Source: Cliona cf. orientalis (lineage: Eukaryota; Porifera; Demospongiae; Clionaida; Clionaidae). Taken from it: DNA of 64,000 nucleotides. The notes under the pieces were generated by a model that had not been told where the DNA came from, searched no databases, and saw only the letters and a program-made list of their open reading frames with translations. The stretch is taken from contig OZ005705.1 of NCBI GenBank assembly GCA_963930775.1, positions 4,340,001 through 4,404,000 on the forward strand. The letters run 5' to 3'. A program made the position numbers and the translations under genes. Of the stretch, positions 1-64,000 are shown in pieces; within the stretch, counting starts at the first letter, position 1; each line of letters starts with the position of its first letter.

Positions 1-95
1 TCTGCATGCTCATGTAAAAATTATCCCCCCAAGTGCTCCCAATCCCCCCATGAATTAGATTATTTAATTATTTAAATATGCTTTTTTTTTCTACA
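1..95. repeat. Truncated copy of the block at 3247-3340
   Basis: The first 95 bases repeat 3247-3340 almost exactly: a GCTCATGTAAAAATT start, a C-rich stretch and a long T run. This is probably the cut end of the repeat that leads into the array at 2.9-6.3 kb. The following 600 bases (96-716) are AT-rich and show no gene or clear repeat. Confidence 0.7.
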
Positions 96-716
96 AGCTA
101 AACCACACCACAAATAAAAGAATTATGATAACCTACTCCAGAGAACACAACCACATTGCCAGTATATATTCGCTTTGTAAGAGGCTGTTGATAATTTGCT
201 GTTGAGTCACATATACCCGATAAACCATTATTTATATTCGATCATGTATCCCAGTCTGCATGTAGAAAAGTCAATATCAAGGTTAGCATCCATGGACATT
301 ATGTATACCCTCTGACGTACCTTCAGCTGATGAAAGTTCACTGCTCTGTACATTTAAGGCCTGGGTCCTCTTGAACTGGAGCGAGGGTCACATATCAGCT
401 TATGGAGGCTACTTGGAGCAAGCTATGTACTTTTAACTTGGAAGATAGTTACTACACACGATATAGATTCTAATTAATTAACTAATGGCCACGCCCACCT
501 GTTTATTAATTAGCGGTAATTAAAAATATCCATACACTCACTTAGGCGGCGTATATAGAAACTAGGTAGGCTCTAGTTGAGGAGGTCTTCCTAATAACCA
601 TGACTAGCACTACCAATTTTCAAATTAGCGTCTTACGTGCATGTACCTCCGGGGAGTTATAAGCCTACGAAAACCGAAATTGTAGTCAACTTCGAGCTAA
701 TTAAATATTCATAGCC

Positions 717-920
717 TTGTGTTGGCTTTATGATAGAAACTTACGGTTTGCTAACAAGGAATATACCAGAAGAATGTCCGCTCTTTCCAATGAGTACACT
801 CAAAGCAAGACTCAGGGCGGCTATGTACGCCGCCTTTCTCGATCCAGTCGGCCATCTCCAGCTGCTCCGAGTAGCCTCGAGCGCTTGATACACGAACAAC
901 TGCTCTTGATACGACAATAG
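717..920 (+). CDS. Possible orphan exon, unrecognised
   Basis: A short open stretch whose second half reads like real coding sequence: an internal ATG at about 774 begins MSALSNEYTQ, followed by a Ser/Arg/Pro-rich tract and an Ile/Leu/Gln-rich end before a TAG. An AG acceptor-like site (ATTCATAG) lies at about 713, so it could be a last exon of a gene whose other exons are outside the window. No family was recognised and no partner exon was found. It may be chance. The 730 bases after it (921-1652) show no gene; there is a small GC-rich, CpG-containing patch near 1105-1130. Confidence 0.22.
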   Translation: MCWLYDRNLRFANKEYTRRMSALSNEYTQSKTQGGYVRRLSRSSRPSPAAPSSLERLIHEQLLLIRQ

Positions 921-1652
921 CCTAGCCTAATAATATAGACTCTATGCTAAAGGCTAAATAGATCCTGCGGCTAACTCACGATCACCTAGCTACCTTATAC
1001 ACAATGTTTTCTAGCCTCCTAGCCACTCGTTTCTATACAAAGCTAACTGTCAGCCATTGGCCACACCCCCGTATATTTTCAATTATTTCCGTTCACCTCC
1101 GGATACGTACGTAGCGCGCGCCCCAGGCCTTAACATGCCAGAGTGTTGAATTTGCTCAGTGCATACGGTAATATCATGATAATAATAATGATTATTACAT
1201 CACTCATAGCAAGTAGGTATGAATTATTATACCGATCAGAATTTAACAATGACTCCTAGACTTACGATTAAGTTTGCTGTTAGAATTTTCAGCTTCGTAT
1301 TATAGATATCAAATGCTGTAGAAGCAGGGTCAACAGGAATGTGGATTGCTGCAGTAAATTGTAAATATTTATAATATTGCTAGCTATTAAGCACAGTCAC
1401 TAATTACATGCACCTTAGTGGTTTGAACCTGCCATTGATTCCTGCAGCTCAGAGTTTAATTATTACACCAAAATGCAGTTTTGAGTGGTTGTGACTGCAT
1501 GCTTAATTATTTTTCTGCTGATAATATTATTATAATTATTGCAACCAAGACAGAGCACCTACATGCATAATATGTGTATCTACAATCAGTAATACTCTAT
1601 TTACAATAACAATAATAATACATGTATAACATCACAAATGTACTGCTATACT

Positions 1653-1973
1653 CAGTGGCGTGTCCAGGATTTGAAGGAGGGAGGTGCTAAGCCAATCGCG
1701 CGCGAAGCGCGCGCGCAAAATTTTAAGCCACGCCCCTCGCTAACGCGTTCTTGAAGATAGCTGGCTGACAAAGAAGGCTGTTTTGGCCAAGTAGCGACAA
1801 GAAAGAGTTGTTTAGAGAGCGAATTGTAGAGGCCAGTAAGTTTATTGTTGGTTCTAGCTACCAATTGTCGATTATCAGCATAAATAGTTGCCACTGAGCT
1901 ACTGATCTGACTGTTGTTCCAGAGCTGAGGGGGGTGCTCGAGCACCCTGAGCCCCCCCTTGGACACGCCACTG
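1653..1973. mobile_element. MITE, CAGTGGCG termini, 5-bp target duplication
   Basis: A 321-bp element bounded by inverted CAGTGGCGTGTCCA ends and flanked by ATACT on both sides. Its size and termini match the element at 49697-50016, which also has a 5-bp duplication. CAGTGGCG ends with a 5-bp duplication resemble hAT5-type non-autonomous elements; this assignment rests on recalled family features. No transposase is present. Confidence 0.8.
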
Positions 1974-2863
1974 ATACTAGCTATGATTAATTATTATTTA
2001 TTCATCAGAGTTTCTGAGTCATCACAATCGCCATAGAGTGCTGCTGTGTGTGTGTGGGTTAGATTAATCATGGTGAGTATAGTGTAGACCAGTATCAGGC
2101 AAACAATAATTACAAACGTACTGGCACACAGCAAATGCACACTCATGCAGAGGTGGCAGAAGGTTGCAAACATAATTATATATAATTATGGCACAGAGCG
2201 TGGGCCTAGCAAGACTAGCACCGTCGCTAGGCTAGTAAAGGCTTTCAGTTTTAGAATAGGCCCGAGTCCGCCATTCATGTTCAGTGATTCACCATCCTAC
2301 CTACTGGCTTGGTCATTGCCAAGCGTATGCAACAAATCGTATAGATAAGTAGCTACATACACAAGTTTATTTACCTCGAAACTCAAAGTTTCTCCATGCC
2401 AGGTAAGCTTCACTGAACTTGATTTGACCACCTAGTTTCCCAGACGTAGACTCTAAACGTAGTGCCTACTTTGCCTGTCCGTGTAGCTAGGAGCGCCGTT
2501 CTTGGGTCGATTGCTTCGTTTGGACATCACCGTAGGCTTAAAAATTCTTTAGTACCTCTCGTTCATTAGCCGCTAAGGTGACCTTTGCGCGACCTCCAAC
2601 AAACCCGCAGGTATGCTCGTTTGGCCTGCTAAAGTACGCGATTGCGCGAACGCGTCATAGCCTGCGATCGAATTTGTACAGACTCTATGGCCGTACGTGA
2701 AATACGGGACTTTCCCTCCGCGTTCCAGCACTAAAACTCACATTTACTTGGATACGAAAGCGAAACTAAAAATTCTAATTGGTCAAGATTTTCCTTCCTC
2801 TCTCTGTACATGTAAATTTATCTCGTAAAACCCTTGCAATAAGCAGATAAGTTAATTATTTAA
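1974..2863. other. Apparently single-copy sequence without a recognised gene
   Basis: No exon chain could be built on either strand here. The stretch from about 2350 to 2830 has few repeats, a higher GC content than its surroundings and the clustered transcription factor-like sites described at 2706-2782, so it may be a promoter or enhancer of a gene that was not recognised. Confidence 0.4.
2706..2782. promoter_or_regulatory. Putative NF-kB / ISRE / CCAAT cluster
   Basis: GGGACTTTCC at 2706-2715 is a consensus kB site. GAAAGCGAAACT at 2756-2767 fits the interferon-stimulated response element pattern GAAANNGAAACT, and ATTGG at 2778-2782 is an inverted CCAAT box. Each long site would be expected by chance only about once in ten windows of this size, so having both within 62 bases is notable. 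Function is inferred from motif match only. Confidence 0.4.
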
Positions 2864-2934
2864 TTACATTACATTACATTACATTACATTACATTACATT
2901 ACTCATACGGAAATTCTTTTATCTTATGGTGTAA
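2864..2934. repeat. ACATT microsatellite with a right TIR remnant
   Basis: About eight TTACA repeats are followed by ATTCTTTTATCTTATGGTGT, an imperfect copy of the right terminal repeat of the elements at 3773-6276. This is the right end of a further, decayed member of that family. Confidence 0.75.
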
Positions 2935-2988
2935 CTTAGTGTTTAATTAACTACTTAGTGTATAACAAGGAGACCAGACACTAAGCAG

Positions 2989-3745
2989 AAAAAAATTGTC
3001 CAAAAACTACCATATAATCGAGCTGGATGCATAGTAGAGCCATACAATGCAAGCAGGCAGCCTATACATCAATTTTGAGTAAAGTGGGTAATGGTCGTCA
3101 CGTTGATATGCGCGCGTGGCCCCGCCCCTCACGTAGAACACATTGCAAATGCATGGCTTCCTATACAAACATATGGGAAAACTTCAAAGGGCCATAACTA
3201 AGGCGTGAATCAAGATTCCCCTGCATCAAATCTCTAGTTTCGACGCATTCTGCGTGCCCATGTAAAAATTATCCCCCCAAGTGCTCCCAACCCCCCCATG
3301 AATTAGATTATTTAATTATTTAAATATGCTTTTTTTTTCTATCAAGCTAGCGTGCACACTGAGCAGAAAGAAATTGTCCAGAAAATCACATAGTACACCT
3401 AGAATGCACAGTAGAGCCATACAAAGCAAGTAAACAACCTAGGATGCACAGTAGAACCATACAAAGCAAGCGAACAACCTGTACTACAATTTTGAAAATT
3501 TTTCTAAATAACGCACACCACGGGTATTCCCCGTTTTTCACGTAGCGCGTGGGCGGAAAACATTGCAAACGCATGGCTTCCCTATACAAACATATGGGAA
3601 AACTTTAAAGGGCTGTAACTTTAATTCTAAGGCGTGAATCAAAATTCTGTTCCATCAAATTTCCAGGTGCGATCCATTCTGCGTGCTCATGTAAACAGTT
3701 TGTCATGAATAGCTTCCCAGAGTCTCAAACATTAATTAATTATTT
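2989..3745. repeat. Tandem duplication, period about 380 bp
   Basis: Two direct copies begin at about 2989 and 3368. Shared landmarks are the AAATTGTCCA start, TAGAGCCATACAA, ATGCATGGCTTCC followed by TATACAAACATATGGGAAAAC, and a final TGCGTGC(T/C)CATGTAAA. The second copy carries an extra internal duplication of about 35 bp (3398-3470). It leads directly into the TIR array. No coding capacity. Confidence 0.75.
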
Positions 3746-3772
3746 AACAGTTTATTTCTTTCAAGCTAAACC

Positions 3773-4405
3773 ACAACCTAAGATAAAAGAATTTTATCAA
3801 GCAGTAATTAGTTAACGCTTTGTCACCGTTTTCTATCATACATGTCTGCTACAATAGGTCAGGTATGTGGTAAGGCAGAAAATCTCAAGTTGCAAACATT
3901 GATTACTATAATGTCATAATACTAATGCGTAACATATCTGAGAGTGACTTGGGGCTTGTATACGTAATCATCCCCTAGTCTAGATCCAACGTAAGGAGCA
4001 TTGCCCATAGAATGTTGTTGGTGTATGTAGACTGCCTTCCCTGCATCACTGGCAGTGAAAAAAAAGATGAAAAAAAATTGGCCCCGGATGGGATTCGAAC
4101 CAGTGCACGCATTTGACACTGGTTGGCAGACACTGAGCTTAACCATTGCACCATCTGGACAGTAGTCATTTCCTTCATACTTTAGTGGTCAGAAACTACT
4201 ACGACTCGTATTTCAAAACTGAAAGTGAAAATCAAAAATCTGAGACGATTCAATTATTATTTTTGATCCACACTACATGCTGATATAAAAATTATTGCAC
4301 AATACCTTTTCCTGTGCTTCGAATGAATTATTTACATTACATTACATTACATTACATTACATTACATTACATTACAGGCTCACATATTCTTTTATCTTAG
4401 GTTGT
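3773..4405 (-). mobile_element. TIR element with tRNA-like module, unit 1
   Basis: Left end ACAACCTAAGATAAAAGAAT, right end its reverse complement (ATTCTTTTATCTTAGGTTGT), preceded by an ACATT microsatellite. On the minus strand 4079-4160 is an 82-base tRNA-like sequence with an A-box-like TGGTGCAATGG and a perfect B-box GGTTCGAATCC type motif (GGTTCGAATCCCA). The acceptor and T stems pair poorly, so it is not a functional tRNA gene but a tRNA-derived module that could keep an internal Pol III promoter. Short open frames across this region are by-products. Confidence 0.8.
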
Positions 4406-4418
4406 AACAAGCTAAACC

Positions 4419-4990
4419 ACAACCTAAGATAAAAGAATTTTATCAAGCAGAAATTAGTTAACGGTATGTCACCATTTCCAATCATACATGTCTGCTACAA
4501 TAGGTCAGATATGTGGTAAGGCAGAAGTTGCAGACATTGATTACTAATGCCCACTATAATATCATAACGTGTATCTGAGAGTGACTTGGGGCTTGTATAC
4601 ATAATCACCCCCCAGTCTAGATCCAACATAAGGAGCATCGCCCATGGAATGTTGTTGGTGTATGTAGACTACCTTCCCAGCATCACTGGCAGTGAAAAAA
4701 AAGATGGAAAAAAATTGGCCCCAGGTGGGATTCGAACCAGTGCACGCATTTGACACTCTTTGGCAGACACTGAGCTTAACCATTGCACCATCTGGACAGT
4801 AGTAATTTCCTTCATACTTTAGTGGTCAGAAACTACTACGACTCGTATTTCAAAACTGAAAGTGAAAATCAAAAATCTGAGACGATTCAATTTTTATTTT
4901 TGATCCACTCTACATGCTGATATAAAAATTATTGCACAATACCTTTTCCTGTGCTTCGAATGAATTATTTACATTACATTACATTACATT
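4419..4990 (-). mobile_element. TIR element with tRNA-like module, unit 2
   Basis: Second copy in the array, tRNA-like module at 4716-4797 (minus). The left TIR is intact; the right TIR is missing, the unit ending in a shortened ACATT tract that runs straight into the spacer of unit 3. It differs from the other units by scattered substitutions. Confidence 0.78.
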
Positions 4991-5011
4991 ACATTTATTA
5001 CAAGCTAAACC

Positions 5012-5636
5012 ACAACCCTAAGATAAAAGAATTTTATCAAGCAGTAATTAGTTAACGCTTTGTCACCGTTTTCTATCATACATGTCTGCTACAATAGGTC
5101 AGGTATGTGGTAAGGCAGAAAATCTCAAGTTGCAAACATTGATTACTATAATATCAATACCAATGCGTATACATATCAGGGGCTTGTATATTATGTAATC
5201 ATCCCCTAGTCTAGATCCAACATAAGGAGCATCGCCCATGGAATGTTGTTGGTGTACGTAGACTGCCTTCCCAGCATCACTGGCAGTAAAAAAAAAGACG
5301 GAAAAAAAATTGGCCCCGGGTGGGATTCGAACCAGTGCACGCATTTGACACTGGTTGGCAGACTCTGAGCTTAACCATTGCACCATCTGGACAGTAGTCA
5401 TTTCCTTCATACTTTAGTGGTCAGAAACTACTACGAGTCGTATTTCAAAACTGAAAGTGAAAATCAAAAATCTGAGACGATTCAATTTTTATTTTTGATC
5501 CACTCTACATGCTGATATAAAAATTATTGCACATTGTCTTTTCCTGTGCTTCGAATGCATTATTTACATTACATTACATTACATTACATTAATTACATTA
5601 CATTACACGCTCACATATTCTTTTATCTTAGGTTGT
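5012..5636 (-). mobile_element. TIR element with tRNA-like module, unit 3
   Basis: Third copy, with left TIR (one extra C), tRNA-like module at 5311-5392 (minus), ACATT tract and intact right TIR. The 8-14 base spacer CAAGCTAAACC or similar between units is conserved, so the array grew by duplication of element plus spacer, not by independent insertions. Confidence 0.8.
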
Positions 5637-5649
5637 AACAAGCTAAACC

Positions 5650-6276
5650 ACAACCTAAGATAAAAGAATTTTATCAAGCAGTAATTAGTTAGCGGTATGT
5701 CACCATTTTCTATCATACATGTCTGCTACAATAGGTCAGGTATGTGGTAAGGCAGAAAATCTCAAGTGGCAAACATTGATTACTATAATGTCATAATACT
5801 AATGTGTAACATATCTGAGAGTGACTTGGGGCTTGTATACATAATCATCCCCTAGTCTAGATCCAACGTAAGGAGCATTGCCCATTGAATGTTGTTGGTG
5901 TATGTAGACTGCCTTCCTAGCATCACTGGCAGTGAAAAAAAAGATGGAAAAAAATTGGCCCCGGGTGGGATTCGAACCAGTGCACGCATTTGACACTGGT
6001 TGGCAGACACCGAGCTTAACCATTGCACCATCTGGACAGTAGTCATTTCCTTCATACTTTAGTGGTCAGAAACTACTACGACTCGTATTTCAAAATTGAA
6101 AGTGAAAATCAAAAATCTGAGATGATTCAATTATTATTTTTGATCCACTCTACATGCTGATATAAAAATTATTGCACAATACCTTTTCCTGTGCTTCGAA
6201 TGAATTATTTACATTACATTACATTACATTAATTACATTACATTACACGCTCACATATTCTTTTATCTTAGGTTGT
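5650..6276 (-). mobile_element. TIR element with tRNA-like module, unit 4
   Basis: Fourth copy, both TIRs intact, tRNA-like module at 5956-6037 (minus). The four modules are all 82 bases long and nearly identical, which points to recent amplification or conversion. Confidence 0.8.
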
Positions 6277-6339
6277 AACTACTTAGTGTGTAATTAGTGT
6301 ATAATTTCTACTTAGTGTGTAATATGTCTATTTTTTGTT

Positions 6340-6840
6340 AGATCCTACTTGTAACAAATCCTGTGATCTGATTGGTTAAACTGGAGTATCTATCCTTCAT
6401 AGATCAGAAAATCATGTAACCTCTGTAGAAAATCATGTAAAGCTCTGTAGAAATCATGTAAATTTTCTTGCCTATGGTTAGGGTTGTTGCTAGGCAGCAG
6501 TTTATGTGTCAAGCTTTTGGGCATTGTTGCTAGGATCTAAACATGTTAGACACTGCTTAGTCGGTTTCTACATAATAGTTAGACACTGTTTAGGAGGTTT
6601 CTACGTGATTTAGAAGACCAAAGGGCTCTGTGTAGAATCCCGAGCGAAGCTGCGCTCAGGATGCTACAGCCTCGGGCCTTTGGGTCTCTTAAAACGCGTA
6701 GAGATCTTGGACTCAGTCTCTAACTGTTATTTAGAAGACCTCAGGGCTCAGTAGAACCCTCAATCCCTTTGCTCGGGATTCTCTACACAGAGCCCTTCCG
6801 TCTTCTAAATCACATAGAAACCTCCTAAACAGTGTCTAAT
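6340..6840. repeat. Dispersed foldback repeat, copy 1
   Basis: Starts GATCCTACTTGTAACAAAT and contains an inverted pair, TTAGACACTGTTTAGGAGG against CCTCCTAAACAGTGTCTAA, with TTTAGAAGACC arms inside. Related copies are at 20546-20835 and 50501-50845. No ORF. The bases from 6841 to 7111 show nothing recognisable. Confidence 0.7.
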
Positions 6841-7111
6841 TTTATTGACTTGTTAACTCTATAGACAAACCGTAACTTTCACTCGAAAGGATACCATGCA
6901 AAATTCAGGGCTTGCCAGTATGAGACTCTACTAGCTAGCTATAGCTCACTGGCTACTGATTTATCCTCACAGATGAATATTTCAATTTATGTTACTATTT
7001 TATGCTCAAAGTTTAGAAATTGGAACGACTGGCGATAAACAAAAGCAGCAGCTTCCTAGCTACCATAGATGTATTGTGGGAACGGAGATGAGTATAATAA
7101 TTTATGATAAT

Positions 7112-7675
7112 TATAAGTATGTTTAATGTCACAATCATGGGATAATGTGGCTAGCATGCATGATCATGTATTTAATAACAGTACATGCTCACAAACATAG
7201 CCATTAGTACCGTGCGCATGCGCAGATGGAAGCGGTTGCAGAGGCCACACCCCTCCAACTAAGTGTGCAATGGCGACGTTCTCGCTCTGCTCTAACGTTA
7301 CCAGACTACTGACAGGTATGACAAAGAACAGACCTTGGCTCTCGCTTCGCTCGAGGCTCTGTGGCTAGGGCCAGCGCCTGCTCAGCAAGCCGGCCTCTCG
7401 AAACGTGCGGCGCTTTTGCGCCGATCGCTCGATCGACAAAATGCGTCTCTAGCTGTAGCTATGGCCCGAGGCATTAAGGCCACTCTTCTTTGTGCACACG
7501 GCCCTACAGTTCTGACCAATCCTGAGCCTTGTAGTGCGGAATTTCTCTCCGCCCGCGGCCGCGCGTTCATAGCAATCGGGGCGCTTCCAAGACGCGTATC
7601 CATACCCTCATGTAATGACACGGACTATATAAGAAAATTGTCGCTCTGAAAAATCTTTTTCATTGTATATATATA
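7112..7675. repeat. Dispersed non-coding repeat R7, copy 1
   Basis: Shares GTTTAATGTCACAATCATGG, GCGCATGCGCAGATGGAAGC, a CTCGCTTCGCTCGAGGCTC segment and GCGTCTCTAGCTGTAGCTAT with 49345-50222; a shorter copy is at 8600-8925. It ends in TTTTTCATTG. Open frames on both strands here mirror each other because of the GC-rich inverted CGAA/TTCG content, and are not considered genes. This copy supplies the empty site for the MITE at 49697-50016. Confidence 0.8.
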
Positions 7676-7717
7676 AAATATATTATTATTATTGTATAGT
7701 GTATTATAGCTTGTTCA

Positions 7718-7966
7718 TTAGTTATTCCTCCTTGCACGACAAAGAGCCAGTGGTGTTGGATCGCTGCTGAAGGGGTCATAGAACCTGGGTCTTTTGTTTG
7801 CTGGTTCTCTAGGAGTGCTAGTTAGTCGTTCTTCTTCCTCATCATCTTCATCGTCCAAAGTTCTCCTCTGGCTACAAGATGGGAGTGGCCTCAGATGAGA
7901 GCTAGAGGGGGCAGGTGGCTGACTTGGCCTTAGCTCCTCAGGCACTATAGACCTTTCGTTCTTCAC
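7718..7966 (-). CDS. Possible terminal exon, acidic protein, unrecognised
   Basis: An 82-codon open frame that could follow a CAGTAG acceptor at about 7977. It reads as a Pro/Ser-rich N part, an acidic run DDEDDEEEE at about residues 38-46, a basic NKRPR motif that could be a nuclear localisation signal, and a PFSSDPTPLALCRARRNN end. Composition and codon use look like host coding sequence. No upstream exon was found in 7967-8900, and no polyadenylation signal was seen. Product unknown. The flanking 7967-8392 shows nothing else. Confidence 0.33.
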   Translation of the reverse strand: MKNERSIVPEELRPSQPPAPSSSHLRPLPSCSQRRTLDDEDDEEEERLTSTPREPANKRPRFYDPFSSDPTPLALCRARRNN

Positions 7967-8392
7967 AATCTACTGCCCGCATGGAGTCTGCTGTGGTTTC
8001 GAAGTTATGGAACAGCACGAATCACCGCGACATCTCTTGAGATCTTTTTGTCACGTTTTGAAACCCCTCCAGCAACAATAATTTACGATAATTCATGCAA
8101 GCTACACCAGTATACCCTAAACCGCGAGCCAACTCATTTTCTTTGTTGACAGATTCCATTGTTGTGGACATATCGGTTGCTCAATGGACAAGTACGCAAC
8201 ATAATCAATTGGCAGCATAAACTCTCAAGTGAATGAACAAGCTAATGCCGGTCTTCAATGGATCAAAGGACAACTTGCGTATATGAAGCCAGACAATTTT
8301 ATGTTTCATGTGAAGCTCTTTCTCGCTATAACAAACATGGACAAAAAAGCTCGAATAGATTTAAGTACTTTATGTTTGTTTAAACATGAACT

Positions 8393-8514
8393 AATATCAT
8401 CCAAATAGTGATGATCAAAATCATCCAACTGTGGATGAATATAAACGTACATCAATATCATCCAAATAGTGATGATCACAATCATCCAACTGTGGATGAA
8501 TTTAATATCTTCCA
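8393..8514. repeat. Two-unit tandem repeat, period 61 bp
   Basis: AATATCATCCAAATAGTGAT starts at 8393 and again at 8454, each followed by an ATCATCCAACTGTGGATGA hairpin-forming stretch. Non-coding. Confidence 0.75.
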
Positions 8515-8599
8515 TATAAGGATGTTTGTCTGTGGCCCATTTTCATCTTTTTTTTTTAATGGGTCATTTTCATCCATATAATTTTGGATTCGGAACATA

Positions 8600-8925
8600 C
8601 CTCGATAAAGAGCAGATCTCGCCTCTCGCTTCACTCGAGGCTCAGTGGCTAGTGCCAGCACCTGCTTAGCAGGCCTCTCAAAACGCGCGGCACTTTCGCG
8701 CCGATCATTCGACAATGCGTCTCTAGCTGTAGCTATCGCCCGAGGCACTTTTCTTTGTGCACACGGTCCTACAGTTCTGACCAATCCTGAGCCTTGTAGT
8801 ACGGACTTTCTCTCCGCCCGTGCTGCGCATTCATAGCAACCGGGCGCATCCAAGATGCGTATCCATGCCTTCATGTAATGATACGGACTATATAAGAAAA
8901 ATGATCATCTGAAAAATATTTTTCA
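8600..8925. repeat. Dispersed repeat R7, truncated copy 2
   Basis: Lacks the first half of the family and begins near CAGATCTCGCCTCTCGCTTC; it ends in TTTTTCATTG, where the large composite element starts. It carries the uninterrupted GCGTCTCTAGCTGTAGCT site. Confidence 0.75.
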
Positions 8926-9069
8926 TTGATCATAGAGTCGGTAGACTCTATAAGTAGGGATGGCCCGGATATGCCATATATGTAATACATTACAAATACG
9001 CAAATATCTCAAAACGGGTAACTTTGTGAAATTTCTAAGTGTGAAAATCAGAATCTCCAGCAAATTATC

Positions 9070-9477
9070 TACCGTATTCGCTCGATCAGACGCCGCGGCT
9101 ACTATTTATTTCATCGCCAGAGTTTATGCGGCGTTTATTCGAGAGCGGCGACTATTCGAGAGCGGCGTTTATTAATACCAGTAGCTGCCAGAGAGGCAAT
9201 CCTTAGAGAAACTGTCGATTGACAGAACTGATCTAGGAGATTCTGGCCCTTTTGCTGATGTAGAAGAAGATTAGAACTTGCTCTAGACTGGTTCTCGTGC
9301 ACCTGCCATCGAAAACGAGTCGCGAGACATGTCCATGTGCTGGTGTTCTCGAATAGTAGGCGTGGCGCGGCTACTATTCGAGAGCGGCGACTATTTCGTT
9401 CAGCACTTCCGGAGGTGCGGCGACTATTCGAGAGCGGCGACTAATCGAGAGCGGCGTCTGATCAAGCGAATACGGTA
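9070..9477. mobile_element. MITE, TACCGTATTCGC termini, in left arm of composite
   Basis: Inverted ends TACCGTATTCGCTCGATCAG and CTGATCAAGCGAATACGGTA enclose several copies of CGAGAGCGGCGACTATT. The opposite arm of the composite (near 14990) has no such insert, so this came after the composite formed. Just after it, 9560-9592 is a TTTC microsatellite, mirrored by GAAA repeats at 14906-14920. Confidence 0.8.
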
Positions 9478-10289
9478 TCTAATGAGACCAAGATCGTTCC
9501 TCAAATCCATTGTATATGCCAGAACCAGATGTTCAAAAAAATGGCCATTTGTCAATCTTTCTTCTTTCTTTCTTTCTTTCTTTCTTTCTAGTTTCCAGGG
9601 CTAGCTCAAGATTGCCTTGATCTCTCATCTTAGTTTATGTATAAATCCATTCTATTTAGTAGCGTGCATTGCAGTGGCACGTTAATTTGGCGTTATCTTG
9701 ACAGTTACGTAATAGTGGGTGTGTACGGCGCATTGACAACTGGGCGTGTCTGATACGCCATTTTGTGATATAATGCGCATGCTCAGAATGTGTTGCCATG
9801 GTGAAGTCATGTGACAACGTCCTGGCCCTCGGGGATTCCCTAGCGCATTGAGCGCTTGCACTTGTACTCTGCTGGATCGATCGATCGTGGATATGAAAAC
9901 GCAAGGCTCGAGAAACGATGAGGTGCTAGGGCATAAGCAAGCTACTAGCTAGCGCGTGCAGCGCTAGTGCTCTGCTGGATAGATCATGGATGTCATGGAG
10001 CCTGCGCAAGACTCGAGGAGCGGTAACGTCTCGGTACAGATCAGCTGCTGCCAACCATGAATAAAACTTAGAACTTGGTTTTCTTCCTAAACGGAAGAGT
10101 CTCATCGCTACTTAGGCCGCCTAAAGCTGCCTTCTTTGTCAACCTCCATCGCATAGGCATAGGAACGCAAGTTAACGAGGGGCGTGGCTACAAATTTTGC
10201 GCTGATATGATCTTCGGCACCTCCCATCTTCTACACTGGAATATTGACAGCAAACCATAATAATAATGAATTATACTGAGAGCAATAAA

Positions 10290-11100
10290 AAAAGAACAGA
10301 AACAAGTATAAAAACAATTGAATAAAATTGAAGGATGAAGTAGGGATGGCAGGGTCAAAAAGTACATAAACAAGATTTGTAGGGATAATCACATCCACTA
10401 TACATCCCTACACTTGCTTTTTGAGGGGGGAAAAAACAATGATATCTTCCACACACAAGTCAAGAGTGCTTAATGAATAAGTTAGGTGCATGATAATCGA
10501 GAAAAGCAAGTGTAGGGATGTATAGAGGATGTGATTATCCCTACAAATCTTGTTCACGTACTTTTTGACCCTGCCATCCCTACTTCATCCTTCAATTTTA
10601 TTCAATTATTTTTATACTTGTATAGTATAAAAATAAAGATAGCTACAAGTATAAAACAATTGAATAAAATTGAAGAATGCCTCCAGGAGGCTAATAGGTT
10701 GAGAGAAGCATACCGGAAGAATTAATTGAAGAATGAAGTAGGGATAGTAGGATCAAAAAGTACACAAACAAGAGATAATCACATCTACTATACATCCACT
10801 ACACTTGCTTTTCTCGACTATTGTGCACCTATTAATCATGGTTGACGTGTTTGTCGAGTGTGGTATGTGGGAGACATTCGTGCAGGTTGTTCCCTAGTTG
10901 TCAGGATGTTTCGGGTTTATCAGTTTTGATTCAATCGCATTATTACTGGTCATTTTTGCACCCCTCAAAAAGCAAGCGTAGGGATGTATAGTAGATGCAA
11001 TTATCTCTTAATTGTTTGTGTACTTTTTGATCCTACCATCCCTACTTCATTCTTCAATTTTATTCAATTATTTTTATACTTGTTTCTGTTCTTTTTTATT
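10290..11100. repeat. Paired palindromes at the core of the composite
   Basis: 10290-10425 is the inverted match of 10500-10620, and 10641-10815 of 10970-11100. Each arm carries AAGTAGGGATGGCAGGGTCA or similar and GCAAG(T/C)GTAGGGATGTATAG. Short loops of 70-150 bases separate the arms, so single strands would form strong hairpins. No gene. Confidence 0.7.
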
Positions 11101-11619
11101 GCACTTAGTGTAATTTATCAATGTCATCTTACATGGTTTGCTCACAACTTCTGATTAAGCGGAAGATGGGAGGTGCACAACATTCTTTGCCACGCCCCTC
11201 ATTAACTTGCGTTCATAATAATATTAAAGAACAGGATGACCAAGAAGGCTGTTTTAGGCGGCCCAAGTAGTGATGAGACTTTTCCGCTTAGGGAGAAAAT
11301 CAAGTTCTAAGTTTTACTGTCGGCAGCAGCTAGCTACCGGCATAATTTATGATCTGTACGTAATACTACCGCCTTGCGCCTTCGTATGATGGTATGATAT
11401 CTATGATCGATCCAGCGTAGCACTAGCGCTGCAAGTGCTAGCGAGTAGCTCGCCTATGCCTAGTGCCTTACCGTTCCTCGAGCCTTGAACCTTCATATCC
11501 AAAAGGACCATGATCAGTCCAGTGCGCCGTTGCACGCGCTAGCGATGTACAAGCTACTATAATATCTACGTAGCTCGCCTAGACCTATATCAGATACCGT
11601 ATAGCAGGAAACTTTATCA

Positions 11620-14450
11620 TTAATTTTTTTTTTTTTTTTCTAATAATAATAATAATGAATAAGCAAAAATGCAGACATTGCTATGACTGAGGTAAAGTGT
11701 GAGATAAAAAACAAATTTTATAAGACAGAGTAATGATTAAATAAGTTTAAATAAAGGCCAATTCAGAGTTAACCAAGTCCATTGGTGGAGCAGGGGACTT
11801 GGTGGCGTGTCCAATGCTGGAACGAGCACCCCTGATGCATTGTATAGCTGACCGTAGCAGGGAAAAGACAAGACGGCAGCGTAGCCAGGACATCGTTGGA
11901 GCATATGGTTGATCCCATTTGGTGGCCAGGCAGGAAGCAAGCCTCTTATAAAATGTAGTAGCTTCGTTGGCCATACCACCTGTGGCAGACAAGACGAGGG
12001 GTGTAAAGGAGGCATGTTCCACCTCTCTCACTCGTTGTTCATACTGGCGCTTTTTCTCAAGCTCGTGCTTTCTATAGCAGGAACGCAGCTGGGGGTGTCT
12101 GTTGGAAGGAGCATGAGGGTTAAAAACCCGTACATCAAAGAAAGTGCGCTCAAACCGTCCACCCCAGAAGCCGTTCGCAGCAATGTCAAGCCTTGCACCA
12201 TCCTGAGTGTTCGAGGAGGATCCAGTGAGTGCCCCACTACTGGTAGGCTGAAGAGATGGCTCAATACATACGTCATTGCAGACTTCAGTTAGCAGGTTTG
12301 CTGTCAGATCCCTAATCTCGTTGTGGCGGATCGAAGGAAAGCCGCCTTTAGGGCATGAGAGGGCATGTTCGACTGAGAATTTAGTGCCGCAAGCACAGAG
12401 AGAGGGGGCACGCAAGGGCTGCCAGTTGTAGCGAAGAGCAAGAGCATCCTGAAAAGCACCTTTATGTAAGGCAAACCCAAACTCTTGGATAGGGAGGGAC
12501 GTCAGCCAAATAGAGGCACCTTTCTCCTGGGCCAACTCCATGGAGCGTTGAAGTGAGGGAGTGAGAGACTCAATCAGAGAGTTAGCATCAAGCTTTGACC
12601 GCTCACGCTTCATTCTATGCACCTCAGATCTTGCACCAACTTGCTCAGTGATTACTTCAACAGGGTACTCGAGATTTTGTTGGAGGATGGCATTTTTTAG
12701 AGGATCTGAGATCTTAGTAGAGGAGAGGAAATCCACGTCTGCATCTGTAGTGGGGTTAGAAAGGGCAATGCCTCCTAATCTTGCCGGTAGGGCAAGAAGT
12801 CGACGCACAGCATCATTAGGGGGAGGCTGACCGGTGAGTACTGGAATGAGCTTCAGTCTTATTACTGTCTCAAGCGGCTGAAGAAGGGGACCAATCCCAT
12901 GAACAGTGCGAGTGAGATAGGACCACTTACTGGAGAGGCCATGGGTGAAGGCTGCATGAGCAGCATGAGGTTGTGTTACAGCAATTGTTGCCAGGCGTTC
13001 CAATTCTTTAGTCCAGTTCTCCACTTTGTTCTTCACATGCGAGATCACGAATTCTTGTGTGCCAATGGCTGCTCCCAAGTAGGGTCTGCCCTCCGATGTA
13101 ACCTTCACACCAGTATCAGCGAAGGCAGCTGTAGCTGCTTCGAGATGCTTTCCTTTTGTGACCAGCCAAGTTTTGGCAGCATTAGCAAAGTAGCCATACT
13201 TGGGGCCTAGTGAAGCTAGCTGATTCCACCAACTGCGCAAGCTAAGAATCTTGCCAGCTGCTGAGGCATCATCTGCATACCATACTTGACTAACATCGTT
13301 CCAGTTCTGGCGCAGCTTCTTGATTAATGGGATAGTTGCAAGAGCGTACATGGGCATAGCCAACGGATCCCCCTGAGTTGTACCTTCACGGGAGTACAAC
13401 ACATCACCATCAACAAAAAGTTCAGTAGGCTCTCTGTAAGTGTTGATGAGTGCTGTAGCCAATGAAGGACAGAGCCTTTGGATGTTGTGTAAGGCAGAGA
13501 GGCGATTGAGGGAGTTAAATGCATTGGTGGCGTCCACGAGCAAAATGGCTTCAGTATCCTCCTGATTGAATAGCTGATCTGTGGCATGCACGGCTGCCTC
13601 AATACCCGAGATTTGGCCAGCACAGAGCTGCAGAGACCCAGCTGCTTCCTGGATATCCAGTCTGGTGACAGACAGGATGGCTTTGGCGATGATTCGTCTT
13701 GCAGTGTCACCAATGCCAATGGGGCGGACCCCCGGATTCTTGTCTAGTGCAATCAGTCGGCAAGCCAGAAAGGGGGCAATGGCAGACGGGTCGATAAAGT
13801 TGGTGCATAAGCGCTGAGCAATCAACGCGAGAGAGTGGCACAGGTCAAGGGAGGCTGATTTGAAGGAGGTGCAGAGTCTTCTCCAACCTAGAGCATCAAT
13901 CCCAGACGGTCCAGCAGCACCGGTGATCCGCAGAGCCATAGATCTAATCATGGGTGCATCAATAGCCTCGAATAGTACGGGATGAACCTCCCCGGGGTCG
14001 TCCTGAATGAGAGCTTCAGGGTGAACAGGCTGACTAGCAGGGTGTTTATCCACCAAGATCTCTCTCACCGATCTTTGCCCATCAGCATTGTCACTCAGGT
14101 GAAGTACCCCACCCTTGGTTTCCTCCGTTAGAAGACGAATGGCAGACTTGGTTTTACCCTGGAACATTAGATTGGCGAAAGAGCGGGCCAGGCGAGCACA
14201 ACTATCTGCTGGATGTAAAGCAGGAATCCGTCTCTGTATAGTTCTCCCTTCAAGAAGTAGGTCATTCAAATCTCCGTCCTGCCATGTGCTCAAACGCCTC
14301 TCCAGGCAAGTGCTATGCTCTTTAGCTTTTGACTTTCTAGAAGGTTTTTGAAGTAGCAGTATAGGCAGAACTATCGCTGCCTTCATAGCAATCGATTCCA
14401 TGGCAGAGCTTGTAGCGAATGCTCTGTATAAACTCGCCAGTTCAGAGAAA
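11620..14450 (-). mobile_element. 5-prime-truncated LINE with REL-type endonuclease
   Basis: On the minus strand the ORF at 11747-14401 is followed by a short 3-prime UTR, an ATT repeat (11642-11655) and a tail of about 18 A (11623-11641). In frame, coding extends upstream of the first ATG to about 14435, where the sequence changes into MITE; the first part of the normal protein is therefore missing. AAAGTTTC occurs at both junctions and may be the target duplication. It is a non-LTR retrotransposon; I place it near the R4/HERO-like group because the endonuclease is C-terminal. Confidence 0.8.
11747..14401 (-). CDS. LINE ORF: reverse transcriptase plus restriction-like endonuclease
   Basis: 884 codons with no internal stop. 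The RT core shows motif A LLVDATNAFNSL at about residue 290, motif B GTTQGDPLAMPMY at about 340 and the catalytic WYADD box at about 375. The C-terminal third has a zinc knuckle of the CxC-x7-H-x3-C type (CACG...HALSC, about 668-682), RHNEIRDLT, and then RLDI...FFDVRVFNP (about 735-760), a PD-(D/E)xK restriction-like nuclease pattern. No apurinic endonuclease domain is present. The protein would make target-primed cDNA in the nucleus. The ATG at 14401 is only the first in-frame one; coding sequence continues upstream, so the natural start is lost. Long open frames on the opposite strand are shadows. Confidence 0.88.
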   Translation of the reverse strand: MESIAMKAAIVLPILLLQKPSRKSKAKEHSTCLERRLSTWQDGDLNDLLLEGRTIQRRIPALHPADSCARLARSFANLMFQGKTKSAIRLLTEETKGGVLHLSDNADGQRSVREILVDKHPASQPVHPEALIQDDPGEVHPVLFEAIDAPMIRSMALRITGAAGPSGIDALGWRRLCTSFKSASLDLCHSLALIAQRLCTNFIDPSAIAPFLACRLIALDKNPGVRPIGIGDTARRIIAKAILSVTRLDIQEAAGSLQLCAGQISGIEAAVHATDQLFNQEDTEAILLVDATNAFNSLNRLSALHNIQRLCPSLATALINTYREPTELFVDGDVLYSREGTTQGDPLAMPMYALATIPLIKKLRQNWNDVSQVWYADDASAAGKILSLRSWWNQLASLGPKYGYFANAAKTWLVTKGKHLEAATAAFADTGVKVTSEGRPYLGAAIGTQEFVISHVKNKVENWTKELERLATIAVTQPHAAHAAFTHGLSSKWSYLTRTVHGIGPLLQPLETVIRLKLIPVLTGQPPPNDAVRRLLALPARLGGIALSNPTTDADVDFLSSTKISDPLKNAILQQNLEYPVEVITEQVGARSEVHRMKRERSKLDANSLIESLTPSLQRSMELAQEKGASIWLTSLPIQEFGFALHKGAFQDALALRYNWQPLRAPSLCACGTKFSVEHALSCPKGGFPSIRHNEIRDLTANLLTEVCNDVCIEPSLQPTSSGALTGSSSNTQDGARLDIAANGFWGGRFERTFFDVRVFNPHAPSNRHPQLRSCYRKHELEKKRQYEQRVREVEHASFTPLVLSATGGMANEATTFYKRLASCLATKWDQPYAPTMSWLRCRLVFSLLRSAIQCIRGARSSIGHATKSPAPPMDLVNSELAFI

Positions 14451-15068
14451 CTTTCGAGGCAGAAAACTTTTACGAATTTTGCGATTTTTCAGCCATCCGC
14501 AAAAGTTTTCTCCACGAAATTCTAGGCATGCCACAACCGGCCATTATGCGACCAGTTTTAGCATTCCGCGAAAGTTTTCTCTGCAAAATGCTCCTTTCCT
14601 ACCGATCCACGAAACTTTTCTCCCTTGAAAATTTCCCGCTATACGGTATTATAGGCGCCTAGAGCCAGGCGCTGTCACATGACTTCACCATGGCAACATA
14701 ATCCGAGCATGCGCATTATATCATAAAATGGTGTATCAGACACACCAGCCCATTCGATAATGCGCCGTACACACCCACTATTACATATCTGTCGAGATAA
14801 CGCCAAACTAGCATGCCACTGCACTGCGCGCTACAAAATAGAGTGGATTTATACTCAAAGTAAGATGAGCGGTGGAGGCAGTCTTGAGCTAGCCCAAGAA
14901 ACTAGAAAGAAAGAAAGAATGAGAAATGGCCATTTTTTTGAACATCTGGTTCTGGCGTGTACAATTGTTTTGATGAGATGCACAATTTGCTGGAGATTCT
15001 GATTTTCATACTTAGAAATTTCATAAAATTACCTATTTTGAGATATTTGGGTATTTGTAATGTATTAC

Positions 15069-15431
15069 CAAGAGTGTATTAGGAAGAGTACATAGCTCCT
15101 GTATGTTAGTATTGCGCTTATGCAGTGTGATGGTGGCGTCACAGCACGTAGTAGGTACCAGACAAATGCTGTACAAGTACATGATTTTGTGAAAACTGTG
15201 TGGCCACAAGCCTATGAATAATACTGTAGGGTAGTCCCTTGGTGGGGTAGTTCTAGTCAGACACTGTGCAGCACACCTGCAACCACACAGCCACGTGTAT
15301 GATCACTGTGTAAATGAAACATGGATTCTGCATAGCTATGGTTAGGCTGGCACACGTAGGATGACGCCTCCATTTCACAGTGTAGAGCTTGCTCGCCCAC
15401 GCAGTTACGTACTCTTCCTAATACACTCTTG
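15069..15431. mobile_element. CAAGAG-type MITE with 7-bp duplication, copy 1
   Basis: Ends CAAGAGTGTATTAGGAAGAG and its reverse complement, 363 bp, flanked by GTATTAC at 15062-15068 and 15432-15438. The other arm of the composite (near 8985) shows the uninterrupted site, so the boundaries and duplication are confirmed inside the window. No ORF. Confidence 0.88.
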
Positions 15432-15471
15432 GTATTACATATATGGCATAATCGATAGATTTCTTGGTATA

Positions 15472-16055
15472 CTAGAGCTCTGTAGAGCACATACCCCGCG
15501 CGCACATTGTGCAATCTATAGAGTTGCTTTTGTGTGCATGGCTATATAATTTTGTGAACTTCAGAAAATTAGTGGAAACGGTGACAAAAAGCACTCTCTC
15601 TGCACCAGATCTAGCTGTATAGCCGTGTTACATTATGATTTGCAATTGGTTCCATAGGGCTGCAGATTTCAGCTCCGTCAGCGGATGTGGATAGACTATG
15701 GATTTTACGAGTGTGCATTATTGATTTCAACGATCTTTACCAGTTGGCTACTTAGTTGTGCGCATGAGCAGAAAACACAATGTACATGCATTATGCATTG
15801 AGTAGGCACTGTCGATAGGCGTGGCTATGTTAGCCAACAAAAGTCACTATTTGTGACGCCCATGAACCGTGTTCATCGATTTGACGCACACTGAAGACAG
15901 TTTTTCGCCAGATTCAATTGATTCATTGTGCTTACGAGTCGCTCAGATGCCTACATCTCGAGATATGGCGATTTTTGTGCTCACGACGACAACGATGACA
16001 ACGACACCAACGATATGACCGATTACTTTACCCCTTGCGCATGCGCGCAGGGTGA
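15472..16055. mobile_element. GCGCGGGGTA-type MITE, copy 1
   Basis: Begins CTAGAGCTCTGTAGAGCACA then TACCCCGCGCGC, and ends GCGCATGCGCGCAGGGTGA. The interior has GAGATATGGCGATTTTTGTG and a run of CGACAACGATGACAACGAC. Other copies: 42178-42830 (inverted), 59478-59853 and 63509-63909. Confidence 0.75.
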
Positions 16056-16555
16056 AAATAGCTTGTAGAACACAGTCAAAGTTAGAAATTCTGAAACTGT
16101 TTCGTTTTCGAGATATTATCGTTTTTGTAATGTACCGTATTAGTATGTACGTATATGTAACATCCGGGCCATCCCTACTTATAGAGTCTACCGATTCTAT
16201 GATTAAAATCTGTTCATTCCCATACTGGCCTTGAATTGTTGCTGCACTGCAATCCTAATTAACACCATTGGTGCTAAACCCTCGGCGCTGTGAGATTTAT
16301 TGCAGTAGTGAGTGACTAGTCTACATGTTGCAAATTCGCAAGCTAAGCCTGCAGCACTGTGCTGTTAGCAGTGTTGTAGAGAGTAACTATAACCACAAGA
16401 AAGCATTACTGATTGCATGGTATTTCGTATTAAATAGTACTACGTGCATGCCAGATCAAAGTAAAGCCAAGAAACGTAGTTGATAGCCTACTGTGACTGA
16501 TGAGTCAGTCGAGTTACAAGAACTATCGCTTGAGCTACACACTAATCTTCTTGAA

Positions 16556-19500
16556 ATGAAGCAGCTACTCTCTCTTTCATCAAGCGAGAGCTCGGCAAGA
16601 AGTGAAGAAGGCCGTGGTGGTCAGAAAATGTCGCCAGAACTTTTGAACAAAGCATTTTCAACGAAATCCAAACAATGCATATATTGTATCTACGACGAAA
16701 AGCCTAATGACACCTTGTTTTCAACGTATAAAAACAGGTATGTAGCAGCTAGCGCGGAAACAGACGCACACACTCGAACTCACTCACTCACACACAGAAC
16801 GACTACTGTAACCCTCGCACATGTGCCGCGCCGAGGGTTAATAAACACTGCCCTCAATACATACCACGTGGTAAAGGGTAGACGGTAATGGTGGTCCTGA
16901 AAGCAGATTGTGAAGGAAATAATAGCAAAAGCGGTTAAAATGTGTAGCCAATTTGAGGATACAGTAGCAAATGGCTAATTTGGCTAGTGTGTGGGGAACC
17001 CCTGCATTATATCATAGACAAAAGTGGGTTAGCAAGCGCACACACATTGGCCATGCATGCAAATGTGTACAGTGTGATTATTGAAGTGTAGGTGCCGCCC
17101 TCACCCATGGCGAGATTTTGAGGAAATAAGTATTTATGGCTATACAGTAGTAAATAAACATATGACCACTTATTCAAGTAGTGATTTATCTGTTATCTAG
17201 AAACTAAGGAATGAAATAGCTGCTGAAAACAAAGCGATGGTTAAGAATTTGAGAAAGCTTAGACTTGCTATCAAGGTATAAATTTACTACAGAGTGTGTA
17301 TCCATGTGCACAATCTGTTGTTGTAACTTTAGGCCTCTGATGATTACTTGGATTATATCGAAGGATGTCATTCTACTCAGGATACTTTCCAGCTATCACT
17401 AATGGACCTTGCCAGGAGCATATCAGGTACAAGTGTGTCCACCAATAAACTTTGATTTCTTTCATTTTACGACAACTTTAGCAAATCAACCTACTGACAG
17501 AGATCAACTAAGTGAAGAAGATTCCGAGGTACACAAGGAGTGAGTTTATGGCAAAACATGCATGTGCCTTGCAATAGTCCATTTAATGCACTTCACATAG
17601 TCATAATTACTCTTGCATGTATGCATAAGTGGTAAAGTAATCACATTACACTACATATAGTTCATACTTATTCATACTATGTCTGGTTTCTAGTTCATCC
17701 ATTCTATGATATTATAAGGGTTAATCGAATACAATGTATACTATGATCCAATTTAACACAAGAAAATAGCATTTTATGAATTCTCATAATGTTTGTACAA
17801 CAAAACTGCATTATGCATGTGATGCTAGTGGGCTGTGCATGTGCTAAACAATTCGAAGCACACTGAAGCCTGAGTTGCTACGGTGGCTAAATACTCACTG
17901 GATATTGTGTTGTAGGATCCTATCAAGGAGATGGAAGCAGAGATGATCCTAGACTGTTTCGAGAAGTTTAATGATGTGAGCCATAAAATACTTGAACTGA
18001 AATTGTGAGAAGTGGGATTTTTTTTGTATATATAATATAGTTGTTTGAGAATGAAAACTTTGAAGAAGCAGCATTACATGCTGCAACTTCACCCAAGGTA
18101 CAAGATAATTATTATGATACTCGTTTGAAACTAACTTGAGTCTTTCTAGGGTGTACTGAGGACTTTCGACACTCTTTCCAAGTTCAAACAATCTGCTCGT
18201 CAAAAATCTGGACAAAAGCTGCCTCTGCTTCACTATTGTGAGGCTCTTGTCCAGTATGCCCCTGCATATGCACAGATTTCCCTGGAGGAAAGCCTTTCAT
18301 GTATCCAATGTATACTAGAAAATCGTAAGTAAATAATAATTTGAACAGTGCATTACTGTAATGTATCACATGCAAAGTAGATGATTTGCAAACAGCTTAT
18401 CACTGGATATCCCAAGATTTGGTAATATTACTGCTCATTCAAGTAGCATCTTATGGTGATGATTATCTTAGGTCCCCTCCTCTGTTGAATTGGGTGCAAT
18501 GTTTTTTAATTGTTGCAAATGCATTCAGAGGTAAATTTGTTTCATAATGATAGTATTGTTTCACTTTTTTCCTGAAATACTCTTCTCTTAAAGTTGCTGT
18601 TGCGAGTATAAAAGGTTAGCATTTAGTACATTTGAAAAATGTGGAGCTTATGAACAAGTATGCTATTTCTTGAAACAAGCTGTATGCTTATGCAACTTTT
18701 TTCCTGTAGGCTGCTGTATGTCTAGTACACCAAGGAAGATTTGGTGGCTTCCTATCTTACGCTAAGAAAAGGAAATTAAGGAATGATGGTATGATAATAT
18801 GATTATTAATTTTGTCAACTCTTGATGAGTACCAATACCCACACTGATAATTAAATTAAGCTCTCAGCACTTACTGTATAACCAGAAATTTTGCCAAGAG
18901 AAATTATTTCACATTTTGAAACCTGCTCTCACAAAAAATAGAAGCAGGAGCATAATACGTTCCTGATAAAAGATATGGTGCATCTTTACTGCATTACTAC
19001 TCATCGAATAATATTATTTTTAATACAAAGATACATAATTATTATAGCTGGGGAATTTTTTCCTACCAAATCCACCTTATTACTCGTGAACAAGAAAATA
19101 ATTTCACATGGCAGTATTATAATATTATGTGAGAGATACAGTATGGCAGGTAACTTTGTGGGGTGTTATTTTCATGGTTGAGTTGGCAGTCACAAAAATT
19201 TCACCCATGAAAATAATTTATGTCTACGGTGATATTATAGTGTCCATCATTATATAAGGTTATAGTTGTGTCTGTCTGTCCGTTACGGAAGGTGAGCGGA
19301 AGTGTTTTGACCCCGCGACACAAGTGGCTATATCCCTGGCCCTGGAACATTAGAAGCTAGAACCATAGAACAAGGCAATCTCTGTGAGTGCAAGCCTGGG
19401 TACTAGCTATAGGCACGAATACTAGCTTCTTGGACGGACTGTACAAAACCAAGCAACCAACAGGGACTTAGATTCAGTGGCCTGCAGTTACAGCTTGATT

Positions 19501-22500
19501 CTTGAGAAGTTGTTGTCCTAGTGGTCATTACGGAGGTAGTAGATTCTGACACTTTGGCTTCTCGCTTACTCAAGTCTGTGCGAGGGGAGCTATGAGCAAG
19601 TTAATGACTTTCTTGGACAGTTGATTGATTTAGCCATGTGCTCAAGCAGGATGCCATAAATGCACATGCTCAATAGAATGTTCCCAAACGGATTTGGGGG
19701 GGGGGGGGGGGGGGGGGGGTGGGTTTCAGCTACCATGCAATTACATGCAAACTAGAACTCTGGCCAGGCACCCTTACACAATAGTCTGGGTGCCAGCCCC
19801 TTCACAAGAGGAGGAAGGGTCTGGTACACTTCGCATCGACGACTTGTTCTTCACACCCCACGGGTACCATGGGGTGACAAATTATTGAGTGTGAAAACGT
19901 CATCCATATGTATTGTGACGTATAATTGTGTAAGTGCATGCATTCCATAGCCATACCCATACCAACAATTCGAGTGCAGCTAGCTAGGTCTAACAGCTAG
20001 AAAAATTGGATCGCCTCATGCTTAGTCATGGATTCGGCCATCAGTGCTCTTCGTCAAGATCTACTAGCAGGCAAGCTTTTCTGTTCTTGACTAAGCTTGC
20101 AAATTAAAATTAATATCATTCGATCGCGCTCATAAAAGAACGATGGTAGCCATTTCAAACTTGACCCTCTGTCAAGCCAAGTCTATTTAATTAGCACTTT
20201 TGAATTTATGTTCATACCCACTTCGTTAGAGCTACTTTTGCTGACTCAGCAGAACAAGTCGTTGATGCGAAGTGTACCAGATCCTTCCTCCCTCTTGTGA
20301 AGGGGTTGGCACCCAGACTACTTACACAGAGACGATTGATCTAGCAAAGCATGTCATAACTACACATGCTCAATAGAATGTTCCAGAACACAGGTAAAGG
20401 GCGGTCTTAGCTGGTCAACTGATCTTACATACAATACAAACTACCCTCTATTATATAGCTATGTGGGTTCTTAAGTACAAAATAGAAACCATCGAGTAAA
20501 GCAGGGGGTGAGCGGAGCGAGTCCCCCTGCTTGTAATGTATTATTTTAGATCCTACTTGTAACAAATATGTGATCTGATTGATTAAATTGAAGTATCTAT
20601 CCTTCATAGAAAATCATGTAAAATCTCTTGCCTATGGTTAGGGTTGTTGCTAGGCAGTAGTTTATATGTCTAGCTTTTGGGCATTGTTGCTAGGATCTAA
20701 ACATGTTAGACACTGTTTAGTCAGTTTCTACGTGATTCCAGGGCTCAGTAAAGTAGAACCCTCGCTTCGCTCCGGATTCTACACACAGCCCTTAGGTCTT
20801 CTAAATCACGTAGAAACCAGTGTCCAACTATTATTTAGATGATGGGTGTGGCCAAAACATCATTGGCAGTGGCCAACTGTTCTCAGTGTTAGCAACAGTA
20901 GCCACTATCATCCAGCTATATATTAATGGTGTCTTCAACAGTAATATTTGTCTATCTCATGCCATTTGTCCAAGTCTCTTTGCAGTGACCAGAGAGTGAA
21001 ATCGAGTGCATGTATCGATTACATCATTGTTTATGCAATGCCACGCCCCTGGACTGGGTTGCTATCACGAAATTTAAAATCACAAAAATTAATTCTGAGG
21101 GCCTTCTCTGGCTTTTCACAAAAATTAGTACCCCCAAAAAATACCCACCATATTATTATGGTAATATAATAGCCTCGTCCCCCGGCCACTCCCACGTTTT
21201 CAGTGATCTTTTTCTCTCGCGTGTGTTGAAAAAGATCGGGGAGACTGGGGACGAGGCTAGTAATAATAATATTAGATAAGCACTAGTACTGGATCATGTA
21301 TAATGGGAAACTTGGTGCAGTCACTAGATTTGGCAAATTTTAAAATCACCAATTTAAACTACAAGGGAATCTAGGTTGATACTTGATGTAAGAGTCACGA
21401 AATATGCTTGATCAGCACATTTTCCTGAATTCTATGTGTACATGTATAGTTACAGTAGTGATATGCTTTAGTGACAGTAATGCCTACAGTGCCCCCAGTG
21501 CCTCTGGTGTCCTTGGTGTCCGTTGCTGTTTCTGTGAGGTGCTGCGGTGACAGTGGTGCCTGTAGTGCCCCTGGTGTCCTTGGTGTCTGTTGTTGCTTGT
21601 CTGAGGTGCTGCGGTGACAATGGTGCCTGTGGTGTCCTCGGTGTCCATTGTTGTTTCTGTGAGGTGCTTTGGTGACAGTGGTGCCTGTAGTGCCCCTGGT
21701 GTCCTTGGTGTCTGTTGTTGGTGCTTTGGTGACAGTGGTGCCTGTAGTGCCCTTGGTGTCCTTGGTGTCTGTTGTTGTTTCTGTGAGGTGCTTTGGTGAC
21801 AGTGGTGCCTGTGGTGCCTTTGGTGTCCTTGGTGTCTGTTGTTGTTTCTGTGAGGTGCTTTGGTGACAGTGGTGCCTGTAGTGCCCCTGGTGTCCTTGGT
21901 GTCTATTGTTGGTGCTTTGGTGACAGTGGTGCCTGTAGTGCCCCTGGTGTCCTTGGTGTCTATTGTTGGTGCTTTGGTGACAGTGGTGCCTGTAGTGCCC
22001 TTGGTGTCCTTGGAGTCTGTTGTTGTTTCTGTGAGGTGCTTTGGTGACAGTGGTGCCTTTGGTGTCCTTGGTGTCTGTTATTGTTTCTGTGAGGTGCTTT
22101 GGTGACAGTGGTGCCTGTGGTGTCCTTGGTATCGGTAGTTGTTTCTGTGAGGTGCTTTGGTGACAGTGGTGCCTGTAGTGCCTTTGGTGTCCTTGGTGTC
22201 TTTTGATGTTTCTGTGAGGTGCTGTGGTGACAGTGGTACCTGTGGTGCCTTTGGTGTCCTTGGTGTCTGTTGTTGTTTCTGTGAGGTGCTTTGGTGACAG
22301 TAGTGCCTCTGGTGCCCTTGGTGTCCGTTGCTGTTTCTGTGAGGTGCTGCGGTGACAGTGGTGCCTGTAGTGCCCCTGGTGTCCTTGGTGTCTGTTGTTG
22401 CTTGTCTGAGGTGCTGCGGTGACAATGGTGCCTGTGGTGTCCTCGGTGTCCATTGTTGTTTCTGTGAGGTGCTTTGGTGACAGTGGTGCCTGTAGTGCCG

Positions 22501-25357
22501 CTGGTGTCCTTGGTGTCTGTTGTTGGTGCTTTGGTGACAGTGGTGCCTGTGGTGCCCTTGATGTCCTTGGTGTCGGTAGTTGTTTCTGTGAGGTGCTTTG
22601 GTGACAGTGGTGCCTGTAGTGCCCCTGGTGTCCTTGGTGTCTGTTGTAGTTTCTGTGAGGTGCTGTGGTGACAGTGGTGCCTGTGGTGCCTTTGGTGTCC
22701 TTGGTGTCTGTTGTTGTTTCTGTGAGGTGCTTTGGTGACAGTAGTGCCTCTGGTGCCCTTGGTGTCCGTTGCTGTTTCTGTGAGGTGCTGCGGTGACAGT
22801 GGTGCCTGTAGTGCCCCTGGTGTCCTCGGTGTCTGTTGTTGCTTGTCTGAGGTGCTGCGGTGACAATGGTGCCTGTGGTGTCCTCGGTGTCCATTGTTGT
22901 TTCTGTGAGGTGCTTTGGTGACAGTGGTGCCTGTAGTGCCGCTGGTGTCCTTGGTGTCTGTTGTTGGTGCTTTGGTGACAGTGGTGCCTGTGGTGCCCTT
23001 GGTGTCCTTGGTGTCGGTAGTTGTTTCTGTGAGGTGCTTTGGTGACAGTGGTGCCTGTAGTGCCCCTGGTGTCCTTGGTGTCTGTTGTTGTTTCTGTGAG
23101 GTGCTGTGGTGACAGTGGTGCCTGTGGTGCCTTTGGTGTCCTTGGTGTCTGTTGTTGGTGCTTTGGTGACAGTGGTGCCTGTAGTGCCCTTGGTGTCCTT
23201 GGTGTCTCTTGTTGTTTCTGTGAGGTGCTTTGGTGACAGTGGTGCCTTTGGTGTCCTTGGTGTCTGTTGTTGTTTCTGTGAGGTGCTTTGGTGACAGTGG
23301 TGCCTGTGGTGTCCTTGGTGTCGGTAGTTGTTTCTGTGAGGTGCTTTGGTGACAGTGGTGCCTGTAGTGCGTGCCCCTGGTGTCCTTGGTGTCTGTTGTT
23401 GTTTCTGTGAGGTGCTGTGGTGACAGTGGTGCCTGTGGTGCCTTTGGTGTCCTTGGTGTCTGTTGTTGGCGCTTTGGTGACAGTGGTGCCTGTAGTGCCC
23501 TTGGTGTCCTTGGTGTCTCTTGTTGTTTCTGTGAGGTGCTTTGGTGACAGTGGTGCCTGTGGTGCCTTTGGTGTCCTTGGTGTCTGTTGTTGTTTCTGTG
23601 AGGTGCTGCGGTGATAGTGGTGCCTGAGGTGCCCTCAGTGTCCCTTACTGTTTCTGTAAAGTACTGTAGTGACATTGTTGAAACAAAGGCACCACAGGCA
23701 CCACTGTCACCACAGCACCTCACAGAAACAACAACAGACACCAAGGACACCAGGGGCACTACAGGCACCACTGTCACCAAAGCACCTCACAGAAACAACT
23801 ACCGACACCAAGGACACCAAGGGCACCACAGGCACCACTGTCACCAAAGCACCAACAACAGACACCAAGGACACCAGCGGCACTACAGGCACCACTGTCA
23901 CCAAAGCACCTCACAGAAACAACAATGGACACCGAGGACACCACAGGCACCATTGTCACCGCAGCACCTCAGACAAGCAACAACAGACACCAAGGACACC
24001 AGGGGCACTACAGGCACCACTGTCACCAAATCACCTCACAGAAACAACTACCGACACCAAGGACACCAAGGGCACCACAGGCACCACTGTCACCAAAGCA
24101 CCAACAACAGACACCAAGGACACCAGCGGCACTACAGGCACCACTGTCACCAAAGCACCTCACAGAAACAACAATGGACACCGAGGACACCACAGGCACC
24201 ATTGTCACCGCAGCACCTCAGACAAGCAACAACAGACACCAAGGACACCAGGGGCACTACAGGCACCACTGTCACCGCAGCACCTCACAGAAACAGCAAC
24301 GGACACCAAGGGCACCAGAGGCACTACAGGCACCACTGTCACCAAAGCACCTCACAGAAACAGCAACGGACACCAAGGACACCAGAGGCACTGGGGGCAC
24401 TGTAGGCATTACTGTCACTAAAGCATATCACTACTGTAACTATACATGTACACATAGAATTCAGGAAAATGTGCTGATCAAGCATATTTCGTGACTCTTA
24501 CATCAAGTATCAACCGGAATCTACACATATCTATATACAATGTAATTACATGGTGTACTCATACAGTCTATGCCATTCTACTGTACAACTACCCAAAAGC
24601 TGAATTTGGTCACTGTTTAGCATCACCACCGTCTCCACATCACTCGCTTCAAACTCAACTCGAGGTAGAATTTGCAACAGTACGCTAAATCAATGACAAA
24701 AATTATATATCATTTTAGGTAACACGGTTATTACTGAGTAGACAAGCAGTGGATGAAGTCGAAAAGTTCCTACAGGTACATAGCTGTACTTGTTTTTGTA
24801 ATTCTTAGCTTTGGAGTTTGCATATCATAGTTCTATCTTCAAGAATACCAGAGAATCGACTGTACCTGCAATGTGCTCCAAGATAATAGGCAAGACTCTG
24901 TAGTAATGACATCATAATCATGAATAGAAGACCATTACGTCTAAGGGTTGAGTATCAAATTAATGTATTCCTTTCCTTGAGTGCATTACGGGGTAAATAG
25001 TTGACATGGCAAAATTCTGCTCAAAACTAAACTTTTTATGGTCAAGCTTCAGGACATTATATGGTCAGTGGCACTGCTCACAAAATAATATTATGTGTTA
25101 ACTGTCTAGTTAGTGCTAAGGACTCCATTGCACCGTTTTGAACTATTAATTATGCAGAACTCCTGATTGGGATATGTGGCAAAATTTATTAGAGTGCTTG
25201 CAGCAGAATCAGCTGAATGAATTGGTGAGTCTATGAGAAATTAAATACTACAATATAATAATGGTGTCATTTTTAGGCATTAGAGGTCTTATCTGTTCTG
25301 ACTGTCAAGCTAAGCCTTGCCCATGCTGTTCAGTACCTTCAACTGGAGCATCCATGA
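16556..25357 (+). CDS. CLHC1: CLHC1-like clathrin heavy-chain linker domain protein
   Basis: Spliced gene of at least 15 exons: 16556(or upstream)-16737, 17201(or 17209)-17275, 17333-17426, 17482-17528, 17916-17975, 18041-18097, 18150-18324, 18381-18421, 18472-18530, 18594-18657, 18710-18788, 24600-24664, 24719-24775, 25158-25224, 25277-25357. Exons 3-12 keep phase. The middle reads AEMILDCFEKFND, then FEEAALHAATSPKGVLRTFD and LPLLHYCEALVQYAP, matching the clathrin linker repeat of animal CLHC1; the N part is charged and coil-like. The protein's role is poorly known; a ciliary or trafficking role would be inference. Uncertain: the 5-prime end (stops lie upstream of 16493 and the first ATG in frame is 16556), the first acceptor, and one missing exon between 24775 and 25158, where phases do not match. 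Intron 11 (5.8 kb) is filled with transposons. Confidence 0.75.
18789..19781. other. CLHC1 intron 11, left part
   Basis: AT-rich intron sequence. 18880-19230 holds AATTTTGCC/GGCAAAATT-like and AAATTTCACC-like motifs typical of the decayed MITEs seen elsewhere in this window, without clear ends. 19600-19690 is a diverged direct repeat of 20338-20395 (ACATGCTCAATAGAATGTTC). A tract of about 24 G lies at 19696-19719. No exon was found. Confidence 0.5.
19782..20320. mobile_element. MULE-like foldback MITE, TAGTCTGGGTGCC ends
   Basis: Inverted ends TAGTCTGGGTGCCAGCCCCT and the reverse complement, extended by a further 60 bp of imperfect inverted match (GGTACACTTCGCATC region). Flanks are CTTACACAA and CTTACACAG, a 9-bp duplication with one change. 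A 9-bp duplication with long inverted arms is the usual mark of Mutator-like elements; no transposase is encoded. Confidence 0.75.
20546..20835. repeat. Dispersed foldback repeat, copy 2
   Basis: Shorter copy of 6340-6840, starting TTTAGATCCTACTTGTAACA and ending ACCAGTGTCCAACTATTATT. The bases from 20836 to 21169 show no gene or clear repeat. Confidence 0.65.
21170..21259. mobile_element. Short TAGCCTCGTCCCC foldback MITE
   Basis: 90 bp, ends TAGCCTCGTCCCC and GGGGACGAGGCTA, the same termini as the 640-bp element at 34407-35046. Flanks GTAATATAA and GTAATAATA are similar but not identical. Confidence 0.65.
21374..24515. mobile_element. Foldback element built of an inverted 67-bp minisatellite
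   Basis: 3142 bp with termini GGTTGATACTTGATGTAAGA and the reverse complement, flanked by an exact 8-bp duplication GGAATCTA (21366-21373, 24516-24523). About 110 bp of unique TIR at each end leads into tandem 67-bp units (with 57-bp variants lacking TTTCTGTGAG). The array runs in one orientation from about 21490 to 23670 and in the other from about 23690 to 24420; the switch is at a degenerate spot near 23680. On the C-rich strand the unit has no stop in any frame, and three units (201 bp) cycle through all three frames, giving open frames of 499 and 606 codons on the minus strand and about 250-264 on the plus strand. No transposase. It lies in CLHC1 intron 11. Confidence 0.88.
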
Positions 25358-26149
25358 TATGTTTCCACCTTTGGATTTAAGTTAGTTGACGCAAACATTC
25401 TAACTCAATTATAAACTTGATTGAAATTTCCAATTATACTGTACAACCTCTAATCAAGATGATACAGCAGTTTTCTCCAACCATTACATCCCAGTGTCAT
25501 TTGTATACACAATATGTATACACAATATTTACAAAAGTAGAGCTTGCTTCAAGCACAGCAGTAGCCACCTTCAACTTGCCAAAATCTATAGTGTGACAGA
25601 AATTACCCCAATTATAACGCAATTTCCAAATAATGCGACTGTAGCGCACTGACTAATAATCTAGTAGAGTCTAGCTAGATGTAGCCACTGTATGCTATGC
25701 ACACAGCAATGCAACCAAGGGAGAAGATAAAACTTTTTGATAACTCAACTGCATAATTCATACGATAACAACAAACTGGTACAAAATAGTAGCTTAAGTA
25801 GAGAATCAAGAAACACAGAACATTCTATGACACTTATACAATTCACATACACCTAGAGCTGTTATCAGACAGCTCACACCAATACAATTCCTTAGAGATT
25901 GAACATGCAATTATATTACATAATATGAAAACTTGACCATGTCCTCGGTGGCTGCATAGTGGAAATGGTGCGTGTGGTAAAGGTCGTCAATATAGTGGGT
26001 TCGCCTCAGTCGCAGACTAGATTCTGATCATCTGGAGTCTGAGAGTTGCTCTCAACCTCGACAGTGAAAAATTTCAAACCTGAGAAGAACTCAACAGCAC
26101 AGTACAGCTTCCGAACTTCAGATCGGTCCGGCGGCACGCTGTGCATGCT
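25358..26149. other. Intergenic, 3-prime side of CLHC1
   Basis: The space between the convergent CLHC1 and PPME1 ends. It is AT-rich; no AATAAA was found close to the CLHC1 stop. 25930-26060 contains GGTAAAGGTCGTCAATATAG, a fragment shared with 29840, 31945 and 49035, so it is old repeat debris. Confidence 0.5.
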
Positions 26150-26199
26150 TAGCCTGGCGAGCCAGCCCCTTCAAGCATAGGGGTGGGCCCGCCAGACTA
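26150..26199. mobile_element. 50-bp micro-MITE with perfect 9-bp duplication
   Basis: TAGCCTGGCGAGCCAGCC and GGGCCCGCCAGACTA are imperfect inverted ends related to the 19782 and 42994 elements. GTGCATGCT occurs exactly on both sides (26141-26149, 26200-26208). Confidence 0.72.
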
Positions 26200-27014
26200 G
26201 TGCATGCTATACAGCGCAGGGCTATCTATATATATCCACGGGATTACGTCAGCCAAGAGAACATGTGAAGTTTGGCCGTCGTTGCTCGTCAGAGAAGGCA
26301 ACACGCTGCTTGTAAGGTATTCGCTGGATACACGCGCAAGATACTCTACATATTCACTGAATTTCGAGTCGCAGAAAGGCTCCATCGAGGCCCCGAATTT
26401 TCTCATAATTACCTCATAGATTACACCATAGGTTTCATCATAATTAACGCATAATTACCTAATAACTGCAAAAAGTAAATTGTTACCGAGGACATAATTC
26501 CTTCACAAGTAGGCTAAACACAAATTTTGTGTTTAGTCTACTAGTAAAGTATACTACAGCCACAACCAGAATTGTAATGTTACCCAGTATCTAACTTAAT
26601 AATATTAATTTTTGTAGACAATTCAATGTGTATAAGTGTATTATCATAGCATAGTTGGTAGACTATAAGTAGGGATGGCCCATGGACACTCCTATTATTA
26701 TTGTTTAGCTGACTTATTGGCTCTACTTTAGCTGGTACCATAATATTATAATTATGTGGAAATTTTTTCGCCACTTGCTCTCACTGGCAAAATTTAATAT
26801 TCATCATGCTAATTCTTTCTCCTCCGGTAATGATTACATTGAGGATATGGCGACCTTTACCACATTGGTGAAAATGTATTCCACCAAAATGTTTCTGGTA
26901 GCTGGGCTTCGCGAAATTTTTGTCCAGCGAAAATTCAACATAATATTATATGGTATTATCTATTTCACTTTATATTCTCCATCCTACATTATAATCATAA
27001 CAATTACAACAAAT
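26200..27014. other. Intergenic, 3-prime side of PPME1
   Basis: 26230-26440 is a diverged fragment of a repeat that recurs at 28700-28800, 31540-31640 and 49210-49330 (GCAGAAAGGCTCCA or TCTCAGAAAGGCTCC). 26650-26690 is a lone terminus of the 8929-16203 family (TAAGTAGGGATGGCCC). 26750-26960 has AAATTTT/GCGAAAATTC MITE debris. No gene. Confidence 0.5.
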
Positions 27015-30000
27015 TTAAGATGCCAAAATCCTATCAGCAAACTTGTGCCTTATCAAAAAGTTTGATACTGTCTCTGCAACCTGCAGTACAATAAAGGTGT
27101 CCCTTATATCTACAGAATGATCCAAGTGAGATAGAGTGGATCACTCCCATGTATGCACATGGGACAAAATTCATAAGAAGGGACAGTCACAGTGGATTGA
27201 ATTTGGTTGGCCAATGTCTGTGTACTGTGTGCAGAACAGCATACCTTGTTAGGGGCATCTTCATGTACTGTATGGCCACATCCAGAAAACACTTGCATCT
27301 GAAATTTTCCTATAATATACATACAATTGGATATAGATAATCCCTATACATTCAACAGTTTAGTAATTAATAGTCTCCAGTATATTATAATTAGGTTATA
27401 TAGGTAGCTAATACACACAATACTAGTGCTGCAGGGAATAAAACGCACAAATGCATTATTCTATACAGCACTAGTGGGGTGTATTGACTGGTTTGTATCC
27501 CCACTGTCTACAAGTGCAGTGTCTAAGTCCGACACGTAGATCAAAACTACAGCCAGGGCAACATCTGAATATTGCCCTGTGGCTAGGGCAATATCATGAT
27601 ATTGCTCTGTGGTACAGCTGACTACTATTGGTACCTCATAGGTATACAATTATATATATTTTGAAACACAGCAAGTCACAGCTTATAGAGAAATGATGTA
27701 TGAGATCAAAGCTTAATGTCATCTTTGGCTACATTTTGAGGTGGCCAGAGTTGCTGGGTGAAGTTCAGTGTACGTATGCAATTATTTATTACATCCCGAG
27801 CCCTAATCAACAACAAAAAAAACGGCCAACCTATGAGCAAGAATAAATAATAAGGAGGGGAAGAGAGTGTCGAATGCGCTATATACCCCGCATAATGTTT
27901 TCAGCGAGTAACATGACTTGTAGCCGTGCGTACGTGACTAGCCCAAGGGGCTGAACACTTGATGTTTCTTAGAACTGAGAAGAATAGGCGTTTTTCATGA
28001 GTTTTATGCTAGATTCTTCATGAACGCTCATTTTATATTTTGATCTGCTCGTGCTTTCAGTCAAAATCGTGCTTGCATTAGCGTGCACTCGAGGCCATGC
28101 GGCATTGCCCACAATGTACCATTTGAATCGAATACTCTCATTGGTCAATTTTTGAATTCCTGGCACGTGACTTTCCGAAAACAACTTGTATAGCACGTTC
28201 GATACTCTCTTCCCCTCCTTATTATTTACTCTTGCTATGAGGTAATTATGATGAAACCTATGATAAAATTATGATGAAACTGCTGTGAAAACTAATGTTT
28301 AGTGTGCATGAAAGATTGTTTAAACTCAGAATTCAAACCTAGCGTAAAAGAGATTGCGGACTATCGATGAGGTATGGTGATTCTCTCAGTTCACTTTCTT
28401 TGGTGAGCTTGTTTGTACTCTGGGGGGATTCCCCTATTCTATCTATAGCACCTGACAGATCGAGGTCATGTCCAGGTCAACCGGCTCAAGCCGTGCGCCC
28501 CAATAGTATGCAATATGGAGCATGCGCTGTTTATTGATGTGTCTGAGGTGTGATACTTTTCATGAAGGACGAGGAATGTCGTAAGTTATTCATTATATTC
28601 CCAGTAGCAATTTACTTTTCTGTGGTTATGAAGTAATTATGCAGTAATCTATGGTGAAACCTATGGTGTAATATGAGGTAATCAATGAGATACTAAGAAA
28701 AATATAGGACCTCCATAGAGCCTTTCTGAGACTTGAAAATCAGTAAGTACATGTATGTAGAGTATCTAACACACATATCCAGCGAATACACTATAAGCTG
28801 CGCGCTACTTTTCTGACAAGTATGGCTTCTTGCTCAGGTGCATTAAGGACTGGGACCGTGCGCGCCATGCGCAATGCGCTTAATTAGCTATTCATATGCA
28901 AATTAATCACGTGGACCTGATAACGCTGTTGTGCTACCCTCGCTAACCGAGTTATTTGTTGATAGAAAATGCCTAATAAAGGTTCGATCAACTTACAAAA
29001 CACTGTAGAGCCGTTCGCCTTCCTGAGTAAAGGTTTGCCAGGTGTACTATAGCACGATGCACAAGTTGAATTGTCATGTGACCTATGGACACGCCCACAA
29101 TCATAGCCATACAGCCATGCAGTAGAGTCTAGGCAGCTCGAGGCGGTAGGGAAAACTTGCCAGAGACAGTGGCAAACGAAGGTTAATAGTTAATTTGGAT
29201 AACAAAGATGAGATGTTGAAATGGCAAAGCGAATTGGTTACTTATCCTTCGAGTTATTTCAAGAAGATTGTTGTCTCAGCAATCGTGAGTGGACTTTTTT
29301 TATTGATTATTTCTTACTTATTAGTTCAGGCAGCCTGGCCGTTTCAGAATTAGTTAATACAATTGTAACAATCGTGTTAAGAGTAAAAACGTTGTTATCC
29401 AAGTAGTTTTTCTCTACCGCCTTTCTCGATTTCTGCTCAATTAGTGGGTGTGTTGCTGAAGCCATAACTGTACGGTTAATTGGTGGGCGTGGCTTGAGGT
29501 TGGTTTGCAGTTAGAGGAGTCCCTGATCTAACTTATGGTGAAGGTTTGATGTCAGCCACACATACTTTTGGGGAGATATGACAGCTCAAACATAACACAA
29601 AAATGTCCTGCAAAGTGGCTGTCCCAGTCCTTAATGCACCTGAGTGGCTTATGTAATCTCTATAGCCATAGCTAGGCTGCGCTATATAGCATACCATCCA
29701 CGACCCAATCGATCTGAATTTTGGAAGCTGTACTGCACTGTCAAGTTTATCTCTGTTGAGATTTATCACTTTTCAAGGTCGACAGTTCGTCTCAGATGCC
29801 ATCAGGTCTGTGATTGGGGCATCGAATGTGCTCATTGTGTTGACGACCTTTTATCACATGCACCGTTATTATCATGCGGCTACTGGGGGGAATATGGTAC
29901 AGTGTTCATACTATAATTATTATTATACTGTAGATCGCGAAACTTTCACCGTTAAAAAATTTTTGTCAACCTTTTCTGACAAAAATTAAACACGTGAAAT

Positions 30001-33000
30001 ATTTGTGTAATGTATGTTGACCTATACCTATTTTGGTCGCTAAAGTCTGGCAAAATTTAGACTACACGAAAAATTTACATACGAAATATTTTACTCGCGA
30101 AAGTATCCCGATTTACAGTATACAAGACAGTACAGTATGGGCTATCAATGCTGCTGACCTTGCATTTGACCAATGGTGAGGTTTTTGTCCAGTCTATCTA
30201 CTCCCGCTAGGATAAGCAATTTTGTCGCAGGAACAGACATGAAGAGTTCAGACAATCCTAGAAACCAACCACGCCAAAATTTTTCTGTCTTCATCAGATC
30301 AATTCTCCAGGTATATGTCAATGACTCAGCCGAGGACTAGATGTGTATGCAAGTATTATATTATAATATTTGTGAAGCTAAAATTAACATGCAATGATTA
30401 TTTCACTTTGCAAATGGGATATCTAGCTCTCCAGCTTCTGTACCAAGCCTAAGTTATAATCCGACACACACCAACCCCTAGAGGTTTAATAACCAGCTCA
30501 ATGACATATTTTTGTGCTACACAGCTACCTGCACCGTTTGGCAACAGCTAGCTATCAGCTCACATACAATGTCATGTAAATCAGCTCCACCCTCTCATAA
30601 TTATTACGTCCAGAGTCCCAATCAACAAACCGATTCGGCCGATCGATGAGGTAATTATGATGAAATGATGATGAAACCTATGATGAAATTGGGGTGAAGA
30701 CTGCTTCAAAATGTTTAGCTCGCATGACAGGGTATTGGGACCCAGAATTCGAACTTAGCATAGAGGAGATCATGGACTATCGATGATATGTGGTGATTCT
30801 CTCAGTTCACTTTCTTTAGCGAGCGAGCTCTCTGGGGGGATTTCCCTGGCCCTATTCAGTCGAGCACATGGCAGGTGGAGGTCACGTCCAGGTCAACCGG
30901 CTCAAGCCGCACGCCCCATTATACGCGTATACGAAGCATGCCAGTTTGTCAATGTGTCCTACGGTAGTGTGGTGTAATACTTTCATGAGGGACTCTGGAT
31001 GTAGTCTAAGTTTTTCATTATGTCCCGAGTCCCAATTAGAATAAAACTATTCGGCCGACCGATGAGGTAATTATGATTAATGATGATTAATGATGACGAA
31101 ATTGCTGTGAAACTGTTTCAAAATGTTTAGCACGCATGAAAGGTTGTTGGGACCCAAAATTCGAACCTAGTGTAGAAGACATTGTGGACTATCGATGAGA
31201 TATGGCAATTTTCTCAGTTCGCTTTGTTTGGCGAGTTCGCACTCGGGGGGATTTCCCTGTTCAGTCTAGCACATGGAGGTCACGTCCAGGTCGACCGGCT
31301 CAAGCTGCGCGCCCCAATATACGCGTATATGGAGCATGCGCAGTTTGTCAATGTGTCCTAGTTCGAATTATGGCGGCGTACAGTAGCGCAGTGCAATATT
31401 TTTCATGAGGGACTCGGGATGTAGTCTAAGTTATTCAGTATATCCCCAGTAGCAATTTACTTTTCTGTGGTTATGAGGTAATTGTGATGTAACCTATGAT
31501 GAAATTATGACGAAATTATGATGCAACCTATGAGGTAATTATGAGAAAATCCAGGGCCTCGCTGGAGCCTTTCTGGGACTTGAAGTCAGTAAATATGTAG
31601 AGTATCTTGCGCGTGAATCCAGCGAATACATTACAAGCAGAGCACTACTTTCTCTGAAAAGTACTACTGGTTGAACTTTACGCGTTTTCTTGGTTTACGT
31701 AATGCCATGGATAAATAAAGTTTGCCTTGCGCTATATATAGCATGCATCATGTGAAGAGGCTGGCCCTAGTGAGACTGCAGTGCGACCAACCTGAAGTTC
31801 GGGAGGTAAACTGCGCTGTCGAGTTTGTCTCTGTAATTGGAGTATCGAAACTTGTCGCTATCGAGGTTGAGAGTCAATCTTAGACGCCATCTCCATGATT
31901 TCTGGTGCATGCCAGCATCGATGCGTACACATTCTTCTATTGACGACCATTTACCACATGCACCATTACACTATGCAGCTACTGGGGATATGGTCAAGTG
32001 TTCATTCATGTACAAGATACATGCCACCATGCAAGTGCCAAAAATCAAGAATGAGGGTCATACATGTATATTGCTAATATTTTGCCATACCATACATGAG
32101 GAAACTTTGTCAAGGGTTTTAAATTAAACAATTCGGTGAATTGGTTAAAGATCACCAAATCACATTGGTCCAATTACCATGTTTACCTATAGCATTCAAT
32201 TTAAATTTCAACTGAGAACTGTTTTGTAGTACCATACAATATGTCATAATTTTCGCTGGATAAAAATTTCACCAAGCCTTGCTATATACCTTTGTATTTT
32301 GGTAAAATGAATTTTCGTAAAGGTCACAAAATCTATGTAATCAATAACACGTGACAAAAAAATTCTCCTGGGAAAATTTCCATGTACCATATTATAGCAG
32401 AATTTTCAAGAGAAAAAAGTTTCGCGGATCAGTAAAGTGAGCATGCTAAATCAATAGCATAGGTGGGTGGGGCACGCCCAAATTTCAGGTTGCTCTCAAA
32501 CTGCGAAATTTGTCGAAGTTTTCTCCATCAAAAGTTTCCCACTATATGGTATAATATACTATAGACTTGCACTAGCTGATAACAATACAATCTGAAACAT
32601 TTCTGCAGAAATAACATGTCATCACGACAATGATCATAGAAGCAGATTGCAGTCACCCACCTTATCATCTTTCTGTTCTGTTTCAGTCTTTGTATCTATG
32701 GCAATAGATGTGCATTAAACGTATATTATTATAGTACATATGGCCAGTGCACCAACTGGGGTGGGTCTATAATTGTATTGTCCCACTAAAACAGTGATGG
32801 AATATAACAGCTACAAGTCATGAGTATTAAAATGATATGGAAGAATCCACCCCCTCCCCACATTCACAAATGGCCTCCCCCTGAAAATGAAATTAAACGC
32901 TTAACAAAACACAATAATATAATTGTATCTGTTACACCATAGATATTCAGATAATATCATGACTTAGCCTTGTATCCTAGGTAACAGCCATGATATAACT

Positions 33001-36000
33001 CCCATATACCCCAGCCCTCAGGCATTATAACTCCCTATCCCTGACAATAGTCCAATAATACAGTTGTACTGGCATACCAAGTTTGTGTTATAGCTACTAG
33101 CTTTTCACTAGCTATAGCCAGTAGCTCCCACACATAATACAATCACTAGGAGGGTTCCAGCTTGATACACTAACTATTGTGCAGATTGTCATTATGATAG
33201 AATCTAGCTGCCTACTACTCCAACTCAAATACGAAAAAGTAAACAGTCTGCTGATTACACTGACCAATCATGGTCAAGATATTAAACAGATAAGCTATGT
33301 TTGCCCAGGATACACTGTTCATATACCTACCACCTTCACTCTTGGGCTACACCCTCGAGCTCAGGGTGGTATATGAACAGTATATCCTGGGCAACCATAG
33401 TTTATCTATTACCTATATACATATCAGCACATATGCATGCTGGAATCCGGGGAAGAGGAGGGAGGACTCAGAAAACACTAGGGGACAGCATTTAATAAAG
33501 TTAACAATGATTAAAGCCAAGATTGACTTACAGAGTAATAATTATTATTAAAGATTTGCAAGCTACGCTTAGGCATTGCCTAAATAAAATCAACATTCAA
33601 GCCACATGTGCATTCTATTGCATATGCATGTCAGGAACGTTGCCAAAAACTAGAAACAATTACTGTTAGAGGAGCAAATGTTTAGAACAAATACCAATAT
33701 AGTCAGTTTTCACAAGATATTTCATCAACTACATAACCTGCTCTCCTTCACAGAGGATGCTGCAAACCAGGCTTGTTAAATCTCGGCAGCAAAAATTTCT
33801 AATTTGTATATACATGATGCTGGATGGACGAACGAGTGAACTAGTGACCATAATACAGCATTCTCCCAAAGTAAAATTTCAACATATGACAAGTGGGCCT
33901 ATTTTGGGTGGCGCCTCTGACCACAATAAAGCTAATGGACTATTCCCATTCCCACATTGAAGGAAATTCTGTACTGAAGGCTTGTTGGGCCGACATGGCT
34001 AGCGAGAACACTGTAATAATTATTAAGTAGCTAGCTCTTTGCTGCTAATACCGCACATCGCGAATATTTCATTATTAAAATACTTTCGGACAGCCTGGCT
34101 TGTGCGAAAACTAACACGCAAAAATACATACACAATATTAATGATAATGTGGTACAGGGTCATTTGTCCAAAAATTATTTAACACGAAAATAATTATTGC
34201 ACAAAATATTTTAGATACAAAATATTCACGATTTACAGTATTCCTGGCTATAAATTATCATACCAGAAATAGTTTCTTCAAGGATAGGTTGCTGCGTAAT
34301 GTTGTGCTGGACAATAGAAGTAGATTTGCTGCTTGATCCTAAAGATGTACTTGCAGAGCTATTGAAAATATGTTGGGTTTTTCCAAACTCTGATACACAC
34401 TCTTTATAGCCTCGTCCCCAGGCTCTCCCCCTCCTCTTTATTTTATACGTGCGATTTTATTTACGCGAAATTAAATTATTGTGCACAGAGAAGGGACCGG
34501 GAGGAAAGAGCCTGGGAGGCTTTGATCACGTGCGGACACTGATGACGCGTTCAGTGTCCATTGTGTCCACGTATGAGAGTCCAAAAGAACGAGAAAGAAG
34601 CCCGGATCAGCGTGCTAGTAGGCTTTTTGGAATGCTCTACAGATGGCTCGATCGATGGACAAGACTGCCAGCCAATTTTTTGACGCCTCGCGCTCTTGAA
34701 TCTCATACAGTGCCAGTGAGTTGGCTACCATGATCCAATGATGATCGTTCTCTGAGATTCAAGAGCGCGAGGCGTGAAAAAGTTGGCTGGCAGTCTTGTC
34801 CATCGATCGAGCCATCAGTAGAGCACTCCAAAAAGCCTACTAGCACGCTGATCCGGGGTTCTTTCTCGTTCTTTTGGACTCTCATACGTGGACACAATGG
34901 ACACTGAACGCGTCATCAGTGTCCGCACGTGATCAAAGCCTCCCAGGCTCTCCCCCTCCCTTCTCTGTGCACAATAATTTAATTTCTCGTAAATAAAATC
35001 ACGCGTATAAAATAAAGAGGAGGGGGAGAGCCTGGGGACGAGGCTACACTCTTTACTGTTACAGTATTTCACCTATCAATAATGCATTGGCACTCTTGTT
35101 TATACCCTCAAATTATCCAACTATAAACTTTCAGAGAACCTCTTAATCCTTACTTCATGTACAAAGGGGTAATAGGGGAATTTTCCTACACTTGACATCT
35201 TACTCCACCCCACTTCAAATTCTACAATCTAGTAATTATCATAAGGAGAGTCCAAAGACCATATACATGCAATATAACTAAATCATCAAGGGGTTGAACC
35301 TTCACTCACAGGTAGCGATTTTGATATACTGTTGCTGGATGGGATCATTTATAGGCACTTTTTGCACAATTGACACTATTCAAGTTGAAGACAGTCAGGC
35401 TGGTTCAGTCTCACTGAAATTATTGAGTTAACATGTATCACCAAGGGCTAAGCCCTTGGTATCACTACATAATGTATACATGTACATGTACATGTACATG
35501 TACACACACTCATATATACACGTATATTATATATTATTAAGCAAAGTGATTTTCTCATATTTAGTGATAACTGGGGCTCGCTTTGGCTTGTTCCAATATA
35601 TTTTCTACCACTTTAGAAAGATTCTAAAAAAAGCTCTAGTGGCTCATGAAAGCAGGTAGCACGCACACCCATCTAACAATGTAAGTGGCTCATGGTGCAG
35701 GCAGCATGCACACACCATAATATTATGCATGTGCCAGACAGGTTTGGTGCATGCTTGGTTTCCCATGAGACAATCACCAACTACCAGCATGATCATAGAT
35801 ATCATAGATCATCTTACCATTGTGTTAGTTGTCCTGGCATTGACACTCTTGCTGATTCAGGATTTTTTAATTGTCCACTACGAATACTACACAATTGAAC
35901 AATAAGATGGAATACTTGAATAATGATACAGACTATATTATGTAACAAGAGAGGAACCTGTACCTCCATTCAATTGCATGTTCTAGGGAGTTGAATGTAC

Positions 36001-39000
36001 TTGGCCTTCCTCTTAGAAAACTCTGCATTGATGCAAGCGACTCCACTGCAGTACCTGAGAGAAATCTGCTTACAATAGCCATACTGAAAAATACACACAC
36101 GTACACAAATGCTATAAAATTTCAGGCTTAGGCCAAATTATATCTTATTCAACAAAATACAAGGAGAATGAAATACCGTATTTTCTCGTTAATAGGCATA
36201 TTTCGCTTATAAGCACATATTCGCTGTTAAGTGCATGTTATTTTGCTTTCCTATTCACTCGCTATTAGGTGCATTTGACCCTTGACCTCAATATCTGCAT
36301 GCTTCCTTGCTAGCCCAGGGTTCCAGCCTTTTCGAGTTAGTCGAAATTACAATGGCTACAGTTGATTCTCAGGGTTTTTAAAGCAGTGCTAGGTCGGAGT
36401 GTAGTAAACATGCAGCATGAATAATTGTGCAATCGATCGAGCAACTGGCCACACCCCTTAAATATGCCCACTGACACGTATGTGTACTTGGATGTAGGTA
36501 TTTTTGTTAGGCGCATCTCGCTGTTAGGCACACCTCACTATTAAGCACAGGTTTTCTTTCTGTGGAGATATAAATGCATGCACTTAATAGCAGGAAAATA
36601 CGGTAGGGTAAGTAGGATCATTTCACGTACGTCCTACATGGAGAGTTAAAATTTTCCTGGGGGAACATACCACCAGACCCCGTAGTATAAGCAAGTTAAT
36701 GAGCATTACGTTATTCTAAAAAACATTACTACCATCCTCGCCCCCCTCCCTTTAATTCTGCAATTATCGTGTTTGCCCCCCACGACGAAAATTCTAAATG
36801 AAACCCTGAATTTTGATACCAGCAAAAAATAGAGTCTGTTGAATAGATTGGCATGGCTTAAACCTGAAACACTGATAAACCTAAGAGTTTGGTAGCATGC
36901 CATCATATCAGAAATAAAGTACCCACACTATGTGCGCACATGCTAAGCCTACCTTCCACCACATCAATAATTATCAATCCAACCAATGTTGGGATAATCT
37001 GCTCTGCAGCAACTCGAACAGCTATTGCTCCTCCCATGCTACAAATAATTAATGAGCATGGATCAGAAATCAGCTTACTGTACTTTTGCTTACCTGTGGC
37101 CCATAATTACCATAGGAGGTACTTCATCAGGAAATAGAGATCCCACGAGTTCACCAACATCACTACAATGTATATACAAAATTATAATATTTGACAATGA
37201 AGATACAGCTATACAGGATTCTCGTACTTCACCAAGGTTTTGGCAGACAGGTCATCATCATCCACAGTCTTAGAACAACCTGAACTAATAACAATAAGTC
37301 AACTGTTCAGAGATATGATTCAGCTGATTGCCTACCATGTCCCCGGATATCCACTGCAACAATCTGACAATTCACCAATTTTGTGACTTCCACCTACGTA
37401 TATAGGGATAGTAGTATCATAATAATTATACCACTTGGTCCAAACAGTTGACTTACTGTAAATAGTGCCCAGGACAAAGCAGAGTGTCCCCCACCATGAA
37501 GAAGCAGCAAAACAGGTCCAGAGCTACCTCGCAAATAAACATGGAAGCAGTTACATGGAGAGTTAAGTATGTACACACGCTCTTCAAGAGAAAAATAAGT
37601 AACACTCGCTATTGCAAAATTGAAGTTTGAAACACACATCACAGAAGGAAGGGTATCAAATCTCTTTTATAACATGGGGGCAAGTCTAAGTTGACATTAA
37701 GTTTTATATCATACGGACATTGTATTATATACAACAGTGAATAGCTACACTATGAAAGGATATGTTGTTTCCAGGAGTAGTCACATCCTCACTCTTTTCA
37801 AAGAAGTTATTCCATGGCAAAGGTGAATAATTTCTCCGCCTCTTTTTATGAACTCCACCAGTACTGTGTAATGGAATAAATATTATGTTACAGTGGACTC
37901 TCTATTAACGGACACTCCCAATAACGGACCTCTACCAAATAACGGACACTGCTATATGTACCAACCGATATCTCCATATGTCTAATGCAGTAGCAGCACC
38001 TGAATAGCGGACAACCTCCGAATTCCGGATAACGGACACAGCAGCTTGCACAAAGTAATACAGTACTATACAAAAAATGTTCTGACTAACGGACGGCGGT
38101 GGGTGTGGCTAACCCCACCCACGACCTTCTTACATGCAGTTCATGGCATTATTAAAATAATAAGACGGCAATACATATAGACACTAAAAAACACTAGTAC
38201 TTTGTCTAGCTATAGTAATGACAACAGCCACTGCTTTACTTGCTCAAATGGCAAATAGCTAGCCATTCGTCCACCATGACGCAATTGACACTCGTCTAGT
38301 AGATCACTTCCTTGAAACAGACTGAATAGTGCAATACAATGTCATGAAAACACTTGAGTATGTCATGAATTTCTTTATAATAATGAACTATTGGCTATAA
38401 AATTAATATTAGATGAAGTGGGGGTGACTAAAGTAAAACACCCCAATAAAGGACATACCCCGAATAAAGGACAGAAGCCTATGTACCAAGGTGTCCGTTA
38501 TTCGGAGAGTCCACTGTATATCCTTTGTTGCGTTTACTTTCACAAGAGCTCTCTCCAGCTATTGCTTTTCAAAGGACAGTATTGCAATATGCAGGTAATT
38601 AATTACACACACTCTCAGTAAGCAAATTGGTTTTCTTTGCTTCCAATGTACATGTATACACTATACCACATACATAATATGCATAGGAACTGTAAGCATC
38701 TACTTATTAACTAACGACAGCACTACTGTAAGTCCAAAACTGTAACGAGCACAGTAAATTTTAATACCTCATCACACAGAGTCGTCCACACTGAAACTTC
38801 TTAGCTAAACTGCCGGTGGGTTCAAAACATGTACCATAGTAATGTTACTGCCAGTGTAATAGCTAGTTTGCAACAGTGGTGAATGTATATTTGAGAGCGA
38901 TTGCTGCTGTTGAAATTTTGGCATTCAAATATGTCCTGTGCCGGGTAAGTGCCCATGGAAATTTATATAGTTGTGTGAGGGCCGCTACATTGACCCCTTG

Positions 39001-42000
39001 AAATGTGGTATAATATAATACCTGGGCATATGCCCGGGACACAGTATGGTCCTTGGACACATTAATTTTTGTACCTCTTGCTAAATGCATTGTTAAGTGA
39101 TACCAGTCATGCACATAAGCTTTTCAGGACATACTCATATGCTACTCAGTGTATCATCGGTTAAATCAGGTCTAATACTATATTATTGGACTAGATTTAG
39201 ATGCATTATGCTCTAGAGAAATAAATATTATGTCAGTGGACAAGTACATTCATGCATAGACTACTCAACTTTCACTGGTAGCACAAATTTCTGCTCATCT
39301 ACTTTAACATGAAGCGGTTTCCTGTTAGGATACCTAAAGGATTGGAACCTACATGTAGAGTATCCCTCAGTGTCTAGTGGGAGGGTACTCTACCATTAGT
39401 ACCTATTAACCCTAGAGCAGAAGGATGGGCCCCTCATAAACCTTCACATGATATCCTGTATGCCATAGAGACAGTCTACCCAGTGCAACAGATCAAAGGC
39501 AAAAGGTATGAAGTATTGACCAGGTCAGCTCAAATGGCAGGGAAGTGGAACCAGGCAGTGGAACCCACACACATCCATAATTAATTACCATAGTTATGTG
39601 GGACTTTTCCTTCAATTAAATAAGGGCTACTGGATCCAACTGCCCATCACAAACAGCCAATCAAGTCCTACCAAATTGAATCAAAGCCAAATAGGATCCT
39701 GTAAGCAAATGAAGTTTACTCTTGACAACCAAACTTTTCCCAATAGTACACATTTAACCCACAGCACCAAAAGATCTGCTAATAGTACACAGTGCAATCT
39801 ATGTACACTGATGTATTGGACCAACACCCTGTAAATTTTGCATAAACAGTGATTTGTAATCCCCTTGGTACCACTGCTTTCAAAACTGATAATCAGTTAG
39901 TAAACTGATATACAACATTTTCAAAACCCATCTTAGTTACTTGGAAAGCAAGTGTCAACAAGCTGAGCAGTACCATCCCCATGGGAGATGAAGGCCAAAA
40001 GATTTAACATTGCTATTATGCACTGCAAGCCAATAACACTATGACTGTATATGGTGTACCTCTGTAATATACATGTAGGGCCGTTGGGTTGCAGATACAG
40101 CGTCAGGGATAATCTGTGATTAGTGCTCTTTATTCTCAGTAACCTGGATAGCCTACAAGCCCTTCCACTCCATCAAACCCATTTCATCATCAAACTCCAT
40201 TTATACTCTATTATCATACAAGGTGTCATTCCCATGATATCATCCTAAAGGGTACAGGTGTGCATGTATGTGCTTCCCATAGGATAATAATTACCTGTAT
40301 GACCATCTTCCCACTAGCTACCTACCTAATCATACAGGGATATACTTAGCCAGATATCAAAAGGAGAATCAGATTAAGTGCTGGCAGCAAGTATGGAGCA
40401 TAATATTATAAGGGATATTCATTACAGTAGACTTTGATATAAACACATTTTGCAGCAGGTTCCACAGTTATACATTGAATTGAAATAGAAAAGCCTGGTC
40501 TTTGCAGAAATGAAGATATCCCATTTGATAAGCCAGCTATCTACATAGCTCATATCTATAAGTTTCAGCCTTAAGACTGAGTATGCTCACAATTCATGAA
40601 GGACTGATGCTCTGAAGCAACTTGCACAAACAAGATATAGCAATACAACGAACCTGCTCCTTTTGGGCTTATCAGAACACAAACTGTTTGCTATAGACAA
40701 TATCAGCATAATAGGCCTCCCAAACCTCTCTACAAAAACTGAAACAAGATATTCAACATAAGGACAAACTGGAAGGGAAGTTGGGAATACAAACATGTGT
40801 GTACAGAATGGCGAGCATTAGTTTACTGAGGTGATCTCAATCACCAACATACGACTCAGACGAAAAACCCACGGAAGATTTACCAGCCAGCTGGTTCACT
40901 GACTTTTTTCCTACTGCTTACAATGGCAGTAGCGAAAGCATGAAGTGTTGTAGAGTATGATTATCGTAGTGCCACTCTTTGTGATTTCACTTTTGCTATT
41001 GCAAGATGTAGTAAATCTCCAGTACTAGATGGTTTGCAGCACCTTTATTACCAGTACACATACACAAACAGTAAAATGATCGGTCTGTCTGTCTGCTGTC
41101 ATTGTCCACAGAAATCCCACCATAATATTATTTCAAGATGTAGGCATGTTAGCAAGTGCCCAAACTGTCAAGTACAGTAAAAAAATTGTTTCCAGTTGTT
41201 TGATAAGGATCATAAGGACTACAAATCATGCACTTTGATCAGTCACACATATTTAATTTGGAATAGGTAAAGGTTGTCTAGTCATCACACAATGGAAATT
41301 TGAGCTACATGGCAAGCGACTTCATATGTACAGTACTCACAGAGTATGTGCTCTAGACAACTCTGGTTAGCACTGAAAGTGATCAAATGGGACAGTATAT
41401 GGGACACAAGAGGTGGCAGAACAGTAATGGGTGAACAATACTGATACAATATTGAAGTTGACATTTACAAGATGATGATTACTTCTGCTGCCTTCTTTCA
41501 GAACTCATATTATTATAATATTACGCCATGGCCAAAGCCTCCAGGTGATAATCTGTATTGCAAAATCTATCCGAGACATAAATAGACTTTGACTTAGGCA
41601 CAATATTAAAATTATGTATTTTATTTCAAAACAGTACACTTGTTGCAATGTAAGTAAGTAGGCACTGAGATTAGCCAAACACCCCACCAAGACATTATGT
41701 TATTGTATGAGTCAAAAACAGTTTGCAGGTCCTTCTTCAGTATCATTATGCACTCCAGCTAGTGAATAGTCTAGCTTAGCATTAGTTTTGTCTTATAAAT
41801 GGATATTATTTCTGGTTATGTAGTAGTACTCTCCTACACATAGTCATGATGAAAATGAAATAATGGGTCCACAGATTATACATGTAGACTGGTTATACAA
41901 TAAACATGGAAAACCATGAAATTATCCTACGGTGACCACACTGAAGCACAACCATCAAAGTGAGACCTACACCAACAGCCACAGTCATCTATAATGCTCA

Positions 42001-44602
42001 AGTCCCAGGAAGAGTAGTAATTAACTCTAGTAAAAACATTACAATAAGGACTCTCTGGGTATAGCCAAATAACACAAGTATACGTAATAATATTAGTGAA
42101 AACAGCCAAGATAAGCATGCTTAAGGCAGCAGTCAGTATTGCAAGTGATTCTCAGAGAGAGAGAAAGTAGCATGCTAATTACCCCATGCGCGCATGCATA
42201 GCAAGGGATAAAGCAATCAGTTTTGTCTGTCTATCGTCATATACAGATCTCGAGATTTAGGCATCTAAGCGACTCATAAGCACAACCAATCCATCGAAAA
42301 ACTTGCTCCATTATGCTTCAAATTATTTGGTAAGGCCCACAAGCATCGCAAACCTGCGTTTCCAGGCCTTTATTTAGAAGCTTTCCCAAGGGAGGCACAG
42401 CAAGTTATTATGAGATCAAGGGGGGCAAGACTATTTTCTGTGCACACGATCTCTAGTAGGGTCTGGGGGCATGCTCCCCCAGGAAATTTTTTTCATTTTG
42501 GACTCCCTGAGATTGCTTCTCAGGCACTACATTTTGAATACTAATATCATGATTATTATTCACATTAGGTGACTTGATGCAAGTGATAATACTAAGGGGG
42601 GCTCGCCCCCCCCCTCCCCAAATGAAGCCCTGGTTTCTTATTGGCCATGCCTATCAACCGCACCCCCTTGTGCTTTCTGCTCATGCGCACAACTTAGCAG
42701 AGTACGTAGGTAAAGGTCGTCAACAAGTGCAAGTAAACCACCGTAACTCTCATCTCTGTGCAGATAATAATTAGCACTATAGGATGCAGATGCAATGCGC
42801 GGAGAACGTGCTCTAGAGAGCTCTAGTTAATAATTGTCGATCTGATTTATGTTTTTTTCCAGCCCAATCAATCACGTGTGGCCCAAGTAGTATTGTCAAA
42901 ACATTAATATATTTAGCAGCTGGCCCATTTTATGGGGTGTCCTTGAATTACAAAATTAATACATATTGCTTAGCAAGTGACACAGTATTGAGGTAGTCTC
43001 GCGCGCCAGCCCCTCCTATGCAAAAAGCGAGAAAGGGTTTGGTAAATAACGTACCATCCGCTTGTCCCCGTGGAATGCACATGACATCATAGAACGTGAC
43101 ATCATTAACCGCAAACATCACGACCTGATAAGAACGAAGTGATAACTTCTAGCTGTTTCTCCAATGACAAATAGCCTAACTCAGCGCTTGCTGTCTTCAC
43201 TGCGTCCTCGAGCTTCTCCATCGTTCCTGCCAAGATAGAGCGTGACTAGTCTCGCGGGCCAGTGACCGCGAACTTTATTGTATACGCGTACACAGCTACT
43301 TCGCGCATTGCGCATGTCCCGGATGGTCATGTGACTAGATACTGCCATTTCATTGGTAGTTCATATAGCCTACACGGGGACAAGCGGATGGTACGTTATT
43401 TACCAGACCCTTTCTTGCTTTTTGCGTAGGAGGGGCTGGCACGCGAGACTAGTATTGAGGCAGTGGTGGTCTGGTGAAATGCAGGAGGTATGAAATCATC
43501 AATATTCCACGTGACTACCAATCTGCGTCATCAGGGGCGTGTCCCAATACAGTTGCTATGCTTAGAAGGCTAAAAACAGCGGGATCCTCGAGGGTTCACT
43601 AGCTTAACCGTTGTAGTTTCGATCACTTGTCCCATTCATATTGTTTGGAACAGGAATCCTGGTGGTTCACCCTTGAAATCACCATCAAAGTTTACTATGT
43701 AAAGTCTAAGGGGATAAAAGTGACAACCCAGCAGTTTGTCTTGGGTACGTGATACTTTCATACCTCCTATGGGTGAAATGATCATCTTTTTTATGCCAGA
43801 CTAGTAGGTAGGTCCTCAAGTATCCCTAAATCCCAATCCTTTTTCTCCTTTGAAAAGAGCATGCTATATAGGCACATGGCATATAAACATATTAGATGTG
43901 TCATGCTAAATCAGCAATTAATAAGACTGTGTCTACAGTCCCGGCACTGGTACTGGAAATTTTGCGCTTCGAGTACCGGCAACTAGCCCGCCAAAAACTT
44001 AGAAATTTTTCGAAATTGAGAGAAAGAAAAAAAATTCATAGATCAAGTGGCATTCGAACCCATAACCACAGTATGCCAGCCCAAGCCCTAGCCTGCTCTG
44101 CCAACCCAGCTCACCGCTGCTGGATGTTGTTTTTTGCACACCTTACCACTATAATACTGACCCTTGTCACCAACCGTACCCGAAACCCAAACCCCTCGTA
44201 ACCAACCGATTATCGGAACCCAAACCCCCACTACTAGCCTCACTAGCCATCTTGCGCTCAGTAATATAATGCCAGACTAGTACATTGCCGATACTCCAAG
44301 AGCTGAATCTTGGGTACCGGTGCCGGGACTCTAGACACAGCGAATTAGTAAAGGCATACCTATATTTAATATATAGCAGTTACGTATAATACTTTCTTGG
44401 GGATATTCAATATCCTTATTAGGCAGTAGAATACTCAAGACCGAGGTGTGCCTTAATTAGAGTATTAAAAACAGAGTGCCCACTTTTAATTTTGGGGGGA
44501 AAAGTGAGTAGCATCTAAAGCTTAATAACTTTACCTACGAAAATCATCAGTTGGTAATGGCGGTAGTCCAGCCTTCAAAACCTCCTTCCTCAACGAGGAC
44601 AT
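27015..44602 (-). CDS. PPME1: Protein phosphatase methylesterase 1
   Basis: Fourteen exons in phase: 44535-44602, 37785-37863, 37457-37579, 37336-37393, 37228-37279, 37094-37162, 36953-37038, 35964-36054, 35818-35886, exon 10 split as 35047-35055 and 34264-34397, 32661-32695, 30159-30336, 27245-27309, 27015-27080. Without the insert the protein is 393 residues, close to the vertebrate length. It removes the C-terminal methyl ester from the PP2A catalytic subunit. Visible marks: LLLLHGGGHSALSW (oxyanion region), GHSMGG with the nucleophile Ser at about 150, IIIDVVEG with the acid Asp at about 175, YTWRIDL, LAGVDRLDKNLTIGQMQGKFQ, and CGHTVHEDAP with the catalytic His at about 363. Exon 10 encodes the low-complexity Ser-rich segment and is interrupted by the 34407-35046 element. 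Several introns are kilobases long and full of TEs. Confidence 0.93.
27785..28620. repeat. ATGATGAAA-rich block, copy A (split by a MITE)
   Basis: Starts near ACATCCCGAGCCCTAATCAA, then (after the MITE) GGTAATTATGATGAAACC, CTATCGATGAGGTATGG, TCTCAGTTCACTTTCTTTG and CCAGGTCAACCGGCTCAAGC. Direct copies follow at 30604-31015 and 31016-31440. 28620-29220 contains diverged pieces of the repeat at 31440-31700 plus unrecognised sequence. Confidence 0.75.
27838..28234. mobile_element. CAAGAG-type MITE with 7-bp duplication, copy 2
   Basis: 397 bp, ends CAAGAATAAATAATAAGGAG and (reverse complement of right end) CAAGAGTAAATAATAAGGAG, flanked by CTATGAG at 27831-27837 and 28235-28241. It interrupts copy A of the block also present at 30604 and 31016, which give uninterrupted versions. 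In PPME1 intron 12. Confidence 0.88.
29640..29925. repeat. Block shared with 31730-32010
   Basis: Shares GCGCTATATAGCAT, a CTGTCAAGTTTATCTCTGT-like stretch, GTTGACGACC and TATCACATGCACC with 31730-32010, in the same order. Together with the ATGATGAAA blocks this suggests that a segment of about 2-4 kb was duplicated within PPME1 intron 12 and later diverged. Open frames here are not supported as genes. Confidence 0.6.
29926..30120. mobile_element. TACTGTAGATCGCGAA-type MITE
   Basis: Ends TACTGTAGATCGCGAAA and (inverted) TACTGTAAATCGGGATAC, about 195 bp, rich in AAAATTT. Relatives at 34049-34240 and 54326-54516. It ends 39 bp downstream of PPME1 exon 12 in gene orientation. Confidence 0.75.
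30604..31015. repeat. ATGATGAAA-rich block, copy B
   Basis: Second direct copy, from CCAGAGTCCCAATCAACAAA to the GAGGGACTCTGGATGTAGTC end, in tandem with copy C. PPME1 intron 11. Confidence 0.78.
31016..31440. repeat. ATGATGAAA-rich block, copy C
   Basis: Third direct copy, from TTATGTCCCGAGTCCCAATT to GAGGGACTCGGGATGTAGTC, with an extra short internal ATGATTA duplication. 31441-31730 continues with repeat debris shared with 28620-28800. Confidence 0.78.
31730..32010. repeat. Block shared with 29640-29925
   Basis: See the partner copy; here the block runs from TTGCGCTATATATAGCATGC to GGGGATATGGTCAAG. The following 370 bases show only AAATTTT-type MITE debris. Confidence 0.6.
32385..32551. 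mobile_element. MITE of the TACCGTATAGC family, complete
   Basis: 167 bp with ends TACCATATTATAGCAGAATT and (inverted) TACCATATAGTGGGAAACTT; inside AAAAGTTTCGCGGATC. It is the intact relative of the MITE split by the LINE at 11595-14648. It lies 110 bp downstream (in gene orientation) of the short PPME1 exon 11. Confidence 0.72.
33281..33412. repeat. Perfect-arm palindrome, copy 1
   Basis: TTTGCCCAGGATACACTGTT with GGTATATGAACAG on one side, their reverse complement on the other, and a loop containing GGGCTACACCCTCGAGCTC. A relative is at 50226-50335. 32700-33280 and 33413-34048 show no gene; both are AT-rich PPME1 intron sequence. Confidence 0.72.
34049..34240. mobile_element. TACYGTAAATCGCGAA-type MITE, second copy
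   Basis: Ends TACCGCACATCGCGAATATT and (inverted) TACTGTAAATCGTGAATATT; contains ACTTTCGGACAGCCTGGCTT, which appears in reverse in the 54326-54516 copy. It ends 24 bp from PPME1 exon 10. Confidence 0.72.
34407..35046. mobile_element. MULE-like 640-bp palindrome inside PPME1 exon 10
   Basis: Near-perfect inverted arms of about 310 bp beginning TAGCCTCGTCCCCAGGCTCT, with a short central loop near 34720-34745. Flanked by an exact 9-bp duplication CACTCTTTA (34398-34406 and 35047-35055). Open frames of 85-94 codons in it are palindrome by-products. The duplicated 9 bases are coding bases of PPME1 exon 10, the only place where the phases of exons 9 and 11 can be connected. Confidence 0.9.
37891..38516. 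mobile_element. pogo/Tigger-like MITE, TA duplication
   Basis: Ends CAGTGGACTCTCTATTAACG and (inver­ted) CAGTGGACTCTCCGAATAAC, flanked by TA. Several further CGGACA motifs inside each arm. Ends of this kind with TA target sites resemble pogo/Tigger elements of the Tc1/mariner superfamily. It sits 27 bp upstream of PPME1 exon 2. Confidence 0.8.
38517..42177. other. PPME1 intron 1, low-repeat part
   Basis: 3.7 kb of AT-rich sequence. 38930-39055 is a decayed relative of the 56470 MITE (GCCGGGTAAGTGCCCATGG and GCATATGCCCGGGACAC). Otherwise no exon, RNA gene or clear transposon was found; the ORFs are short and lack coding character. The content here is less TE-rich than the rest of the gene and could hold regulatory sequence. 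Confidence 0.45.
42178..42830 (-). mobile_element. GCGCGGGGTA-type MITE, inverted copy with nested insert
   Basis: Reverse orientation relative to 15472: begins TTACCCCATGCGCGCATGC and ends GTGCTCTAGAGAGCTCTAG. A second element, with AGGCCTTTATTTAG and AAATGAAGCCCTGG as inverted ends (about 42360-42634) and runs of G and C inside, is nested in it. Confidence 0.65.
42994..43451. mobile_element. MULE-like foldback MITE, TAGTCTCGCGCGCC ends
   Basis: 458 bp with inverted arms of about 80 bp (TAGTCTCGCGCGCCAGCCCC, then GGTACGTTATTTAC), flanked by a perfect 9-bp duplication GTATTGAGG (42985-42993, 43452-43460). Related to 19782-20320. Confidence 0.88.
43927..44340 (-). mobile_element. TIR element with a second, different tRNA-like module
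   Basis: 414 bp with ends CTGTGTCTACAGTCCCGGCA and (inverted) CTGTGTCTAGAGTCCCGGCA. On the minus strand 44044-44123 reads GAGCTGGGTTGGCAGAGC (D-arm/A-box like) and, 40 bases on, GGGTTCGAATGCC (B-box like), the layout of a tRNA-derived module. The rest between 44124 and 44300 has CCAACCGTACCC-type repeats. It resembles the 3773-6276 elements only in design, not in sequence. Confidence 0.68.
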
Positions 44603-45172
44603 AGCTTGAACCTTGACTGCTGCTATAGCTAGATATAGCGTAAAGCTTTTATATACGGCTAGCTAGCTATCAGTGCAGTACAGTGAATATTTTCTGCGCG
44701 CGCATTATTATACGTAATGATTATTATAATATTATTATTATTATTATTAATAAACGCGGCGCGGCGCGCGCGCAATAACAACTTACGTAATGATGATGCC
44801 ATACGTACTAAATATAGGCCGTGAGGGACTGGCACGGTAGAGTCTACATCTATAAATAAAATGACCTCCCATCAGTGCAGTATAGTAATCAAAACTGAAG
44901 TAGATAATTTTTTTGAGATCGTTTTATAGATCTTGATTTTCGATCTTCCTTGCTAAGCAAGGTGTACTAATTGTTATTCAAGGAAGAACTATTTTTGGAG
45001 TTTCACTATTTTAGACAACTATAAAAGCACTCGAAGGCAACGCATCCTCGGTAGTTTTTTTTCTTTCGTTTACAAACTAATTTGTACATACATACGCTCA
45101 TACGCTAGTGTCTCGGTCACCAACTCACCGTCAGAGTCGCCGGTCAGGCTCGCAGTCTTTGTTGAAGTCGCT
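44603..45172. promoter_or_regulatory. Divergent promoter region, PPME1 / NFAT-like gene
   Basis: 570 bp separate the two start codons. A CpG-rich core (GCGGCGCGGCGCGCGCGC, 44757-44774) follows an ATT repeat. Toward PPME1 there is TATATAAAAG on the minus strand (44646-44655); toward the NFAT-like gene there is TATAAAAG at 45020-45027, 145 bp before its ATG, with another TATAAA-like motif (CTATAAATAAAA) at 44849. Which TATA boxes are used is inference. Confidence 0.55.
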
Positions 45173-48100
45173 ATGTCCATGTCTCAACTGAGTCCACTGA
45201 ACCCCACGTCATTGAAAGCGCTTGGTCCAAGTGAGGAGCTAGTTGCTACCGTTCCGGACCTTCAATTCGGAGTGGTTGCAGACGGTGTCACTGAATTGAA
45301 CTATACATTTACAGATTCGAGAAAGCGAAATCGCAACGACAGTGGTTGTTCCCTCTCTGACTTTGAGATTAGTGGAGACGAAGACTTCTCCTTTATCGAT
45401 TTGAAGCGCCCTTGCAGTGCCATATCGTCTTCACCTTACGCTTTACCAATATCGTATCCTGCGAAAGAGTTCAATATTGAGCTTGATTCTGTATTCCAGT
45501 TTGGTCCTGGAACTGTAAGCACAGATCAACAACCCCCGGCAACAAATATACTTATCGGTAATCATTGCCAAAAGCTGAGTGGGTACTCTCAACAGCCGAA
45601 AACTGGGTGTCTGGATCGGGTCTTTACAGGGATGCAACCAGCCGAACTGCCAACAAACCCTTATAAGCACGATCTCATGCTCAACTGTGATCAAGACTGC
45701 AAGCTAGTCATTACTGAACATCCCGAAGAGGTAATAATATAATATGTTGAGACTATTATTTTACAAGACAGGCATGTAAAGCAGTACCCCCTGCTTGGGT
45801 GATATCATAGGTACAAATTTAATGCTGTGGCGGGAAGGGGGGGGGGGGGGTGCGGTGCACCGGTGATGAAAAGATCCTCAAATGAATGGCGTCACTAGTG
45901 GGCTCATTCTCATCATTCATGTACATGCACTATAGTGTGGACCATAAAACATAATATGAGCCCAAAAACAGCTCACTGTTGTTTATTTTGCAAATAATGT
46001 GAAAGCTCGGGGTAGAACTGTTGGAGCCAACATTCTGTTTTTCACTATCAATAATTATCTTGTTTCCACCTCCAGGACCACTCCTTTCTATGGTATTGAT
46101 AATACCAGTGCTCTAGAAGGGAGTGGTTTCTCAAGAGTAAAGCATGCTGATGAAGTAGCAGTTTTTTAATATTATGTATGTTATAATGGAGCCTTGGGAC
46201 AATAAAATTTAATATTAGTCTTGTGAACAGTCTCAAACTTTATGCTACAATATTCCTATTGCAGTATTATCGTGCCCGCTATGGTAGTGAAGGAGTTCGT
46301 GCACCACTGAAGGGAAGAACAGAAAATTATCCTGCAGTACAGGTAACTATATGCATGTAAATCCCCATTCATCAGATTCTGTGGGCGGATATTTGTTATA
46401 CAATGTGCAGATCTAGATATGAATCTCTGGCATGGCATTCCTTTGATTAGCTTGTGTGCTCTATTTTTAGCACAAATTACATTCATGTTGCTCACTAAGG
46501 TGCATGAATTTGTTTGGGTATGTACCCTTGGTGACTTAATATTGCCCTGCTTCCCTTAATGTGATCTGACTGTATTGGGTATTGGAACTTGAGGAGGATG
46601 ATGAATATCATTTGCATTAGATCATTGGTCCAAACTGCAAACATGTTGGCATTGTGACTGTGAAGCTGGTTCATGAAGATGGTAGTGATCATGCTTCCTG
46701 TTCCTTGGATAGCAGCGAGGAAAGAAAGAATGCACTCTGTAAGAAGATTGGTCCTTTTAACAGGATGACTGCCGAGTATGTTTATAATTATTACAAATAC
46801 TTCCCAGAAGCTTATTGAATATATTATTCATCAGATTTGAAGACCTGCGTATTCGCCGAGAGAAAAGAAAGGAAGGGAGAAAATTGGCACCAGCAGCTGA
46901 TAAGGCAGCTACTAAGGAAGGTCATAGTGACAAAGTGGCATGCCTGCTTTTCATCGCAACACTAGAAACAGAACAGGGTCCTATTGTGCTGAAGGCACAG
47001 TCTAAACCAATCTCTCTGAGTAAGTTTATTATGCAATAAGACTGCATTTAATTTTACCATCCCTATAATATTATCCTGTAGCTACTGCTCCGGAACCTGC
47101 TGAACTAGACTGGCTTGAGCCTTCACGAGGACACTTTGGTGGTCAAGAGGTGGTTGTCATCAAGGGATCAAAAATGACTTCCCGTAAGTGCGTTGTTATT
47201 AACCAATTATGAGGTAGAAACCATACCCTAGTCAGTTGAGGCTCGAAATCAGTTATCCAAGGATAGATGATCGACCCTGGCCTTAGTGTAATTGAATTCT
47301 GAGTTCCATATCTATGTTGATCTATGTTTTATCAGCTGCCTTATACTTTCTTTGCGTTTTGTTTATAGCCAAAGTTTTATTTCGTGTTCAACTGCCTGAT
47401 GGGCAGGTTCGTGACTTGCATGGGTCTGTTGATAAGGAACGATCGCACCAGAATGTGTTGCTTGTGAGGACACCATCTCTCAGCCAGTACCACTTTGGAA
47501 ATCACCCGGTTCAAGCTCAAGTTGTTGTAATCACTGGACGCAACCAAATGCCTAGCAACCCACTGCTCTTTGACTTCATCCCTAATCGTAAGTTTACTAA
47601 AAGCCAAATGAGTCCAGATATAGAAAATACAAATCTCTTAATTTGTCTGATTATCCATAAAATTATGCTTATGAAACAACATCTTTCTACTACCTCTCCA
47701 GACATCTGCATTTCTTGCAGCCAGGAGATTCCACCTTCGCAGTTCACTCCAGTTCCAAGAGCCCCATCAGCTTTAGCAGCAGGTCCTCTGTTCACCATCC
47801 ACCAAACCCCAGGCTCACCTCCAACTACTCCTAGTGTTCATTCCTCTGTATCAGACACACACTGCAGCCAGTCCCTGAAGCCTGATCGCTCTTCGCCAGA
47901 CACCATCTGTCATTCAGTTGCATACTCACCTTCAAGGTCACCAGCAAACAGTAGTGTTGCAGTCCTTTCCACCAGCTCCCTACCTATGCAAACCATGACT
48001 CCTCTCCAGTCAACCACAGACACATCCAAGCCAAATGATGATATCATGCAGATCATGCATCAGCTCATCAGCCAGGACTACTCCACCAGCTCAAGCGACC

Positions 48101-48637
48101 TTGGTGCAAGCCCAAAGCAATTTGTGATGATGAATGCTGTTGCTGAAAATCAGTCAGCTAATTCCCCCTATCTTGGTGATATTGCAGTGAGCTCCCCATC
48201 ATCGGATAGGCCACAGTACAGTCCAATCACACCCAGCCAAAGTCCTTCAGGTAGTTAATACGTTATTAAATGCATGTAGGATTATGAGTACTGCAGGAAG
48301 ATTATTTATCATAAATAATTCGTCACTGAGTATTATTATCCCTCATTCTGTAGGACCTTCATATCCTGATCATATGTTGTATTCTCTGAAGCAAAAGAAG
48401 TTGATCACAGAATCAGACTACATTGTAAGGCGGATAAATTTACTTCCTACATATAAACGAGCTATTGTGATATTATATCACTGTATATTACTCCAGCTTT
48501 TTGTCAGCCTCTATCAAGATCATAACCCTACATTTCTTCAAGCCATGAGGGCAGCTCATGGTAACGAAGAGGTGCTGCTTCAAATGTTGGCTTCTATAAA
48601 GCCTGACCATAGTGTCTATCAAACATCACAACAGTGA
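45173..48637 (+). CDS. NFAT-like Rel-homology transcription factor
   Basis: Nine exons in phase: 45173-45730, 46265-46342, 46621-46775, 46835-47019, 47082-47183, 47369-47587, 47702-48250, 48354-48424, 48497-48637; 685 residues. An acidic, Ser-rich N part has a basic RKRNRND motif (about 44-50). The Rel-homology DNA-binding half starts near residue 178 with the recognition loop YYRARYGSEG...LKGRTENYP, closer to NFAT5 (RARYLTEG) than to NF-kB (RFRYxCEG). The IPT/TIG half follows: GGQEVVVIKG, KVLFRVQLPDG, VDKERSHQNVLLVRTPS and QAQVVVITGR. No ankyrin repeats. The C part is Ser/Pro/Thr-rich (about 430-615) and ends in a helical-looking segment, YSLKQKKLITESDY to LQMLASIKPDH. Acts in the nucleus on kB/NFAT-type sites. 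No clear PxIxIT calcineurin site was identified. Confidence 0.85.
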
Positions 48638-48755
48638 AATTCTTTTTCACACGTGCAAGTTTGCTTCTATGAAACAATGCTGTGTGTATCAAATTCACGG
48701 ATGTTGTGCATCTCTGTCTGTTGATTTCTCTGTAGATCGGCAGGTTTATTAACCT

Positions 48756-48761
48756 AATAAA
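48756..48761 (+). terminator. Polyadenylation signal of the NFAT-like gene
   Basis: AATAAA 119 bp after the stop codon, followed by a T-rich stretch (TTTTGTAAAATACAATG). A normal distance for an animal 3-prime UTR. Confidence 0.7.
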
Positions 48762-48799
48762 GATTAATTTTGTAAAATACAATGTAGCTTATTGTTGCT

Positions 48800-49344
48800 G
48801 TACTTGTACCTCTATATGAGGTGTAACCATACCTTCAGTGTTTCAGCTGAGCTATAATATATAATTATTATTATTATTGTAATTTTTGTTTACTGTTATA
48901 TATCATACTATACCATACATTTTTCATAAGCTTCTTCATGACTGCGTGCTATACTACAAGTTTACATGTGTCCAAATACCCCTAGGCCTACATTAAGTTC
49001 ATGTTCAGATATCCTGCTCATGATAAATAAAACTGAGTGTGGTAAAAGGTCGTCAACATAGTGCACACATTGGATGCCCCAATCGTGGAGATGTAGCTGC
49101 ACTTTGTACTTGGTGAATGGTTTCCAAATCAATAATAATAATAGCACAGGCTAGCAGTTTGCATAATATTATGTGTTAGGCTATAGGGGGCTGGGTCACG
49201 AGACTAGTGGTGGATTCACTGGATACATGTTCTATAGCTATAGATACTCTACGTACTTTCATACCGACTTTCAAGTCTCAGAAAGGCTCCAATAATTACA
49301 CCATAATTACCTCATAACCACAGAAAAATAAATTACTATATAAA
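48800..49344. other. Intergenic sequence with repeat debris
   Basis: AT-rich. 49030-49100 shares GGTAAAAGGTCGTCAACATA and CCCCAATCGTGGAG with the blocks in PPME1; 49210-49330 shares TCTCAGAAAGGCTCC. No gene. Confidence 0.5.
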
Positions 49345-50222
49345 CAAGTATGTTTAATGTCACAATCATGGGATAATGTGGCTAGCATGCATGATCATCT
49401 ATTAACAGTACAGGCTCACAAAACATAGAGGCATAGTTCATTGTCCATTAGCACCGTGCGCATGCGCAGATGGAAGCGGTTGTATAGGCCACACCCCTTG
49501 GCAAAGCAAGCAAGTGTGCTATGGCAACGTTCTCACTCTGCTCGAACGTTGCTACCGGACTACTGATAGGTACATGTATGAACAGACCTCGCCTCTCGCT
49601 TCGCTCGAGGCTCGGTGGCTAGCGCCAGCGCCTGCTTAGCAGGCCTTTCGAAACGCGCGGCGCTTTCGCGCCGATCGTTCGATCGACAATGCGTCTCAGT
49701 GGCGGATCCAGGGGTGCACAGGAACCCCCCTTTGGGCTGCACCTAGCACTAAGAAGTATACTGATGTTAGGCTAAATGGAACCCCCCTTTCTGGCTACAG
49801 AACTAGAAAACTGCTGCTATGGCTCACCTTATGAATGCTTTAGAAGAAATTTGTTCGAAAACAAACCGATTGGACTGGTAGGGCTGGTAGTTTGTCTCAA
49901 GAACGAGCGAAATGGGCGTGGTTTCGCCCGAAGTGGGCGTGGCTTCTAAAAATTCGCGCGCCCGCGCGCTTCGCTCGCAAAAGTATATCAGAACCCCAAT
50001 CCTGGATCCGCCACTGCGTCTCTAGCTGTAGCTAGCTATGGCCCGTGGCATTAAGGCCACTCTTCTTTGTGCACACGGCCCTACAGTTCTGACCAATCCT
50101 GAGCCTTGTATGTAGTGCGGCTCGTTCATAGCAACCGGCCGCATCCAAGACGCGTATCCATGCCCTCATGTAATGACACGGACTAGAAAAATGACCGTCT
50201 GAAAATATTTTCGTTGTATATG
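49345..50222. repeat. Dispersed repeat R7, copy 3 (split by a MITE)
   Basis: Full-length partner of 7112-7675. The CAGTGGCGG element at 49697-50016 interrupts it within GCGTCTCTAGC. Confidence 0.82.
49697..50016. mobile_element. MITE, CAGTGGCGGATCCAGG ends, 5-bp duplication
   Basis: 320 bp with inverted CAGTGGCGGATCCAGG / CCTGGATCCGCCACTG ends. CGTCT is present on both sides and once only in the empty copies at about 7442 and 8715. Interior has GAACCCCCCTTT twice and a GCGCGCTTCGCTCGCAAAA end. hAT5-like by termini and target length. Confidence 0.88.
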
Positions 50223-50225
50223 TAA

Positions 50226-50335
50226 TAGAGTGGTTGCCCAGGATTTACCGTTCATATACCACCCTGAGTTCGAGGGCGTAGCCCGAGAGCGAAGGTGGTA
50301 TATGGATGGTGTATCCTGGGCAAACATAGCGAGGG
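50226..50335. repeat. Perfect-arm palindrome, copy 2
   Basis: GGTTGCCCAGGAT... CATATACCACC against GGTGGTATATGGATGGTG...TCCTGGGCAAAC; loop with GAGGGCGTAGCCCGAGAGC. Relative of 33281-33412. Confidence 0.7.
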
Positions 50336-50339
50336 TTCT

Positions 50340-50845
50340 ACGGAGCCCTGAGGTCTTCTAAATCACGTGGAAACCGACTAAACAGTGTCTAACAAGTTTA
50401 GATCATAATATTATAGTAAAACACTGTAATAGCCCGAGGATACAAAGTTGTAGGGGTTCTATGTAGGGGTATGATCTAAAACATGTATAGAGTAAATAAT
50501 TTTAGATCCTACTTGTAACAAATACAGTGATCTGATTGGTTAAACTGTAATATCTATCCTTCATAAAATACCTTGTAAGCCCCATAAAAAACCTTGTAAG
50601 CTCCATAAAAAACCTGGTAAATTTTGTTAGCCTATGGCTAGTTTGTTGCTAGGCAATTGTTTATATACAAAGCTTTTGGGCATCGTTGCTAGGATCTAAA
50701 ATAGTTAGACACTGTTTAGTCAGTTTCTACGTGATTTAGAAGACCTCAGGGCTCAGTAGAACCCTCGCTTCGCTCGGGATTCTACACAGAGCCCTTCGGT
50801 CTTCTAAATCACATAGAAACCTCCTAAACAGTGTCTAACTATTAT
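50340..50845. repeat. Dispersed foldback repeat, copy 3, just upstream of CFAP47
   Basis: 50501-50845 matches 6340-6840 and ends in the inverted pair GACACTGTTTAGTCAGTTTC / CCTCCTAAACAGTGTCTAAC; 50340-50400 is a further inverted piece. It ends 84 bp before the CFAP47 start codon, so it lies in or next to the promoter. No TATA box was recognised in the remaining gap. Confidence 0.72.
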
Positions 50846-50928
50846 ATAAGTGACGACCATTTCCATAATTCATTCAGCTCAGACTCCGCCTCTCTTGGTG
50901 GTTGCTTAGCAACTCTTAGCAACTAAAG

Positions 50929-53900
50929 ATGGAGAGAGAGAAGGCAGTGGAATTTTCTGCTAGATATATAGAGTTGATCAACTACTATAATGTTGAAAGA
51001 CACGACACCCAGAGAGATCTTGAAGTATTCCAACAAAGAAATACGTATTATGTTCAAAATAAGTGCAACTCGTGTAGAAAGCTACGGGTGGCACTTGGTG
51101 AATCTAGTCATCCTGTGAGTAGCAGTATAACTAGCAGTCCCTATGCCCTACTGCTGTACACATCATTGCATATTTAGGCCTATGAGCTGCTCAGGGGGAC
51201 TGAGGAGCACTACTTGGCTGCTGGTTTGAAACTACCGGTTGTGTTGCAGTACAGCCCTACTGATGCTGAGTTTCACCTGGGTGAGATTATTGTTCATGTT
51301 GATGATGAACCAACCATTGCAGTTCCGATCAGATCGTAAGAATTTGATATTAACTTAATTCAATACTTCTATACTTACTCTTATATGATTGTAGTATCCT
51401 ACCCATGCCTTGTCTGGAGGTCTGCCCCTCAGTCATTGATTTTGGAGACTTGGTGTGCGAACATCAGATAACTTCCCAACAACTGACTCTAACTAATACT
51501 GGCTCCAAACAAGGAAATTTTGTGTTTCTGGTTGATCAGCTACCAAGAGTGTTCAAGGTTTCACCAACAAAAGTGACGCTATCACCTGGTAAAACTGTCC
51601 ATGTCAAGGTAACTAGCACTAAGAGTGTATACTCTTGATATTGGGAATCTACTTTAATTTCATATAAGTTGGAGGGGCATCTCCAGCGAGTATGAGGTAT
51701 TCCTGCTGCTATGTTGAGAGCGATTGCAGAAGCAGTCACTCTAATAATAATTATTATTACATGTGCATTGGTATTTTAGTATACCTCCAACTAACTACTA
51801 TGTTAGAACTCTAGAGCATGTACCCTGTGTGAACTGCCTGACACTATACTAGACTAGCGTATAGATCAGTTTATAACCTGTATGCATGGAGGAAGCAATT
51901 CATATAGGTATGGTTGATCAATCAAGCACTCACTTGCTAAGATATCTAAATCTTAAGAGTTTATGCAAGCAGATGACAAAACGAATTACTTTTGCAACAA
52001 CCATCCTCCTGTATATGAAATAGTTATGTACTCATTGATATCATTTTCTCAGGTGGAGTTGCTATGTAAAAAGGAAGAGTCCTTTTCTGAACATCTGAGG
52101 TTGTTTAGTTGACTTGCGTGCTAAATATATGATATTATGTTTTTTGCTTAGGATCACTACTGATGATGATGCAATGACCTCCATCTCAGTCATATTGCGT
52201 GGTGCAGTTATCATCCCACAGCTAAGGCTGTTAGATACCTCAGATTCTTCTTGTCATTTGGAGAGAGTAGCATTTGGAGATGTATATTATGGTACTGCTG
52301 TGAGCAGAAAGGTGCTACTGTTTAATGATAGTCCAGTGTTCACTCAGTATTTGGCCGTTTTGAACACTAATGCTGAGGGTGCTGTTGATGGTATGGATGC
52401 TAATGAGAAGCTAGCAACAATATGGAGCAAAAGTCTGGAGATTTGCAAGGACCAAAGCAATGCTCAATCTGGACAAACTTTATTACAAGTGGTACCTATG
52501 CAGGTACAGACACTAGAATATGTGTAAAGCTATGTATTCATCATAGTTGTATCATCTTACAGGGTTCTCTTGATCCTTATGAAAAAAGGATGCTAAAGAT
52601 GATATTTTCACCTCAGTTTGAAAGCAGCTGTTTAGGCTGGACTCGCTATCAAAGTATACCTGTCCATAAAGATTATGCTCTGTTTGTCCAATTTTTGCGC
52701 ATTGGAACAAGTAGTATCAATGTCAGTCTAGGTGAGGCATATTATGCACTTTTTATCCACTATGATGTTGATTCTCAACTTAAAAGATTCCACTTTGGAG
52801 ATTGCAGTAACAGGGACAGCAAGGCCCCTACAACTGACCATTAATCCTGGCACCTTCCTTGACTTTGGTCCATGTACCGTGGGGAAAATAATGACAGAAA
52901 AATTATTGGTAGGATCAACAAGATCATTACTATGATGACAACTCTCAGAATAGCTTGTATCAACAATTTCATAGCTTGTATGAAAGTATATTGATTTACC
53001 TATGGTATCTGATAATGCCACTAGACATTTCTATGCAATAGATTTGCAGTATGGATGGTTCACTTCAATTACAAGTGTTGATGTAATGAAGAGTAAATTA
53101 GTATGGCCCCCTTCATTACAATAGGAGTCTATGTAGATAAGGTGGTCACTCCTAATACCACTATACATGCAGCTCTACAATGCCTCAGATGTGTTGCCAG
53201 TCAACTTTCAGTGCTGTCAAGTGGCACACTACAAGTGTTTGCCAACCTCTGGGAGGATCAATCCAGGCAAAGAGCTACCTCTGCTAATTTCCTTTCAGCC
53301 TAAACAAGTGGGACCCCTCAACTATAAGATGTGTATTGATATGATGTGTCCTGGTAGAAGAAAGTTTAAGTAATGATTTGGAATTGGAAGTGATTATTAT
53401 GTATTCAAAATCATTATATATTTTATCAGGGAGGCATTTCATAGCATCATTATTGATCTTCATGGCAATGGTCAACATTCATTTGAGATGACAAGAAAAG
53501 GAAAACTGCCTACCTCTCTGGTTATTGGTGCTTCATCTAATGGGAGAAACTTGTTAGTGTATATTATGTGATTGACAATCTCCTTTAGGTTAATAATTTG
53601 ATCTTTATTGTGTAGAAGTCCACAAGCTGTCGCTCGCTACACCTACATTGATCCAGACTACTGCTATAATTCTGAAGAGGTTAAAGTTCGTGCAGCACAT
53701 AGACAGAGTTTTGTTGATTGTAACAGAGAGCGGCAGATTCAAAGACAGTGGAAGAAAAAAGAAAAGTAAGATGAAAATTGTGATGCTCACCATATATAGT
53801 GACCTTCAAATGATTATTTCCTTTCTCCATTAGGGCTCTCTTCAATCCTACCTTTGCCACTAAGCTTGACCTAAACATACCTCCTGCCTACGGGCTAACT

Positions 53901-56900
53901 TCACCGGCACTCTCTGTTGTACAGAGCTATGAGCCCCCTGCTCTGATCAACCAACCTCCCCCTAGCCTGTCTACTGCACCCAAAATGCTCACATTCAAGG
54001 ACATGGATGATTTAACTTCAGCACCTCTGGTATTCATTAAATTTTGATTGCATTATCTAATAATATATACATGACATTGTGCAGTTGCAGTAAGTGTGAT
54101 GTAGGTTTCAATTACTTGGAACCTGCTGCAATAGCTGATCAGATAACAGAACCAGTGGTTTAGAATAATGTTTATGCATAGGCAAGTACACAGTACTCTG
54201 CTTGACACCATAGAGGAGGGGAGTGAAATTTTGTAGTTAGCATGGGGCCATGAGGATTGATGAGGATAATAAATATCCAAATAGCAATGGCTGCAGAGAT
54301 TGAGCACAGTGAAAGATTGAACAAGTACCGTAAATCGCGAAAATTTTGAGTACAAAATATTTCGTGCGATAATTTTTATAAATTTCGGACAAACAACCCC
54401 TGTACCGCATTATCATTAATATTGCACATATATTTTTTGCGCATTTTTTTCGCATAAACCAGGCTGTCCGAAAATATTTTAACAAAATATTCGTACAATA
54501 TTTGTAATGTACGGTATCTCAAGCATTATATCGTAGTTGTGCAGGTAGTCAAAAATTATGTTAGAATCTCTCCTTAGTAAAGCTAGCTAGCTATGCCTGA
54601 GCATATCAATTTTATGTGAATTCTACTGTGATGTAGGACTTTATTGAGTATTCCTCCTCCAAATCAGTAAGTTTTGAAGTATCATCTCAGTGTGAATCAC
54701 ACCTCTCTCCTCTTGAGTTATCTCAGATATCATTTGGTATGTATACATGCATGTATGTACATGTACATGTACTTGTTAACCCTTACAGAGCCGGAAGTAT
54801 TGGACTTTGGATCTGCCATTGTTGACTCTGTCATTGAAAAGACCATTTCCATTAAAAATTACTCTCAGAAGCACATTTGTGTCAGGATGGAGGTAAGATA
54901 TGCAATCTGCGAGTCTCAACCAGAACTTAAACAATTCCAACTGATGTTGAAATAGCATGAAATTGATAGGTCTAAATAATTAGATTACATAGTACCTCCA
55001 TTTCCATTAAAAATTACCCTCAGAAGCACATTTGTGTCAGGATGGAGGTAAGATATACAATCTGGAGTCTCAACCAGAACTCAAACAATTCCAACTGATG
55101 CTGAAATAGCATAAAATTGATAGATCTAAGACTACATACTACCTCTATAGAAGTATCTACCAACTTGGCTTATCTGCTTTTCCAGCTATCCAATGCTCAA
55201 ATATACTCCAAGAAATTCGGAAGTAATCCAAGGTTTATTCTTACACCACAATCGTTTACTGAGGTGGTACTTTCAATGCAGCCTGGTGACAGTGGTACTC
55301 TGGAAAGGTTGGCTATGGTACTGAATGAAATTTATATCTTCACTCAGGTATACACTTGTGTTTAGGTGTGTATGGTACAGTATCAATGGTCATCACAAAG
55401 GCCACCTGCCAGTGAAGGCTAATGTTAGTCAGCTCACACTTTCCCTCTCCACTCTGCAACTGGATCTCACTGAACCTGCTTTTGCCAGCAAGAGTGCTGG
55501 TGAGTACAGCATGTACCCTACTATGGCCAGGAAATTAAGTGAGAAAGATTCTCCCTGTACGTGTAGGTTTAAGAGGTTCTGTACTCATTTCCAACCGAAG
55601 CAGTGTTGTAGCATCATACCAGTGGCATGCAACAGAGGGAGTGGATCCAGATGTCTTCTCTGCTACTCATTCCACAGGTTCATGGTATCTTTTAGTGTGT
55701 CATGCACAGTAGTTTAGCTTTCTTCTTTTTTTTCATTTGGTAACTAGGTGTGATACCTGCTGGTAGCAGTCTGGAGTGTGAGTTTGTCTGCCTGCCCTCC
55801 TATGACTGCCCCAGTGCAGCCCAATTCTCCCTGGCTGTGGCTGGCAGAGACTCCGCCCCAACCACTGCAGCAGACAATCATCTTCTCATCTTGCTTCCAA
55901 AAGTAAACATTTTCACCAATTTGTTTATAACAATTATGTTGCTTAATGCAGTTCACTAAGCCAACCTGTGAGTTTCGAGAGAAGCGACTATTGCTTGGTA
56001 TGCTTCCACTTAATCTCACTACTATCAGAACTTTGCACATAGAAAACAAGGGAAATTGCCACGCATACTTTAAAGTAAGTTCAAACATACCGGTAGCTGA
56101 ATGCATTTCTATGCTGTACACATTGGGTCAGCTGCATGCATTTTGTACATACAAGAGTATCTAATAGAGAAGGAGGGAGAGTATCCTACTTCACTATGGG
56201 CCTGTGTTACAACACTTTACGGGGGTCATGACCTTTGTAATAATATTCACATACAAAGTGGTTTCACAGATTGTCCTACAACATCACATAGCAGCTGCAT
56301 CAACCTGCATTAGTGCTCTACAGTACATGCCCACAAACGGCTAGGACTGAGGCCGCAAGCCTGTGAAGAATATTATTATAAAGGTCATGACCCCCGTAAA
56401 GTGTTGTAACGCAGGCCCATAGTGAAGTAGGATACTCTCCCTCCCTCTCTATTATATACTCTTGGTACATACCATAGTGTCCCGGGTAAGTCTCCATGGA
56501 CGCTTAAACAGAACTCGTGATTTTAGCCCACATGGGCGCTTACCCATATAAATTGCATACGTTTGTATAGAAGCTGCTACATTGACTCCATGAAATGCAG
56601 TGCATGGGCACTTACCCAGGAGTGGGCACTTGCCTGACACACTACGGTACACTGTTATCTGTGTATTGGGTTGGCTGCATGCATTTTGTATGAAATATCA
56701 AGAGGTAATACCGGTAATATGTTATGCAGTAGTGGATTAACATGGCAGCTATGCATGATTAGGCCTACCAACTGCAGTATTTTCGGGTGACAATATTTTT
56801 ATCTGTTGATGCAAACTTCACTGTTAGCAATGGCATGCAATGTATGGAGTGTTATACTGCACATTACCATTATCATGTACTAAACATCTGATTTCATGGG

Positions 56901-59900
56901 GACACAAGTTATACTAACTAGCTGGTATTATATGAATATACTTGTTACATGTAACTAGCAACTATAATTATAAACTTTCAGATCAGAGATGCATCACCAC
57001 ACTCTGGAATAGTGGTTTCCTGCAAGAGTGGCTGTGTGCCTGTTGGTGGAAATGTCAAACTTAGAGTTATCATAAAACCAGAGATAATTGAACTATTTGA
57101 TGTGAAGCTGATTGTGGACTTGAAGGGTGGAAACAGTATTTGTCTGAGAATAACAGGCACTGTGGAATATCCATCTATCAGCATTAGTGAGGTGTGTTGA
57201 TTTTATACTGTAGTCCATACTCAGTCAAGCATACTAATTATGCATATAGGACACATTTCGGTTTGGTGGTGTTTATTGTGGAGCCAGGGCAACTATTCCA
57301 TTCACTGTATCCAACAAGGTATGAAGGTTGTCTATTACCATAAAAAGATCATGTATGTTATCAGTGACTGATTCAGGGATTGGTGAAGGTGCAACTTGTG
57401 TTTGACCTGACTTATCTTTCAGAATTTTCTCTGATAGGTCCAGTGATGCCTGGCTCTTATGGTATGAGTACTGCATGTGAACTACAGTGTGTGGTGCACT
57501 ACTATCAATTAATGCACAGCCTTGTCCTGTCTCAGCTAGTTAACTTTACAAATCTCATTATTTGCAAAATTTTCAGCAAGCAGTATGATTTACTAATCTT
57601 GGTTCATTGACCTCCAGAATTCCTGTAGGGGGGGATAATTAATATGGTTATATACACACGTAGTTCTGCTGTGTAATGCGGCAATGTTGTGCAACAATAT
57701 TGTTATGAAAACTATGATTTCTGACTGTTGTTTATTAGGTGAAGGGATCCAGGCCAATGATCCAGCTAAAGGTGTATTCCTTGTCAACCTTCCAGGAAAG
57801 ACTGATGCTCAGTGTCTACTACAATTCTGTCCACTAACAGTATGCTGTCAGGATAGCACTGGTATCTAGTGTACATGTAATTATTGTAATAACTGTAGGT
57901 AGCCTCATATGACTACCAACTGCCCTTGCTGGTGAATGGTATGAGAGCAGCCAATTGCCCTCCTTCATCATCCTGGCCTCCCTCAAATGCTTGTTCAACT
58001 ATCACTCTTCACCCTACAATGCCTATGCCAGGAAAGGTAAGCAGTATCAGTTAATGATATTATGCATTGGTGAATATCAGAATTATGATTATTTTTACAG
58101 ATACCAAGCTGCCGTGTCTTGGCAACAGTAATGACATCTCCTCTGCTAGTGTCCAATACCGTTCTGAATTTTTCTATTCATCCTGGATTTTTGGACGAGA
58201 TACATGCTCCAATAGAGCATCAAGAGGTAGTAATAGTTAGAATATGAAAATGAAAATCAAGGACATGTTCTCCAAGCCCAGCTATGTTTATTGCAAGTTA
58301 GAAATATATATCATGAACAGCAGGCAAATTTTTCTCTTGGTGAAAATTTCCACTGATACAACAGGGGCGGGGGAAGGTAGAAAATTATGGTGAGACTAAA
58401 GTGGCAGCATATTAATATGCAAGAGGTACGGGGACCTAGCATCCCCTTCCCCAGAATATTTCTGAGATGGACATTTTCAGCTATATTAAACTTTCAATAA
58501 CTCTCAGTTCATGGATGATGCCTGGTCGCCAATATCTCTAAGACCAGGACTACAGCTGCTATTATAATAGTTGCATGTGCATGTGATTGCTCGAGCGTGT
58601 GCTTAAGCGCTTGTGCAGAACATGCAGTAGGCGTGATTCATAGTTTCAGCACGCCCTACTAGCGCGTATAGCTACGAAAATCAGACTAAATATTGCTCCC
58701 CCGGCCCTGCAAAACTGTATAATTATGCTGCAATATTGAAATCTTTTAGGTGATAAAACTGAGAAATGTCAGTGACCATCCCCTATCCTGGGCACTAGAT
58801 TATTCCACTTCTCCAAGATTGGATGATAAAACATTCCAATTTTGTGTTCCATCTGGAACAAGTGCAACTAATGAATTTCCAACATTGGTCTCTGCTGCTC
58901 ATCTTCAACCCGGAGAAGAATTTATCTTTACTGCAGTCTGTCAACCACGTGAGATTGAATATAGATCAGCCAGAAGGCTCTGTTATCAATGCTAACCTTA
59001 ATGCAGCCCACCATGGTACTTTTGATGACATGGTTTCACTGATCCTTAATGGTGATGTCATCAGACCTTATCGGAACATTGAGCTGAGGGCAAGCTTGCC
59101 AGCTGGAACATTTTCCATTAATCCTGGTCATGTCGTGGTTCAACCAGTCCCACTCAGAGTGTCAGTCATAGCAAAATTCACTGTTTGTGCTGAGTACTTT
59201 ACAAGGTAGGCACATGGTATTGATCACACTTAGCTTAATAGTATCTATTTTGTGTAGCCCAGTGGAATTGAGTGTGTCTCTGCCAACAGTGGACAGTGAA
59301 GTCAATCTTGTCGTCACATTTCCAGAAGATTCGACTATTTATAACATAGACCATTCTAAGAAGACTGAGATTTCTTGTCAGCTGGAGTTCAGTTCAACAA
59401 AGCCAATTTCAAAGTCAGATTACATCATCATCGCTGATAAGTCATCTGATATAAGGTACAGTGATTAGCATAACAAACTAGAGCTCTGTAGAGCACATAC
59501 CCCGCGCGCTCTGCAACACTATGCGGCAGTTTTGAGATGTGACGACCCTTTCCAACATTGAGCTTGAGCATGCACAGTCACAACAGCATACTGAAAGGAT
59601 GGGTGTGGTCGATAAACCACAGTCATGCTGAACAGAGAATGCACGATTTGTAGCACTAGTAAGCTTACCTTTTTGAGCAATTTGAAGTGCGTACAAGCCA
59701 GTTTTTCACCGATATCTACTGATTGGTTGTCCTTACAGCTCGCACAGATGCCTAGAACACGAGATCTGGCGATTTTCGTGCCAACGACGACGATGACGAC
59801 AACGACAGACGGACAAACCGATTGCTTTACCCCTTGCGCATGCGCGCGGGGTAATAAGTTCACAAACAATATTTGTGGAGGCCTTTGTAATATAGCCACA

Positions 59901-62900
59901 TAATAATTTTGGTCAAAGTATATGTACATGTACATAGTCATGAGCTCAGATAAATCTAGCTACAGCACGGTACACTGCACAAGTGCAAACTAGAACACAT
60001 GGCCGAATACCATGTAGCATATTACAATATGGGTGTGGCTAATAGGCATGGCCAATAAAACACAATTTATGGTCCTCATGGCCCTTATCTAGCACCTGGA
60101 AGCTAAAGGAGTCAGCTTCTTAACATTTCCAACCATTTTACGGCACTCATCGTGATCACTTGCTAGCACACCTAGACTTTATGTGCTCCTTTCACTTCCA
60201 CAGGAAACGGATATGTTTCACGGTTGTTGCAGATAATGACCTGTTCACATTGTACACACTCTTAGCTAACTCCACACCACAGTCAACCACAAGGGGAGAT
60301 AACTATTTACCAAGTCAATCACTACAGCCAAGGTACAGCACATACGTATTATAATTATATGGAATTAATGTCGTAATTATTGTAATTTCAGACATGAAAC
60401 TTCTGGATCACACCTTAACCTGGCCTTCAATTCACCACCCTTCAATGATATTCTTACATATACATGTGATGATTATACTGCTTATACTAGCATACAAGTA
60501 AGTGTGCATGATAGATTGCCTTGTGAAGTGGCAATTGAGTGCCTATGCTACGTATATACATTGCACTACTCATGTGGCAATATTAGCTCACATATCAACT
60601 ATGATAAACATCATAGCTGATGCATGCAAAGAGTATGCAGCCATCGATGAAGGGGATATCTGGAAAATTTCATTGTAAAAATAATGCCTTATTTTATGAC
60701 ATAATTATACAGAAATTAAAAGCATTTGTTCACTTATTATTGTCAACATTATATTATGGGATTGTTCCTATGAATATAAAACAAAAATTTATAACAAAAA
60801 TTTCTGAATCTATTATACTTGCTATTATCAGCATATTGTAAGGGGAAAACTTCATGTTTGTTGCTTTAGGCTATCTTTCAGGATTAGTATTATGGTATCT
60901 TGTAGGATTCTGTACGTGGTATTTGTCGCTGGCTGTCCGCCTATGGATGGTCCAATGGAGTCAAGTCAATTTCATCACCTCTAGATTTCAGAATCAGGGT
61001 GGGAGAAGGTATGATATTGATGGTGCTATTGCATATCTCTTCTGATTGGGAGGGTATACCTCTTTACTTGAAAGTGCACAGGCCCTATGTGTGCTTGCTA
61101 TGTTTGTATCCATGCTTACACATACAGAGTAATTTTGCAATGTGTGTTGGTGTTTCATGCTACCCTCACTCTGCTCTTATTGCAGAGTAATGATTATTGT
61201 CTGAGCAATAGTTATGCTTGCAAGTCTATTGATGTTATCATGTTTCTATTATACGTACATGTACATAGATTTGCCTAGGACGGGAGTTAAACAACGCTCC
61301 AACATAGGAACATCTCGTGGACTGCTTCTTGATTTGTTGACCCATTTGTGTGGGCGTGTTCCACCTGGTATCCCCCTCAATCTTCCACCCTCTACTATAG
61401 CTTCTGAAAGAATCAACCAGCTGTATTCAACCTATGATTCAGTCATCTCATTCTTAAGGTATGTCAAATGAAACAGCCATTTTCTACAATAAATAGGACA
61501 GATTTTCTTCATTCATAGTATTATTAATTTTATCCTATACCCAAGCGGATATAAGCAAAAATTAATAGGGTATGGCATCTACATGCTAAACCAGTAATGC
61601 CTCTAATCCTGATAATTATGCTTAAAATTTGGAGGAGTGGGGAGGGAGAGGCGTTGACAACAGGAGGGAGATATTGCTTGATAAGGAAGGCTGTACATGT
61701 ACAACTCATTTCAGAAACCATTGAGTGCTCAAGATTGCCAAAATTTGGTACTTTTAGAAGAAAGCCACCCCTATCCCACAATTTGTTGAATATCTGTTTG
61801 AGACCTAATACTTACTTGAAAGAATTCTTACCTAGCCCAGCATTGCAATAAGCTCTTTCTATTCTCTGAATAAAATTGAACCTGACACGGCGAGACAACT
61901 ACAGCATGCAAAATTGATAGCTGCCTAGTACCCAGTATTTTACGTAATATAATAATATTATTATACCAGATCAAACTATGTACATTACAAAAGTTGGTCC
62001 ATGCCCCATCTGAGTAGATGGAAACCTACCATATATCCAGTATAATATGCAGTGAGGGTAGTGCATGCAAGAACACTTCGAAGCTGTGACTTGTGTAGAT
62101 TCCCTCTCACCTGACCATGCAGCATGGTTTCACTCTAGGCCTTTAGTTTGATGATGATGAGTCTTTTGCACAACTGTTACAGAAACCAAGGAGGCTTGAT
62201 GTGGATTGTTGTACCTGAAGCTCTGCTTGACTATCATGATTATCAGCAGTGGGTTCAAGATGTCGCAATGAACAGAAATATCAGTTTTAATCCTCAAAAT
62301 GAAGTACAGTTTAATATTCTCTCCCAACAAGCATGGACACACCTTTTAATGCAAATTATAAAGGTACATGTACGTGTGGGTGAGTATTATTATCCAGGGA
62401 TTGCATGATACTAATTGTTGTTTATGCTGTTATGAAGGTTTTGGTACTTCCTCGCGTGATTAAACATGTACCAAAGTATCTTGAGGACAAAGTCTGCAGT
62501 ACTAATGCTGATACCTACTCTATACCAGAGAGGGTACTTCTGGCCTGGCTGAACCATCACTATCAAAATCAACAAAAAGGGATACTGAGAAGGAGGGGTG
62601 TGTTGTGAAATTCAACATATCTGCGATGGGATTGATAATTTACTGCATACTTGTATCATCGTTATTCTTGCAGATTTTGGAATCAAACAAATAACCAATT
62701 ATGATAGTGATTTGATGGACTCAACCGTTCTGGCGTGTGTTCTTGCCTCTTATTGCCCATTTCTGATAGAAATGTACTTTGAAGATTTATATGAGCATCC
62801 TTGTCACCCAGAGCAGTGCACCCATAATGCCATCATATTTATCCGTGCTCTAAAGCATATTGGCATTGATTATGACATTCTACCCAGTGACATATGTTCA

Positions 62901-64000
62901 CCAAATGCTATATCAATGATCCTGTTTATCCTTCATCTCTATGAAAGGATGTTCTCCTTCAAGCCAAAAGAAACACTAATATTTGAAGCTGTTTTGGGTG
63001 AAGCTATAAACCAGCAAGTAAGTCAGTTTATAGGAATATCACCCTTGTACTACATGTATGCATTTGTTCAAATGCACACTATTACAACTGTATGTAGATG
63101 CAATTAGAAAATTCAACATCAAAACAGATCGAGTATCATATTCTGATCAGGGGAGAAGATGCATCAGACTTTCACCTCACAAATGGCAATACCACTATTA
63201 CAGTTAGTTATCAAGAGTCCCTGGTCGAGTAGTATTATTATGACATGAAGTGCTTATAATATGTTTAGCTTGCAGGGCATCAAAGCGGTCAGTTGTACCT
63301 GACATTCCATGGCCACACTCTGAATCCTTCATCAGCTACATTGTTGATTTTAGCTCGCGGTAACAAGAGTGCTGCTAGCTCTGTACAGGCATTCAGGCTT
63401 TCAGGATATGTCTCAAAAGCCAAACCACAGGTATAATATTGCCCACATGTATCATGTCGAAATAACACAATCCATGTGATTTTCTAATCTGCAGTAGCAC
63501 AATATCAACTAGAGCTCTGTAGAGCACATACCCCGCGCGCTCTGTAGCCTCTGTATGCAACACTCTAAGGCATGTAGCTGTTCTACGATTTGACGACCCT
63601 TTCCAACATTGAGCTTGAGTATGCGCAGTCACATCAGCATACTATTATGCTAAAAGAGTGGGTGTGGTCGATAAACCACAGGCATGCTGAACAGAAAATG
63701 CACGATTTATAGCACTAGTAAGCCTTTTTGAGCAATTCGAAGCACGTACAAACCAGTTTTTCACCGATATCTACTGATAGGTTGTGCTTACAGCTCGCAT
63801 AGATGCCTAGAACACGAGATCTGGCGATTTTCGTGCCGACAACGACGACAACGACAACGACAGACAGACAAACCGATTGCTTTACCCCTTGCGCATGCGT
63901 GCGGGGTAATAAATATTAATTTGGTAGAGAGATAATAATTTTTCATGATTGGTGAGATGTAAATGTTCTTATATGCTATCCATTCTGCAGTTTTCAACGA
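50929..64000 (+). CDS. CFAP47: Cilia- and flagella-associated protein 47 (incomplete)
   Basis: Exons: 50929-51114, 51178-51335, 51395-51608, 52053-52099, 52152-52503, 52563-52731, 52787-52908, 53173-53369, 53430-53552, 53616-53765, 53834-54029, 54637-54736, 54789-54892, 55186-55307, 55366-55499, 55567-55677, 55748-55902, 55952-56074, 56982-57191, 57250-57318, 57377-57461, 57739-57839, 57899-58036, 58101-58226, 58750-59205, 59258-59455, 60204-60332, 60392-60497, 60906-61008, 61287-61458, 62183-62363, 62438-62597, 62674-63017, 63098-63223, 63269-63430, 63991 onward. About 1880 residues here. Repeated ASH/MSP-like beta domains (VIDFGDLV, FLDFGPCTVG, EVLDFGSAIV, FRFGGVYCG), the YIDPDYCYN motif and an internal calponin-homology domain fit axonemal CFAP47, which is needed for flagellar motility. 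All phases join except inside 58750-59205. The end of exon 34 uses a weak GTCGAG donor and is uncertain. Confidence 0.9.
54326..54516. mobile_element. TACCGTAAATCGCGAA-type MITE in CFAP47 intron 11
   Basis: 191 bp, ends TACCGTAAATCGCGAAAATT and (inverted) TACCGTACATTACAAATATT, AAATATTT-rich. The host intron is 607 bp, ten times the usual size in this gene. Confidence 0.75.
54846..55125 (+). repeat. CFAP47: Tandem duplication of half an exon plus donor site
   Basis: 54846-54975 (3-prime half of exon 13, its GTAAGA donor and intron start) is repeated at about 55001-55125 with few changes. The second copy has a usable donor but no AG acceptor at its front, so it is probably not spliced in as an exon. 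Confidence 0.85.
56152..56464. mobile_element. CAAGAG-type MITE with 7-bp duplication, copy 3
   Basis: 313 bp, ends CAAGAGTATCTAATAGAGAA and (inverted) CAAGAGTATATAATAGAGAG, long inverted arms of over 100 bp, flanked by exact GTACATA (56145-56151, 56465-56471). CFAP47 intron 18. Confidence 0.88.
56470..56649. mobile_element. TACCRTAGTGT-type short MITE
   Basis: Ends TACCATAGTGTCCCGGGTAA and (inverted) TACCGTAGTGTGTCAGGCAA; interior carries several GGGCGCTTACCCA-like words. It abuts, and slightly overlaps, the duplication of the preceding MITE. A decayed copy is at 38930-39055. Confidence 0.65.
59478..59853. mobile_element. GCGCGGGGTA-type MITE in CFAP47 intron 26
   Basis: Starts CTAGAGCTCTGTAGAGCACA, TACCCCGCGCGC, ends GCGCATGCGCGCGGGGTA; interior has ACGACGACGATGACGACAAC. 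Almost identical to 63509-63909. Confidence 0.82.
62674..63017 (+). other. CFAP47: Calponin-homology domain exon of CFAP47
   Basis: One long exon encodes most of the CH domain: FGIKQITNYDSDLMDSTVLA (typical DLxDGxxLA-like start), SYCPFLIEMYFEDLY, IIFIRALKHIGIDYDILPSD and ISMILFILHLYERM. The following exon begins MQLENSTSKQIEYHILIRGE, the next ASH-type strand, as in vertebrate CFAP47. This order separates CFAP47 from CFAP74, which lacks the CH domain. Confidence 0.8.
63509..63909. mobile_element. GCGCGGGGTA-type MITE in CFAP47 intron 35
   Basis: Second CFAP47 copy in the same orientation, sharing the full length with 59478-59853 except for an extra 20-25 bases near the left end. The short open frames on the minus strand in both copies are by-products. 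Confidence 0.82.

Follow-up and report, generated by a model that had tools for sequence, protein, structure and literature searches.

Does a transposable element interrupt the coding sequence of PPME1, the protein phosphatase methylesterase gene, in the sponge Cliona cf. orientalis, or is it removed with an intron? The element lies in a 64,000-nt stretch of DNA (the window, C17:4340001-4404000, OZ005705.1) of an assembly of which we searched 216,785,154 bases in 149 contigs. According to the initial annotation, a MULE-like palindrome had landed inside exon 10, so that the 9-mers on both of its sides were coding and the allele was either broken or rescued by exonisation. The answer depends on where exon 10 begins, at position 35055 in front of the element (as read on the gene strand) or at position 34358 behind it.

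The gene was identified as PPME1. Among PDB chains, the best match of its translated exons is human PME-1 (7soy, E 1.2e-79), the protein matches the profile Abhydrolase_6 (E 7e-25), and it contains both a GHSMGG-like and a CGHxVHED-like motif. The His of CGHTVHED is catalytic in human PME-1. All 14 exons were placed by hand on the minus strand (Table 1). With exon 10 taken from 35055 and the insert omitted, the uncertain junction of exons 2 and 3 allows variants of 391, 393 or 405 residues, and we exactly reproduced the model proposed before, in which a 143-nt exon 10 completes a set of 14 exons that together encode 393 residues in phase. The other 13 exons are open and in phase, which argues against a gene broken elsewhere than in exon 10. 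A transcript without exon 10, or without both exons 10 and 11, would run into an early stop, and splicing exon 10 straight to exon 12 is out of phase; the 35-nt exon 11 is therefore needed.

Table 1. Features of the PPME1 locus (positions of the window; a slash marks the intron-exon boundary)
Feature	Position	Strand	Details
Exon 1	44535..44602	-	
Exon 2	37785..37863	-	3′ end uncertain: 37793, 37785 or 37749
Exon 3	37457..37579	-	5′ end 37579 or 37581
Exon 4	37336..37393	-	
Exon 5	37228..37279	-	
Exon 6	37094..37162	-	
Exon 7	36953..37038	-	MGGAIAV...DVVEG
Exon 8	35964..36054	-	
Exon 9	35818..35886	-	ends CAA TG; conserved Cys completed by first base of exon 10
CAG, acceptor of the initial annotation	35056..35058	-	context tgaaatactgtaacag/T; exon start 35055
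Target-site duplication, outer copy relative to gene strand	35047..35055		CACTCTTTA
Palindromic (foldback) non-autonomous DNA transposon	34407..35046		640 bp; termini TAGCCTCGTCCCCAGGCTCTCC
Target-site duplication, inner copy relative to gene strand	34398..34406		CACTCTTTA
TAG, acceptor of the preferred model	34359..34361	-	in phase, open; context acccaacatattttcaatag/CTC, TTTTCAATAG/C, tattttcaatag/C; exon start 34358
Exon 10, preferred model	34264..34358	-	95 nt; donor GTATGA from 34263
Exon 11	32661..32695	-	35 nt; required for in-phase join of exons 10 and 12
Exon 12	30159..30336	-	YTWRIDL...GQMQ
Exon 13	27245..27309	-	carries CGHTVHED
Exon 14 and stop codon	27015..27080	-	

A search of the genome with a 250-residue part of the PPME1 protein gave eight matches, seven of which are the exons described here, while the eighth is noise (E 0.8). 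No second place for a 1,145-bp flank, and neither a second PPME1 locus nor an empty-site haplotig, was found in the assembly searched, which shows one haplotype of this locus. The expectation that PPME1 is single copy thus agrees with these searches, including the check for a second intact locus. Head to head with PPME1 lies another gene (window 45284-48640, plus strand) with weak Rel-domain (NFAT-like) matches (E 0.002 and 0.10), the first coding exon of which had no match in a PDB search.

The 640-bp palindrome flanked by identical 9-mers was found again at the positions given in Table 1. On the plus strand, TAGCCTCGTCCCCAGGCTCTCC opens the element and its reverse complement closes it. The arms (214 nt at 94% and 97 nt at 95% complementarity, partly overlapping) provide long terminal inverted repeats of more than 100 bp, as looked for in a MULE. 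An RNA fold of the 658 nt comprising the element and both duplication copies has a predicted energy of –584.7 kcal/mol, compared with a mean of –197.8 (sd 5.9) for 20 shuffles. The 9-mer CACTCTTTA is exact at both ends and occurs just 948 + 956 times across the 216.8-Mb genome, so that a chance pair placed exactly at both element ends is not credible. A second repeat of ∼141 bp (window 34100-34241) is located in intron 10 and ends ∼20 bp from the exon 10 donor; it has at least 39 other places in the genome at 85-91% identity (40 of 958 candidates scored). Exon 10 therefore has repeats close by on both sides.

The element is a member of a multi-copy foldback/MITE family with 9-bp duplications. 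Comparison with the genome returned at least 109 match rows (40 of 123 candidates scored, each palindrome matching twice), and when no more than one mismatch was allowed, the terminal 22-mer was counted 237 + 230 times, against zero occurrences of a reversed control. We cut out 18 long loci and compared 14 of them end to end, with L019, L021, L024 and L026 excluded from the duplication count. The 9-bp duplication is exact in nine of the 14, has one mismatch in one, and is absent from four (L012, L013, L015 and L022), the right ends of L013 and L022 being damaged. Twenty further regions yielded 15 assessable end pairs, nine with exact duplications, five with one mismatch and one with five; five of these regions contain a single end only, and the outer pair of L069, with seven mismatches, was counted as no pair. 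End pairs in the family span 110 bp to 3.5 kb. Closest to the PPME1 element is the sister copy L010, with differences at 12 of 635 positions; the other eight aligned copies are 4.2-6.1% divergent. Eight substitutions are private to the PPME1 copy and one to L010. Judged from these distances, the insertion at PPME1 appears to be fairly young.

L065 (301-3816, C8:5489512-5493027) has family termini, a 9-bp duplication with one mismatch and internal repeated stretches, and its right end contains a stretch of the palindromic element. We considered this 3.5-kb copy as an autonomous partner and rejected it, since it contains repeated stretches and inspection by eye of its frames of at least 80 residues revealed nothing transposase-like. 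The 12.4-kb interval between the C1 termini L067 and L068 was likewise dismissed as a single simple element, as its first 10 kb has retrotransposon-like frames (by eye). Two 144-bp copies, L070 and L071 (C1:27.66 Mb and C1:28.47 Mb), carry the duplications GTGCAGGTG and CACCTGCAC, which are reverse complements of each other; this suggests an inverted segmental duplication.

No transposase frame was recognised in the PPME1 element. The MULE transposase domain has 58 matches in the genome, and at one of 30 such loci inspected, over ∼1.5 kb on either side of each, we found a similar terminus. This element, C14:7180951-7185645, has identical inverted 23-bp ends (TAGCCTCGAACCCAGGCTCACTT) and the 9-bp duplication TTCGTTCAG on both sides, and a reading frame within it matches PF10551 (E 7.3e-11). 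Compared by eye, 18 of 22 terminal bases agree between it and the PPME1 element and four differ. The closely similar termini of this transposase-encoding MULE support the MULE label for the PPME1 element, and together with the 9-bp duplication and the long inverted repeats they uphold the description as MULE-like.

To compare the two candidate starts of exon 10, we scored their acceptors against references taken entirely from this genome, either 21 sites (11 from PPME1 and 10 from the VCP gene) or 27, with six added from the Rel-like gene. The PPME1 references omit exon 10 and the ambiguous exon 3; the VCP acceptors (L086) were read by eye within exon matches. The weight matrix is small and its sites are hand-picked. 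Two of the Rel-like acceptors adjoin tblastn matches (E 0.10 and 0.002) and four were placed by reading frame only, two ambiguous ones having been dropped. An AG abutting the outer duplication copy is indeed present, as annotated before (CAG at 35058-35056, minus strand). The stretch upstream of it is purine-rich, and its score of –1.65 bits falls below all 21 left-one-out reference scores (minimum –1.25). The 34358 acceptor reaches 4.19 bits, above nine of the 21 references. With 27 references, the number scoring at or below the 35055 acceptor is 0, 2, 2 and 1 over four window widths, compared with 21, 22, 18 and 8 for the 34358 acceptor, and the latter outscores the former in 99.7% of 2,000 reference resamplings, by a median of 6.46 bits. 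The previous AG is 27 nt away from 34358, a distance equalled or undercut in 11 of 27 references, and 15 nt away from 35055, as little or less in three of 27.

The interval from 35790 to 34271 holds 105 AGs, nine of which score higher than the 34358 site; score alone therefore does not select it, and the selecting is done by phase and open frame. With the element present, six acceptors are in phase and open, and 34358 is the top-scoring of these. The claim that the nearest downstream acceptors give the wrong phase was correct in so far as none of the AGs lying between the element and 34358 combines the right phase with an open frame, but it missed the acceptor at 34360-34359, which has both properties and a normal score. 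The resulting exon would start 40 bases past the inner duplication copy. All 27 reference acceptors are YAG. The acceptor of PPME1 exon 3 (window 37579-37583, minus strand), AAG or GAG after a strong pyrimidine stretch, is unlike them; its better variant scores lower than the 35055 site in the two narrower windows (1.27 versus 1.44 and 0.01 versus 2.23) and above it in the two wider ones.

The protein is in weak agreement with a start at 34358. This start gives QLTQ-C-SASTS... and retains the Cys of human KQCEG; the start at 35055 likewise retains the conserved Cys and the phase. From this Cys to YTWRI, the loop would measure 50 residues from 34358 and 66 from 35055, compared with 46 in human PME-1. 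The alignment score to human PME-1, calculated with a human sequence whose loop agrees with the PDB alignment, is 111 from 34358 versus 95 from 35055, a gain that is unspecific, as comparable scores follow from other 16-residue deletions around the start of the loop (34358 ranks third of 51). The human loop is described as disordered and as carrying a B56 docking motif, and how long the linker is reportedly makes a difference to B56 docking (PMC9398451).

Taken together, these observations lead us to consider it likely that the element resides in intron 9 of PPME1, that exon 10 starts at 34358 and that the protein is intact, with the choice of acceptor inferred from a small number of reference sites. 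In this model, a non-autonomous foldback element with MULE-like ends would have landed fairly recently in intron 9, close to its 3′ end, and duplicated 9 bp; the 48 nt that separate it from exon 10, made up of 39 nt and the 9-bp duplication copy, would be original sequence. Use of the acceptor at 34360-34359, downstream of the element, would remove the element together with intron 9 and yield a full-length, in-frame methylesterase of ∼375-389 residues. Because the element most likely lies just in front of the exon and not inside it, PPME1 is probably not broken. The assignment of the 9-mers to coding sequence is thus probably wrong, given an atypical acceptor at 35055 and a typical in-phase one at 34358, and the choice between a broken allele and exonisation is not the best reading, as the 34358 acceptor either puts the element in intron 9 or bypasses it.

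The most serious competitor, which we nevertheless regard as unlikely, is that exon 10 does begin at 35055, that the element sits 9 nt inside it and that this allele is broken, in which case the specimen would probably carry the insertion in the heterozygous state, next to a functional second allele. In support of this, the start at 35055 gives an in-phase exon and a complete model, and retention of the element would shift the frame and end translation after 311 residues, short of the exon 13 His motif. The similarity to L010 points to a fairly recent insertion, and disruption of PME-1 in mice is described as perinatally lethal (PMC2438471). For Cliona cf. orientalis odCliOrie1.1, an alternate-haplotype assembly, GCA_963930685.1, and one RNA-seq run, ERR13669944, from the same specimen are reported (PMC12639293); the k-mer completeness of the primary assembly (60.5%) is lower than that of the alternate haplotype (91.4%), with 99.6% for both combined (PMC12639293, Table 2). 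This pattern is unusual and would fit either strong heterozygosity or additional sequence in the alternate assembly. The separate alternate haplotype and the difference between primary and combined completeness make a heterozygous insertion plausible, but a second haplotype of the PPME1 locus was not found in the assembly searched, and the 35055 acceptor ranks at the bottom of the reference set, with a normal in-phase acceptor just downstream. Still less probable is a combination of both models, in which 35055 was the ancestral start and splicing had to move to the downstream acceptor once the element was inserted. If the ancestral exon did begin there, the 34358 acceptor would be the likeliest rescue, at a cost of 16 residues of the disordered loop.

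Two further ways of coping with an element inside the exon seem very improbable to us. In the exonisation proposed by the initial annotation, an AG within the last 35 bases of the element would serve as acceptor and add about ten residues to the loop. Two such sites that restore the frame do exist (exon starts 34433 and 34430), both in phase and open, but both are GAG after a purine- or A-rich stretch, score –2.1 to –4.5 bits and lie within the predicted hairpin of –585 kcal/mol; the uniform YAG of the references also speaks against them, though PPME1 exon 3 departs from it. Equally improbable is introner-like splicing, which would excise the element from an exon beginning at 35055; the donor would lie within or next to the outer duplication copy, and a GAG close to the other end of the element would serve as acceptor. 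By eye, the donor AGT/GTAGCC and the acceptor GACGAG/GC would give an in-frame addition of 12 nt (four residues), and introner families that have duplications and inverted repeats are described from aquatic species, one of these families adding 12 nt (PMC9860276). This donor is weak, however, and the acceptor is again GAG, both as judged by eye, and those joins within the duplication that were inspected by eye lead to a stop or frameshift. Moreover, no coding sequence was recognised by eye, without a database, in the two longest frames across each insertion point of 13 other copies.

An element in intron 9 would be an ordinary insertion, probably harmless to the gene and of little significance. 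It also calls for caution, as a clean duplication that continues the phase of the exon next to it may be mistaken for coding sequence where a better in-phase acceptor follows a few dozen bases later. Should transcripts establish 35055 as the ancestral start, the locus would offer a natural example of a splice site shifted by a transposon, in a PP2A regulator that is single copy.

A literature query for PPME1 and transposons in Cliona orientalis showed nothing relevant among the papers listed and was too loose to claim absence. With introners, the PPME1 element shares that it is non-autonomous, has inverted repeats and a duplication, and is found in a gene of an aquatic organism (PMC9860276). 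Unlike them, it most likely lies within an existing intron, and we saw no sign of new-intron making. Animal MULEs are described with 8-10 bp duplications and long inverted repeats (PMC5225508, PMC3169594). Muta1 of Aedes aegypti and its derivatives combine 8-9 bp duplications, long inverted repeats and many non-autonomous derivatives (PMC5225508), as observed here, whereas the PPME1 element is palindromic almost end to end and lacks a recognised transposase frame. Tm1, a Mutator/Foldback system of root-knot nematodes, differs from the sponge family in its host, its terminal sequence and its composite repeats with internal motifs; the two agree in their foldback structure, mostly 9-bp duplications, and the occurrence of both MITE-like and transposase-encoding members (PMC3169594).
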